Assembly (NCBI RefSeq): GCF_945906275.1
Contig: NZ_CAMDRA010000006.1
Coordinates: 1 to 44,024, forward strand
Direction: 5' to 3'
DNA length: 44,024 nucleotides
DNA from: Dongia mobilis
GTDB lineage: Bacteria; Pseudomonadota; Alphaproteobacteria; Dongiales; Dongiaceae
The position numbers and the translations under genes were made by a program. The notes under the pieces are model-generated. The model saw only the letters and a list, made by a program, of their open reading frames with translations, was not told the origin of the DNA and made no database searches. Positions 1 through 44,024 of this stretch are shown here, piece after piece; position 1 is the stretch's first letter, and each line of letters opens with the position of its first letter.

Positions 1-503
1 GTCTTGACCGTGTTCTCCGGCAGATCCAGGACCTCGGCGATCTCCTGGACCGAGAACTCCTGATAGTAGGCCAATTGCAGGATCTCGCGGTGATCCAGGG
101 ACAACCGGTCGATCAGGCTGATCAACAGCCGCGACATGCCGCGGTCCGAGGCCTGGACATCTGGTGCCGGCGCGCCGTCTTCGATGTTGGCGGCGACTTC
201 CTCGTCCAAGGCCACTTCGCGCATGCGGCGGAGGCGACTGACGGCCTTGTGGTGGCCGATCGAAAACAGCCAGGTCGTGACCGACGATTTTCCCTCGAAC
301 CGCCCGGCCTGGCGCCAGACGTCCAGCATGGTCTCGCTCAGGACCTCTTCAGCCATTTCGCGATCCCGGACAAGCTTGACCAGGAAGGCGAAAAGCGCGC
401 GATTGTGCCGCTGATAGAACTCAGTAAAGGCGGCCTTGTCGCCCTTGGCAATACCGTCCAGGAGCTTTCCGTCGGGAATCACGTTGCCCGCGTCCAGTCT
501 CAT
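1..503 (-). CDS. ECF-type RNA polymerase sigma factor (C-terminus cut by window edge)
   Basis: Manual translation of the minus strand from CAT at 501-503: MRLDAGNVIPDGKLLDGIAKGDKAAFTEFYQRHNRALFAFLVKLVRDREMAEEVLSETMLDVWRQAGRFEGKSSVTTWLFSIGHHKAVSRLRRMRE...SLDHREILQLAYYQEFSVQEIAEVLDLPENTVKT; sigma region 2 and region 4 (HTH) are recognisable. Absent from the ORF track because it runs off the window. Confidence 0.9.
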   Translation of the reverse strand, partial: MRLDAGNVIPDGKLLDGIAKGDKAAFTEFYQRHNRALFAFLVKLVRDREMAEEVLSETMLDVWRQAGRFEGKSSVTTWLFSIGHHKAVSRLRRMREVALDEEVAANIEDGAPAPDVQASDRGMSRLLISLIDRLSLDHREILQLAYYQEFSVQEIAEVLDLPENTVK

Positions 504-766
504 GCTGCATCTGCCATCTTGTACAATCTGTCGCTCGATCACATCATCGGGTTCAAGAAAATGTCGTCTGAATGACGTTGTTTTGGCGGCCCATTTCAGC
601 CATCCCGATCCGTGCGCGTGCGGCGTCGGGTCCCCAGCCTGGGCCGGCGGCAGGGTAATCTGGTCTACCCGGCTTGTATAGGCTGCTTGCCAGGGCCGGC
701 CGCCTGGGATAAGCGGGTCAACAGCTTGAATTTTGCTCAATTGCCACCCTGGGCGGAGAATTCGGT

Positions 767-1738
767 ATGGGACGTGTTGTTGATTGTGCGGTCTACGAGG
801 CCGGGCGCCGGGTCGGCAGCCTCGACATCAACGATCCCGAACAGATGCGGATCGAACCGGGCCGTGTGATCTGGATCGGCCTTTACGAGCCCAGCCAGGA
901 TGAACTGGCCAAGCTGCAGGGTTATTTCGGTCTGCATGAACTGGCAATCGAGGACGCCTATCGCGCTCATCAGCGGCCCAAGCTTGAGGTCTATGGCGAG
1001 ACCCTGTTCGTGGTGATGAAGACGGCGCAGCTGGAAGGCTCGCATGTTGCCATGGGCGAGACCAGCTTCTTCATCGGCCGCGGCTACGTGATCACCGTGC
1101 GGCATGGCCCGTCAACCAGCTATACCGAGGTGCGCGCTCGCTGCGAACACACGCCGGAGCGATTCAAGAAAGGCGAGGACTTCATCCTCTATGCACTGAT
1201 GGACTTCATCGTCGATCGCTATTTCCCGATCGTGGACAGCATCGAGGACGATATCGAGAAGCTGGAGGAGGCGGTGCTTGACGGCAAGAGCACGCTCGAT
1301 GTCCTTGAGGAGATCGTGGTGCTGCGCCGTGACCTGCTGCACCTTCGCCATGCAGTGGCGCCGCTGCCGGAAATCTGCCAGCGTCTGATGCGCTACGATA
1401 TGGCGCTCATTGATCGCAATACGCATCCATACTTTCGCGATGTGTTCGATCACAGCACGATCCTGCTCGACCGCATCGAGAATCTGCGCGAATTGATCAA
1501 GACAGTGGTCGATACCAAGATGCTGATGAGCGCCATGAAGCAGAACGAGGTCATGCGGCAATTGGCGGCCTGGGCTGCCATGCTGGCGGTTCCCACGGCC
1601 GTCGCCGGCATCTATGGCATGAACTTCGAGCACATGCCGGAATTGACCTGGAAATACGGCTATTTCAGCGTGCTTGGGCTGGTCTTCGCCATTTGTGGAT
1701 TGCTGTTCTGGCGCTTCAAGCGGTCCGGCTGGCTTTAG
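767..1738 (+). CDS. corA: CorA-family magnesium/divalent cation transporter
   Basis: 323 aa ORF; C-terminal GMNFEHMPEL (GMN motif) followed by two TM helices. Confidence 0.93.
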   Translation: MGRVVDCAVYEAGRRVGSLDINDPEQMRIEPGRVIWIGLYEPSQDELAKLQGYFGLHELAIEDAYRAHQRPKLEVYGETLFVVMKTAQLEGSHVAMGETSFFIGRGYVITVRHGPSTSYTEVRARCEHTPERFKKGEDFILYALMDFIVDRYFPIVDSIEDDIEKLEEAVLDGKSTLDVLEEIVVLRRDLLHLRHAVAPLPEICQRLMRYDMALIDRNTHPYFRDVFDHSTILLDRIENLRELIKTVVDTKMLMSAMKQNEVMRQLAAWAAMLAVPTAVAGIYGMNFEHMPELTWKYGYFSVLGLVFAICGLLFWRFKRSGWL

Positions 1739-2748
1739 CTGATCCGGTATTTCTTCAGCAGCCGCCGGAACTGGTGGTAGCTGAGGTCGAGCAGTTGCGC
1801 GGCCTCGGTCTGGCTGCCGCCAGCTGCTTGCAGCGCACGGCGCAGCAGCCCGGTCTCGAAAACAGCCACCGATCTGGCGAACTCTGCCGGCGGCGCGCTC
1901 ACTGGCTTTTCCGATATCTGCCGGCCCAGGCGCCAGGGACTCTCGAAGGGATCGATATGGATGGCGGTGATCGGCTGCTCGGTCGGTCCGGCGCGATAGA
2001 CCGAGCGCTCGATCACATTGCGCAGCTCGCGCACATTGCCCGGCCATGAATGTGCCAGCAGAGCGTCGCGGCAGTCCGCCGTGAAGCCGGGAAAGAGCGG
2101 GTGACCGAGGGTCTTCGCCATGCGGATGCCAAAGGCATCGCTGAGGTCAAGAATGTCGGACGGCCGCGCCCGCAAGGGCGGCAGGGTCACGACATCGAAG
2201 GCCAGGCGATCGAGCAGATCGGCACGGAACTCGCCCTTGGCGGCTAAGTCCGGCAGATCGACATTGGTGGCAGCCACCACGCGGACATCGACCTTCAGGG
2301 TCAGCTCGCCGCCAACTCGCTCGAACTCGCCATATTCGATCACGCGCAGGATCTGCTCCTGGAGGCGCGCCGAGGCGGTGGCGATTTCATCAAGGAACAG
2401 GGTGCCGCCATCGGCTCGCTCGAAGCGGCCGCGACGCCTGGTGCGCGCCCCGGTGAAGGCGCCGGCCTCATGGCCGAACAGCTCACTTTCCAGCAGGGTC
2501 TCGCTCAGCGCCGCGCAGTTCACTTTGGTAAAGGGGCCGCCCCATCTGGGCGAGAGGAAGTGCAGACGCTCCGCAAACAGCTCCTTGCCGGTGCCGCGCT
2601 CGCCGATGACCAGAGCCGGGCGGTCGAGCTGGGCCAGCCGCGAGACATGCTCCAGCGCCTCGAGAAAGGCCGGGTCCGAGCCCAGCAAGGCGGTTGGCTC
2701 GTTCGATTGGTTTGTCGATATGGTTTCCATTGTTAAAAAAATAGACAA
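1735..2748 (-). CDS. pspF: PspF: sigma-54-dependent activator of the phage-shock operon
   Basis: 337 aa AAA+ domain with GERGTGKE and GAFTGA motifs, no N-terminal receiver, C-terminal Fis-type HTH; divergent from pspABC. Confidence 0.93.
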   Translation of the reverse strand: MSIFLTMETISTNQSNEPTALLGSDPAFLEALEHVSRLAQLDRPALVIGERGTGKELFAERLHFLSPRWGGPFTKVNCAALSETLLESELFGHEAGAFTGARTRRRGRFERADGGTLFLDEIATASARLQEQILRVIEYGEFERVGGELTLKVDVRVVAATNVDLPDLAAKGEFRADLLDRLAFDVVTLPPLRARPSDILDLSDAFGIRMAKTLGHPLFPGFTADCRDALLAHSWPGNVRELRNVIERSVYRAGPTEQPITAIHIDPFESPWRLGRQISEKPVSAPPAEFARSVAVFETGLLRRALQAAGGSQTEAAQLLDLSYHQFRRLLKKYRIS

Positions 2749-2764
2749 TAATGGCGATAAAGGA

Positions 2765-2779
2765 TAGCGATAATCGCTA
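2765..2779. promoter_or_regulatory. Candidate PspF upstream activating sequence (7-bp perfect inverted repeat)
   Basis: TAGCGAT-A-ATCGCTA in the AT-rich pspF/psp intergenic region, upstream of the sigma-54 promoter. Confidence 0.55.
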
Positions 2780-2830
2780 ATATTCGTGCTGTCTATTGAC
2801 TAACTAATTGAAATATAATGAATCATCACT

Positions 2831-2845
2831 TGGCACAGCGTTTGC
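2831..2845 (+). promoter_or_regulatory. Sigma-54 (-24/-12) promoter of the psp operon
   Basis: TGGCAC-AGCGT-TTGC; GG-N10-GC spacing exact; 37 bp before the first ORF and divergent from pspF. Confidence 0.85.
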
Positions 2846-2881
2846 CCTGAGAGGTGGGTAATTCGACCTCAGGAGCTTGCC

Positions 2882-3034
2882 ATGACAGACGATTCTGATC
2901 CCCTCTTTCGCCGCGGCCTGGCCGCCGACCTCGACCGGGCGGTGGATTGGGCCAAGGCCTTTCTCAGCACCCGGAAGGCGTCCGACTGGGCTTTCTTCGC
3001 CTGCGGCATCGCCATCGGGCATTTCCTATTCTAA
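2882..3034 (+). CDS. 50-aa small putative membrane protein, first ORF of the psp operon
   Basis: MTDDSDPLFRRGLAADLDRAVDWAKAFLSTRKASDWAFFACGIAIGHFLF*; SD AGGAG 6 nt upstream, GC-rich third positions, hydrophobic C-terminus; below the size cut-off of the supplied ORF track. Confidence 0.72.
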   Translation: MTDDSDPLFRRGLAADLDRAVDWAKAFLSTRKASDWAFFACGIAIGHFLF

Positions 3035-3083
3035 CCCGCATTTCTTACCGTCTTTGACTTGATCACCTTGAAAGGACTGCCAA

Positions 3084-3755
3084 ATGGGCATTTTTTCGCG
3101 CCTCAGTGACATCGTGAACGCCAATCTCAATTCGCTTCTGGACCTGGCGGAAGACCCGGAAAAGATGGCCAAGCTCATGATCCAGGAGATGGAGGACACG
3201 CTGGTCGAGGTGCGCTCGGCCGCCGTGAAGAACATCTCGGAAAAGAAGGAAATCCAGCGGCGGCTTGACCAGCTGGCCGCGGCCGAGGCCGATTGGGCCC
3301 AGAAGGCGGAGTTCGCCATCAGCAAGGGTCGCGACGACCTTGCCAAGGGCGCCCTACTGGCCAAGCGGAAGCTGGCGGAAAGCGCCGACGCCCTGCGCGG
3401 TGAGCTCAAGGCGGTCGACGAGGCCCTGGCGCGCCATGACGAGGATCTCGCCCGCCTGCAATCCAAGCTTCAGGAGGCCAAGGCCAAGCAGAAAGCGCTC
3501 CTCATCCGCCTCAACGCGGCCCAGAAGCGCGTGCAGGTACGCCGGACCCGGGCCGATGGCCGGGTCGACGACGCCTTGGCGCGCTATGACACCCTCCATC
3601 GCAAGATCGACGAGCTTGAAGGTCGGGCCGAGGTTTACGATATGGGTCAGGCAAAGACACTGGAGCAGGAGTTTGCCAGCCTTGAAGCAGAGACCGGCCT
3701 TGATGCAGAGTTGGACGCGCTGAAGGAAAAGCTCCGCGCCGAGCACAAGGCCTGA
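3084..3755 (+). CDS. pspA: Phage shock protein A (PspA/IM30 family)
   Basis: 223 aa coiled-coil protein MGIFSRLSDIVNANLNSLLDLAEDPEKMAKLMIQEMEDTLVEVRS... Confidence 0.97.
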   Translation: MGIFSRLSDIVNANLNSLLDLAEDPEKMAKLMIQEMEDTLVEVRSAAVKNISEKKEIQRRLDQLAAAEADWAQKAEFAISKGRDDLAKGALLAKRKLAESADALRGELKAVDEALARHDEDLARLQSKLQEAKAKQKALLIRLNAAQKRVQVRRTRADGRVDDALARYDTLHRKIDELEGRAEVYDMGQAKTLEQEFASLEAETGLDAELDALKEKLRAEHKA

Positions 3756-3814
3756 ACCCATGTTCTGGCTGAGCACCGTCGCTTCAACTGCCCAACCTCC
3801 CAAAGGGATCGCCG

Positions 3815-4051
3815 ATGAGTTTGCTTCAATTCCTCTCCGTTCCTGCGATCCTGTTCATGGTCATCGTGGCGCCGCTGTGGCTGATCTTCCACTACAAGAC
3901 GATGTGGAAGAACCAGAAGCAGCAGGGGCCCGCTGATCAGAAGGCGGTTAAGGAAATGTGGGATGTGGCGGTGCGATTGGAAGATCGTGTCGCCAATCTG
4001 GAAAAACTGCTCGACGCCGAAGCGCCGGGCTGGCGGGAGACGAAGAAATGA
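3815..4051 (+). CDS. pspB: Phage shock protein B
   Basis: 78 aa, N-terminal TM then LIFHYKTMWKNQKQQ and a coiled coil; directly after pspA. Confidence 0.92.
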   Translation: MSLLQFLSVPAILFMVIVAPLWLIFHYKTMWKNQKQQGPADQKAVKEMWDVAVRLEDRVANLEKLLDAEAPGWRETKK

Positions 4052-4497
4052 ACAGCGATTATTGGCGCGATCCAGCGTGGAATAGCAACGGCGGTGATCG
4101 CCCACCCTTCTGGGGCTATCAGGGGTTGCGCCGCTATCCCGAGCATGGACGCGTGAGTGGCGTCTGCGCGGGTATCGCGCAGCATTGGGGCATCAAAGTG
4201 AAATGGGTTCGCTTTGCGGCGATCCTGGCACTCATCTTCTTCACTATGCCCACGCTTATCTGCTATGGGCTTGCGACTCTGTTCTTGAAGTTGGCCGAGC
4301 CGGAGCCGGTGCAGCCTGCGGAGAGAGCGTCCGAGAAGGATAGTTGGGCGACCGGCGACCTTCCGCCGGATCTCAGCTTCCCCAACCTGCGCCGCAAGTT
4401 CCGCGAACTTGAGGAGCGGGCCGGCGCCATGGAGACGCAAGTCACCTCGCAGGAGTTTCATCTGCGGCGCGACTTCAGGCGAATGGGCGAGGCCTAA
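4048..4497 (+). CDS. pspC: Phage shock protein C (PspC domain)
   Basis: MNSDYWRDPAWNSN...GLRRYPEHGRVSGVCAGIAQHWGIKVKWVRFAAILALIFF; ATGA overlap with pspB; ATG at 4048 preferred over the longer track ORF. Confidence 0.92.
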   Translation: MNSDYWRDPAWNSNGGDRPPFWGYQGLRRYPEHGRVSGVCAGIAQHWGIKVKWVRFAAILALIFFTMPTLICYGLATLFLKLAEPEPVQPAERASEKDSWATGDLPPDLSFPNLRRKFRELEERAGAMETQVTSQEFHLRRDFRRMGEA

Positions 4498-4829
4498 AGA
4501 ATCTTCCCCGGAAACGGATTGCGACCAGCGCGATCTTCGATCTCGACCACCCAGAGGTCGGGATCGCGCTGGACCGACCGCGCGATATAGGCATCGGCTT
4601 CCACTTCGGTGAGCAGCGCACCGCCTTGCACCGGCAACCAGGCGATCTCGCCATCCTCGTCCCGGGTCTGCGTCAGTAGCCGGCAGCCTGGACCCAGCAG
4701 ATTGAGCTTCACCAGGATGGCGCCGCCCCAGGCGTCACCCTTATGTGCGACCACGGCGGTGAGGCCGAGCGAAAAACACAGCCGCACATGGCCCTGGACG
4801 AACAGCTCGGTCGAGAGGCCATCGCTCAC
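4494..4829 (-). CDS. DUF1491-family protein
   Basis: 111 aa, resembles alphaproteobacterial DUF1491 proteins (GHVRLCFSLGLTAVVAHKGDAWGGAILVKLN...). Confidence 0.7.
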   Translation of the reverse strand: MSDGLSTELFVQGHVRLCFSLGLTAVVAHKGDAWGGAILVKLNLLGPGCRLLTQTRDEDGEIAWLPVQGGALLTEVEADAYIARSVQRDPDLWVVEIEDRAGRNPFPGKIL

Positions 4830-6514
4830 GCCTTCTGTGCCTTGAGGGCCGCCTCGCGCAGATCTGTGAGCGAATCCTTGGGCGTGATCGCTTCCGGATC
4901 GAGACGGAGTTCGAGGAGCGCCGGCTTGCCGGCCGCCAGTGCCCGTTCGAAGGCTGGCGCGAATTGCTCTGTCGTCTCGACCAGTTCGGCGTGGGCGCCA
5001 TAGGCCTTGCCCAATGCGACGAAGTCCGGATTATGCAGTTCGGTGCCGCTGACGCGACCGGGATAGGTCTTTTCCTGGTGCATGCGGATGGTGCCGTACA
5101 TGCCGTTATTGACGACCAGGAAAACCGCATTGGCACCGTACTGCACGGCAGTTGCCAGCTCCTGGCCGTTCATCATGAAGCAGCCATCGCCATTGAATGA
5201 AACGACGATGCGGTCGGGTGCGGCGAGCTTCGCCGCGACCGCGGCCGGCACGCCATAGCCCATCGACCCGTTGGTGGGGCCAAGCTGCGTGCGGTATTTG
5301 CGATACTGATAGAAGCGATGGCTCCAGGTTGCGTAATTGCCGGCGCCGTTGGTGAGGATGGCATCGGCCGGCAAACGCTGGCGCAGCCAGGCCATGATGT
5401 CGCCCATCTGCAGGGAGCCCGGAATGGTACCGTGCTTGATGTTGTCGAGATAGTCGCTGCGCGCAGCAGCGGTCCAGCCGTCCCAGGCCTTGTGATCGAC
5501 CGGGTTCATCTTGCGGGCAGCGCGGGCAAAGGCAGCCATGCCGCTGTTGATCGGCAAGGCCGCCTGATAGACGCGGCCCAGTTCCTCGGCGCTGGCATGG
5601 ACATGGACCAGCTTCTGTGCCGGCATCGGAATATCGATCAGCGTATAGCCGGACGTGGTCATTTCACCGAGGCGCGCACCGATGGCGATGAGCAGGTCAC
5701 TTTCCTTGATGCGCTGGGCGAGCTTCGGATTGATTCCGATGCCGACATCACCGACATAATTGGGCAAGGTATTGTCGTAGAGATCCTGGCAGCGGAAGGC
5801 GCAGCCGGTGGGCAGATTGTTGGCTTCGGCAAAGACGCGGAAGTCAGCCACTGCCTCGGCATCCCAGCCGCCGCCGCCCAGGATGACGAGCGGCCGCTGC
5901 GCCTTCGCCAGCATGTTGCGGAAGTTCGCCATGTCTTCGTCGCCGGGATGGGCCCGGCTCACCTTGAAATGATCGGCATCGCCAACTTCGACCGTGTCGG
6001 TCAGCATGTCTTCCGGCAGGGCCAGCACGACCGGGCCGGGCCGGCCATTGACGGCGCGGTGGAAAGCCTGGCTTACCAGCTCCGGAATGCGGCGGGCATC
6101 GTCGATCTCCGCCACCCATTTCACCATCGGGCCGTACATGCGACGGAAATCGATTTCCTGGAACGCCTCGCGCTCGACCTGATCGCGGGCCACCTGGCCG
6201 ATGAACAGGATCATCGGCGTCGAATCCTGAAACGCGGTATGGACACCGACCGAGGCGTTGGTGGCGCCTGGCCCGCGCGTCACGAAACAGATGCCGGGCT
6301 TGCCGGTGAGCTTGCCATAGGCGTCGGCCATGTAGGCGGCGCCACCTTCCTGGCGGCAGACGATCAGCTTGATCTTGTCCTTGGAATCATGAAGCGCATC
6401 GAGGGCGGCGAGATAGCTTTCGCCGGGCACGCAGAAGGCCATCTCCACGCCATGCTGGATCAAGGCGTCGATCAGGATTCGACCGCCATTGCGTGGCTTT
6501 ACATTCTTGGTCAT
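4826..6514 (-). CDS. Thiamine pyrophosphate-dependent enzyme (acetolactate synthase-like)
   Basis: CVPGESYLAALDAL, CRQEGGAAYMADAYGKLTGKPGICFVTRGPGATNA and C-terminal ThDP site GDGCFMMNGQELATA...NNGMYGTIRMHQ. Start assigned to MTKNVKPRNGGR. Confidence 0.9.
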   Translation of the reverse strand: MTKNVKPRNGGRILIDALIQHGVEMAFCVPGESYLAALDALHDSKDKIKLIVCRQEGGAAYMADAYGKLTGKPGICFVTRGPGATNASVGVHTAFQDSTPMILFIGQVARDQVEREAFQEIDFRRMYGPMVKWVAEIDDARRIPELVSQAFHRAVNGRPGPVVLALPEDMLTDTVEVGDADHFKVSRAHPGDEDMANFRNMLAKAQRPLVILGGGGWDAEAVADFRVFAEANNLPTGCAFRCQDLYDNTLPNYVGDVGIGINPKLAQRIKESDLLIAIGARLGEMTTSGYTLIDIPMPAQKLVHVHASAEELGRVYQAALPINSGMAAFARAARKMNPVDHKAWDGWTAAARSDYLDNIKHGTIPGSLQMGDIMAWLRQRLPADAILTNGAGNYATWSHRFYQYRKYRTQLGPTNGSMGYGVPAAVAAKLAAPDRIVVSFNGDGCFMMNGQELATAVQYGANAVFLVVNNGMYGTIRMHQEKTYPGRVSGTELHNPDFVALGKAYGAHAELVETTEQFAPAFERALAAGKPALLELRLDPEAITPKDSLTDLREAALKAQKA

Positions 6515-6570
6515 CGGGGCACCCAGGATAGCTGCGGATTGAAGGAAAAGCGGGCTAGGGCTAGCGCCTT

Positions 6571-8001
6571 TTACGCCTGCTTGGCAAGTGGGGGTCGCTT
6601 GTCCACCCATGGCTGGAGCTTTTCCAGGGCGGCCCCCAGGCCGAGGACGCCCCGGTCATCGTGCCGGCGGCCGATGATCTGCAGGCCGATGGGCAGATTG
6701 TCGCTGGTGAAGCCGGCCGGAACGGACAGGGCCGGGCAGGGGCTGACGAAGTTCCAGACCGAGGTGAAATCGAGGGCGTCGTAGCGGCCCTGGTCATCCA
6801 GTTTCCAATATTCCGTGTCGCTGCGGCCGACCCGGGCCGCCGGCTGGCACATGGTGCCGGTGAGGATCGCCTCGTTGCGGGCGAGGATCGGTTGCAGCTC
6901 ACCCCACATGCGGGTACGCACGACCTCGATCTTCTTGAACTCGACCGCGTTCATGGCAAAGCCGGCATCCATGAGGCGAACGACATTGGGATCCATCTTG
7001 GCGCGGTAGTCCTTCAGGACATGGCCGAAGAACGTCGCGAGGTAGACACCCCAATGCTGACTCCAAAGGTCATCCTCATCCTTGCCCCAGGGCAGCGAGA
7101 CTTCCTCGATAATGGCGCCTTGGCTGGCAAAGAGATCGGCGGCGCGCCGGACGGCCGCTTCGACCTCGGGATGCCAGACATGGTGGCCGACGTTGAGGAG
7201 CAAGGCGAGACGGCGCCCCTTGAGGTCGCATGGCAGTGGCGCCATGAAATCGAGAGGGGAGGTGAGCGACTGGATGTCACGCTCATCAGGCCCCTGGGTG
7301 ATCTCCATGAACAGGCAGGCATCGGCGATGGTGCGGGCAAGCGGACCGAAATGCGAGATCTGATCGAACTGGCTGGGCAGGATGGTGAAGGGAATGCGAC
7401 CAAAGCTCGGTTTCAGGCCGACGATGCCGCAGAAGCTGGCCGGAATGCGCACCGAGCCGCCCATGTCCGACCCTTCGGCAAACGGCACGCAGCCGCTGGC
7501 GACCGCGGCGCCTGATCCGCCCGACGAGCCACCGGCGGTGCGCTCCAGGTTCCATGGATTGCGCGTGATGCCCCAGAGCGGGCTCTCGGTAAAGCTCGAA
7601 TAGGCGAATTCCGGCGTCGTCGTCTTGCCGATGAGAATGCCGCCGGCCTTGGCCAGCGCTTCGGCGATCGGCGCGTCATGGTCCGGGACCCAATGTTCAT
7701 AGGCATAGGAGCCAAGCGTCGTGCGCTTGCCCTTGGTGGGCGTCAGATCCTTCAGCGCGTAGGGCACACCATGCAGCGGCCCGCGGAATGTGCCGGCCTT
7801 GGCCTCGGCCTCCATCACCCTGGCCATCGCCAGGGCCTCTTCGGCATAGACGAAGCAGAAGCAGTTGAGGATCGGATTGACCTCGGCGATGCGGGCCAGC
7901 GCGTTGGTCACGAGTGTGACCGGTGACAAGGTGCCGGCGCGAATCCGGGCGGCGAGGTCGGTGGCGGGGGTAAAGCAGAGATCGAGGTCAGTCACGATCA
8001 A
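6571..8001 (-). CDS. Amidase (amidase-signature family)
   Basis: 476 aa with YALKDL (Lys), GGSSGGSGAAVASG and GSDMGGSVRIPASFCG (Ser-cisSer-Lys triad). Confidence 0.9.
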   Translation of the reverse strand: MIVTDLDLCFTPATDLAARIRAGTLSPVTLVTNALARIAEVNPILNCFCFVYAEEALAMARVMEAEAKAGTFRGPLHGVPYALKDLTPTKGKRTTLGSYAYEHWVPDHDAPIAEALAKAGGILIGKTTTPEFAYSSFTESPLWGITRNPWNLERTAGGSSGGSGAAVASGCVPFAEGSDMGGSVRIPASFCGIVGLKPSFGRIPFTILPSQFDQISHFGPLARTIADACLFMEITQGPDERDIQSLTSPLDFMAPLPCDLKGRRLALLLNVGHHVWHPEVEAAVRRAADLFASQGAIIEEVSLPWGKDEDDLWSQHWGVYLATFFGHVLKDYRAKMDPNVVRLMDAGFAMNAVEFKKIEVVRTRMWGELQPILARNEAILTGTMCQPAARVGRSDTEYWKLDDQGRYDALDFTSVWNFVSPCPALSVPAGFTSDNLPIGLQIIGRRHDDRGVLGLGAALEKLQPWVDKRPPLAKQA

Positions 8002-8810
8002 TATCCGTTCCGGGCTTGAGTGAGGTGTCCAAGGCGTCGAATGACGGCAACCAGCAGGATGGCGTCGATCAGCACCATGAACGCCACCAGGGCATGATAG
8101 AGCGGCGAGGCATTCTGGGCGACCCCCGACAGGATGGCGCCTGGCAGCAGCACCGCATCGCCGGAAAGGGCGTTGCCGAGATAGAAGTCCCCCAGTGACA
8201 GGATCAGTGCCAACAGTGCCCCGAACACGGCATAAGGGCGCAAGGTCGGCCAGGTCAGGCGCCGGAAGATCGTCAATTCATCGGCGCCAGCTTCCAGGGC
8301 GGCCTCGCGCCAGGCGGGATCGACCCGTCGCCAGCCGAGACACAGGATGGCCGCAACCAATGGTGCCGCAACGGCCGCCTGGCTCGCGGCGACCAGGCCG
8401 AGCCCCAGCGCATTGCCACCCCATTGCGCGAGCTTGAGGCAGGCCAGCAGGAAAAGCGCCCCCAGACCGAAACGCGGCAAGAGGAAAGGCAGGGCCGAAG
8501 CCAGGATGGCGGCATAGCGGCGCCTGGCGATCCATTGCCGCCAGAGAAGAGAGAGGCACAGTCCCCAGGCCGAGGCGAGAAAGGCGACGGCAAATGCCAT
8601 CAGCGGTGTCTGCAACAAAGCGGGCGCGATGCCGGCTTCCTTGCTCAAGGCTGCCATCATCTGGCCAGCGTCCGCCACAAGGAGGATGCCGAGACTGTAA
8701 TAGAGACCGAGCCCGAAGATGGCGCCTATCGGCAGCAGCAGAAACAGAACGAGCAGCAGGGCGCTGATCTGGATAAGCCATGAAGGGGTGTGGCTGACGC
8801 GGCGGATCAT
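7998..8810 (-). CDS. ABC transporter permease (PotC-like)
   Basis: 270 aa multi-TM with EAA loop EAALEAGADELTIFRRLTWPTL; ATGA overlap with both neighbours. Confidence 0.85.
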   Translation of the reverse strand: MIRRVSHTPSWLIQISALLLVLFLLLPIGAIFGLGLYYSLGILLVADAGQMMAALSKEAGIAPALLQTPLMAFAVAFLASAWGLCLSLLWRQWIARRRYAAILASALPFLLPRFGLGALFLLACLKLAQWGGNALGLGLVAASQAAVAAPLVAAILCLGWRRVDPAWREAALEAGADELTIFRRLTWPTLRPYAVFGALLALILSLGDFYLGNALSGDAVLLPGAILSGVAQNASPLYHALVAFMVLIDAILLVAVIRRLGHLTQARNGY

Positions 8811-9646
8811 AGTTTGATCTCCCTCCCGCGATGCTTGGCCAGCAGCACGACAAACAGCGGCAAACCGGCCAACAGCAGCATGAGCATGAGCATCGCCGCC
8901 GCATAGGGCCAGCCGGTCTCACTTTCCAATGCGCGCTGCAGCCACTCGCTCGCTTGCTCGAAATCGCCGGTGCCAAGCAGTCGCGGCTCCAGGAAGCTGC
9001 CGACCGAACCGCAGAAGACGATCGCCGCGGCAAGTGCCGCAAGACGGCGGTTGAGCGGCCAAAGAATGTCGATGAGCAGCACGAAGGCGGTGGCTCCGCA
9101 TTCGCGCGCGGCGTCGAGGACAGAGCGATCGACGCGTGCAAAGCCAGCAGCGAGGCACAGGGCTGCCGGCGGCAGCCAGGCATGGACACTGGCGATCAGT
9201 TCGGCGGAAAAGCCGGCCAGCAAGTCGACAGGAATGAAATTGATCAGCGCCAGATCCTTGAAGGCCTGCATCCAGCCCAGGATGCGCATGCCTGGATCGA
9301 AGAACCACATCAGGATGATGAACCCGAGCGCAAGTCGGCCGAGAAAGCGGCGGCGTATGGCGATCAAGAAGGCAAGAGGCGTGGCCAGCAGCGTCGTGAT
9401 CAGGGTCGACAAGGTGGCCAGCAGCATGCTGTTCAGCAAGGCTGTGCGTGCCTCGATCGATCCTAGAACTCTCAACCAAGCTGTGCCGGTCATTGTGGTG
9501 GGCTGGTCAGGGGCACCCTGCAGGCTGAGCCATAGGACCATCAATAGCGGTGCTGCGAAGAAGCATATCTGCGCGAGGATCGCGATCCAGGCGAGGCCCA
9601 TGAGCGGACCCTGCAAGATGCCGGCACGCGGGGATTCCCGTGTCAT
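8807..9646 (-). CDS. ABC transporter permease (PotB-like)
   Basis: MTRESPRAGILQGPLMGLAWIAILAQICFFAAPLLMVLWLSLQG...; EAA-like loop DAARECGATAFVLLIDILWPL; start overlaps the upstream ATPase stop as TGATG. The track ORF to 10375 is an artefactual N-terminal extension. Confidence 0.85.
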   Translation of the reverse strand: MTRESPRAGILQGPLMGLAWIAILAQICFFAAPLLMVLWLSLQGAPDQPTTMTGTAWLRVLGSIEARTALLNSMLLATLSTLITTLLATPLAFLIAIRRRFLGRLALGFIILMWFFDPGMRILGWMQAFKDLALINFIPVDLLAGFSAELIASVHAWLPPAALCLAAGFARVDRSVLDAARECGATAFVLLIDILWPLNRRLAALAAAIVFCGSVGSFLEPRLLGTGDFEQASEWLQRALESETGWPYAAAMLMLMLLLAGLPLFVVLLAKHRGREIKL

Positions 9647-10743
9647 CAATCGGCCGGCAACAAATAGGCGTCGGCGCGGTTCCAGCCCAACGTGATGCGC
9701 CGGCCCGATTCCAGAGGAAAGGGAGCCGGCAAGGGAATGTCTGCGATGATACCGGGCGGGAAGCCCTCGACAGTCGCACGAATTTGCGCGCCGCCACCGC
9801 GCGGCATTACGTCGGCGATCTGCCCGTCGGCCAGCATGTCGAAGCGCCGGATACCAAGAAAGGGCCGCACTGCCTCGGGCCGGATCAGGAGTTGCGCCGG
9901 CCCGCTTGTCAGCGTGGGGTGACAGCGATCGCGGCCGATATCGCTGCCGCCGGCGAGCAGAATGGGGCTGCGCAGAATGACCTTGCTCTCGGTCATGTCG
10001 ACCTCGACCGGCAGCAGATTGCAGGGTCCGGCCAATCGCGCGATCACGGCATTCGCCGGTCGACCAAACAGGTCTTCCGATTTGCCGCGCTGGGCCTCGC
10101 GGCCATCGATCAGGACCGAGATGACATCGGCCAGCGCCATCGCTTCGGCAAGGTCGTCCGTGGCAAGAAGTGTGGTCAGGCCGAAATGTCGATGCAGGCG
10201 CTTCAGCACCGGCAAAAAGGCGCGCCGCGCCGCCGGCGCCAGCGAGTACAGCGGCCATTCCAGCAACAGGACTTCCGGCTCGCCGCCCAGGGCACGTGCC
10301 AGGGCCACGCGCAATTTCTGCTCGGCGGATAGCGCATTGGGCATCAGCGGCAACAGGTCGGTGCTGATACCGCATTCTTCAGCCAGGCGGTCGAGGCGAT
10401 TTTTGATCTCCCCGCGATCATGCCCTCGTTGCTGCAGCGGGAAGGCGATATTGGCAAGGACAGTGAGGTGCGGAAAGAGCGCGAGGTTCGCCCGCACAGT
10501 CATGATACCGCGCTCGCCTGGTGCGCGCAGCCCGAGATCCTTGCCGTCAAGGAGGATACGACCGTGCTGCGGGCGCACGAAGCCTGCTACGGCGTCGATC
10601 ACGGCGCGCGTGCTCTCCTGATCCTGCGATACCAGTGCCGAGAGCACGCCACGTTCCAGACTTGCCGAAAAGCCGTCGAGGATCGGTCCCGCCGGGCCAC
10701 CGACCGTCAGATCACGTAGATCGAGATGCGTCGGCACCGACAT
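9646..10743 (-). CDS. ABC transporter ATP-binding-protein homologue with fully degenerate catalytic motifs (pseudo-ATPase)
   Basis: 365 aa, overall PotA/FbpC-like layout with C-terminal TOBE-like region, but ALVSQDQESTRAVIDAVAGF (Walker A), LSAEQ (signature), VLLLEWPLYSLAP (Walker B/D-loop), LLATDD (H-loop). SD AGCAGGA upstream of ATG. Confidence 0.85.
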   Translation of the reverse strand: MSVPTHLDLRDLTVGGPAGPILDGFSASLERGVLSALVSQDQESTRAVIDAVAGFVRPQHGRILLDGKDLGLRAPGERGIMTVRANLALFPHLTVLANIAFPLQQRGHDRGEIKNRLDRLAEECGISTDLLPLMPNALSAEQKLRVALARALGGEPEVLLLEWPLYSLAPAARRAFLPVLKRLHRHFGLTTLLATDDLAEAMALADVISVLIDGREAQRGKSEDLFGRPANAVIARLAGPCNLLPVEVDMTESKVILRSPILLAGGSDIGRDRCHPTLTSGPAQLLIRPEAVRPFLGIRRFDMLADGQIADVMPRGGGAQIRATVEGFPPGIIADIPLPAPFPLESGRRITLGWNRADAYLLPAD

Positions 10744-10773
10744 TCCTGCTCCACTCTTCCCCTGACGTAACCG

Positions 10774-11118
10774 TCAGTGGTGATGAGCTTCGTGCAGCAT
10801 GCTCTGGCGCATGCCGGTATCGTAGCTGTGGCCGGCAGGCGTCAGGATGCAGGCGCGGGGAAACATCGCCTTGATGAGACCCTTGCGCTCCAAGGCGCGC
10901 CAGGCAGCCTCGTTGCCAAGGCCGGTCGCGTCGCTGGCCGAGAGAACCCAGGGGCCAAGATGAAAATGATCGCCATGGGCATGGGGCAGGCGCTGAATGA
11001 GGGTGTGGCCAGCTTCCTCTGCCGGCACGGCATAGCCTTCAAGTCCGGACAGGGCCTGGAACAGGGTCAGCGTTTTCAACTGCAGGGCGTTGAGATTGAG
11101 TGGGTTCTTCTTCGGCAT
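10774..11118 (-). CDS. Conserved hypothetical, histidine-rich
   Basis: 114 aa MPKKNPLNLNALQLKTLTLFQALSG...PHAHGDHFHLG...HEAHHH; same strand and spacing as neighbouring genes. Confidence 0.7.
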   Translation of the reverse strand: MPKKNPLNLNALQLKTLTLFQALSGLEGYAVPAEEAGHTLIQRLPHAHGDHFHLGPWVLSASDATGLGNEAAWRALERKGLIKAMFPRACILTPAGHSYDTGMRQSMLHEAHHH

Positions 11119-11142
11119 GACGATATTTCCCGGGTGAGTGGC

Positions 11143-11604
11143 TTAGGCGGTGAGAATCTTTTCCATGAACAGCGAATTGGGATCGGCCTGGTAGGCGCCA
11201 AATGGCCCGATCTCGCGATAGCCTGCGGCGCGATAAAGGGCAATCGCTTCCGGCTGCTTGGTGCCGGTTTCCAGTCGCAGGCAATTGAGGCCGACGGCGC
11301 GCGCATCCGCCTCCAGTGCCGACAGCAGGCGGCTGCCAAGTTTCAGGCCACGTGCCTTGGGGTCGACGAACATGCGCTTGATTTCGGCATAGCCTGATTG
11401 ACGCAGGATCGCCGCGATGCCACGCACGGCGCCGTCAACGCGGGCGACGAAAAAGCTCGTATCCGGGCGCTGCAACAGCGCGATGTCGACCAGGTGATTG
11501 CTTTCGGCCGGGTAGAGGGTCGCGTAATAGGCGTCGCTGGCCTGGAGCAAGGCGTGGATTTCCGGCTGATCCGGATTCTCAAGTCGAATGACGGGATTGA
11601 TCAA
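11143..11604 (-). CDS. GNAT-family N-acetyltransferase
   Basis: 153 aa; KRMFVDPKARGLKLGSRLLSALEADARAVGLNCLRLETG acetyl-CoA binding region. Confidence 0.88.
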   Translation of the reverse strand: MINPVIRLENPDQPEIHALLQASDAYYATLYPAESNHLVDIALLQRPDTSFFVARVDGAVRGIAAILRQSGYAEIKRMFVDPKARGLKLGSRLLSALEADARAVGLNCLRLETGTKQPEAIALYRAAGYREIGPFGAYQADPNSLFMEKILTA

Positions 11605-11613
11605 GGCGTAACC

Positions 11614-12099
11614 TCAGTCGCGGAAGTTGGTGAATTGCAGCGGTTGCTCGATCTTCAGTCCCTTGACGATGGCGATCGCGTCCTGAAGGTCATCACGCTT
11701 CTTGCCGGTGACACGCAGTTCGTCGCCCTGGATTGAAACCTGGACTTTCAGCTTGCTGTCCTTGATGTCCTTGACGATCTGCTTGGCCAGCTTCTGGTCG
11801 AGCCCCTGCTTGACGACGACCTCCTGTCGGCGCGAATTGCCGGTCGCCTTCTGCTCTTCCTTGAACTCAAGGCAATTCGCATCCAGCTTGCGGCGGGTGA
11901 TGTAGACCTTGAGCAGGTCCTGGACCTGCGTCAGCTTCAGATCGTCATCGGCATTGATGGTGATAAGCTCGTCCTTGCGCTCGACGGTGCATTTCGAGCC
12001 CTTGAAATCGAAGCGCGTCGCAATCTCGCGGACCACGCCCTGCACGGCATTGTCGACCTCGGCCAGCTCGGTCTTTGAAACGATGTCAAATGACGGCAT
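11614..12099 (-). CDS. yajQ: YajQ-family cyclic-di-GMP/nucleotide-binding protein
   Basis: 161 aa MPSFDIVSKTELAEVDNAVQGVVREIATRFDFKGSKCTVERK... Confidence 0.95.
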   Translation of the reverse strand: MPSFDIVSKTELAEVDNAVQGVVREIATRFDFKGSKCTVERKDELITINADDDLKLTQVQDLLKVYITRRKLDANCLEFKEEQKATGNSRRQEVVVKQGLDQKLAKQIVKDIKDSKLKVQVSIQGDELRVTGKKRDDLQDAIAIVKGLKIEQPLQFTNFRD

Positions 12100-12163
12100 C
12101 GGAACCTCCTAGATAATCCGCGAATGTGCCATAGCAGCGGTCATTTCGCCAGCGCTGCGCCAC

Positions 12164-13495
12164 TCAATGTGCCAGGGCCCTGGGAATGCGGGGATACCAG
12201 AGATAGAGGGTAGCCGCGCGCAGGATGAAGAACAGCATCAGGGATGCCCATAGGCCATGATTCCCGAAGGCGGGAATGAGGAAGTACTGGGCGATGATGG
12301 CGCCGAGACCGGCGATGATCATGCCGTTGCGCATCTCGCGCCCACGTGTGGCGCCGATGAAGATGCCGTCAAGGATGTAACACCAGAATGCCACCAGCGG
12401 CGTCGCCACCAACCATGGGAGATAGGGGCTGGCCAGCGCGATGACGGTGGGATCAACGGAAAACAGACCGATGATTGCCGGCCCGAACCGGTAGAGCAGG
12501 GCAGATAGCGCCAGCGCCATGAGCAGGGCCCAAAGCAGGGAACCCCAGACGGCGTGCCGCAATTGCCGCCGGTCTTGCGCGCCGACTGCCTGGCCGGCCA
12601 GAGCCTCGGTGGACTGGGCAAAGCCATCAAAGGTCTGGGCGATTGTCGCCAGCAGCACGAACAGCACCTGGTTGGCCGCGACCGTAGTATCTCCCATGCG
12701 GGCACCGAGCCCGACGAAATAGGCCATGATGAACATGATGGCCAACGTTCGCAGGAAGATATCGAAATTGACCGAGATCAGCACGAACATCTTGTCGAGA
12801 TCGATCAACGAGCCCGCATCGTCGCTGAGGGGCACAATGCGCAGCAATCGCCGCACCACGACAAAACCGATAACGGCCGTCACTGTTTGGGCGATAGCCG
12901 TTGCAATCGCGGCGCCGTCGACGCCGAGGTGGAGGCGAAATACCAGGATGTAGCAGAGCACCACGTTCAGTCCGTTGAGCAGGAGCTGGAGTGCCAAGGC
13001 GCGCCCGACGCGTTGCAGCCCGATGAGCCAGCCGAGGATGACATAATTCGTGAAGTCGAACGGCGCGCTGAACAGGCGGTAGTGGAAATAGCGCGCGGCG
13101 AGATCGGCGACAGCCTCGCTGGACCCGAACAGCGGCACCGCGACAAAGGCCAGGGGGACCATGACGAGGAGCACCACGAAGCCGAAGATCCAGGCGAGCG
13201 AAAGGGCGCGGTTCAGCGTCGCCTTGATTTCGTCACCGTCCTCGGCGCCAAAGGCCTGGGCCGTGAAGCCGGCGGTCCCCAGGCGGAGGAAGGCGAAAGC
13301 CCAGAGGATGAGGGTGGCCAAGGCGGCGCCCACGGAAATGCCACCGAGGGCCGTGGCATCCCCGGTTTGGCCGACCAGGGCGGTGTCGACCAGATTGGGC
13401 AAAACCGCCGAGAAATTGGCAAGGATCGCCGGAATCGCCAGAGCGAGAATGCGGACATGGGTCGATTGGGACGATGGGGCGGCTGTGTCTGTCAT
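12164..13495 (-). CDS. MATE-family efflux transporter (DinF-like)
   Basis: 12-TM protein; MTDTAAPSSQSTHVRILALAIPAILANFSAVLPNLVDTALVGQTGDATALGGISVG. Internal Met preferred over the track start. Confidence 0.9.
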   Translation of the reverse strand: MTDTAAPSSQSTHVRILALAIPAILANFSAVLPNLVDTALVGQTGDATALGGISVGAALATLILWAFAFLRLGTAGFTAQAFGAEDGDEIKATLNRALSLAWIFGFVVLLVMVPLAFVAVPLFGSSEAVADLAARYFHYRLFSAPFDFTNYVILGWLIGLQRVGRALALQLLLNGLNVVLCYILVFRLHLGVDGAAIATAIAQTVTAVIGFVVVRRLLRIVPLSDDAGSLIDLDKMFVLISVNFDIFLRTLAIMFIMAYFVGLGARMGDTTVAANQVLFVLLATIAQTFDGFAQSTEALAGQAVGAQDRRQLRHAVWGSLLWALLMALALSALLYRFGPAIIGLFSVDPTVIALASPYLPWLVATPLVAFWCYILDGIFIGATRGREMRNGMIIAGLGAIIAQYFLIPAFGNHGLWASLMLFFILRAATLYLWYPRIPRALAH

Positions 13496-13620
13496 GCTGC
13501 TGCGCTGCGATGGGCGGCGCAATATAGGCAGGGCGTCCGATGGCTGGCAAGTTGAGGTGGTGTCGCCGGATTCCGCCAAATTGCCGAATTTTGTCAATAT
13601 TTCAGCTAGCTAGAGCAATG

Positions 13621-13635
13621 GTAACCTATCTTTAA
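13621..13635 (+). promoter_or_regulatory. CtrA-like half-conserved site (GTAA-N7-TTAA)
   Basis: GTAA-CCTATCT-TTAA, 7/8 to the CtrA TTAA-N7-TTAA consensus, inside a CTAGAGC/GCTCTAG inverted repeat (13610-13616 / 13643-13649) upstream of the EAL gene. Confidence 0.3.
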
Positions 13636-13761
13636 ACAATTCGCTCTAGGTAACGAAGACCATTTCCGCGATTGCCTGGCTGCGCCCTTTGGGGTGATTC
13701 TGAGCAATCCAACCCTCATTGCAGGGGCGCCGGAAGCGCCCAGGCCGAGCCGGGTGGCGCA

Positions 13762-15828
13762 ATGCATGACGGCCACATTCTCTGTCTGCTGACTGACGAC
13801 GCGGAATGCGCCGCCATTCGTGCTGCACTCGGTGATGGGAGCTACCTTGTCGATCTGGTGACGTCGCGCGAATCGCTGCTCGGCGACAAGGGCGGCGAGC
13901 CGCCGGCGGACCTGCTCCTGATGCGTGCCAGATCGGGCGCGGATGGTGAATTCATCAAGGCCATACGCGCAGACCATGGCTCCGACCGGTTCCCGATCGT
14001 TTTCCTCGTCGATCCTGGCGAGGAAACCCTGGTCGAGCATTGCCTGTCCTGCGGTGGCGATGACTTCCTGACGCTGCCAATTCACGGTGCCGAACTGCAA
14101 GCCCGAATTCGCAGCCAGTTGTCGCGCGCCCGTGCCATTGCCGCCAGCCGGCTCGATCGCGATCGCTTCGCCCTTGCCGTGGCCGGTTCCAGCGACGGCA
14201 TCTGGGATCTGACGCTGAGCGATGATGCGCTGTTCATGTCCCCGCGTTGCGCCGAATTGCTTGGGCGCAACGGCGATGATGGCTTCAAGCGTCTCGAAGA
14301 CTGGTTGGCCATCATCCATCCCGACGACGTCGACCAGTTCCAGGTGGAACTGCGCAACCATCTTGAGGGCATTACCCTGTCCTTGCAGATGGAGTGCCGC
14401 ATGCAGCACCGCAACCAGACCTATCGCTGGTTCCTGGTACGCGGCACGGGCCAGCGCAATGCCACGGGCAAGGCGTTCCGGATTGCCGGTTCGCTGACCG
14501 ACATCAGCGAACGCAAGCTCACCGATGCGATGACCGGTTTGCCGAACCGCATCGTGCTCTATGACCGCCTCAATCAGACCATCGTCAAGAACCGGCGCAA
14601 GACCTCGGCCAATTTCGGCATCATTCTGCTGCAGATTGACCGCTACGAAACGATGCGCGAGGCCTATGGCCAGGTGTTCTGCGATGCTGTCCAGAAAGTC
14701 GTCTCGCAGCGCCTGGTTGGCACCCTGCGCACGACTGACACGCTCACCATCATGGGCGAGAATACCATGTGCATCCTCCTCGACGTGATGCGCGACGATA
14801 CCGATCTGGTGCGTGTTTCGCACCGTGTCCGCGCCGCCGCCGAGGAACCGATCACGCTGGGTGACGAAAGCGTCCTGCTCAGCCTCTCGATCGGCATGGC
14901 CCAGGCCCAGGCACATCACCAGAGCGCCGAGGATCTGATCCGCGATGCCACGGCTGCCCTCAACAAGGCCCGGGCCGAAGGTGGCGGACAGGAAGTCGTG
15001 TTCGATCCCGATATGCAGCGGCGCGCGCGCGACCGCCTGCGGATCGAGGCCGAGCTGCATCTTGCCCTCAAGCGCAATGAACTCCTGCTGCTCTACCAGC
15101 CGATCGTCGACCTCAATACCGGGCGGCTTGCCGGCTTCGAGGCGCTGGTACGCTGGCAGCATGCCCAGCGCGGTCTGATCCCGCCGATGGAGTTCATCCC
15201 GATCGCCGAGGAGACCGGCCTCATCGTCCCGATCGGCACCTGGGTGGTGCAGGAGGCCTGCCGCCAGGGTCGGGAATGGCTCGACCAGGAAGGCAATGCC
15301 GACCTGTTCATCAGCGTCAACGTGTCGTCACGGCAACTGGACGGTCCGGCCCTGCCGGAGATCGTGCGGCAGGCCCTGCGCGAACACCGGCTGGCGCCTG
15401 AGCATCTGAAGCTCGAGATCACGGAAAGCGCCGTGATGCGGGACTTCGAACTGACGATGAAGTTGCTGAAGCGCTTGAAGGAAATCGGCGTCGGCCTGTC
15501 GCTCGATGATTTCGGCACCGGCTATTCCAGCCTCAGCCTGCTGCGCCGCCTGCCGGTCGATACGTTGAAGGTCGATCGTTCCTTCGTCACGGCCATGACC
15601 GCCGACACCAGCGGGGTGAAGATGGTGGAAGCCATTCTGCAGCTCGCCCGCCTGTTCGATCTCAAGGTCGTGGCCGAGGGGATCGAGCATGAGGAGGAGG
15701 AGAAGCTCCTCAAGGATCGCGGCTGCGAGTTCGGCCAGGGATGGCGCTATGGCAAGCCGCTCACTGTTGCGGCCTGCCTCGATATGATGCGCGAGCAGCG
15801 CAAATCAACCAAGCGCATCGCAGGCTAA
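13762..15828 (+). CDS. REC(pseudo)-PAS-GGDEF(degenerate)-EAL cyclic-di-GMP phosphodiesterase
   Basis: From MHDGHILCLLTDDAE; PAS region WDLTLSDDALFMSPRCAELLGR; GGDEF domain DAMTGLPNR with GENTM at the signature; EAL domain FEALVRW, NVSSRQL, LEITES, DDFGTGYSSL, LKVDRSFV, VVAEGIEHEEE. Confidence 0.92.
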   Translation: MHDGHILCLLTDDAECAAIRAALGDGSYLVDLVTSRESLLGDKGGEPPADLLLMRARSGADGEFIKAIRADHGSDRFPIVFLVDPGEETLVEHCLSCGGDDFLTLPIHGAELQARIRSQLSRARAIAASRLDRDRFALAVAGSSDGIWDLTLSDDALFMSPRCAELLGRNGDDGFKRLEDWLAIIHPDDVDQFQVELRNHLEGITLSLQMECRMQHRNQTYRWFLVRGTGQRNATGKAFRIAGSLTDISERKLTDAMTGLPNRIVLYDRLNQTIVKNRRKTSANFGIILLQIDRYETMREAYGQVFCDAVQKVVSQRLVGTLRTTDTLTIMGENTMCILLDVMRDDTDLVRVSHRVRAAAEEPITLGDESVLLSLSIGMAQAQAHHQSAEDLIRDATAALNKARAEGGGQEVVFDPDMQRRARDRLRIEAELHLALKRNELLLLYQPIVDLNTGRLAGFEALVRWQHAQRGLIPPMEFIPIAEETGLIVPIGTWVVQEACRQGREWLDQEGNADLFISVNVSSRQLDGPALPEIVRQALREHRLAPEHLKLEITESAVMRDFELTMKLLKRLKEIGVGLSLDDFGTGYSSLSLLRRLPVDTLKVDRSFVTAMTADTSGVKMVEAILQLARLFDLKVVAEGIEHEEEEKLLKDRGCEFGQGWRYGKPLTVAACLDMMREQRKSTKRIAG

Positions 15829-15834
15829 AGAAGA

Positions 15835-15861
15835 CGGCGCCGTCCCATGGGAACGGCGCCG
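15835..15861. terminator. Convergent-gene hairpin (candidate terminator)
   Basis: CGGCGCCGTCCC-AT-GGG(a)ACGGCGCCG between the converging EAL and potI-like stop codons; no strong U-tract. Confidence 0.5.
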
Positions 15862-15881
15862 CCCGATATCCTCCAGCAAAT

Positions 15882-16724
15882 CTACTTGTTGATCTGCAGC
15901 GCCAGTTGAATATCCCGCTGTCGCCGCTTTTCGCTGCGTGTCATCAGGATGTGCGAGGTGATGACGCCGGACGCCACCAGCGTAATGATCAACGTCGCCA
16001 GGGCATTGATCGTGGGATCGACGCCGCGCCGGACCTTCGAGAAGATCAGCTGCGGCAAGGTGCCCGATCCCGGACCGTTGGTGTAGAGCGTGATGACAAG
16101 ATCATCGAGGGAGATGGTGAAAGCCAGCAACCAGCCGGATACGACGGCCGGTGCCACGATCGGCAATGTGATGAGCAGGAAAGTTTTCAACGGCCTGGCG
16201 CCCAGATCCAGCGCCGCTTCCTCCAAGGACATGTCGAAGACAGAGAAGCGCGACTGCATCACCACCGTGACATATGACATGGAGAAAGTGATATGGGCGA
16301 GAATGACTGTCGTGAACCCCATGCGATCCGGCCAACCGATGACGTCGTCCAACTGCTTGAACAAGAGGAGCAGGGACAAGCCGGTAATGACCTCGGGCAT
16401 GACCAGCGGGGCCGTGACCATGCCGCTGAAGGCGACACGGCCGTGGAACTTCCGATAACGCGCGAGGACATATCCTGCCATCGTGCCCTGCACAGTGGCA
16501 AAGGTGGCGCTCACGGCAGCGATGATGAAGCTGTTCTTTGCAGCAGTGAGAACGGCTTCATCCTGCAGCAGTATTGGGTACCAGCGTGTCGAGAAGCCGC
16601 CCCAAAGGGTCATCAACTTGTTGTCGTTGAACGAATAGCTGACCAGCACCACGATCGGCCCATAGAGGAACGCAAAGCCCAGCACCAGCATCAGCAGAAC
16701 GAACCAGGAGAGGCGCTTGTTCAT
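15882..16724 (-). CDS. potI: Polyamine ABC transporter permease (PotI/PotC)
   Basis: 280 aa; EAALDLGARPLKTFLLITLPIVAPAVVSGWLLAFTISLDDLVIT. Confidence 0.92.
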   Translation of the reverse strand: MNKRLSWFVLLMLVLGFAFLYGPIVVLVSYSFNDNKLMTLWGGFSTRWYPILLQDEAVLTAAKNSFIIAAVSATFATVQGTMAGYVLARYRKFHGRVAFSGMVTAPLVMPEVITGLSLLLLFKQLDDVIGWPDRMGFTTVILAHITFSMSYVTVVMQSRFSVFDMSLEEAALDLGARPLKTFLLITLPIVAPAVVSGWLLAFTISLDDLVITLYTNGPGSGTLPQLIFSKVRRGVDPTINALATLIITLVASGVITSHILMTRSEKRRQRDIQLALQINK

Positions 16725-17668
16725 TTCGGCGCCTCCTGGGCTTTACCCTGAAAGTACTGAAACGCCATAATCGGAATCACCAGGATGATAAGGATGGCGA
16801 CGGCAACGGCTGAAGCCATCGGCCAGTCGCGGTTCTGGAAGAACTCATCGGCGACGACCTTGCCGATCATGAGGGCGTTGGGACCACCGAGCAGTTCCGG
16901 AATGACATATTCACCCACAGCCGGGATGAAGACGAGCAAAGCTCCGGCGATGATGCCGGGCAACGATAGCGGAATAGTGATGACGCAGAAGGCCTTCAGT
17001 GGCCGGCAGCCGAGGTCTGCTGCAGCTTCCAGCAACGACAGGTCCATTTTTTCCAGATTGGCATAGAGCGGCAGGATCATGAACGGCAGGTAGGTATAGA
17101 CGACGCCGATATACATCGCGGCCGGCGTGTAGAGAATGAGCAGAGGTTCATCGATGATGCCGAGACCCAACAGGAGGTCGTTGACCACACCTTCCTTGCT
17201 GAGGATGCTCTTCCACGCATAGACGCGAATGAGGAACGAGGTCCAGAAGGGCAGGATGATCGCCAGCAATAGCAGTGCACGCGTCGAGGGCGAGCAGCGG
17301 GCAATGCCATAGGCCATCGGGTAACCGATGAGAAGGCAGATGAGGGTCGAGAAGAAGGCAAGGTTCAGTGAGTTCAGATAGGCCTTGTAGTACAGCGAAT
17401 CCTGGAACAGGCGCTTGAAGTTGTCGAACAGTTGATCATGCGGCACGCTTTCCGGCCCGAACATCGGCGTATAAGGCGGCTGGGCGATGACAGTTTGGGC
17501 AAAGCTGATCTTGAGAATGATGATACAGGGGACGACGAAGAAGATCGTCAGCCACAGATAGGGGACCAAGATCACCGCTGTCCGCGGCTTGAAACCGAGG
17601 GCGATGAGGATACTGCGGATCTGCCCACCAAGCGGCAGGGAGGTCTGCTGGGGAACGTCGGATGCCAT
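16721..17668 (-). CDS. potH: Polyamine ABC transporter permease (PotH/PotB)
   Basis: MASDVPQQTSLPLGGQ...; EAAADLGCRPLKAFCVITIPLSLPGIIAGALLVFIPAVGEYVIPELLGG; ATGA overlap with next gene. Confidence 0.92.
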   Translation of the reverse strand: MASDVPQQTSLPLGGQIRSILIALGFKPRTAVILVPYLWLTIFFVVPCIIILKISFAQTVIAQPPYTPMFGPESVPHDQLFDNFKRLFQDSLYYKAYLNSLNLAFFSTLICLLIGYPMAYGIARCSPSTRALLLLAIILPFWTSFLIRVYAWKSILSKEGVVNDLLLGLGIIDEPLLILYTPAAMYIGVVYTYLPFMILPLYANLEKMDLSLLEAAADLGCRPLKAFCVITIPLSLPGIIAGALLVFIPAVGEYVIPELLGGPNALMIGKVVADEFFQNRDWPMASAVAVAILIILVIPIMAFQYFQGKAQEAPK

Positions 17669-17676
17669 GTGCCGCC

Positions 17677-18822
17677 TCAGCTCAACAAGGCGACGGGGCT
17701 GTTGGCGTGCCAGGTGACATATACCCGGTCGTCCCAATCGATCGCATGCTCGGCGGCGCGGCGCTGGTTCGACATCGTGACTTTGACTTCCTTGCCGCTG
17801 TCGAGCTTGATCAGATAGACGGACATGTTGCCCATATAGGCGATGCCCTTTACGACGCCGCCTGCGCAGTTGTTGGCGTCATCCGGCTTGGTCTTGTCCA
17901 GCTTCATCTTCTCCGGCCGAACAGCAACCCACACCTTGGCGCCGGGTGCTGCTGAAATGCCGTGATCGATATAGATCGGGCAGCCAGCCTCCGTTGACTC
18001 GATCAGCACATGGCCGGGCTCGTCCTCGACGATGTTGCCTTCGAATAAATTGACCGACCCGATGAAGTCGGCGACGAACTTGGTATTGGGGTACTCGTAT
18101 ATTTCCTTGGGCGTACCGACCTGCACGATCTGACCATTGTTCATGACGCCGATCCTGGTCGACAGCGTCATCGCTTCTTCCTGGTCGTGGGTCACGACGA
18201 TGAAGGTGATGCCGAGCCGATCCTGGATGTTCATGATCTCGAACTGGGTCGCTTCGCGCAGCTTCTTGTCGAGGGCGCCCAAGGGTTCGTCGAGCAGCAG
18301 CAACTTGGGTTCCTTGACCAGCGAACGGGCAAGTGCCACGCGCTGACGCTGGCCGCCGGAGAGCTGATGCGGCTTGCGGTGGGCGAACTGGCGCATCTGC
18401 ACCATGTCGAGGATGGCGTCGACGCGGCTCTTGATCTGGTCAGGCGGAGTCTTGTCATGATTGAGGCCGAAGGCGACATTCTGTTCGACCGTCATGTGCG
18501 GGAACAAGGCATAGGATTGAAACATCATGTTGGTCGGTCGCTCATAAGGCGGGATATCCGCCATATCGACGCCGTCGATGTAGATCTTGCCCGATGTCGG
18601 TTGTTCGAAGCCGGCCAGCATGCGCAGCAACGTCGTCTTGCCGCAGCCCGATCCACCCAGCAGGGCAAACAATTCACCGCGATAGATGTTGGCGGAGACA
18701 TTGTTGACCGCGACGAAATCGCCGAACTTTTTGGTGACGTTCTCGATGCGGATATAGGGCTGTGCGTTCGGATCGTTCCAGATCTGCGTGCTCGGTTCCG
18801 CTTTTGCTCGTTCAGCCGCCAT
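17677..18822 (-). CDS. potG: Polyamine ABC transporter ATP-binding protein (PotG/PotA), canonical motifs
   Basis: GGSGCGKTT, LSGGQRQRVALARSL, LLLLDEPLGALD, VVTHDQEEAM all intact; C-terminal TOBE. Start at MAAERAKAEP with SD AGGAAA. Confidence 0.94.
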   Translation of the reverse strand: MAAERAKAEPSTQIWNDPNAQPYIRIENVTKKFGDFVAVNNVSANIYRGELFALLGGSGCGKTTLLRMLAGFEQPTSGKIYIDGVDMADIPPYERPTNMMFQSYALFPHMTVEQNVAFGLNHDKTPPDQIKSRVDAILDMVQMRQFAHRKPHQLSGGQRQRVALARSLVKEPKLLLLDEPLGALDKKLREATQFEIMNIQDRLGITFIVVTHDQEEAMTLSTRIGVMNNGQIVQVGTPKEIYEYPNTKFVADFIGSVNLFEGNIVEDEPGHVLIESTEAGCPIYIDHGISAAPGAKVWVAVRPEKMKLDKTKPDDANNCAGGVVKGIAYMGNMSVYLIKLDSGKEVKVTMSNQRRAAEHAIDWDDRVYVTWHANSPVALLS

Positions 18823-18879
18823 GATGTTTCCTGTCACTGCAGACCCGGTCCGGGTCGAGGCACTATCCAAAAAAAGAAG

Positions 18880-18913
18880 CGGCGGCGCCTTGATCGGGCG
18901 CCGCCGTGTTTTT
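18880..18913 (-). terminator. Rho-independent terminator after the first PotF-like gene
   Basis: GGCGGCGCC-TTGATCG-GGCGCCGCC stem flanked by T-runs on both strands. Confidence 0.8.
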
Positions 18914-20038
18914 TTACTGACCAGTCTTCACCCGTGTCCATTGACGCGTGATGACACGGCTGAGCTCCTGGGTACGGATCATCGAGGGGAACCCGCGCTT
19001 CATCACCTCTTCGTTCGGATAGATGGCTGGATCCTCCAGGATTTCCTGGTTCACGAACTCCTTGGCCGCCATATTGGCGTTGGCGTAGTAAGTATAGTTG
19101 GTGGCGGCCGCAATGACTTCAGGCCGCATCATGTAATTGAGGAACAAATTGGCGTTCTTGGGATGTGGCGCATCCGCCGGGATCAACATGCCGTCGAACC
19201 AGATGTTGGTGCCTTCCTTCGGGATCGTGTAGGCGAGATTGATCTTGAGGCCGGCCTCGGCGGCGCGAGTCGCAGCCGTGGCATAGTCACCCGACCAGCT
19301 CATCGAGATGCAATTCTCGCCATTGGGCAGCGATGTCAGATACTGCTGCGAGTCGAAATTGCGGATGTAGGGACGCACCTTCATCACCATCTCGGCCGCA
19401 GCAATGATGTCTTCTTCCTTCTGCGAGGTCGGATCCTTACCCATATAGGCAAGCGCCAGCGGGAACACGTCCTCGGGTGAATCGAGGAAGGTGACGCCGC
19501 AATCGGCGAATTTGGAGAGGATGTTCGGATCGAAGATGATGGCGAGGCTGTCGAGCGGCGCGTCGGGCATACGCTCCTTCAGCATGTCGACATTGTACGA
19601 AAATCCGTTGGTGCCCCACATATACGGAATGGCGTGTTCATTGCCCGGATCGGCGTCCTTGGCAAGAATGGCCATGATGGACGGATCCATGTTCTTCAGG
19701 TTCGGGAGCAGGCTCTTGTCGAGCTTTTGATAAAGGCCGATGCGAATCTGCCGCGCGAAGAATGACGAGGATGGGAAGACGACATCATAGCCCGTACCGC
19801 CAGTGACGAGCTTGGCTTCCAGATCTTCATTGCCGGTATAGGTGTCGTATTGCACCTTGATGCCGGTCTCCTTCTCGAAGTCGGCGATGGTGGTCTCGCC
19901 GATATAGTCGGACCAGTTGTAGACATTCAGTTCTTTGGGTTCGTCATTGTCTTGGGCGCTCGCTGTCATGACTGATCCAGCCATCAGCATAGCCACCCCG
20001 ATCATCATGGATCGGCGGAAACTGCAGTAAACTGCCAT
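18914..20038 (-). CDS. potF: Polyamine (putrescine-type) substrate-binding protein, PotF/PotD family, secreted
   Basis: Sec signal peptide (MTASAQ cleavage region) then ELNVYNWSDYIGETTIADFEKETGIKVQYDTY. Confidence 0.92.
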   Translation of the reverse strand: MAVYCSFRRSMMIGVAMLMAGSVMTASAQDNDEPKELNVYNWSDYIGETTIADFEKETGIKVQYDTYTGNEDLEAKLVTGGTGYDVVFPSSSFFARQIRIGLYQKLDKSLLPNLKNMDPSIMAILAKDADPGNEHAIPYMWGTNGFSYNVDMLKERMPDAPLDSLAIIFDPNILSKFADCGVTFLDSPEDVFPLALAYMGKDPTSQKEEDIIAAAEMVMKVRPYIRNFDSQQYLTSLPNGENCISMSWSGDYATAATRAAEAGLKINLAYTIPKEGTNIWFDGMLIPADAPHPKNANLFLNYMMRPEVIAAATNYTYYANANMAAKEFVNQEILEDPAIYPNEEVMKRGFPSMIRTQELSRVITRQWTRVKTGQ

Positions 20039-20217
20039 ATCCTCTCCCTTCGTTCAGCCGTATTCGCTCGCGAGGCCCGGTCTTGTCGCCATTAACTATC
20101 GCGAACGCAGTCCCTGTTTAATCTTTTGCTATTGGTTTCTTATATCAGACCCCGGCGAAGCATCCGCTGTCAACCCTGGCAACGCAATGCAGATTGCGAC
20201 GATATGTTGAAAGCAAA

Positions 20218-20245
20218 CGACCCCGCGGTGTTGCCCGCGGGGTCG
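20218..20245 (-). terminator. Intrinsic terminator between the two PotF-like genes
   Basis: CGACCCCGCGG-TGTTGC-CCGCGGGGTCG perfect 11-bp stem; minus-strand downstream TTTGCTTT. Confidence 0.7.
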
Positions 20246-20300
20246 AGTTTCTTAACCTTTGATGAGCGTTGCACAACAACGCCCGCGGGTTTGATTGCGC

Positions 20301-21527
20301 TTACTGGCCGGTCTTGATCTTGGTCCAGGTGCGTGTCCGGAGGCGTTCGATCTCCGGCGTGGCGACCTTGTCCGGGAACAAGCGTGCGCGCACATCTTCC
20401 GGCGGATAGATGTTGGGATCATCCCGCAGGGCCTTGTCGATCATCGGCATGGCGGCGGCAACGGGGCTGCCATAGGCGACATAGTTGGCATTGGCCGCCG
20501 CGACCTTCGGATCGAGGTTGTAGTTGATCCACTTATAGGCCTGTTCGATGTTAACGGCATCGGCGGGGATGGCCATTACGTCCATCCAGATCATGGTGCC
20601 TTCCTTGGGGATGGAATAGGCAATCTCGATACCGTTCTTGGCTTCTTCGGCTCGGGCTGCGGCCAGGCTGAAATCACCGGACCAGCCGAGGGTCAGGCAG
20701 ACGCTGCCGGCCGCGATATCGTTGATGTAGCTGGAACTGTGGAAATACTTCACATAGGGACGCACGCCGAGCAGCAGTTTTTCTGCCGCGGCGTAGTCAT
20801 CGGCGCTGGCGGTATAGGGATCCTTGCCGAGATAATGGAGCGCGATCTGCAGCACATCCTGCGGCGCATCGAGCATAGTGATGCCGCAATCAGCGAACTT
20901 CTGGGCCAGTTCAGGTTTGAAGATGATGTCGAGGCTGTTCACCGGCGCATCCGGCATGCGCTTGTTGATTTCGGCAACATTGTAGCCGATGCCCGTCGTG
21001 CCCCAGAACCATGGCACAGAGTATTTGTTGCCCGGGTCAAAGGCCGCGAGGACCTCCATGATCTTCGGGTCGAGATTCTTGTAGTTGGGGATCTTGGCCG
21101 GGTCGATCGGCTGATAGATGCCGACGATGATCTGCCGAGCGAGGAATGCGCCGGAGGGATGCACCAGATCGTAACCCGTGCCGCCGGCCATCAGTTTCGC
21201 TTCGAGCATCTCGTTGGAATCATAGACGTCGTACTGAACCGCAATGCCGGTTTCTTTCTCGAACTCGCCCTTGGTTTCTTCGGCGATATAGTCCGACCAG
21301 TTGTAGACATTGAGCTTGCCGCCGGAATCGGCGGCTGGTGCGGCTGCGGGGGTTGCTGCTGTCTCCGTCGTGGCGGCCGGCGCTGTTTCGGCGGTGTTGG
21401 TTGCCGGCGCTGCTTCCGTCGCGGTCGTGTTGGTGGCTTGTTCAGCTTCCTTCTTTTCCTCGCCGCACGCCGTCAACAGCAGTGCCGAGATAAAAGCTAC
21501 CCCGATCAGTTTTGATTTTTGCACCAT
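20301..21527 (-). CDS. Second PotF/PotD-family binding protein, predicted lipoprotein
   Basis: MVQKSKLIGVAFISALLLTACGEEKK lipobox, Ala/Thr-rich linker, then KLNVYNWSDYIAEETKGEFEKETGIAVQYDVY. Confidence 0.92.
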   Translation of the reverse strand: MVQKSKLIGVAFISALLLTACGEEKKEAEQATNTTATEAAPATNTAETAPAATTETAATPAAAPAADSGGKLNVYNWSDYIAEETKGEFEKETGIAVQYDVYDSNEMLEAKLMAGGTGYDLVHPSGAFLARQIIVGIYQPIDPAKIPNYKNLDPKIMEVLAAFDPGNKYSVPWFWGTTGIGYNVAEINKRMPDAPVNSLDIIFKPELAQKFADCGITMLDAPQDVLQIALHYLGKDPYTASADDYAAAEKLLLGVRPYVKYFHSSSYINDIAAGSVCLTLGWSGDFSLAAARAEEAKNGIEIAYSIPKEGTMIWMDVMAIPADAVNIEQAYKWINYNLDPKVAAANANYVAYGSPVAAAMPMIDKALRDDPNIYPPEDVRARLFPDKVATPEIERLRTRTWTKIKTGQ

Positions 21528-21717
21528 GGCCTCCTCGTTATTGTTGAACTGCCGGATTGCTGATCTCGGCTGCGCCGATCGGCCCGGTGGCCCGCAATCC
21601 AATGGTTAACACGCTCGGTTGCCATTTTCGCACCCCCGAGGGTGGTTTTGTCAACAAATGGCCGTGAATGACTGTCCGCCAGCGACGATTTGCGCCACGA
21701 ATCATGCGCACCCTTGG

Positions 21718-22593
21718 TCACTCGCTCCAGTTCTGGCCGTCCAGCGTCATCATCACCGTGTAGAGATCCGGGCGGCGATCACGGAACAGGCCCCAGCCGG
21801 CCCGCTGGCGGCGCAGGGCCTGGAAGTCGAAATCGGCGGTGAGAATCGCCTCCTCGGCGCCGGCTTCGGTGATGATTTCCCCGCGCGCACCGGCAATGAA
21901 GGAGCGGCCGTAGAAGGTAAGCGAGCAGGTCTGGCCATCCTCTCGCCCGATGCGGTTCGAGGCCACGACCGGCACCATGTTGCAGGCGGCATGGCCCTGC
22001 ATGGCTCGCTGCCAGTGATCGGCGCTGCTGAAATTGGGATCGTTGGGCTCGCTGCCGATGGCGGTCGGATAGAGCAGCAGTTCAGCCCCCATCAAGGCCA
22101 TCGCCCGGGCGCATTCCGGGAACCATTGATCCCAGCAGATGCCGCAGCCGATTCGGGCATAGGCGGTGTCCCAGACCTTGAAACCGGTGTCGCCGGGATT
22201 GAAATAGAACTTCTCCTGATAGCCCGTGCCATCAGGAATGTGGGATTTGCGATAAAGTCCCAACATCTCGCCATCGGCATCGATCACGGCGAGCGAGTTG
22301 TAATAGGCATTGTTGGCGGCCTCGAAGAACGAGATCGGCAGCACGACTTCGAGTTCACGGGCGAGATCCTGCATCCGCGCAATGGTCGGATGATCCTCGG
22401 CCGGTTGCGCGAGGTCGAACAGCTCGGCCAGTTGGTCCTTGCAGAAATAGGGTGTCTCGAACAGTTCCTGGAGCTGGATGATTCGGGCGCCGCGCTTGGC
22501 GGCCTGCCGCACCAGGGCTTCGGCCCGGTCGACATTCTGGGCGGAGTTCGCCGAACAGGCGAATTGAGTTGCCGCAACAGTCACCGTAGCCAT
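21718..22593 (-). CDS. aguB: N-carbamoylputrescine amidase
   Basis: 291 aa nitrilase-superfamily MATVTVAATQFACSANSAQNVDRAEALVRQAAKRGARIIQLQELFETPYFCKDQ, GCGICWDQWFPECARAMALMGAELLLYPTAIGSEP. Confidence 0.92.
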   Translation of the reverse strand: MATVTVAATQFACSANSAQNVDRAEALVRQAAKRGARIIQLQELFETPYFCKDQLAELFDLAQPAEDHPTIARMQDLARELEVVLPISFFEAANNAYYNSLAVIDADGEMLGLYRKSHIPDGTGYQEKFYFNPGDTGFKVWDTAYARIGCGICWDQWFPECARAMALMGAELLLYPTAIGSEPNDPNFSSADHWQRAMQGHAACNMVPVVASNRIGREDGQTCSLTFYGRSFIAGARGEIITEAGAEEAILTADFDFQALRRQRAGWGLFRDRRPDLYTVMMTLDGQNWSE

Positions 22594-22863
22594 GGATGAA
22601 TCCCCGATTATCGATCTTGCTGCCTCGATTCATAGTCATTGCGCGCGGTCGATCAAGCCTTTCCTGGTGCACTGGTCAGCCCCTCCTTTCGGAGTACTTG
22701 CATGCTGTTCCGGAATCGTCACATTGTGTCCCGGGCGGCGCACAATGGCACCAGCGTCTTCGGTTGTCTTCGCGGCACCTCGTGGAGCGCCCCTTAAATA
22801 TCTGACTCGATGACCAGGATTCCCGTGGGATCCCAGCAAACATAGTCAACTTGGGAGGATTTT

Positions 22864-23958
22864 ATGCTTCGTCGCAATTTCCTGAAAGGCGCCGGCATCG
22901 GCGTTGCCGCCACTGCGGTGGCGGCCCCCGCCATCGCCCAAAGCAGCCCCGAACTCAACTGGCGCCTGACGTCGAGTTTTCCGAAGAGCCTCGACACAAT
23001 CTTCGGTGCGGCGGAGACCTTCGCCAATTACGTCTCGGATGCCACCGACGGCAAATTCAAGATCCAGGTCTTCCCGGCGGGCGAACTCGCCCCGGGCCTT
23101 GAGGCCGCGAACGAGGTCGCCAAGGGCTCGCTCGAAATCTGCCATACCTGCAGCTATTATTATTGGGGCAAGGATCCAACCTTCGCATTCGGCACCGCCG
23201 TGCCGTTCGGCCTCAACAGCCGCATGCAGAACGCCTGGATGTATCATGGCGGCGGCATCGAGCTGATGAACGAGTTCTATGCCGGCCACAATCTCTACGG
23301 TCTGCCCTGCGGTAACACCGGTGCCCAGATGGGCGGCTGGTTCAGGAACGAGATCAAGTCGGTCGCTGACCTCAAGGGCGTCAAGATGCGCATTGCCGGG
23401 TTCGCCGGCAAGGTCATGTCCGGCGTCGGTGTCGTCCCGCAGCAGATTGCCGGTGGTGAAATCTACCCGGCGCTCGAAAAGGGCACGATCGATGCGGCCG
23501 AATGGGTCGGTCCCTATGATGACGAGAAGCTCGGCTTCTACAAGGTTGCGCCGTACTACTATTATCCCGGTTGGTGGGAAGGTGGCGCCTACCTCCACAT
23601 CATGATCAACAATGAAAAATGGAACGCGCTGCCGAAGAGCTATCAGTCGATCGTGAAGGCGGCCGCTCAGGCGACCACGGCTGACACCCAGGCCAAATAC
23701 GATTTCCTCAACCCGACGGCACTCAAGAAGCTGGTTGCCGGCGGGGCGAAGCTGAAGCCCTACCCGCAGGATGTCATGGAAGCCTGCTTCAATTCGGCGA
23801 CAGCGGCCTATGAGGAGATCAGCGCCACCAACGCACCTTTCAAGAAGGCCTACGAGGCGATGGCGGCCATCCGTGCCGACCAGTATCTGTGGTTCCAGGT
23901 ATCCGAACACACATTCGACACCTTCATGATGAACCAGCAGCGCAAGAAACAACTCTAA
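22864..23958 (+). CDS. TRAP transporter substrate-binding protein (DctP/TakP-like), Tat signal
   Basis: MLRRNFLKGAGIGVAATAVAAPAIAQS Tat signal; GNTGAQMGGWFRNEIKSVADLKGVKMRIAGFAG. Confidence 0.92.
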   Translation: MLRRNFLKGAGIGVAATAVAAPAIAQSSPELNWRLTSSFPKSLDTIFGAAETFANYVSDATDGKFKIQVFPAGELAPGLEAANEVAKGSLEICHTCSYYYWGKDPTFAFGTAVPFGLNSRMQNAWMYHGGGIELMNEFYAGHNLYGLPCGNTGAQMGGWFRNEIKSVADLKGVKMRIAGFAGKVMSGVGVVPQQIAGGEIYPALEKGTIDAAEWVGPYDDEKLGFYKVAPYYYYPGWWEGGAYLHIMINNEKWNALPKSYQSIVKAAAQATTADTQAKYDFLNPTALKKLVAGGAKLKPYPQDVMEACFNSATAAYEEISATNAPFKKAYEAMAAIRADQYLWFQVSEHTFDTFMMNQQRKKQL

Positions 23959-23979
23959 GCGCGACTGTTGAATGCGATG

Positions 23980-24017
23980 AGGCCCGGCAATCCACCGATT
24001 GCCGGGCCTCTTTCTTT
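23980..24017 (+). terminator. Rho-independent terminator after the TRAP binding protein
   Basis: AGGCCCGGCAATC-CACC-GATTGCCGGGCCT perfect 13-bp stem followed by CTTTCTTT. Confidence 0.88.
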
Positions 24018-24037
24018 GCGCGCGATCAAGCTCGACG

Positions 24038-25726
24038 CTATTCGATGACGGGGGGCTCCGACAGGTCGAAGCTCGGCAGGGTCGGAAGTTCCTCGGTCCC
24101 GCCCAACCCGTCGGTTGACGGCAAGGTGATCTCGATATTGGCCGGATCGACCGTCGAAATCTCGTCCTGGTAATGGGTAACCAGTTTGGGGAACAGCATT
24201 ACCGCACCAACCATCAGCAACTGAAGAAGGATGAAGGCGACAGCACCGCGATAGATGTCGGTCGTCTTCACGCCGGCCAGGGTCTTGCCCGTCACCTTGT
24301 CGAGCCAATTGCCGACCGGTGCCACCGACCGCATGTAGAAAAGGGCGAATCCGAAGGGTGGTGTCAGGAAGCTGGTCTGCATGTTGACGCCAAGCAGCAC
24401 GCCGAACCAGATGAGGTCGATGCCCATCTTGGCGGCGACCGGCGCCAGCAGCGGGATGATGATGAAGGCGATTTCGAAGAAGTCGATGAAGCAGCCCAGA
24501 ATGAACACCAGGATGTTCACCGCGATCAGGAAGCCCCATTCGCCCCCCGGCAGGCCGGACATCAGTTCCTCGACCCAGACATGGCCGTTGACGCCGTAGA
24601 AGGTCAGCGAGAAGACGCGGGCGCCGATCAGGATGAAGAGCACGAAGCAGGACAGCTTGGTCGTGGCATCGAGCGCTTCGCGGAGCGATACCCACGAGAT
24701 GCGGCGCTTGGCCAGTGCCATCAGCAGGGCGCCCGCGGCACCCATGGCGCCGCCCTCGGTCGGTGTCGCGATGCCGAGGAAGATGGTGCCCAGCACCAGG
24801 AAGATCAGCGCCAGCGGTGGGATCAGCGTGATGACGACTTCCTGCGCAAGCCGTGAGAGCCAGCCCAGATTCATCGTCTTGTTGGCAACGGCCAGGGCAT
24901 AGATCACGGCCGCGCCGATGGTGGCACCCCAGATGCCGGCCCCGTTCTCAATGCTGTCACCGATGGTGAGGGCAACGGCAAAGGCGATCGCCGTGCCGAT
25001 AAGTGTTACGATGAGCAGCGACATGGCACCACTGCCCAGCGTGCGCGCCTCGGCGGGCAAAGCCGGTGCGGCTTTGGGGCGGATGATGGTGATCACGAAC
25101 ACATAGGCGCAGTAGATCGCCGTCAGCATCAGGCCGGGGACGATGGCGCCTGCATACATGTCACCGACCGAGCGCCCGAGCTGGTCGGCAAGGACGATCA
25201 GCACCAGAGATGGCGGAATGATCTGGGCGAGCGTGCCGGAAGCGGCGATGACGCCGGTGGCCAGCGACCGGTCATAACCATAGCGCAGCATGATCGGCAG
25301 CGAGATGAGGCCCATGGCCATCACCGATGCGGCAACGACGCCAGTGGTCGCGGCCAGCACCGCCCCCACCAGAACCACGGCATAGGCAAGGCCACCGCGG
25401 ATCGGGCCGAACAACTGCCCCACGGTATCGAGCAGGTCCTCGGCCATGCCGGATTTTTCCAGCACGATCCCCATGAAGGTGAAGAATGGAATGGCGAGCA
25501 GGGTTTCGTTGTTCATCACCCCCAGCAGGCGACCGGGGGATGTCTGCAGCAGAGGCCAGGAAAGCGTGATTTCGCCGCCGGAAATCGGTGCGAGTTCGAC
25601 GCCGATGAAGAAGAAAAACAGCCCGTTTGCCGCGAGGGCGAAGGCGACCGGATAGCCCATGATCAGGAACAACACCAGGGAGGCGAACATGATCGGGGCG
25701 AGGTTATGGGCGATGAGTTCGATCAT
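24038..25726 (-). CDS. dctM: TRAP transporter large permease (DctM)
   Basis: 562 aa multi-TM; FALAANGLFFFFIGVEL, GATTGVVAASVMAMGLISLPIMLRYGYD, ATPTEGGAMGAAGALL, PPFGFALFYMR. Confidence 0.93.
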   Translation of the reverse strand: MIELIAHNLAPIMFASLVLFLIMGYPVAFALAANGLFFFFIGVELAPISGGEITLSWPLLQTSPGRLLGVMNNETLLAIPFFTFMGIVLEKSGMAEDLLDTVGQLFGPIRGGLAYAVVLVGAVLAATTGVVAASVMAMGLISLPIMLRYGYDRSLATGVIAASGTLAQIIPPSLVLIVLADQLGRSVGDMYAGAIVPGLMLTAIYCAYVFVITIIRPKAAPALPAEARTLGSGAMSLLIVTLIGTAIAFAVALTIGDSIENGAGIWGATIGAAVIYALAVANKTMNLGWLSRLAQEVVITLIPPLALIFLVLGTIFLGIATPTEGGAMGAAGALLMALAKRRISWVSLREALDATTKLSCFVLFILIGARVFSLTFYGVNGHVWVEELMSGLPGGEWGFLIAVNILVFILGCFIDFFEIAFIIIPLLAPVAAKMGIDLIWFGVLLGVNMQTSFLTPPFGFALFYMRSVAPVGNWLDKVTGKTLAGVKTTDIYRGAVAFILLQLLMVGAVMLFPKLVTHYQDEISTVDPANIEITLPSTDGLGGTEELPTLPSFDLSEPPVIE

Positions 25727-26346
25727 CGGGCATCTCCTGCGCCATCGCGCTTGCTGGCGTCATGGGCATGAGGGCCGATCCCGGCAGAGAGCAACTCGGT
25801 ATCGACGCTGGCCTGCATGTTGGCATGCTCGTCGGCATCGTCGAGGATACCTGCCAGAACGGCCACACGCTTGATGATTTCGGAGATCGCCTGTGCCAGC
25901 AGCAGGATAAAGCCCACCAGGATGATGAACTTGGCCGGCCAGATGATGAGCCCGCCGGAGTTCATCGACATTTCCTGCGACTGGTAGGAGTCGAGAGCGA
26001 ACGGGACGCACAGCCAGATCATCATCAACACAAAGGGCAGCAGGAAGACGATATGGCCGAACAGGTCGATCCAGTCCCTGGTGCGCTTCTTGAGATGCGC
26101 GGAGATGACGTCGATGCGGATATGGGCGTTGCGCTGCAGGGTATAGGCGGCAGCTAGCATGAATACGGCGCCGAACAGGTACCATTGCAGTTCCAGCCAG
26201 GCATTCGAACTCTCGTCGAACGCTTTGCGGATGATGGCATTGACCGCGCTTACGATGATTGCCACCAGGATCAGCCATTTCACATGCCGCCCGATGAACG
26301 CCGTCACCGCATCGATCCCGCGGCTGGCCGCAAGCAATGCCTGCAT
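25723..26346 (-). CDS. dctQ: TRAP transporter small permease (DctQ)
   Basis: 207 aa, 4 TM; NAWLELQWYLFGAVFMLAAAYTLQRNAHIRIDVI; ATGA overlap with dctM. Confidence 0.92.
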   Translation of the reverse strand: MQALLAASRGIDAVTAFIGRHVKWLILVAIIVSAVNAIIRKAFDESSNAWLELQWYLFGAVFMLAAAYTLQRNAHIRIDVISAHLKKRTRDWIDLFGHIVFLLPFVLMMIWLCVPFALDSYQSQEMSMNSGGLIIWPAKFIILVGFILLLAQAISEIIKRVAVLAGILDDADEHANMQASVDTELLSAGIGPHAHDASKRDGAGDAR

Positions 26347-26475
26347 CCGCCTGTCCTCCCGATTGTCACCGATTCCGGTGGTTTCTTGAACTCCCGGGCC
26401 AACCTACCTAAAGCCTTGATGGGGCGCAATCATTCCGGGTCTGGCGCCAAGGTCGACTTTAGTCTGGCTGGGGTC

Positions 26476-27102
26476 CTAGCTCTGGCTGGCGCGGGCCGTC
26501 GCGGTGAGAATGCCGGCGCCGATCAGCAGGCTGCCGCCGACCTTGTTGGCGGCTCCCACGACGCGCTCGTTGCGGATTGCGGCCCGCGCCCGCGAGGCCA
26601 CGAGCGCATAGCCGATGGCGTTGGCGAAGGCCAGGATCAGGAAGGTCGTTTCGAAGACGAGCATCTGGGTCAGGAAGTCGGCTTGCGGATTGAGGAATTG
26701 TGGCATAAAGGCCACGAAAAAGATGATGCTCTTGGGATTGAGTGCCGTGACGATCCACGCATGCCCCAGCATCTTGAGGCGCGAGGCGCCGTCGGCGCGG
26801 GGCTTGGCGTTGAGCGCCCCGCCGGCGCGCCACAGCTTGATGCCGAGCCAGATCATATAGGCGGCACCGACCCATTTGAGAATGGTGAACACCGTGGCCG
26901 AGGCGGCCAGCAGGGCGCCCAGGCCGAGCATGGACAGGGTCATGGCGGTGAAGTCGCCGAGCGCCACACCGATCGCCATGGGGAAGGCCGCGCGCCAGCC
27001 TTGGCCGAGGGCATAGGAGATGACCAGCAGGATCGTGGGTCCCGGGATGATCATCAGCAAGGCCGACGCTGCCGTGAATGCGGCCCAAGTTTCCCAGCTC
27101 AT
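26476..27102 (-). CDS. LysE/RhtB-family translocator
   Basis: MSWETWAAFTAASALLMIIPGPTILLVISYALGQGWRAAFPMAIGVALGDFTAM. Confidence 0.92.
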   Translation of the reverse strand: MSWETWAAFTAASALLMIIPGPTILLVISYALGQGWRAAFPMAIGVALGDFTAMTLSMLGLGALLAASATVFTILKWVGAAYMIWLGIKLWRAGGALNAKPRADGASRLKMLGHAWIVTALNPKSIIFFVAFMPQFLNPQADFLTQMLVFETTFLILAFANAIGYALVASRARAAIRNERVVGAANKVGGSLLIGAGILTATARASQS

Positions 27103-27212
27103 TGTTCCAATCTCCCCAACGTTGCTGGAGTGATCAAGCCACAGGCGGGAGTCCAGGTCCAGTCCAAGCGTCAATCAAGGAAGATCAATCTAACTATCTG
27201 AAAGATAATAGT

Positions 27213-28325
27213 TTACCCGGTCGGATAGGTGAACCCGAGATCCCGGGCGGCGAGGAAGCCGCCTTCACTGACGCGCGTCCAGGTCAGGGTGGTCTTCCGG
27301 TATTTGAGATAGGAGCCGACGATCCGCTTGGTCACGTCATCGCCGGCGTCGAGCACCTCCTGGACGACTTCGCTGGAAGCGTTGCCGAAGGCGATCAGCA
27401 CATCGCGCGAGAACTTCTTGAGCTGCACGTCATGCTCGTTCACCAGGGTGGCAAGGGCTGCCGGACTGCGGCCGCTATATTCCGCCGCCGTGAGATCATT
27501 CTCGGCCATGCAGGCCGCGGCCACGATCTGCTTTAGATCGTCCGGCAAGGCTGAGAATTTGCTCTTGTTGACGATGCATTCCAGTCCCGTGCCCGGCTCC
27601 TGGAAACCAGGCCAGTAGTAAAGCTTGGTGATCTTGTAAAGGCCGAGCGAAAGGTCGTTATAGGGGCCGACCCATTCGGCGCCATCAATGGCGCCGTCCT
27701 GCAGCTTGGCAAACAGCTCGCCGCTCGCCATCGGCATGACGTCGACGCCGAGCTTCTTGAGAGCTTCGCCGCCATAGCCGGGAATGCTGAATTTGCGGCC
27801 CTTGAGGTCGGCGACCGAATTCACCTCCTTCAGGAACCAGCCGCCCATCTGCACGCCGGTATTGCCAGCGAGGAAGGGTTTGACGCCGGCGGCGTCATAG
27901 AGTTCGTCCCACAATTCCTGTCCGCCGGCGAAATTCATCCAGCCGTTGAATTCGGACGGGATGAGGCCGAACGGCACGGCGCTGAAAAAGCCGGCGGCCG
28001 GCATCTGCCCGATATGATAGAGCGAAAAATCATGGGCCATTTCCGCAGTGCCATGCGATACGGCGGCAAAGCCCTGCAGGGGCGATACCAGTTCACCAGC
28101 CGCATAGACCTTGATCGTCAGTCGGCCGCCGGACAGCTGGTTGATGCGCTCCGCCAGTCGTTCGGCGCTGGAGCCGAGGCCGGGCAGGCCTTTCGGCCAG
28201 GCCGTCACCATTTTCCATTCAATGCGGTCTTGGGCGAGAGCGGGTTTGGGAAAGGCACCGCCCAGGGTCGCGGCACCCGCGGCACCGGCTGTGAGTGCGC
28301 CGGTCAGAAAGCGACGACGTCGCAT
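27213..28325 (-). CDS. Second TRAP transporter substrate-binding protein (DctP/TakP-like), Tat signal
   Basis: MRRRRFLTGALTAGAAGAATLGGAFPKPALAQ; GNTGVQMGGWFLKEVNSVADLKGRKFSIPGYGGEALKKLG. Confidence 0.92.
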   Translation of the reverse strand: MRRRRFLTGALTAGAAGAATLGGAFPKPALAQDRIEWKMVTAWPKGLPGLGSSAERLAERINQLSGGRLTIKVYAAGELVSPLQGFAAVSHGTAEMAHDFSLYHIGQMPAAGFFSAVPFGLIPSEFNGWMNFAGGQELWDELYDAAGVKPFLAGNTGVQMGGWFLKEVNSVADLKGRKFSIPGYGGEALKKLGVDVMPMASGELFAKLQDGAIDGAEWVGPYNDLSLGLYKITKLYYWPGFQEPGTGLECIVNKSKFSALPDDLKQIVAAACMAENDLTAAEYSGRSPAALATLVNEHDVQLKKFSRDVLIAFGNASSEVVQEVLDAGDDVTKRIVGSYLKYRKTTLTWTRVSEGGFLAARDLGFTYPTG

Positions 28326-28472
28326 GCAAGCAATCCTCGATCTGGTCAATTCGGGCCGTGCGCCGCCGCCGTTTTCGGAGGAACTGCCACCGGCCCATTA
28401 CTATCTGGGGCCGGAAACTATCAGGTCGGCGTTGCCAAGGAAAGCGGCCTCACGGCTGGCGCCGGTGGGTCG

Positions 28473-29201
28473 CTATTGGTCGGCAGCGAGACGTCGCCAG
28501 CCGTCGGCGCCATAGCGTTCCAGGGGCTGGAATCGCCGTTTATAGTCCATCTTCTGGCTGCCCTTCACCCAATAGCCGAGATACAGGTAGGGCAGGCCTG
28601 CCTGGCGCGCGAGGTCGATCAGGCGCAGCACCACGAAACTGCCGAGACTGTCTTGCGCCCGGTCAGCGGCAAAGAAACTGTAGACGGCGGAAATACCGTC
28701 GGCACTCCAATCCGTCAGGCATGCGGCGATCAGGTTGCGATCGGCATCGCGGAACTCGACCATGCGCGTGTCGATCGGACTGTCGGCGACCATGCTGGCG
28801 TAATCCTGCGGTCCCATGCCGACCATTTCGCCGTCATTGTGGCGCTGATCCAGATAGCGGCTGAACAACTGGTATTGTTCCTGGGTTGGATGCGCCGGCC
28901 GGATTTCGGTCACCAGGTCGGCATTCCGCGCCAGCACCCGGCGCAGGGACCGGGAGGGGTGGAAATTGGCGATGTCGATGCGCACGGGAATGCAGGCCTG
29001 GCAGCCCGCACAGGCCGGGCGATAGGCGATCGAGTGACTGCGCCGGAAGCCTGCCCTGGACAGAAGCTCGAACAATTCGGTGGCTTGTCCGCCGGACAGT
29101 TCGGTAATGATCTTTCGTTCCATCCGCTCAGGCAAGTAGGGACAGGGGACCTCGGTGGTCACCATGAAGCTGATCGGGAAGCTGCGGCTCTGCACGCTCA
29201 T
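28473..29201 (-). CDS. bpt: Aspartate/glutamate leucyltransferase (bacterial protein transferase, Bpt)
   Basis: 242 aa; CPYLPERMERKIITELSG...GFRRSHSIAYRPACAGCQACIPVRI...RHNDGEMVGM. Confidence 0.92.
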   Translation of the reverse strand: MSVQSRSFPISFMVTTEVPCPYLPERMERKIITELSGGQATELFELLSRAGFRRSHSIAYRPACAGCQACIPVRIDIANFHPSRSLRRVLARNADLVTEIRPAHPTQEQYQLFSRYLDQRHNDGEMVGMGPQDYASMVADSPIDTRMVEFRDADRNLIAACLTDWSADGISAVYSFFAADRAQDSLGSFVVLRLIDLARQAGLPYLYLGYWVKGSQKMDYKRRFQPLERYGADGWRRLAADQ

Positions 29202-29263
29202 GGCGTTATCCTACGCCAAGGACCCGTTTGTGACCAGTATCGGTGCAGGGGAGGGGGCTTCGC

Positions 29264-29800
29264 TCAATCCGGGTCGGCGCGCACGACGATCGTGCCAACG
29301 ACGATGTCATGCAGCAGTCGGGCGCGGTCGGCGAAAAAGCCCACCGCCAGCACCGGGAAGAACACGGTAACGGTGGCGAAGTACATCGCCGTCATCAGGA
29401 ATGCCTGCACATGGTCAAGCTTGCGACCGTCGAGATTAACCACGCGCAGGCCGGCGGCCCGCATGCCGAGCGTGGCGCCGCGCGGCTCAGCCATCAGATA
29501 GGTTGCCATCGCCACATGAATGACGATCGGTGCCAGCACCAGCGCCGGGAGCGACAGCAGCCCCAGGGTCGCGATTGTGGCCATGCAGTTGGCCAGCCAC
29601 AGCACGCAGGACAGGATGAAGGCGATGGTGAAATCGACACCTGCCGCACAGAAGCGCCGCAGCAGGACACCTTCAAAGCGGCGCGGGTCGGCGAGATCGA
29701 TATCGTTGTGGAAGGCCGGCGCTTCGTCGCTCCAGCCACGTCCGGCACCGCCCGGATCGAGGCGGCTCAATTGGATCGAGGGCGGTTTGCGGTCGGTCAA
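29264..29800 (-). CDS. RDD-family membrane protein
   Basis: 178 aa; LLRRFCAAGVDFTIAFIL...GATLGMRAAGLRVVNLDGRKLDH...RARLLHDIVVGTIVV. Confidence 0.85.
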   Translation of the reverse strand: MTDRKPPSIQLSRLDPGGAGRGWSDEAPAFHNDIDLADPRRFEGVLLRRFCAAGVDFTIAFILSCVLWLANCMATIATLGLLSLPALVLAPIVIHVAMATYLMAEPRGATLGMRAAGLRVVNLDGRKLDHVQAFLMTAMYFATVTVFFPVLAVGFFADRARLLHDIVVGTIVVRADPD

Positions 29801-29918
29801 ATCTGGGCCTGTGGCTTGACTGCGGACTGGCTACGCCCTGGATATGTGATGTCGGAGCGCCGATCTCAAGCCCACTTTCCATCAGGAAATGCGGGTTTCC
29901 GCGGCGATCACGGGATCG

Positions 29919-30932
29919 TCACCCGCCGGAATCGGGTTCGACGTTTACAGGCGGGATGATTTCTGCAGGTGGCTCATCCGGTGCTGCTGGTGCGGCCGGT
30001 GCTGCGGCTGGCGCGGCACCTTGGCCCGCGGGGGCGTCTTGCACATTGCTCAACAGCGTGATCGAGATACGGCGGTTCTTCGGATCCGCGGGATTGTCTG
30101 CGATGAAGGGGTCGGTATCGGCGCGCCCGACAACGTTGCGGACATTGCTCGCCTGGACCCCGTTTTCGACCAGGACGCGCCGGGCCGCATTGGCGCGATC
30201 AGACGACAATTCCCAATTGGTGCGCCCATCCGAGCCGACATAGGGGGCTGAATCCGTGTGGCCCGAGATGGCGAGCTTGTTGGGTAAATTCTTGAAGGCC
30301 TGCGCGACCAGGCCAAGTAGACGGCGGCTCTTTTCATCCATGTTCGCGCTGCCGGAGGCGAACATCGATTCCTTCTCGGCATCAAGCAACTGGATGCGAA
30401 GTCCTTCCGGCGTCTGGTCGATCTTCAGATTGTCCTGCAGGCCGGAAAGGTCCGGCGATTCCGCGATCACCTGCTGGATCTGTTGCTTCACTTCCTCGAA
30501 CTTCTTCTCTTCCGCGGCCTTCAGCGCTGCCTTGGCCTCGGCGGCATCGATCGGCTTCTCGCCTTCAGGTGTGGCCGCAGCTTCCTCGACAGTGGCCTCG
30601 CCGGTCCCGTCGCCCGTGGCGCCGGTACCTTCTTCCTCGATATCGACCTCAACCTCGGCGGCGGCCGTGCCGCTGGCTGCGTCCATCACCTGCTCCTGGC
30701 CTTCCATCACGGAGACCGAAGTCGCCGCATCTGTTATGGCAAGAGTGGGGGTGAAATACTGGCCGATGGCCTTCTTCTGCTCATCGGTGGTGTTGCCGAG
30801 CAGCCACAGCAGCAGGAAGAACGCCATCATCGCCGTCACGAAATCGGCATAGGCCACCTTCCAGGCACCGCCATGGGCGCCGCCTGCGACCTTCTTGATC
30901 CGCTTGATGATGATCGGTCTTTCATCCGCCAT
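29919..30932 (-). CDS. motB: Flagellar motor stator protein MotB
   Basis: 337 aa; GGAHGGAWKVAYADFVTAMMAFFLLLWLL (plug/TM) and OmpA-like ISGHTDSAPYVGSDGRTNWELSSDRANAARRVL. Confidence 0.95.
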   Translation of the reverse strand: MADERPIIIKRIKKVAGGAHGGAWKVAYADFVTAMMAFFLLLWLLGNTTDEQKKAIGQYFTPTLAITDAATSVSVMEGQEQVMDAASGTAAAEVEVDIEEEGTGATGDGTGEATVEEAAATPEGEKPIDAAEAKAALKAAEEKKFEEVKQQIQQVIAESPDLSGLQDNLKIDQTPEGLRIQLLDAEKESMFASGSANMDEKSRRLLGLVAQAFKNLPNKLAISGHTDSAPYVGSDGRTNWELSSDRANAARRVLVENGVQASNVRNVVGRADTDPFIADNPADPKNRRISITLLSNVQDAPAGQGAAPAAAPAAPAAPDEPPAEIIPPVNVEPDSGG

Positions 30933-30953
30933 GGATCTGACCTCTCAAGAGCC

Positions 30954-31814
30954 TTAAGGAGTCGGCAGGGCGCTGACGGCCTGCTCGACCTCATAGAAGC
31001 TCGGTCGTTCCGTCGACCACAGAACCTTGCGTGCGAACTCGACCGACACGGCCGGCGGGTAGCCCTGCATGTGGGCCAGCAGGCCGGCCTTCATGCACTG
31101 ATAATATTTCGCATCGGCATTGTCGGTCGCCACGACCACATTGGCCAACGGCGCGAACACGCCATAGGACATCAGGATACCAAAGAACGTACCGACCAGC
31201 GCTGCACCGATGAGGTGGCCCAGGATTTCCGGTGGTTCACTGATGGAACCCATGGTGTGAATGACACCCAGCACCGCCGCGACGATGCCGAGGGCCGGCA
31301 AGGCGTCCGCCATGGTCTGGATGGAATGACTGCCGACATGCAGTTCGGCGTGATGGGTTTCGAGTTCCGCGTCGATGAGTGTTTCCACTTCATTGGGATT
31401 CTCGGTACCCAAGGTCATCATGCGCAAATAATCGCACAGGAATTCGACCGCATGATGATCATGCTGGAACTTCGGAAATTGTGCGAAAAGCGTGCTCTCG
31501 TCCGGCTTTTCCACATGCTGCTCCAGGGCCAGCATGCCCTTGGTCTTCGCCAGCCGGAAGATCTGGTAGAGGACCGAGAGAAGCTCGACATAATCGGTCT
31601 TCTTGTAGACTGGCCCCTTCAGCGCGCGTTTAAATGCCTTGCCGGCTGATTTAATGCCGGTTTTCGTGCTGCCGACAATCAGCGCACCAAGCCCTGCTCC
31701 CAGGATGATCACGAATTCGGACGGCTGCCACAACACACCCAGGTGTCCGCCATGGACAGCGTAGGCGCCAAAGACGCAGCCGAAAACGACGACAAGACCT
31801 ACGATGACCAGCAT
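30954..31814 (-). CDS. motA: Flagellar motor stator protein MotA
   Basis: 286 aa; MLVIVGLVVVFGCVFGAYAVHGGHLGVLWQPSEFVIILGAGLGALIVGS; adjacent to motB. Confidence 0.95.
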   Translation of the reverse strand: MLVIVGLVVVFGCVFGAYAVHGGHLGVLWQPSEFVIILGAGLGALIVGSTKTGIKSAGKAFKRALKGPVYKKTDYVELLSVLYQIFRLAKTKGMLALEQHVEKPDESTLFAQFPKFQHDHHAVEFLCDYLRMMTLGTENPNEVETLIDAELETHHAELHVGSHSIQTMADALPALGIVAAVLGVIHTMGSISEPPEILGHLIGAALVGTFFGILMSYGVFAPLANVVVATDNADAKYYQCMKAGLLAHMQGYPPAVSVEFARKVLWSTERPSFYEVEQAVSALPTP

Positions 31815-31949
31815 GAAATGCCGAAACCCGCCCCTGGTGAACCCGCCTCAAGATGGCCGGTTTTAGTTAATACTTGGTTTAGGATTCGGGGCAAGAGCTT
31901 GAATTGAGGTTCAATTCAGATAGTAGCTGAAGAGTTGCACGGTCATGGC

Positions 31950-34271
31950 CTATTCCGGATCGGCGGGCTGCAAAACCAGTTGCGCAGCCCCGCCACCCTT
32001 TAGTCCACGATAGACCCCATCCCGCCAATCGGTCAGCCAATCATCATAGTGCGGCGAGAGCGGATTGCCCGATTGTCCGCCGGCCAGGGCAAACTGTGCT
32101 GCCTCGGGTGCGGCGAAATCGAGCACGAAGCGCAGACCCGGCCCATGCACATGGGCGAGGGCGACACCCTTTCGCGGCGGCAGCGGCGTCCCGCGGTTGA
32201 TGGCAAAGAAATCGCCGTCCGTCGGCAGATCGGCGTCGAGCCAGTCGGCGAGCAGCGGCAGGTGGCGGAAGACGGGATGGCTGAAATGCGCCCGGTGGCT
32301 GTCGCCCCATCGCCATGTCGCCGCATCTGGTCCGTAAGCATCGGTGAGGTCACGGCGCGTTTCGCGAAAGGCCGTGGCGAGGATATCGGCACAGCTCTCC
32401 TTTGCCGGGCTGACAATATCGTCGCAGGCGCGCCCATCGGCGAGGATCAGCTGGAGCCGGGCGATCTGCCAGAACCACCAGTCGGGGAAATGGCCGCGCA
32501 TCTCGTCGGCAAGGAGCTGCTTCGCGACACGATCGATCAGGATCGTGGCGATCAGCGGGGCCGCCAGGTCGCGGTCCATGGCGCCATCCCAACTGGCGAG
32601 GATATCGGCCATCTCCGCATCCGCCGTCTCCAGTGCAGTTTGCCATTGCCGCACGAAGGCAAGCACAGGCGCCGAATGATTGTCCATCTGGACAGATTGC
32701 AATTGGCCAAGAGTGACCTGGTACTTGTTTTCCAGCAGGGCGCCAATCCGGTTCGCGCGGTCTTCTTCCGGCCAATCCGCGGTGATGAAGGAACGATAGC
32801 CCGCCGGCCTGATATCGTTGTTCGCTGTGACCAGCACACCGTTTCTGTCGCCATGCAATTGCGGCAGGGCCGCCATCGGCAGGGTACCCAGCCAGTCATA
32901 GGCGCCGCTCCAGCCCGGTGCCGGCAGGCGGCTCTCGGCAAAGATCGCCCGGCGCAGCGGCACGCGACCGGCAGCGATGAAGCCGGTGGCGCCGGTGCGA
33001 TCGGCATAGACCACGTTCTGCTCAGGCGCGTGAAAATCGACCAGCGCCACTTCCAGCGCTGTCGCATCGCGCGCATGGTTCATGGCAAGGATGCTCTCCG
33101 GCGTGCGGTCGCCTGGCAGCAGTGCCGTCCAGGCCAGGGCCAGCACGGTGTCCGGCGAAACACCATCGTCGCTGAGATCGGAAACGACCGGGCCGTGACG
33201 CGTGCCGCGCACGGTGATCTCGATCTCGGCCGCATCCTTGATCCTGATCGTTTCCTGCCGTGTGAGAAAGGGCTGTGGGCCGGTCGGGGTCAAGTAGTGA
33301 TCCGGGCGCTCCGCCACGATCCGCTCTTCGAACAGATCCTGTGTATCGCCATGGGTGGTCGTGAAGGTCCAGGCGACTTGGCCATTTGTGCCGATCATGA
33401 TGAAGGGAAGGCCAGGTGCCGTCGCTCCCGTCCAGGTCATATCTGGTGTTTCGAGGCGCGCCAGGTACCAGGTTGCCGGCAGGCCGAGGCCGAGATGCGG
33501 ATCGTTGGCGATGAGCGGCATTTCGCTGGCGCTGCGGAGAGGCCCCACAGCCCAGCTGTTCGAGGCTTCACTGAGCGGCTGGCGCCAGGTCGGCACGCTG
33601 CCGTCATCATTGCTGGCGGCGCGCGCCGTTGGTGCTGAAACCAGGAGATCGAACAGATAGGGCGGCAGCGCGCGCTTCATCAGCCGGTTGGTCGTTTCCG
33701 CCTGCCAATTGTTGGAAAGATCGAGGGCCATCAGGCGGCCCCAGACCAGGTAATCCGCCGGCCGCCAGGTCTCTGGCCGGTAGCCCAGCAGGTAGAATTC
33801 CGGCGGCCAGGCGCCTTCATGCGCCCCGACAAACGCATTCACGCCGGCGCTGTAGGCATTGAGCACGGATTTGAGCGCGGGACTTGCCGCCAGGACCTGT
33901 GCCTCGGCCGAGCGATAGAGCCCCAGCGTGCGCATCAGCCGGTCGGTCTCGAGCGTGTCAGATCCCAGAACCTCGGACAGGCGACCCGCGCCGAGGCGGC
34001 GCATCACATCCATCTGGAACAGCCGGTCCTGGGCATGGACGAAGCCCAGCGCGAAATAGGCATCGTTGCTGGACTGCGCGGCAATGGTGGGGACGCCGCG
34101 ATCGTCGCGGGTGATCGACACCGCGGCAGCGATGCCGTGCAAGACAATGTCACCCTCGGTCTGCGGCAGACTTGAGCGCAGCCACAGATAGCCGCCCAGG
34201 CCAGCGACGATGACAAGCAGGATCAGGCCCGCAAAGAGGCGGAATGTCCAGCGCAGCCCTTTGGCCATCAA
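31950..34271 (-). CDS. Penicillin acylase family protein (Ntn hydrolase)
   Basis: 773 aa; SNSWAVGPLRSASEMPLIANDPHLGLGLPATWY with the processing-site Ser; ALGFVHAQDRLFQMDVMRRLGAGRLSEVLG. Confidence 0.92.
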   Translation of the reverse strand: MMAKGLRWTFRLFAGLILLVIVAGLGGYLWLRSSLPQTEGDIVLHGIAAAVSITRDDRGVPTIAAQSSNDAYFALGFVHAQDRLFQMDVMRRLGAGRLSEVLGSDTLETDRLMRTLGLYRSAEAQVLAASPALKSVLNAYSAGVNAFVGAHEGAWPPEFYLLGYRPETWRPADYLVWGRLMALDLSNNWQAETTNRLMKRALPPYLFDLLVSAPTARAASNDDGSVPTWRQPLSEASNSWAVGPLRSASEMPLIANDPHLGLGLPATWYLARLETPDMTWTGATAPGLPFIMIGTNGQVAWTFTTTHGDTQDLFEERIVAERPDHYLTPTGPQPFLTRQETIRIKDAAEIEITVRGTRHGPVVSDLSDDGVSPDTVLALAWTALLPGDRTPESILAMNHARDATALEVALVDFHAPEQNVVYADRTGATGFIAAGRVPLRRAIFAESRLPAPGWSGAYDWLGTLPMAALPQLHGDRNGVLVTANNDIRPAGYRSFITADWPEEDRANRIGALLENKYQVTLGQLQSVQMDNHSAPVLAFVRQWQTALETADAEMADILASWDGAMDRDLAAPLIATILIDRVAKQLLADEMRGHFPDWWFWQIARLQLILADGRACDDIVSPAKESCADILATAFRETRRDLTDAYGPDAATWRWGDSHRAHFSHPVFRHLPLLADWLDADLPTDGDFFAINRGTPLPPRKGVALAHVHGPGLRFVLDFAAPEAAQFALAGGQSGNPLSPHYDDWLTDWRDGVYRGLKGGGAAQLVLQPADPE

Positions 34272-34307
34272 ACGCGTGTCCTGACAGAGTCGGTTCGGAC
34301 GGCGAGC

Positions 34308-35516
34308 TTAGCCGGCTTCCGGGAAGTCGGCCAGAATGCGTGCGCGATCCTGGTCAAGCTCCGGCGCCGCCGGCCGCACAGCGGGTGTCGCAAAGCCGGA
34401 GAATTTGATCGGCGAGCCGGCCACCTCCAGCGGTGCCACGCTGGGATCGTCGACCGGCAGCACGATCTGCCGGTGCTGCACCTGCGGGTCGTGAATCGCC
34501 TGTTCCACATTGTTGATCGGCGCCGAGGGGATGCCCGTGCGGTTGAACAGGTCGAGCCAATAGGCGGTCGAATTCTCGGTCAGGAATGTCTCCAGCGTCT
34601 CCTTCAACTGGATGACATGTTCCGACCGCTTGGCGTTGGTAGCGAAGCGCGGATCGTCGGCCAATGTGGCATGCTGCACCACGCCGCAGAAGGTTCTGAA
34701 CAGGGAATCATTCCCGCAGGCGATGACGACATAGCCGTCTTTCGTCCGGTACGCTTCAAAGGGTGCAATCGATGGGTGCCGCGCACCCAGTGGTTTGGGC
34801 GATGTGCCGGTGGAGTAATAGCGCGCGATGGCGTTCTCCAGCAAAGCGAGCTGGCTGTCGAGCATGGCGACATCGACGGCAATTCCCTCGCCGGACTGAT
34901 TGCGGTGATGCAATGCCGAGACGATGCCGAGTGCTGTGAAGAGACCGGCGCCGAGATCACCGATCGAGGCACCGACGCGGGTCGGTTCGCCACCCTCATG
35001 GCCGGTGATGCTCATGATGCCGCCCATGGCCTGGGCGATGATGTCGTAGGCCGGGCGGTCTGCATAGGGGCCGGTCTGGCCGAAGCCGGAGGTCGAGGCG
35101 TAGATCAGCTTCGGATAAAGCCGCTTCAGTTCCTCCTGGCCGAAACCGAGCCGTGCCATGGTGCCGGGGCGGAAGTTCTCGATCATCACATCGGCGCCGC
35201 GCAGCAGCCGGTGCAGGATCGCCTGGTCATCTTCATTCTTGAGATCAAGGGCGATCGATTCCTTGCCGCGGTTCTGGGCGATGAAATAGCCGGACTTGCC
35301 GTTGATGAACGGCCCATAGGCGCGGGAATCGTCGCCGCCCTTGGGATTTTCCACCTTGATCACCCGGGCGCCCAGATCAGAGAGCAGCATGGTGCAGAAC
35401 GGCCCCGCCAGCACCCGGGTCAGGTCGATGATCACGATGCCGGAAAGCGGCCCCCTGGTCGTCCCCGCGGCCGTACCCCCGGCCTTATCTCGGGTCGCCC
35501 CGTTCGACTGCGCCAT
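34308..35516 (-). CDS. CaiB/BaiF family CoA-transferase
   Basis: GIVIIDLTRVLAGPFCTMLLSDLGARVIKVENPKGGDDSRAYGPF...GKESIALDLKNEDD. Confidence 0.93.
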   Translation of the reverse strand: MAQSNGATRDKAGGTAAGTTRGPLSGIVIIDLTRVLAGPFCTMLLSDLGARVIKVENPKGGDDSRAYGPFINGKSGYFIAQNRGKESIALDLKNEDDQAILHRLLRGADVMIENFRPGTMARLGFGQEELKRLYPKLIYASTSGFGQTGPYADRPAYDIIAQAMGGIMSITGHEGGEPTRVGASIGDLGAGLFTALGIVSALHHRNQSGEGIAVDVAMLDSQLALLENAIARYYSTGTSPKPLGARHPSIAPFEAYRTKDGYVVIACGNDSLFRTFCGVVQHATLADDPRFATNAKRSEHVIQLKETLETFLTENSTAYWLDLFNRTGIPSAPINNVEQAIHDPQVQHRQIVLPVDDPSVAPLEVAGSPIKFSGFATPAVRPAAPELDQDRARILADFPEAG

Positions 35517-35662
35517 CTCCCCAATCCCCCCGACCTGCGTTTTGTCATTAATATGACTTGTTCCTTGGGGCATTTAGATAGCTGATCCGGGGGCTGGGTG
35601 ACAACAGCGGGGCTATCGGCTAGAAGCCCATGAGGTCGGCACATGAGCTTCGTGAGTAGGGT

Positions 35663-36814
35663 ATGGCGAAGGAATTCGAGAGCGTTCGGAGCATGATCGA
35701 GACGCTGAAGCCCAGCTATCCGGTCTATTGCCTGCGGCCCGAGATCATCACCCAGGCGGCGACCCGGTTCCTGGAGCAGTTCCCCGGCCGGGTCCTCTAT
35801 GCGGTGAAGTGCAACCCTCATGCCGAGGTGCTGCGCGCGCTGCACCGCGCCGGCATCCGCCATTTCGACACCGCCTCGCTGCCCGAGATCGCCCAGGTGC
35901 GCGAGAGCTTTCCCGATGCCGCCTGCTACTTCATGCATCCGGTGAAGGGCCGCGCCGTCATCAACACGGCCGCCAAGGTCTATGAGATCGACACTTACAT
36001 CATCGATCATCCGAGCGAGCTCAACAAGATCCTCGCCGAAACCGGCGGTGCCGAGGGTCTTACCATCTATGTCCGCCTGAAGACGCCGCCGGTCGATGGC
36101 GCCTTCTATCACCTTGCAGCGAAATTCGGCGCCGATGTCGACGATGCGGCTGCCATGCTGCGCGATGCATCCTCGCGCGGCTGCCGCGTCGGCCTTGCCT
36201 TCCATGTCGGCTCGCAATGCCTCGTCCCCGGCGCCTATGGCGAGGCGCTGAAGATCGTCGGCGAGGTGCTGGAGAAGGCCAAGGTGGATATCGTCGGCCT
36301 CGATGTCGGGGGTGGCTTTCCGGCGGAGTATCTCGGCACCAACATGCCGCCCTTCGAGGATTTCATTCACGAGATCGAAGAGGGTGTGAAGAAGCTGAAA
36401 CTGCGCCGCGATTGCGTGTTGATGTGCGAACCCGGCCGCGCGCTGGTGGCGCATGCGGTCTCGGTGGTGACCCAGGTTCAACTGCGCAAGGACGACCAGC
36501 TCTACATCAATGACGGCATCTACGGCTCGCTGTCGGAAACGGTCGATGCCGGCGTCAAGCTGCCGGCGCGGGAGCATCGCCTGGCCGGTTCGCTCACCGG
36601 CGGGCCCAAGGACTTCATCCTCAACGGTCCCACCTGCGATTCCCTTGACGTGCTGCCTTCGACCTTCTCATTGCCCTCGGATATCGACGAGGGCGACTGG
36701 ATCGAGATCGACCGTGTCGGTGCCTATTCGAACGCGCTGGCCACGCGCTTCAACGGCTTCGCGCCGGAAACGCTGGTTGTTGTCCATGACCAGCCGATGG
36801 GATCGGTGCGTTGA
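35663..36814 (+). CDS. Type III PLP-dependent decarboxylase (ornithine decarboxylase-like)
   Basis: 383 aa; VLYAVKCNPH (PLP Lys), FHVGSQC, GLDVGGGFPAEY, CEPGRALVA, GPTCDSLDVL. Confidence 0.92.
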   Translation: MAKEFESVRSMIETLKPSYPVYCLRPEIITQAATRFLEQFPGRVLYAVKCNPHAEVLRALHRAGIRHFDTASLPEIAQVRESFPDAACYFMHPVKGRAVINTAAKVYEIDTYIIDHPSELNKILAETGGAEGLTIYVRLKTPPVDGAFYHLAAKFGADVDDAAAMLRDASSRGCRVGLAFHVGSQCLVPGAYGEALKIVGEVLEKAKVDIVGLDVGGGFPAEYLGTNMPPFEDFIHEIEEGVKKLKLRRDCVLMCEPGRALVAHAVSVVTQVQLRKDDQLYINDGIYGSLSETVDAGVKLPAREHRLAGSLTGGPKDFILNGPTCDSLDVLPSTFSLPSDIDEGDWIEIDRVGAYSNALATRFNGFAPETLVVVHDQPMGSVR

Positions 36815-37662
36815 GCGGCATGCGGCAAAAGCAGTTTCTGGCACTCAGTCCGGCCGGCTTTCACAATGTCGCCTATGTGGAATGGGGCGATCCCGCGGCG
36901 TCGCGCGTGATCCTCTGCTGCCATGGCCTCACGCGAAACAGCCGCGATTTCGATGCCCTGGCGACCGAATTGTCGAAAGTGGCACGGGTCATCTGCCCGG
37001 ATATCGTCGGTCGCGGCAAGAGCGATTGGCTGCGCGATCCGGTTCATTACGGCTACCCGCAATATTGCGCGGATATGAGCGCCCTTATCGCCAGGCTCGA
37101 TGTCACGGAACTCGATTGGGTCGGCACCTCCATGGGCGGCCTCATCGGCATGACGCTGGCAGCCCAGGCCGGCACACCCATCCGCAAGCTGGTCATCAAC
37201 GATGTCGGCCCGTTTGTGCCCAAGGCGGCACTGCTCCGCATCGCGGATTATGTCGGCCTCGACAATCGCTTCTCGTCGCTGATCGCCGTCGAGACGCATC
37301 TCCGGAAAGTGCTCGCCCCCTTCGGCCCGCTGACTGATGCGCAATGGCAGCATATGGTGGCCTTCGGTCACCGCCTGCGGCCGGACGGCACCTATGGCCT
37401 CGCCTATGATCCGGCGATCGCCGTCAACGTAAAGATGGCGGTGCAGGATTGGAATTTGTGGGCGCTCTGGGACAAGGTCGTGGCGCCGACCCTGGTCCTG
37501 CGCGGTGCGGATTCCGATCTGTTGACGGCGGAGACCGCTGCGGAAATGACGCAGCGTGGTCCCAAGGCACACCTGGTGACCTGGGCCGGCATGGGCCACG
37601 CCCCGGCCCTGTTGACGGCAGAGCAGATCGATCAGATCAAAGAATGGCTGACGGGCAGATAA
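36811..37662 (+). CDS. Alpha/beta hydrolase
   Basis: 283 aa; CCHGLTRNSRDFD, DWVGTSMGGLIGM (GxSxG). Start is TTG at 36811 overlapping the decarboxylase stop, or ATG at 36820. Confidence 0.88.
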   Translation: MSGMRQKQFLALSPAGFHNVAYVEWGDPAASRVILCCHGLTRNSRDFDALATELSKVARVICPDIVGRGKSDWLRDPVHYGYPQYCADMSALIARLDVTELDWVGTSMGGLIGMTLAAQAGTPIRKLVINDVGPFVPKAALLRIADYVGLDNRFSSLIAVETHLRKVLAPFGPLTDAQWQHMVAFGHRLRPDGTYGLAYDPAIAVNVKMAVQDWNLWALWDKVVAPTLVLRGADSDLLTAETAAEMTQRGPKAHLVTWAGMGHAPALLTAEQIDQIKEWLTGR

Positions 37663-38618
37663 GAACCCTCCGGAAACTCGAATTGCCGCCGTTCCGGCCG
37701 TTGCGGCTGTGGCGGGGTGGCGATCTGCAGACCCTGCGCAACTGGATCCGGCCGCCCAAGGACAATCTCGATCTCTGGCCTGGCGAAGGACATATCTTCA
37801 CCTGCAACGACGGCACCGGCGATCGGCTGATTGCCAAGCTGCACCGGCCGACCGATGCCGGGAAACGCCCACTCATTCTCCTTATCCACGGCCTGTCAGG
37901 CAGCGAGGACAGCTACTATGTGCGGGTCAGCGCCAGCCATCTCCTGGCGGCCGGCTACCCGGTCATGCGCCTCAATCTGCGCGGCGCCGGTCCTGGCCGC
38001 GACTTTGCCAAGGGCACCTATCACGCTGGGCGCAGCGAAGACATCGCAAGCGCGCTGGCTGGTCTCGATCCAAGGCAGAAACGGCATGGCGTGGTGGCGG
38101 TCGGATTCTCGCTGGGCGGCAACGTGCTGCTGAAATATCTGAGCGAAACCGGCGCCAACGCCGATCTCTTGGGCGCCGTCAGTATCTCGGCGCCGATCGA
38201 CCTCAAGGCCACATCCGTTTCCATCACCTCAAAGCGCAACCGGCTTTACCATGCGCATCTCATCGACGGCATGCGCGTTGAGCGCGGCATCATCGCCAAG
38301 GATATCCGCACCATCACGGAATATGACAACCGCATCGTGGCGCCTGAGAACGGTTTCCGCGATGCCGACGAATACTATGCCGAATCCTCAGCCGCCCCGC
38401 GCTTGGGGGGTGTTCGGGTGCCGACCATGGTGATCCACGCTTCGGACGACCCGTGGATTCCGGTTGCCTGCTACGGCCAGGTGAAGTGGGACGACAATCC
38501 CTACCTGCAGTTGAAGCTGCCGGTCTCCGGCGGCCATGTCGGCTTCCATGGCCAGGGCCTCGACCGGCCCTGGTACGACATGGCGCTGCTGAAATTCCTT
38601 CAGATTCTTGCACGCTAG
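37644..38618 (+). CDS. YheT-family alpha/beta hydrolase
   Basis: MADGQIRTLRKLELPPFRPLRLWRGGDLQTLRNWI...LIHGLSGSEDSYYV...NLRGAGPG...GFSLGGNVLLKYL; internal ATG at 37644 chosen instead of the overlapping track start. Confidence 0.88.
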   Translation: MADGQIRTLRKLELPPFRPLRLWRGGDLQTLRNWIRPPKDNLDLWPGEGHIFTCNDGTGDRLIAKLHRPTDAGKRPLILLIHGLSGSEDSYYVRVSASHLLAAGYPVMRLNLRGAGPGRDFAKGTYHAGRSEDIASALAGLDPRQKRHGVVAVGFSLGGNVLLKYLSETGANADLLGAVSISAPIDLKATSVSITSKRNRLYHAHLIDGMRVERGIIAKDIRTITEYDNRIVAPENGFRDADEYYAESSAAPRLGGVRVPTMVIHASDDPWIPVACYGQVKWDDNPYLQLKLPVSGGHVGFHGQGLDRPWYDMALLKFLQILAR

Positions 38619-38703
38619 ACCTGCGACAACGTGCCCTGAGCCCAGCTCGCCCAGGAATGCTACTCAAACGCATTCCAAATTCGGCTCGCTGTGAGACAGG
38701 TCA

Positions 38704-38910
38704 ATGCAAAACCCGGAAATAACAGAGTCGGCGCGGTCGGCAATGTCGGACTTCGACGACGGACTTGCCTGGTTCGGATTCAATGTGATCCTGACGATCG
38801 CGCTGGTTGCGATCCTCTGGTCGCCAGCCATCATCTTCTATGTAGCGGCGACACTGGTGCCCACGATGCTGTTGGCGATCATCGGCATCACGCTCAACCA
38901 AAAAGCCTGA
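38704..38910 (+). CDS. Small hypothetical membrane protein
   Basis: 68 aa MQNPEITESARSAMSDFDDGLAWFGFNVILTIALVAILWSPAIIFYVAATLVPTMLLAIIGITLNQKA; two hydrophobic segments, purine-rich upstream region. Confidence 0.55.
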   Translation: MQNPEITESARSAMSDFDDGLAWFGFNVILTIALVAILWSPAIIFYVAATLVPTMLLAIIGITLNQKA

Positions 38911-38925
38911 CCTGCCGGCTCTCGC

Positions 38926-41401
<2,476 letters not shown>

Positions 41402-41425
41402 TGTACGTCTCCAGAGTGTGATATG

Positions 41426-41896
41426 TCAGGCGGCAAGTGAATTATTGTCTCGCAGGTTTATGGAAATCTCAAGCCGGGTGGGTGTCGCGTTTCGGAGCAG
41501 GTCCAGCACCGGGTCATGCCGTTCGACTGTGATTCGCAGCCGTTCCAGGGCATAAATATCTGCGGAACTAGAAATTCTCGCTTCAGCGCGCAAAGAACTC
41601 GGGCCTGGGCGGACGCTGTCCGACGTGGCTGCAAGCCCATTGAGATCCAAGCCCGCTTCGATGCGGATTTCAACCTCGTTGAGCGGAATGTCGAGGGCCG
41701 CGGCAAAACGGCGATAGCTAGCGGCAAGGCTGCCGGCGAGCACCTCCAGGATCCGCTGCACATGGTCGAGTTCCGGTCGCCGCGCCTGGGGCGCTTCCAC
41801 GCCGGCGCGCGCTTTCAACGTGACCTGGGCGCAATGCGGGCTGCGCCGGATCTCGTCCTGCAATCGGGAAATGGTGGTGTCGGTTTCGGTCGTCAT
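41426..41896 (-). CDS. OsmC-like family protein (putative)
   Basis: 156 aa; layout resembles OsmC-like proteins (HVQRILEVLAGSLAASYRRFAAALDIPLNEVEIRIEAGLDLNG); SD GAGGAGG; 24 bp upstream of metY. Confidence 0.55.
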   Translation of the reverse strand: MTTETDTTISRLQDEIRRSPHCAQVTLKARAGVEAPQARRPELDHVQRILEVLAGSLAASYRRFAAALDIPLNEVEIRIEAGLDLNGLAATSDSVRPGPSSLRAEARISSSADIYALERLRITVERHDPVLDLLRNATPTRLEISINLRDNNSLAA

Positions 41897-42032
41897 CGAA
41901 GATAGCCCTCCTCAAAGGCAGTCACATCCGCCCGGGGCCAAGGCACTGCAGCGCTTTAGCTCTTGGTGACGCGGTGCAAGCTGCCCCTCAAATCCCGCGG
42001 GTCCGTTGTGGTGGACCAGGCCCGGAAACGAC

Positions 42033-42060
42033 AAAACCCGCCGCGTCAGGGACGGGCGGG
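42033..42060 (-). terminator. Intrinsic terminator inside the 5' leader of the OsmC-like/metY genes
   Basis: Minus strand CCCGCC-CGTC-CCT-GACG-c-GGCGGG-TTTTGTCGTTT. Confidence 0.7.
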
Positions 42061-42063
42061 CAG

Positions 42064-42105
42064 CTAAAACACTGGTTTCATGCCGAAACCGCGCTTTAGC
42101 TGCAT
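42064..42105 (-). promoter_or_regulatory. Putative leader-peptide uORF (MQLKRGFGMKPVF*) in attenuator-like leader
   Basis: ATG CAG CTA AAG CGC GGT TTC GGC ATG AAA CCA GTG TTT TAG; upstream GAGG; ORF spans a stem-loop (GCAGCTAAA / TTTAGCTGC with inner GGTTTC / GAAACC) immediately 5' of the terminator. Confidence 0.5.
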
Positions 42106-42125
42106 TTATAAGGCACCTCAACGTC

Positions 42126-42154
42126 GGATAGAACATTTGGCCACCCGGCGTCAA
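42126..42154 (-). promoter_or_regulatory. Candidate sigma-70 promoter for the OsmC-like/metY leader
   Basis: TTGACG-N17-CTATCC on the minus strand, ~20-25 bp before the putative leader peptide. Confidence 0.4.
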
Positions 42155-42244
42155 GTGTTTGATTTTATTATGTCTGATGGCTGTTGTCGGATGACCGAAA
42201 GGTGAACGACATTCGACATTGGCGCGCAACGTGGCGCGTTACGA

Positions 42245-42448
42245 TCACTTGAACTGCTCCTTTTCTTCCAACTCGCTGCAGTCGCCGCAGACGTGCCGCC
42301 ACTCTTCGCGCTCGCCCAACTCGACCAGCCAGCCGCGCCGGCGCGCTTCGTTGGTCAGAGCCTGAACGTCGCGGGCGGGGTGGACAACCTTGCGGCTTTC
42401 GCAGATGTCACAGGTGGCGGAAACGCCCTTGCCAGTGAAGCGGATCAT
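42245..42448 (-). CDS. Small zinc-ribbon-like hypothetical protein
   Basis: 67 aa MIRFTGKGVSATCDICESRKVVHP...REEWRHVCGDCSELEEKEQFK; two CxxC knuckles. Confidence 0.65.
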   Translation of the reverse strand: MIRFTGKGVSATCDICESRKVVHPARDVQALTNEARRRGWLVELGEREEWRHVCGDCSELEEKEQFK

Positions 42449-42464
42449 ATGCAGTTTTCCTTAT

Positions 42465-42731
42465 CTATTTGCGGTAGCGTCGGCCGATCCAGCCGGACGC
42501 AGCGATCGGCAAACCCCCGGCCCAAGCTGGGGGCTCGGCCAGTAGCTGCTCAAAATGCTCTTTGGAGCCCCGGCCCTTGCGGATGCGGGCCACGGCCTGA
42601 TCGTGGACCGACAACACCGTCTGGTATCCGTGCCGTTCGATCCGGACCATCGCTTCAGCCATGACATCCCTGGCGACGCCGGACGTGACGTTTTCGGCGC
42701 AACCGGAATACCCGGCCGCTTCAATGAGGGA
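42465..42731 (-). pseudogene. C-terminal remnant of a phage-type family A DNA polymerase
   Basis: Open frame SLIEAAGYSGCAENVTSGVARDVMAEAMVRIERHGYQTVLSVHDQAVARIRKGRGSKEHFEQLLAEPPAWAGGLPIAASGWIGRRYRK; homology continues 5' of the first Met (AENVT..VARDV) and is then interrupted by a stop at 42732-42734. Confidence 0.7.
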
Positions 42732-43220
42732 TTATTTCTGCGGCGCTTACAAACGAGCCTGTTGCTGCCGAGCTATCCATTCACTGGCTGTACGCCTATC
42801 CCCCGCGGGACGATGGATGAGGCGAGTTCGCCAGGGCTCTTGGATCGGTCGCACCGTCGCGATCAGACCGCGCGTCAGATTGGACCTCCTCATTCTTCTG
42901 ATCCCATACTGGGAGAGCCGAAGGGTTGATCCCGAAGAGAAGAGAGCACCGCGAGCGACATCAAACACCGTAGCCGTGGAAAGCCTGAAAGTGCTTGACC
43001 CCAAACCGCCGAATAGAGAAGAGCCAATATTGGACGCGAAAAGGGGGTCGCTATTGGAAGCGAACAGACAATCCTCTCTGCTTTGGAGCGCCGTCGGCTG
43101 GGTTCACCGTGAACCGAGCTTGTTCGTGCTGCAGGGGGCGTTTACATTGATCAACCTGCTCGGCATCTATCGGTGGGCGGCGCTTTGAAAATGCGGTGCA
43201 AAGCGCAATGAGGACTAACG

Positions 43221-43661
43221 ATGACACCTGAGCAATCGCTCCGGGAGAAGCTGCGCAAGATCGAGGCCCTGTTCTCAGGCGCCGCGACCGATGGAGAACG
43301 GATTGCGGCAGGCGCCGCCGCGAACCGCATCCGCGCCCGCCTCTGCATGGTGGCCGGAAAGGAGAAGGCGATCGAGGTGAAGTTCTCGATCTCCGACATG
43401 TGGTCGCGACAGCTGTTCGTCGCGCTCTGCCGCCGCTACGGGCTTCATCCCTTCCGATATCGCCGGTTGCATCGACAAACCATCATCATCCGGGCGCCGA
43501 AGAGTTTCGTCGACCAGGTGCTGTGGCCGGAGTTCGAAGAACTCAGCGCCGCATTGACCGCCTACCTGTCCGAGATCACCGAAAGGGTCATTCGGGAAGA
43601 AGTGCACGGCGAGACCGGGGAGGCCGATGAGGTCGACGAGCCGCGCCGGATCAGCCGATGA
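43221..43661 (+). CDS. DUF2786-like protein
   Basis: 146 aa MTPEQSLREKLRKIEALFSGAATDGERIAAGAAANRIRARL...; N-terminal motif resembles DUF2786 proteins. Confidence 0.65.
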   Translation: MTPEQSLREKLRKIEALFSGAATDGERIAAGAAANRIRARLCMVAGKEKAIEVKFSISDMWSRQLFVALCRRYGLHPFRYRRLHRQTIIIRAPKSFVDQVLWPEFEELSAALTAYLSEITERVIREEVHGETGEADEVDEPRRISR

Positions 43662-44024
43662 CGCAGCGGTTGCTCATAGCCGTGTTCCTTGCTGCAACGG
43701 CCGGCGTCGCGAGCGCGATCGTGCAGTCGTCTAATGTGGGCGTCGCCAGCGTCATCGATGGCGACACACTGGAAATCCACGGTCAGCGCATCCGGCTCCA
43801 CGGAATCGACGCACCCGAAAGCGGGCAATCCTGCGAGAGGGGCGCATTAGAATATCGATGCGGCCAGCAGGCCGCCCTGGCGCTCGCCGACAAGATCGGA
43901 CAGGCAACGATCCGGTGCGAGCAGCGCGACATCGATCGCTACCAGCGAATCGTGGCTGTCTGTCGGCTCGGCAACATGGATCTCAATGCCTGGATGGTCC
44001 GCCAGGGCTGGGCTATCGCTTACC
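43658..44024 (+). CDS. Thermonuclease (SNase-like) family protein, 3' end cut by window
   Basis: MTQRLLIAVFLAATAGVASAIVQSSNVGVASVIDGDTLEIHGQRIRLHGIDAPESGQSCERGALEYRCGQQAALALADKI...RYQRIVAVCRLGNMDLNAWMVRQGWAIAY; ATGA overlap with the preceding ORF. Confidence 0.92.
   Translation, partial: MTQRLLIAVFLAATAGVASAIVQSSNVGVASVIDGDTLEIHGQRIRLHGIDAPESGQSCERGALEYRCGQQAALALADKIGQATIRCEQRDIDRYQRIVAVCRLGNMDLNAWMVRQGWAIAY

Follow-up and report, generated by a model that had tools for sequence, protein, structure and literature searches.

The locus and its genes

The window (by which we mean the whole 44,024-nucleotide stretch of Dongia DNA that was analysed) carries on its minus strand a module of three genes, encoding a homologue of ABC importer ATPases and two permeases, which lies between a small conserved gene and an amidase gene (Table 1). 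The ATPase homologue, here termed the ‘pseudo-NBD’, was described in a first-pass annotation of the sequence as an intact open reading frame whose stop codon overlaps the start of the following permease gene (TGATG). Both observations hold: the frame runs for 365 codons from an ATG start to a TGA stop, and a stop/start overlap between the pseudo-NBD and permease 1 genes (either TGATG or ATGA) is kept in five of six orthologs.

The two permeases possess the EAA coupling loops of a type I ABC importer and evolve under purifying selection (dN/dS 0.04-0.12 for the usable pairs). A gene for a dedicated SBP, the other component of such an importer, is not present in the syntenic operon of any of six species, nor is a second NBD gene found within that operon; the nearest SBP in the window is PotF (18914-20038), which is part of a separate PotFGHI operon. 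Of the three module genes, that for permease 1 evolves fastest (its 69% identity compares with 92% for the amidase), and the last third of its product (FLEPRLLG...EWLQRA.ESE.GWPYA) is nearly invariant.

The genes on either side have a wider distribution. Downstream, the amidase, a TPP enzyme (PRK08199) and a DUF1491 gene (minus strand, 4494-6514 and 6571-7995) form a block that is found throughout the family, and in some genera an amine-oxidase-like gene stands between the amidase and the TPP enzyme; the amidase/TPP-enzyme block suggests a single catabolic pathway. Upstream, the 114-residue protein gives zero matches to Pfam and is a conserved family linked to YajQ, being 77-97% identical among Dongia species and adjoining YajQ in nearly all of the Dongiaceae loci examined. 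Elsewhere in the window (1735-4497) lies a complete-looking phage-shock gene set that comprises a sigma-54 activator (PspF-like), PspA and PspC.

Table 1. Genes and sequence features at the pseudo-NBD locus, in window coordinates.
Feature	Position	Strand	Remarks
Conserved 114-aa protein	10774..11118	-	Just upstream of the pseudo-NBD, gap of 30 nt
Pseudo-NBD, 365 aa, catalytic motifs all gone	9646..10743	-	Full-length MalK/PotA-type ABC ATPase homologue
Walker A remnant, residues 39-46, SQDQESTR (canonical GPSGCGKT)	10606..10629	-	Falls in the NBD-core segment with the lowest conservation
Q-loop / permease-docking segment, residues 84-92, RANLALFPH	10468..10494	-	Gln gone, ALFP kept
Signature position, residues 138-142, LSAEQ (canonical LSGGQ)	10318..10332	-	Second Gly is Glu in all members
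Glu162-Trp163 in place of the Walker B Asp-Glu	10255..10260	-	Second residue W, Q or R; Glu162 does not vary
Ala169 in place of the D-loop Asp; orthologs have Pro	10237..10239	-	MalK D165 position
Asp196 in place of the switch His; orthologs have Asp or Asn	10156..10158	-	MalK His192 position
TOBE-type C-terminal regulatory domain, residues 240-365	9649..10026	-	FLGIRRFD and IADVMP highly conserved
Permease 1, PotH/PotB type	8807..9646	-	EAA-type loop AARECGA...ILWP intact; start overlaps pseudo-NBD stop
Permease 2, PotI/PotC type	7998..8810	-	EAA-type loop EAALEAGA...LTWP; overlaps permease 1
Amidase	6571..7995	-	Downstream, same orientation; member of the older family-wide block
TPP-dependent enzyme (NCBIfam PRK08199)	4826..6514	-	Downstream; member of the older block

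An ABC ATPase fold without its catalytic motifs

By sequence and by predicted fold, the pseudo-NBD belongs to the MalK/PotA-type NBDs of ABC importers. The Pfam model ABC_tran matches it at 39.1 bits (cut-off 25), and the best NCBIfam model is potA (1.5e-46), although the score of 159 bits falls far below the equivalog-type cut-off of 355.6 bits. The ‘TOBE-like’ C-terminal region that was noted at the outset is borne out by a TOBE_2 match of 20.0 bits, marginally under its cut-off of 21, and by a modelled fold that combines an ABC ATPase with a TOBE domain. That model (AlphaFold2; pLDDT 95.2, pTM 0.89) was obtained from an alignment that also included 44 canonical NBDs, and its closest matches, at the top of the Foldseek ranking, are the MalK chains of MalFGK2 (TM 0.88-0.89, 28% identity). 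Because the same procedure with only the six family members yielded a pLDDT of 43.6, so that canonical homologues were needed in the alignment, the model is not independent evidence; a MalK-like fold is compatible with the sequence of the pseudo-NBD, though canonical relatives helped to produce that result.

Membership by fold is not matched by the motifs of a functional ATPase of this type, which are gone in six species. Substitutions are described here relative to a MalK reference sequence, anchored on K42, Q82, D158-E159 and H192, an assignment that agrees with HMMER alignments to solved NBDs. The motif strings reported in the first-pass annotation are exact. In Walker A, G36, G39, G41 and K42 of MalK have become Ser, Gln, Ser and Thr; the Q-loop Gln (Q82) is replaced by Ala, the D158-E159 pair by Glu-Trp, and the aromatic residue of the A-loop by Gly. 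One reading has to be amended: the D-loop Asp, said to have become Pro, aligns to Ala169 in the protein of the window, and it is in five orthologs that Pro occupies this position.

These losses are common to the family. In all six Dongia proteins the Gly and Lys residues of Walker A, the Q-loop Gln, LSGGQ, the Walker B Asp-Glu, the D-loop Asp and the switch His have been replaced. At the signature position the orthologs differ among themselves (LSAEQ, LTAEQ, LSPEI and LLPET, the last being the sequence in D. mobilis). Three charged residues, in turn, are fixed in the family and are missing, or nearly so, from the canonical NBDs used for comparison: E141 at the second signature Gly, E162 at the Walker B Asp, and R84, an Arg that stands at the position of MalK F81 in every member. 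The segment of MalK from F81 to Y87 holds the coupling helix of the permease (PMC7658222); among its equivalents A85 and L86 are kept, Y87 has become Phe and F81 has become Arg.

The residues that an ABC ATPase requires at its nucleotide site are established for the family as a whole (reviewed in PMC7756269). Since the pseudo-NBD has no conserved P-loop, adenine-stacking aromatic residue, Walker B motif, Q-loop or switch His, both the binding and the hydrolysis of ATP appear very unlikely from its sequence.

Conservation and selection across the genus

Seventeen genomes of the family, six of them from other members of the genus, were searched for orthologs. Five of these six congeners, including Dongia mobilis CGMCC 1.7660, encode a pseudo-NBD ortholog (80, 71, 70, 55 and 54-55% identity), in every case in an open frame with zero internal stops and in the same operon. 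Ratios of dN to dS were then estimated with our own pairwise maximum-likelihood fit of a GY94-type codon model, leaving out the deep pairs (in which synonymous sites are saturated). The pseudo-NBD gives 0.104 for the window genome and its closest counterpart (G000-G007) and 0.076 for a second pair (G005-G003), with 2dlnL values of 201 and 252, respectively, against dN/dS = 1; in the same genomes the canonical cousin described below gives 0.041-0.080 and PotG 0.018-0.038. The pseudo-NBD is therefore under strong purifying selection, with an approximately two- to three-fold faster rate of amino-acid change.

Constraint is distributed unevenly along the protein. When pairwise identity is averaged over windows of 8 or 12 residues, the lowest values anywhere in the NBD core (0.20-0.29) all fall where Walker A used to be; at these columns the canonical cousins from the six genomes are fully identical to one another (1.00). 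Thus, the phosphate loop drifts freely while the remaining fold is held. The TOBE/regulatory domain is conserved to the same degree as the NBD core (dN/dS 0.07-0.10, with FLGIRRFD and IADVMP invariant). In the canonical cousins, it is the C-terminal domain that varies (0.66, against values of approximately 0.9 and above over most of the NBD).

Sequencing error or chance is ruled out by five independent congeneric genomes that contain intact orthologs with the same losses, and a pseudogene by dN/dS values of 0.08-0.10 together with a frame that is open in six genomes. Each of the signs by which the first-pass annotation proposed that decay or error might be recognized (orthologs with canonical motifs at the locus, a dN/dS near 1, frameshifts, or a sequencing error restoring GKST) was looked for, and none is present: no canonical-motif ortholog occurs at the locus, dN/dS is approximately 0.1, all frames are unshifted, and GKST is not restored by any error. 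Its broader argument, that motifs lost together from a protein that stays intact and selected favour a non-hydrolytic role over decay, gains support from the orthologs, the dN/dS values and the motif alignment.

Origin and distribution of the module

Phylogenetic analysis places the pseudo-NBDs in a single clade (100/100 support) on a long stem (1.99), and the motif losses therefore predate the split of the six species. Within the same genome, the NBD that scores best against the pseudo-NBD belongs to an SBP-NBD-permease-permease operon located on a different contig; permeases 1 and 2 are each nearest to the corresponding permease of this operon, ahead of PotH and PotI; and a profile of permease 1, run against 337 alphaproteobacterial genomes at 1e-24, matches beyond its own family only the same operon. 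The best reading of these comparisons is that the module would be a paralogue of the SBP-NBD-permease-permease importer, with an uncertain placement on account of long branches and an exact sister that the tree leaves open. PotG (17677-18822) had been put forward as a specific partner of the pseudo-NBD; that proposal finds no specific support, PotG being the closest relative neither by score nor in the tree.

In other genera of the Dongiaceae, a block consisting of YajQ, the 114-residue protein, the amidase, the TPP enzyme and DUF1491 is found without a transporter, with interposed genes in some; in three genomes (G008, G009 and G011) the amidase follows immediately after the gene for the 114-residue protein, with no transporter between them. 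The three-gene module was therefore placed into an older block within Dongia. No ortholog with canonical motifs exists at this locus, the block in the other genera of the family having no transporter there. In the one congener that lacks the module gene (G004), no credible pseudo-NBD remnant could be found between the amidase and the upstream small gene, an interval that contains an open reading frame for a PhyH-like dioxygenase. This phytanoyl-CoA-dioxygenase-like frame lies at L173:6770-8052, and similar genes are found near the amidase in several other genera.

Members of the pseudo-NBD family outside Dongia were sought in 289 alphaproteobacterial genomes (at E ≤ 1e-75) and in 399 Pseudomonadota (at 1e-70), in both cases with none found, and a pattern-limited scan of 85k species returned only the Dongia members and canonical NBDs. 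The permeases of the module likewise gave no match outside Dongia at 1e-20 (385 genomes) or at 1e-24 (337 genomes). Within the samples and patterns searched, the module is restricted to Dongia.

Possible roles of the pseudo-NBD

Selection still acts on the fold of the pseudo-NBD, on part of its docking surface and on its TOBE region, as well as on the two permeases. With this pattern in mind, we assign about even odds (a probability of roughly 0.5) to a role as a structural or gating scaffold for the two permeases without ATP hydrolysis, a reading drawn from sequence comparison. The protein would still have the fold, the TOBE domain for dimerisation and some of the surface on which the permeases dock, and would have lost ATP hydrolysis and, to judge from the motifs, ATP binding. 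A pseudo-NBD homodimer, joined by its C-terminal domains, would sit under its own two permeases, and the resulting complex, derived from an ABC importer, would serve as a facilitator, channel or sensor that needs no ATP hydrolysis. Its history might have begun with the appearance of the module as a paralogue of the SBP-NBD-permease-permease importer, the binding protein being lost or never carried, and continued when the module came to lie in the YajQ-amidase-TPP-enzyme block in a Dongia ancestor. The pseudo-NBD probably has a structural or switching function and does not act as a motor, and we infer that permease assembly or regulation may be the task concerned. The fuller proposal, that two permeases and a dimer of dead NBDs, without SBP or ATPase, constitute an ATP-independent facilitator, channel or sensor kept by selection across the genus, is advanced more tentatively and at somewhat less than even odds.

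Several points weigh against the scaffold. The invariant replacement of F81 by Arg lies within the docking cleft itself, and the binding of the permeases may therefore be altered. The dN of the three-gene module, which is 2-3 times that of its neighbours, fits a partly relaxed constraint. In addition, we know of no established transport mechanism for an ABC importer that lacks both an SBP and ATPase activity. That an ABC transporter with damaged NBDs can behave as a facilitator is known experimentally from the D-loop mutant of ABCB2/B3, which is nucleotide-gated (PMC7756269).

The explanation that competes best with such a scaffold, while itself rather unlikely, is that the permeases are driven by a canonical ATPase whose gene lies outside the module, the most natural candidate being the NBD of the paralogous SBP-NBD-permease-permease operon, which would serve either as a canonical homodimer or in a heterodimer with the pseudo-NBD as the regulatory half. 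In the MsmX/MsmK family, type I importers are known to share NBDs (PMC7658222), and pairs of dead and live NBDs occur in the fused importers RbsA and NupO (PMC11466899). At the locus itself, the EAA loops are kept in both permeases; the canonical cousin is present in 6/6 Dongia genomes that possess a pseudo-NBD, and G004, without a pseudo-NBD, gives no cousin match at E ≤ 1e-48. However, the canonical cousin also occurs in four outgroup genomes that lack the module, so that co-occurrence is uninformative there, and the signature, which would be the sole contribution of a dead half to the ATP site of its partner, is lost and drifting (from LSAEQ to LLPET), as is the D-loop. The ATPase heterodimer suggested in the first-pass annotation is weakened accordingly: a candidate canonical partner does exist, but the signature that would complete that partner's site does not, and the choice of PotG in particular is unsupported.

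Less probable again would be a cytosolic protein with no part in transport, serving as regulator or sensor of, for instance, the parent transporter or the amidase or TPP enzyme encoded downstream. Conservation of the TOBE domain at the level of the NBD core, in a region that is the variable part of the canonical cousins, would suit such a function, whereas the translational coupling to permease 1 and the constraint on both permeases point to a membrane complex. An unorthodox ATPase or nucleotide binder, its site rebuilt from E162, R84 and E141, might account for new charged residues that are invariant at the old catalytic positions; it is very improbable because no phosphate loop is conserved (nowhere else in the NBD core is conservation as low, at 0.20-0.29), and the A-loop aromatic residue is gone as well. 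An ordinary pseudogene or an error of sequencing or assembly, which the motif loss and an evolution faster than that of the neighbouring genes might bring to mind, can be set aside in view of six intact genomes, a dN/dS of ~0.1 with 2dlnL over 200 versus neutrality, a conserved start/stop coupling, and losses that map to one ancestral stem of a 100/100 clade.

Relation to known ABC systems

A degenerate ATP site in an ABC protein is normally paired with a working one. Degenerate NBDs are accordingly well known as one half beside a functional half, both in exporters (PMC7756269) and in RbsA and NupO (PMC11466899). The heterodimeric exporters with degenerate sites (TM287/288, TmrAB and TAP) have, like the pseudo-NBD, lost catalytic residues and retained function (PMC7756269); in contrast to the Dongia module, they keep one canonical site and have fused TMD-NBD chains. 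Closer in type are the Bacillus subtilis importers RbsA and NupO, whose degenerate NBD halves likewise lack the Walker A Lys (both) and the Walker B Asp/Glu (NupO) (PMC11466899). In both importers a single chain joins the dead half to a canonical one, whereas in Dongia the dead NBD has a gene of its own, is accompanied by no other NBD in its operon and retains none of the motifs.

The multitask NBDs MsmX and MsmK offer a different parallel, in that permeases may likewise rely on an NBD encoded elsewhere (PMC7658222), although the permease operons that they serve have no NBD gene at all and the Dongia operon keeps a dead one, coupled to a permease. With the MalK/PotA-type (CUT1/POPT-like) ATPases the pseudo-NBD shares its fold, its length, the order of NBD and TOBE domains and a place in the operon before two permeases; it differs from them in having no catalytic motif, in an operon that has no SBP gene. 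More generally, it resembles other pseudoenzymes, in which catalytic residues are likewise lost and the fold and binding surfaces are under selection. A limited literature search, which covered little of the subscription literature, did not find another stand-alone importer pseudo-NBD that is the only NBD of its operon, lacks all motifs and is conserved genus-wide.

The significance of the locus lies in the sole ATPase subunit of this importer-type operon, which has no catalytic motif left and has nevertheless been preserved while a whole genus diverged; selection acts on the remainder of the fold, and none could be detected on the P-loop. The pseudo-NBD represents a natural experiment on the roles of an NBD besides ATP hydrolysis (permease assembly, gating and regulation), and Dongia mobilis is a cultured organism in which such roles can be tested.

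A separate NBD with departures from the canonical motifs was observed at L083:8005-9117. It has an altered Walker A (GATLAGKT) and carries STTE instead of THD at the H-loop, and it presumably resembles the GlpS type of rhizobial glycerol transporters.
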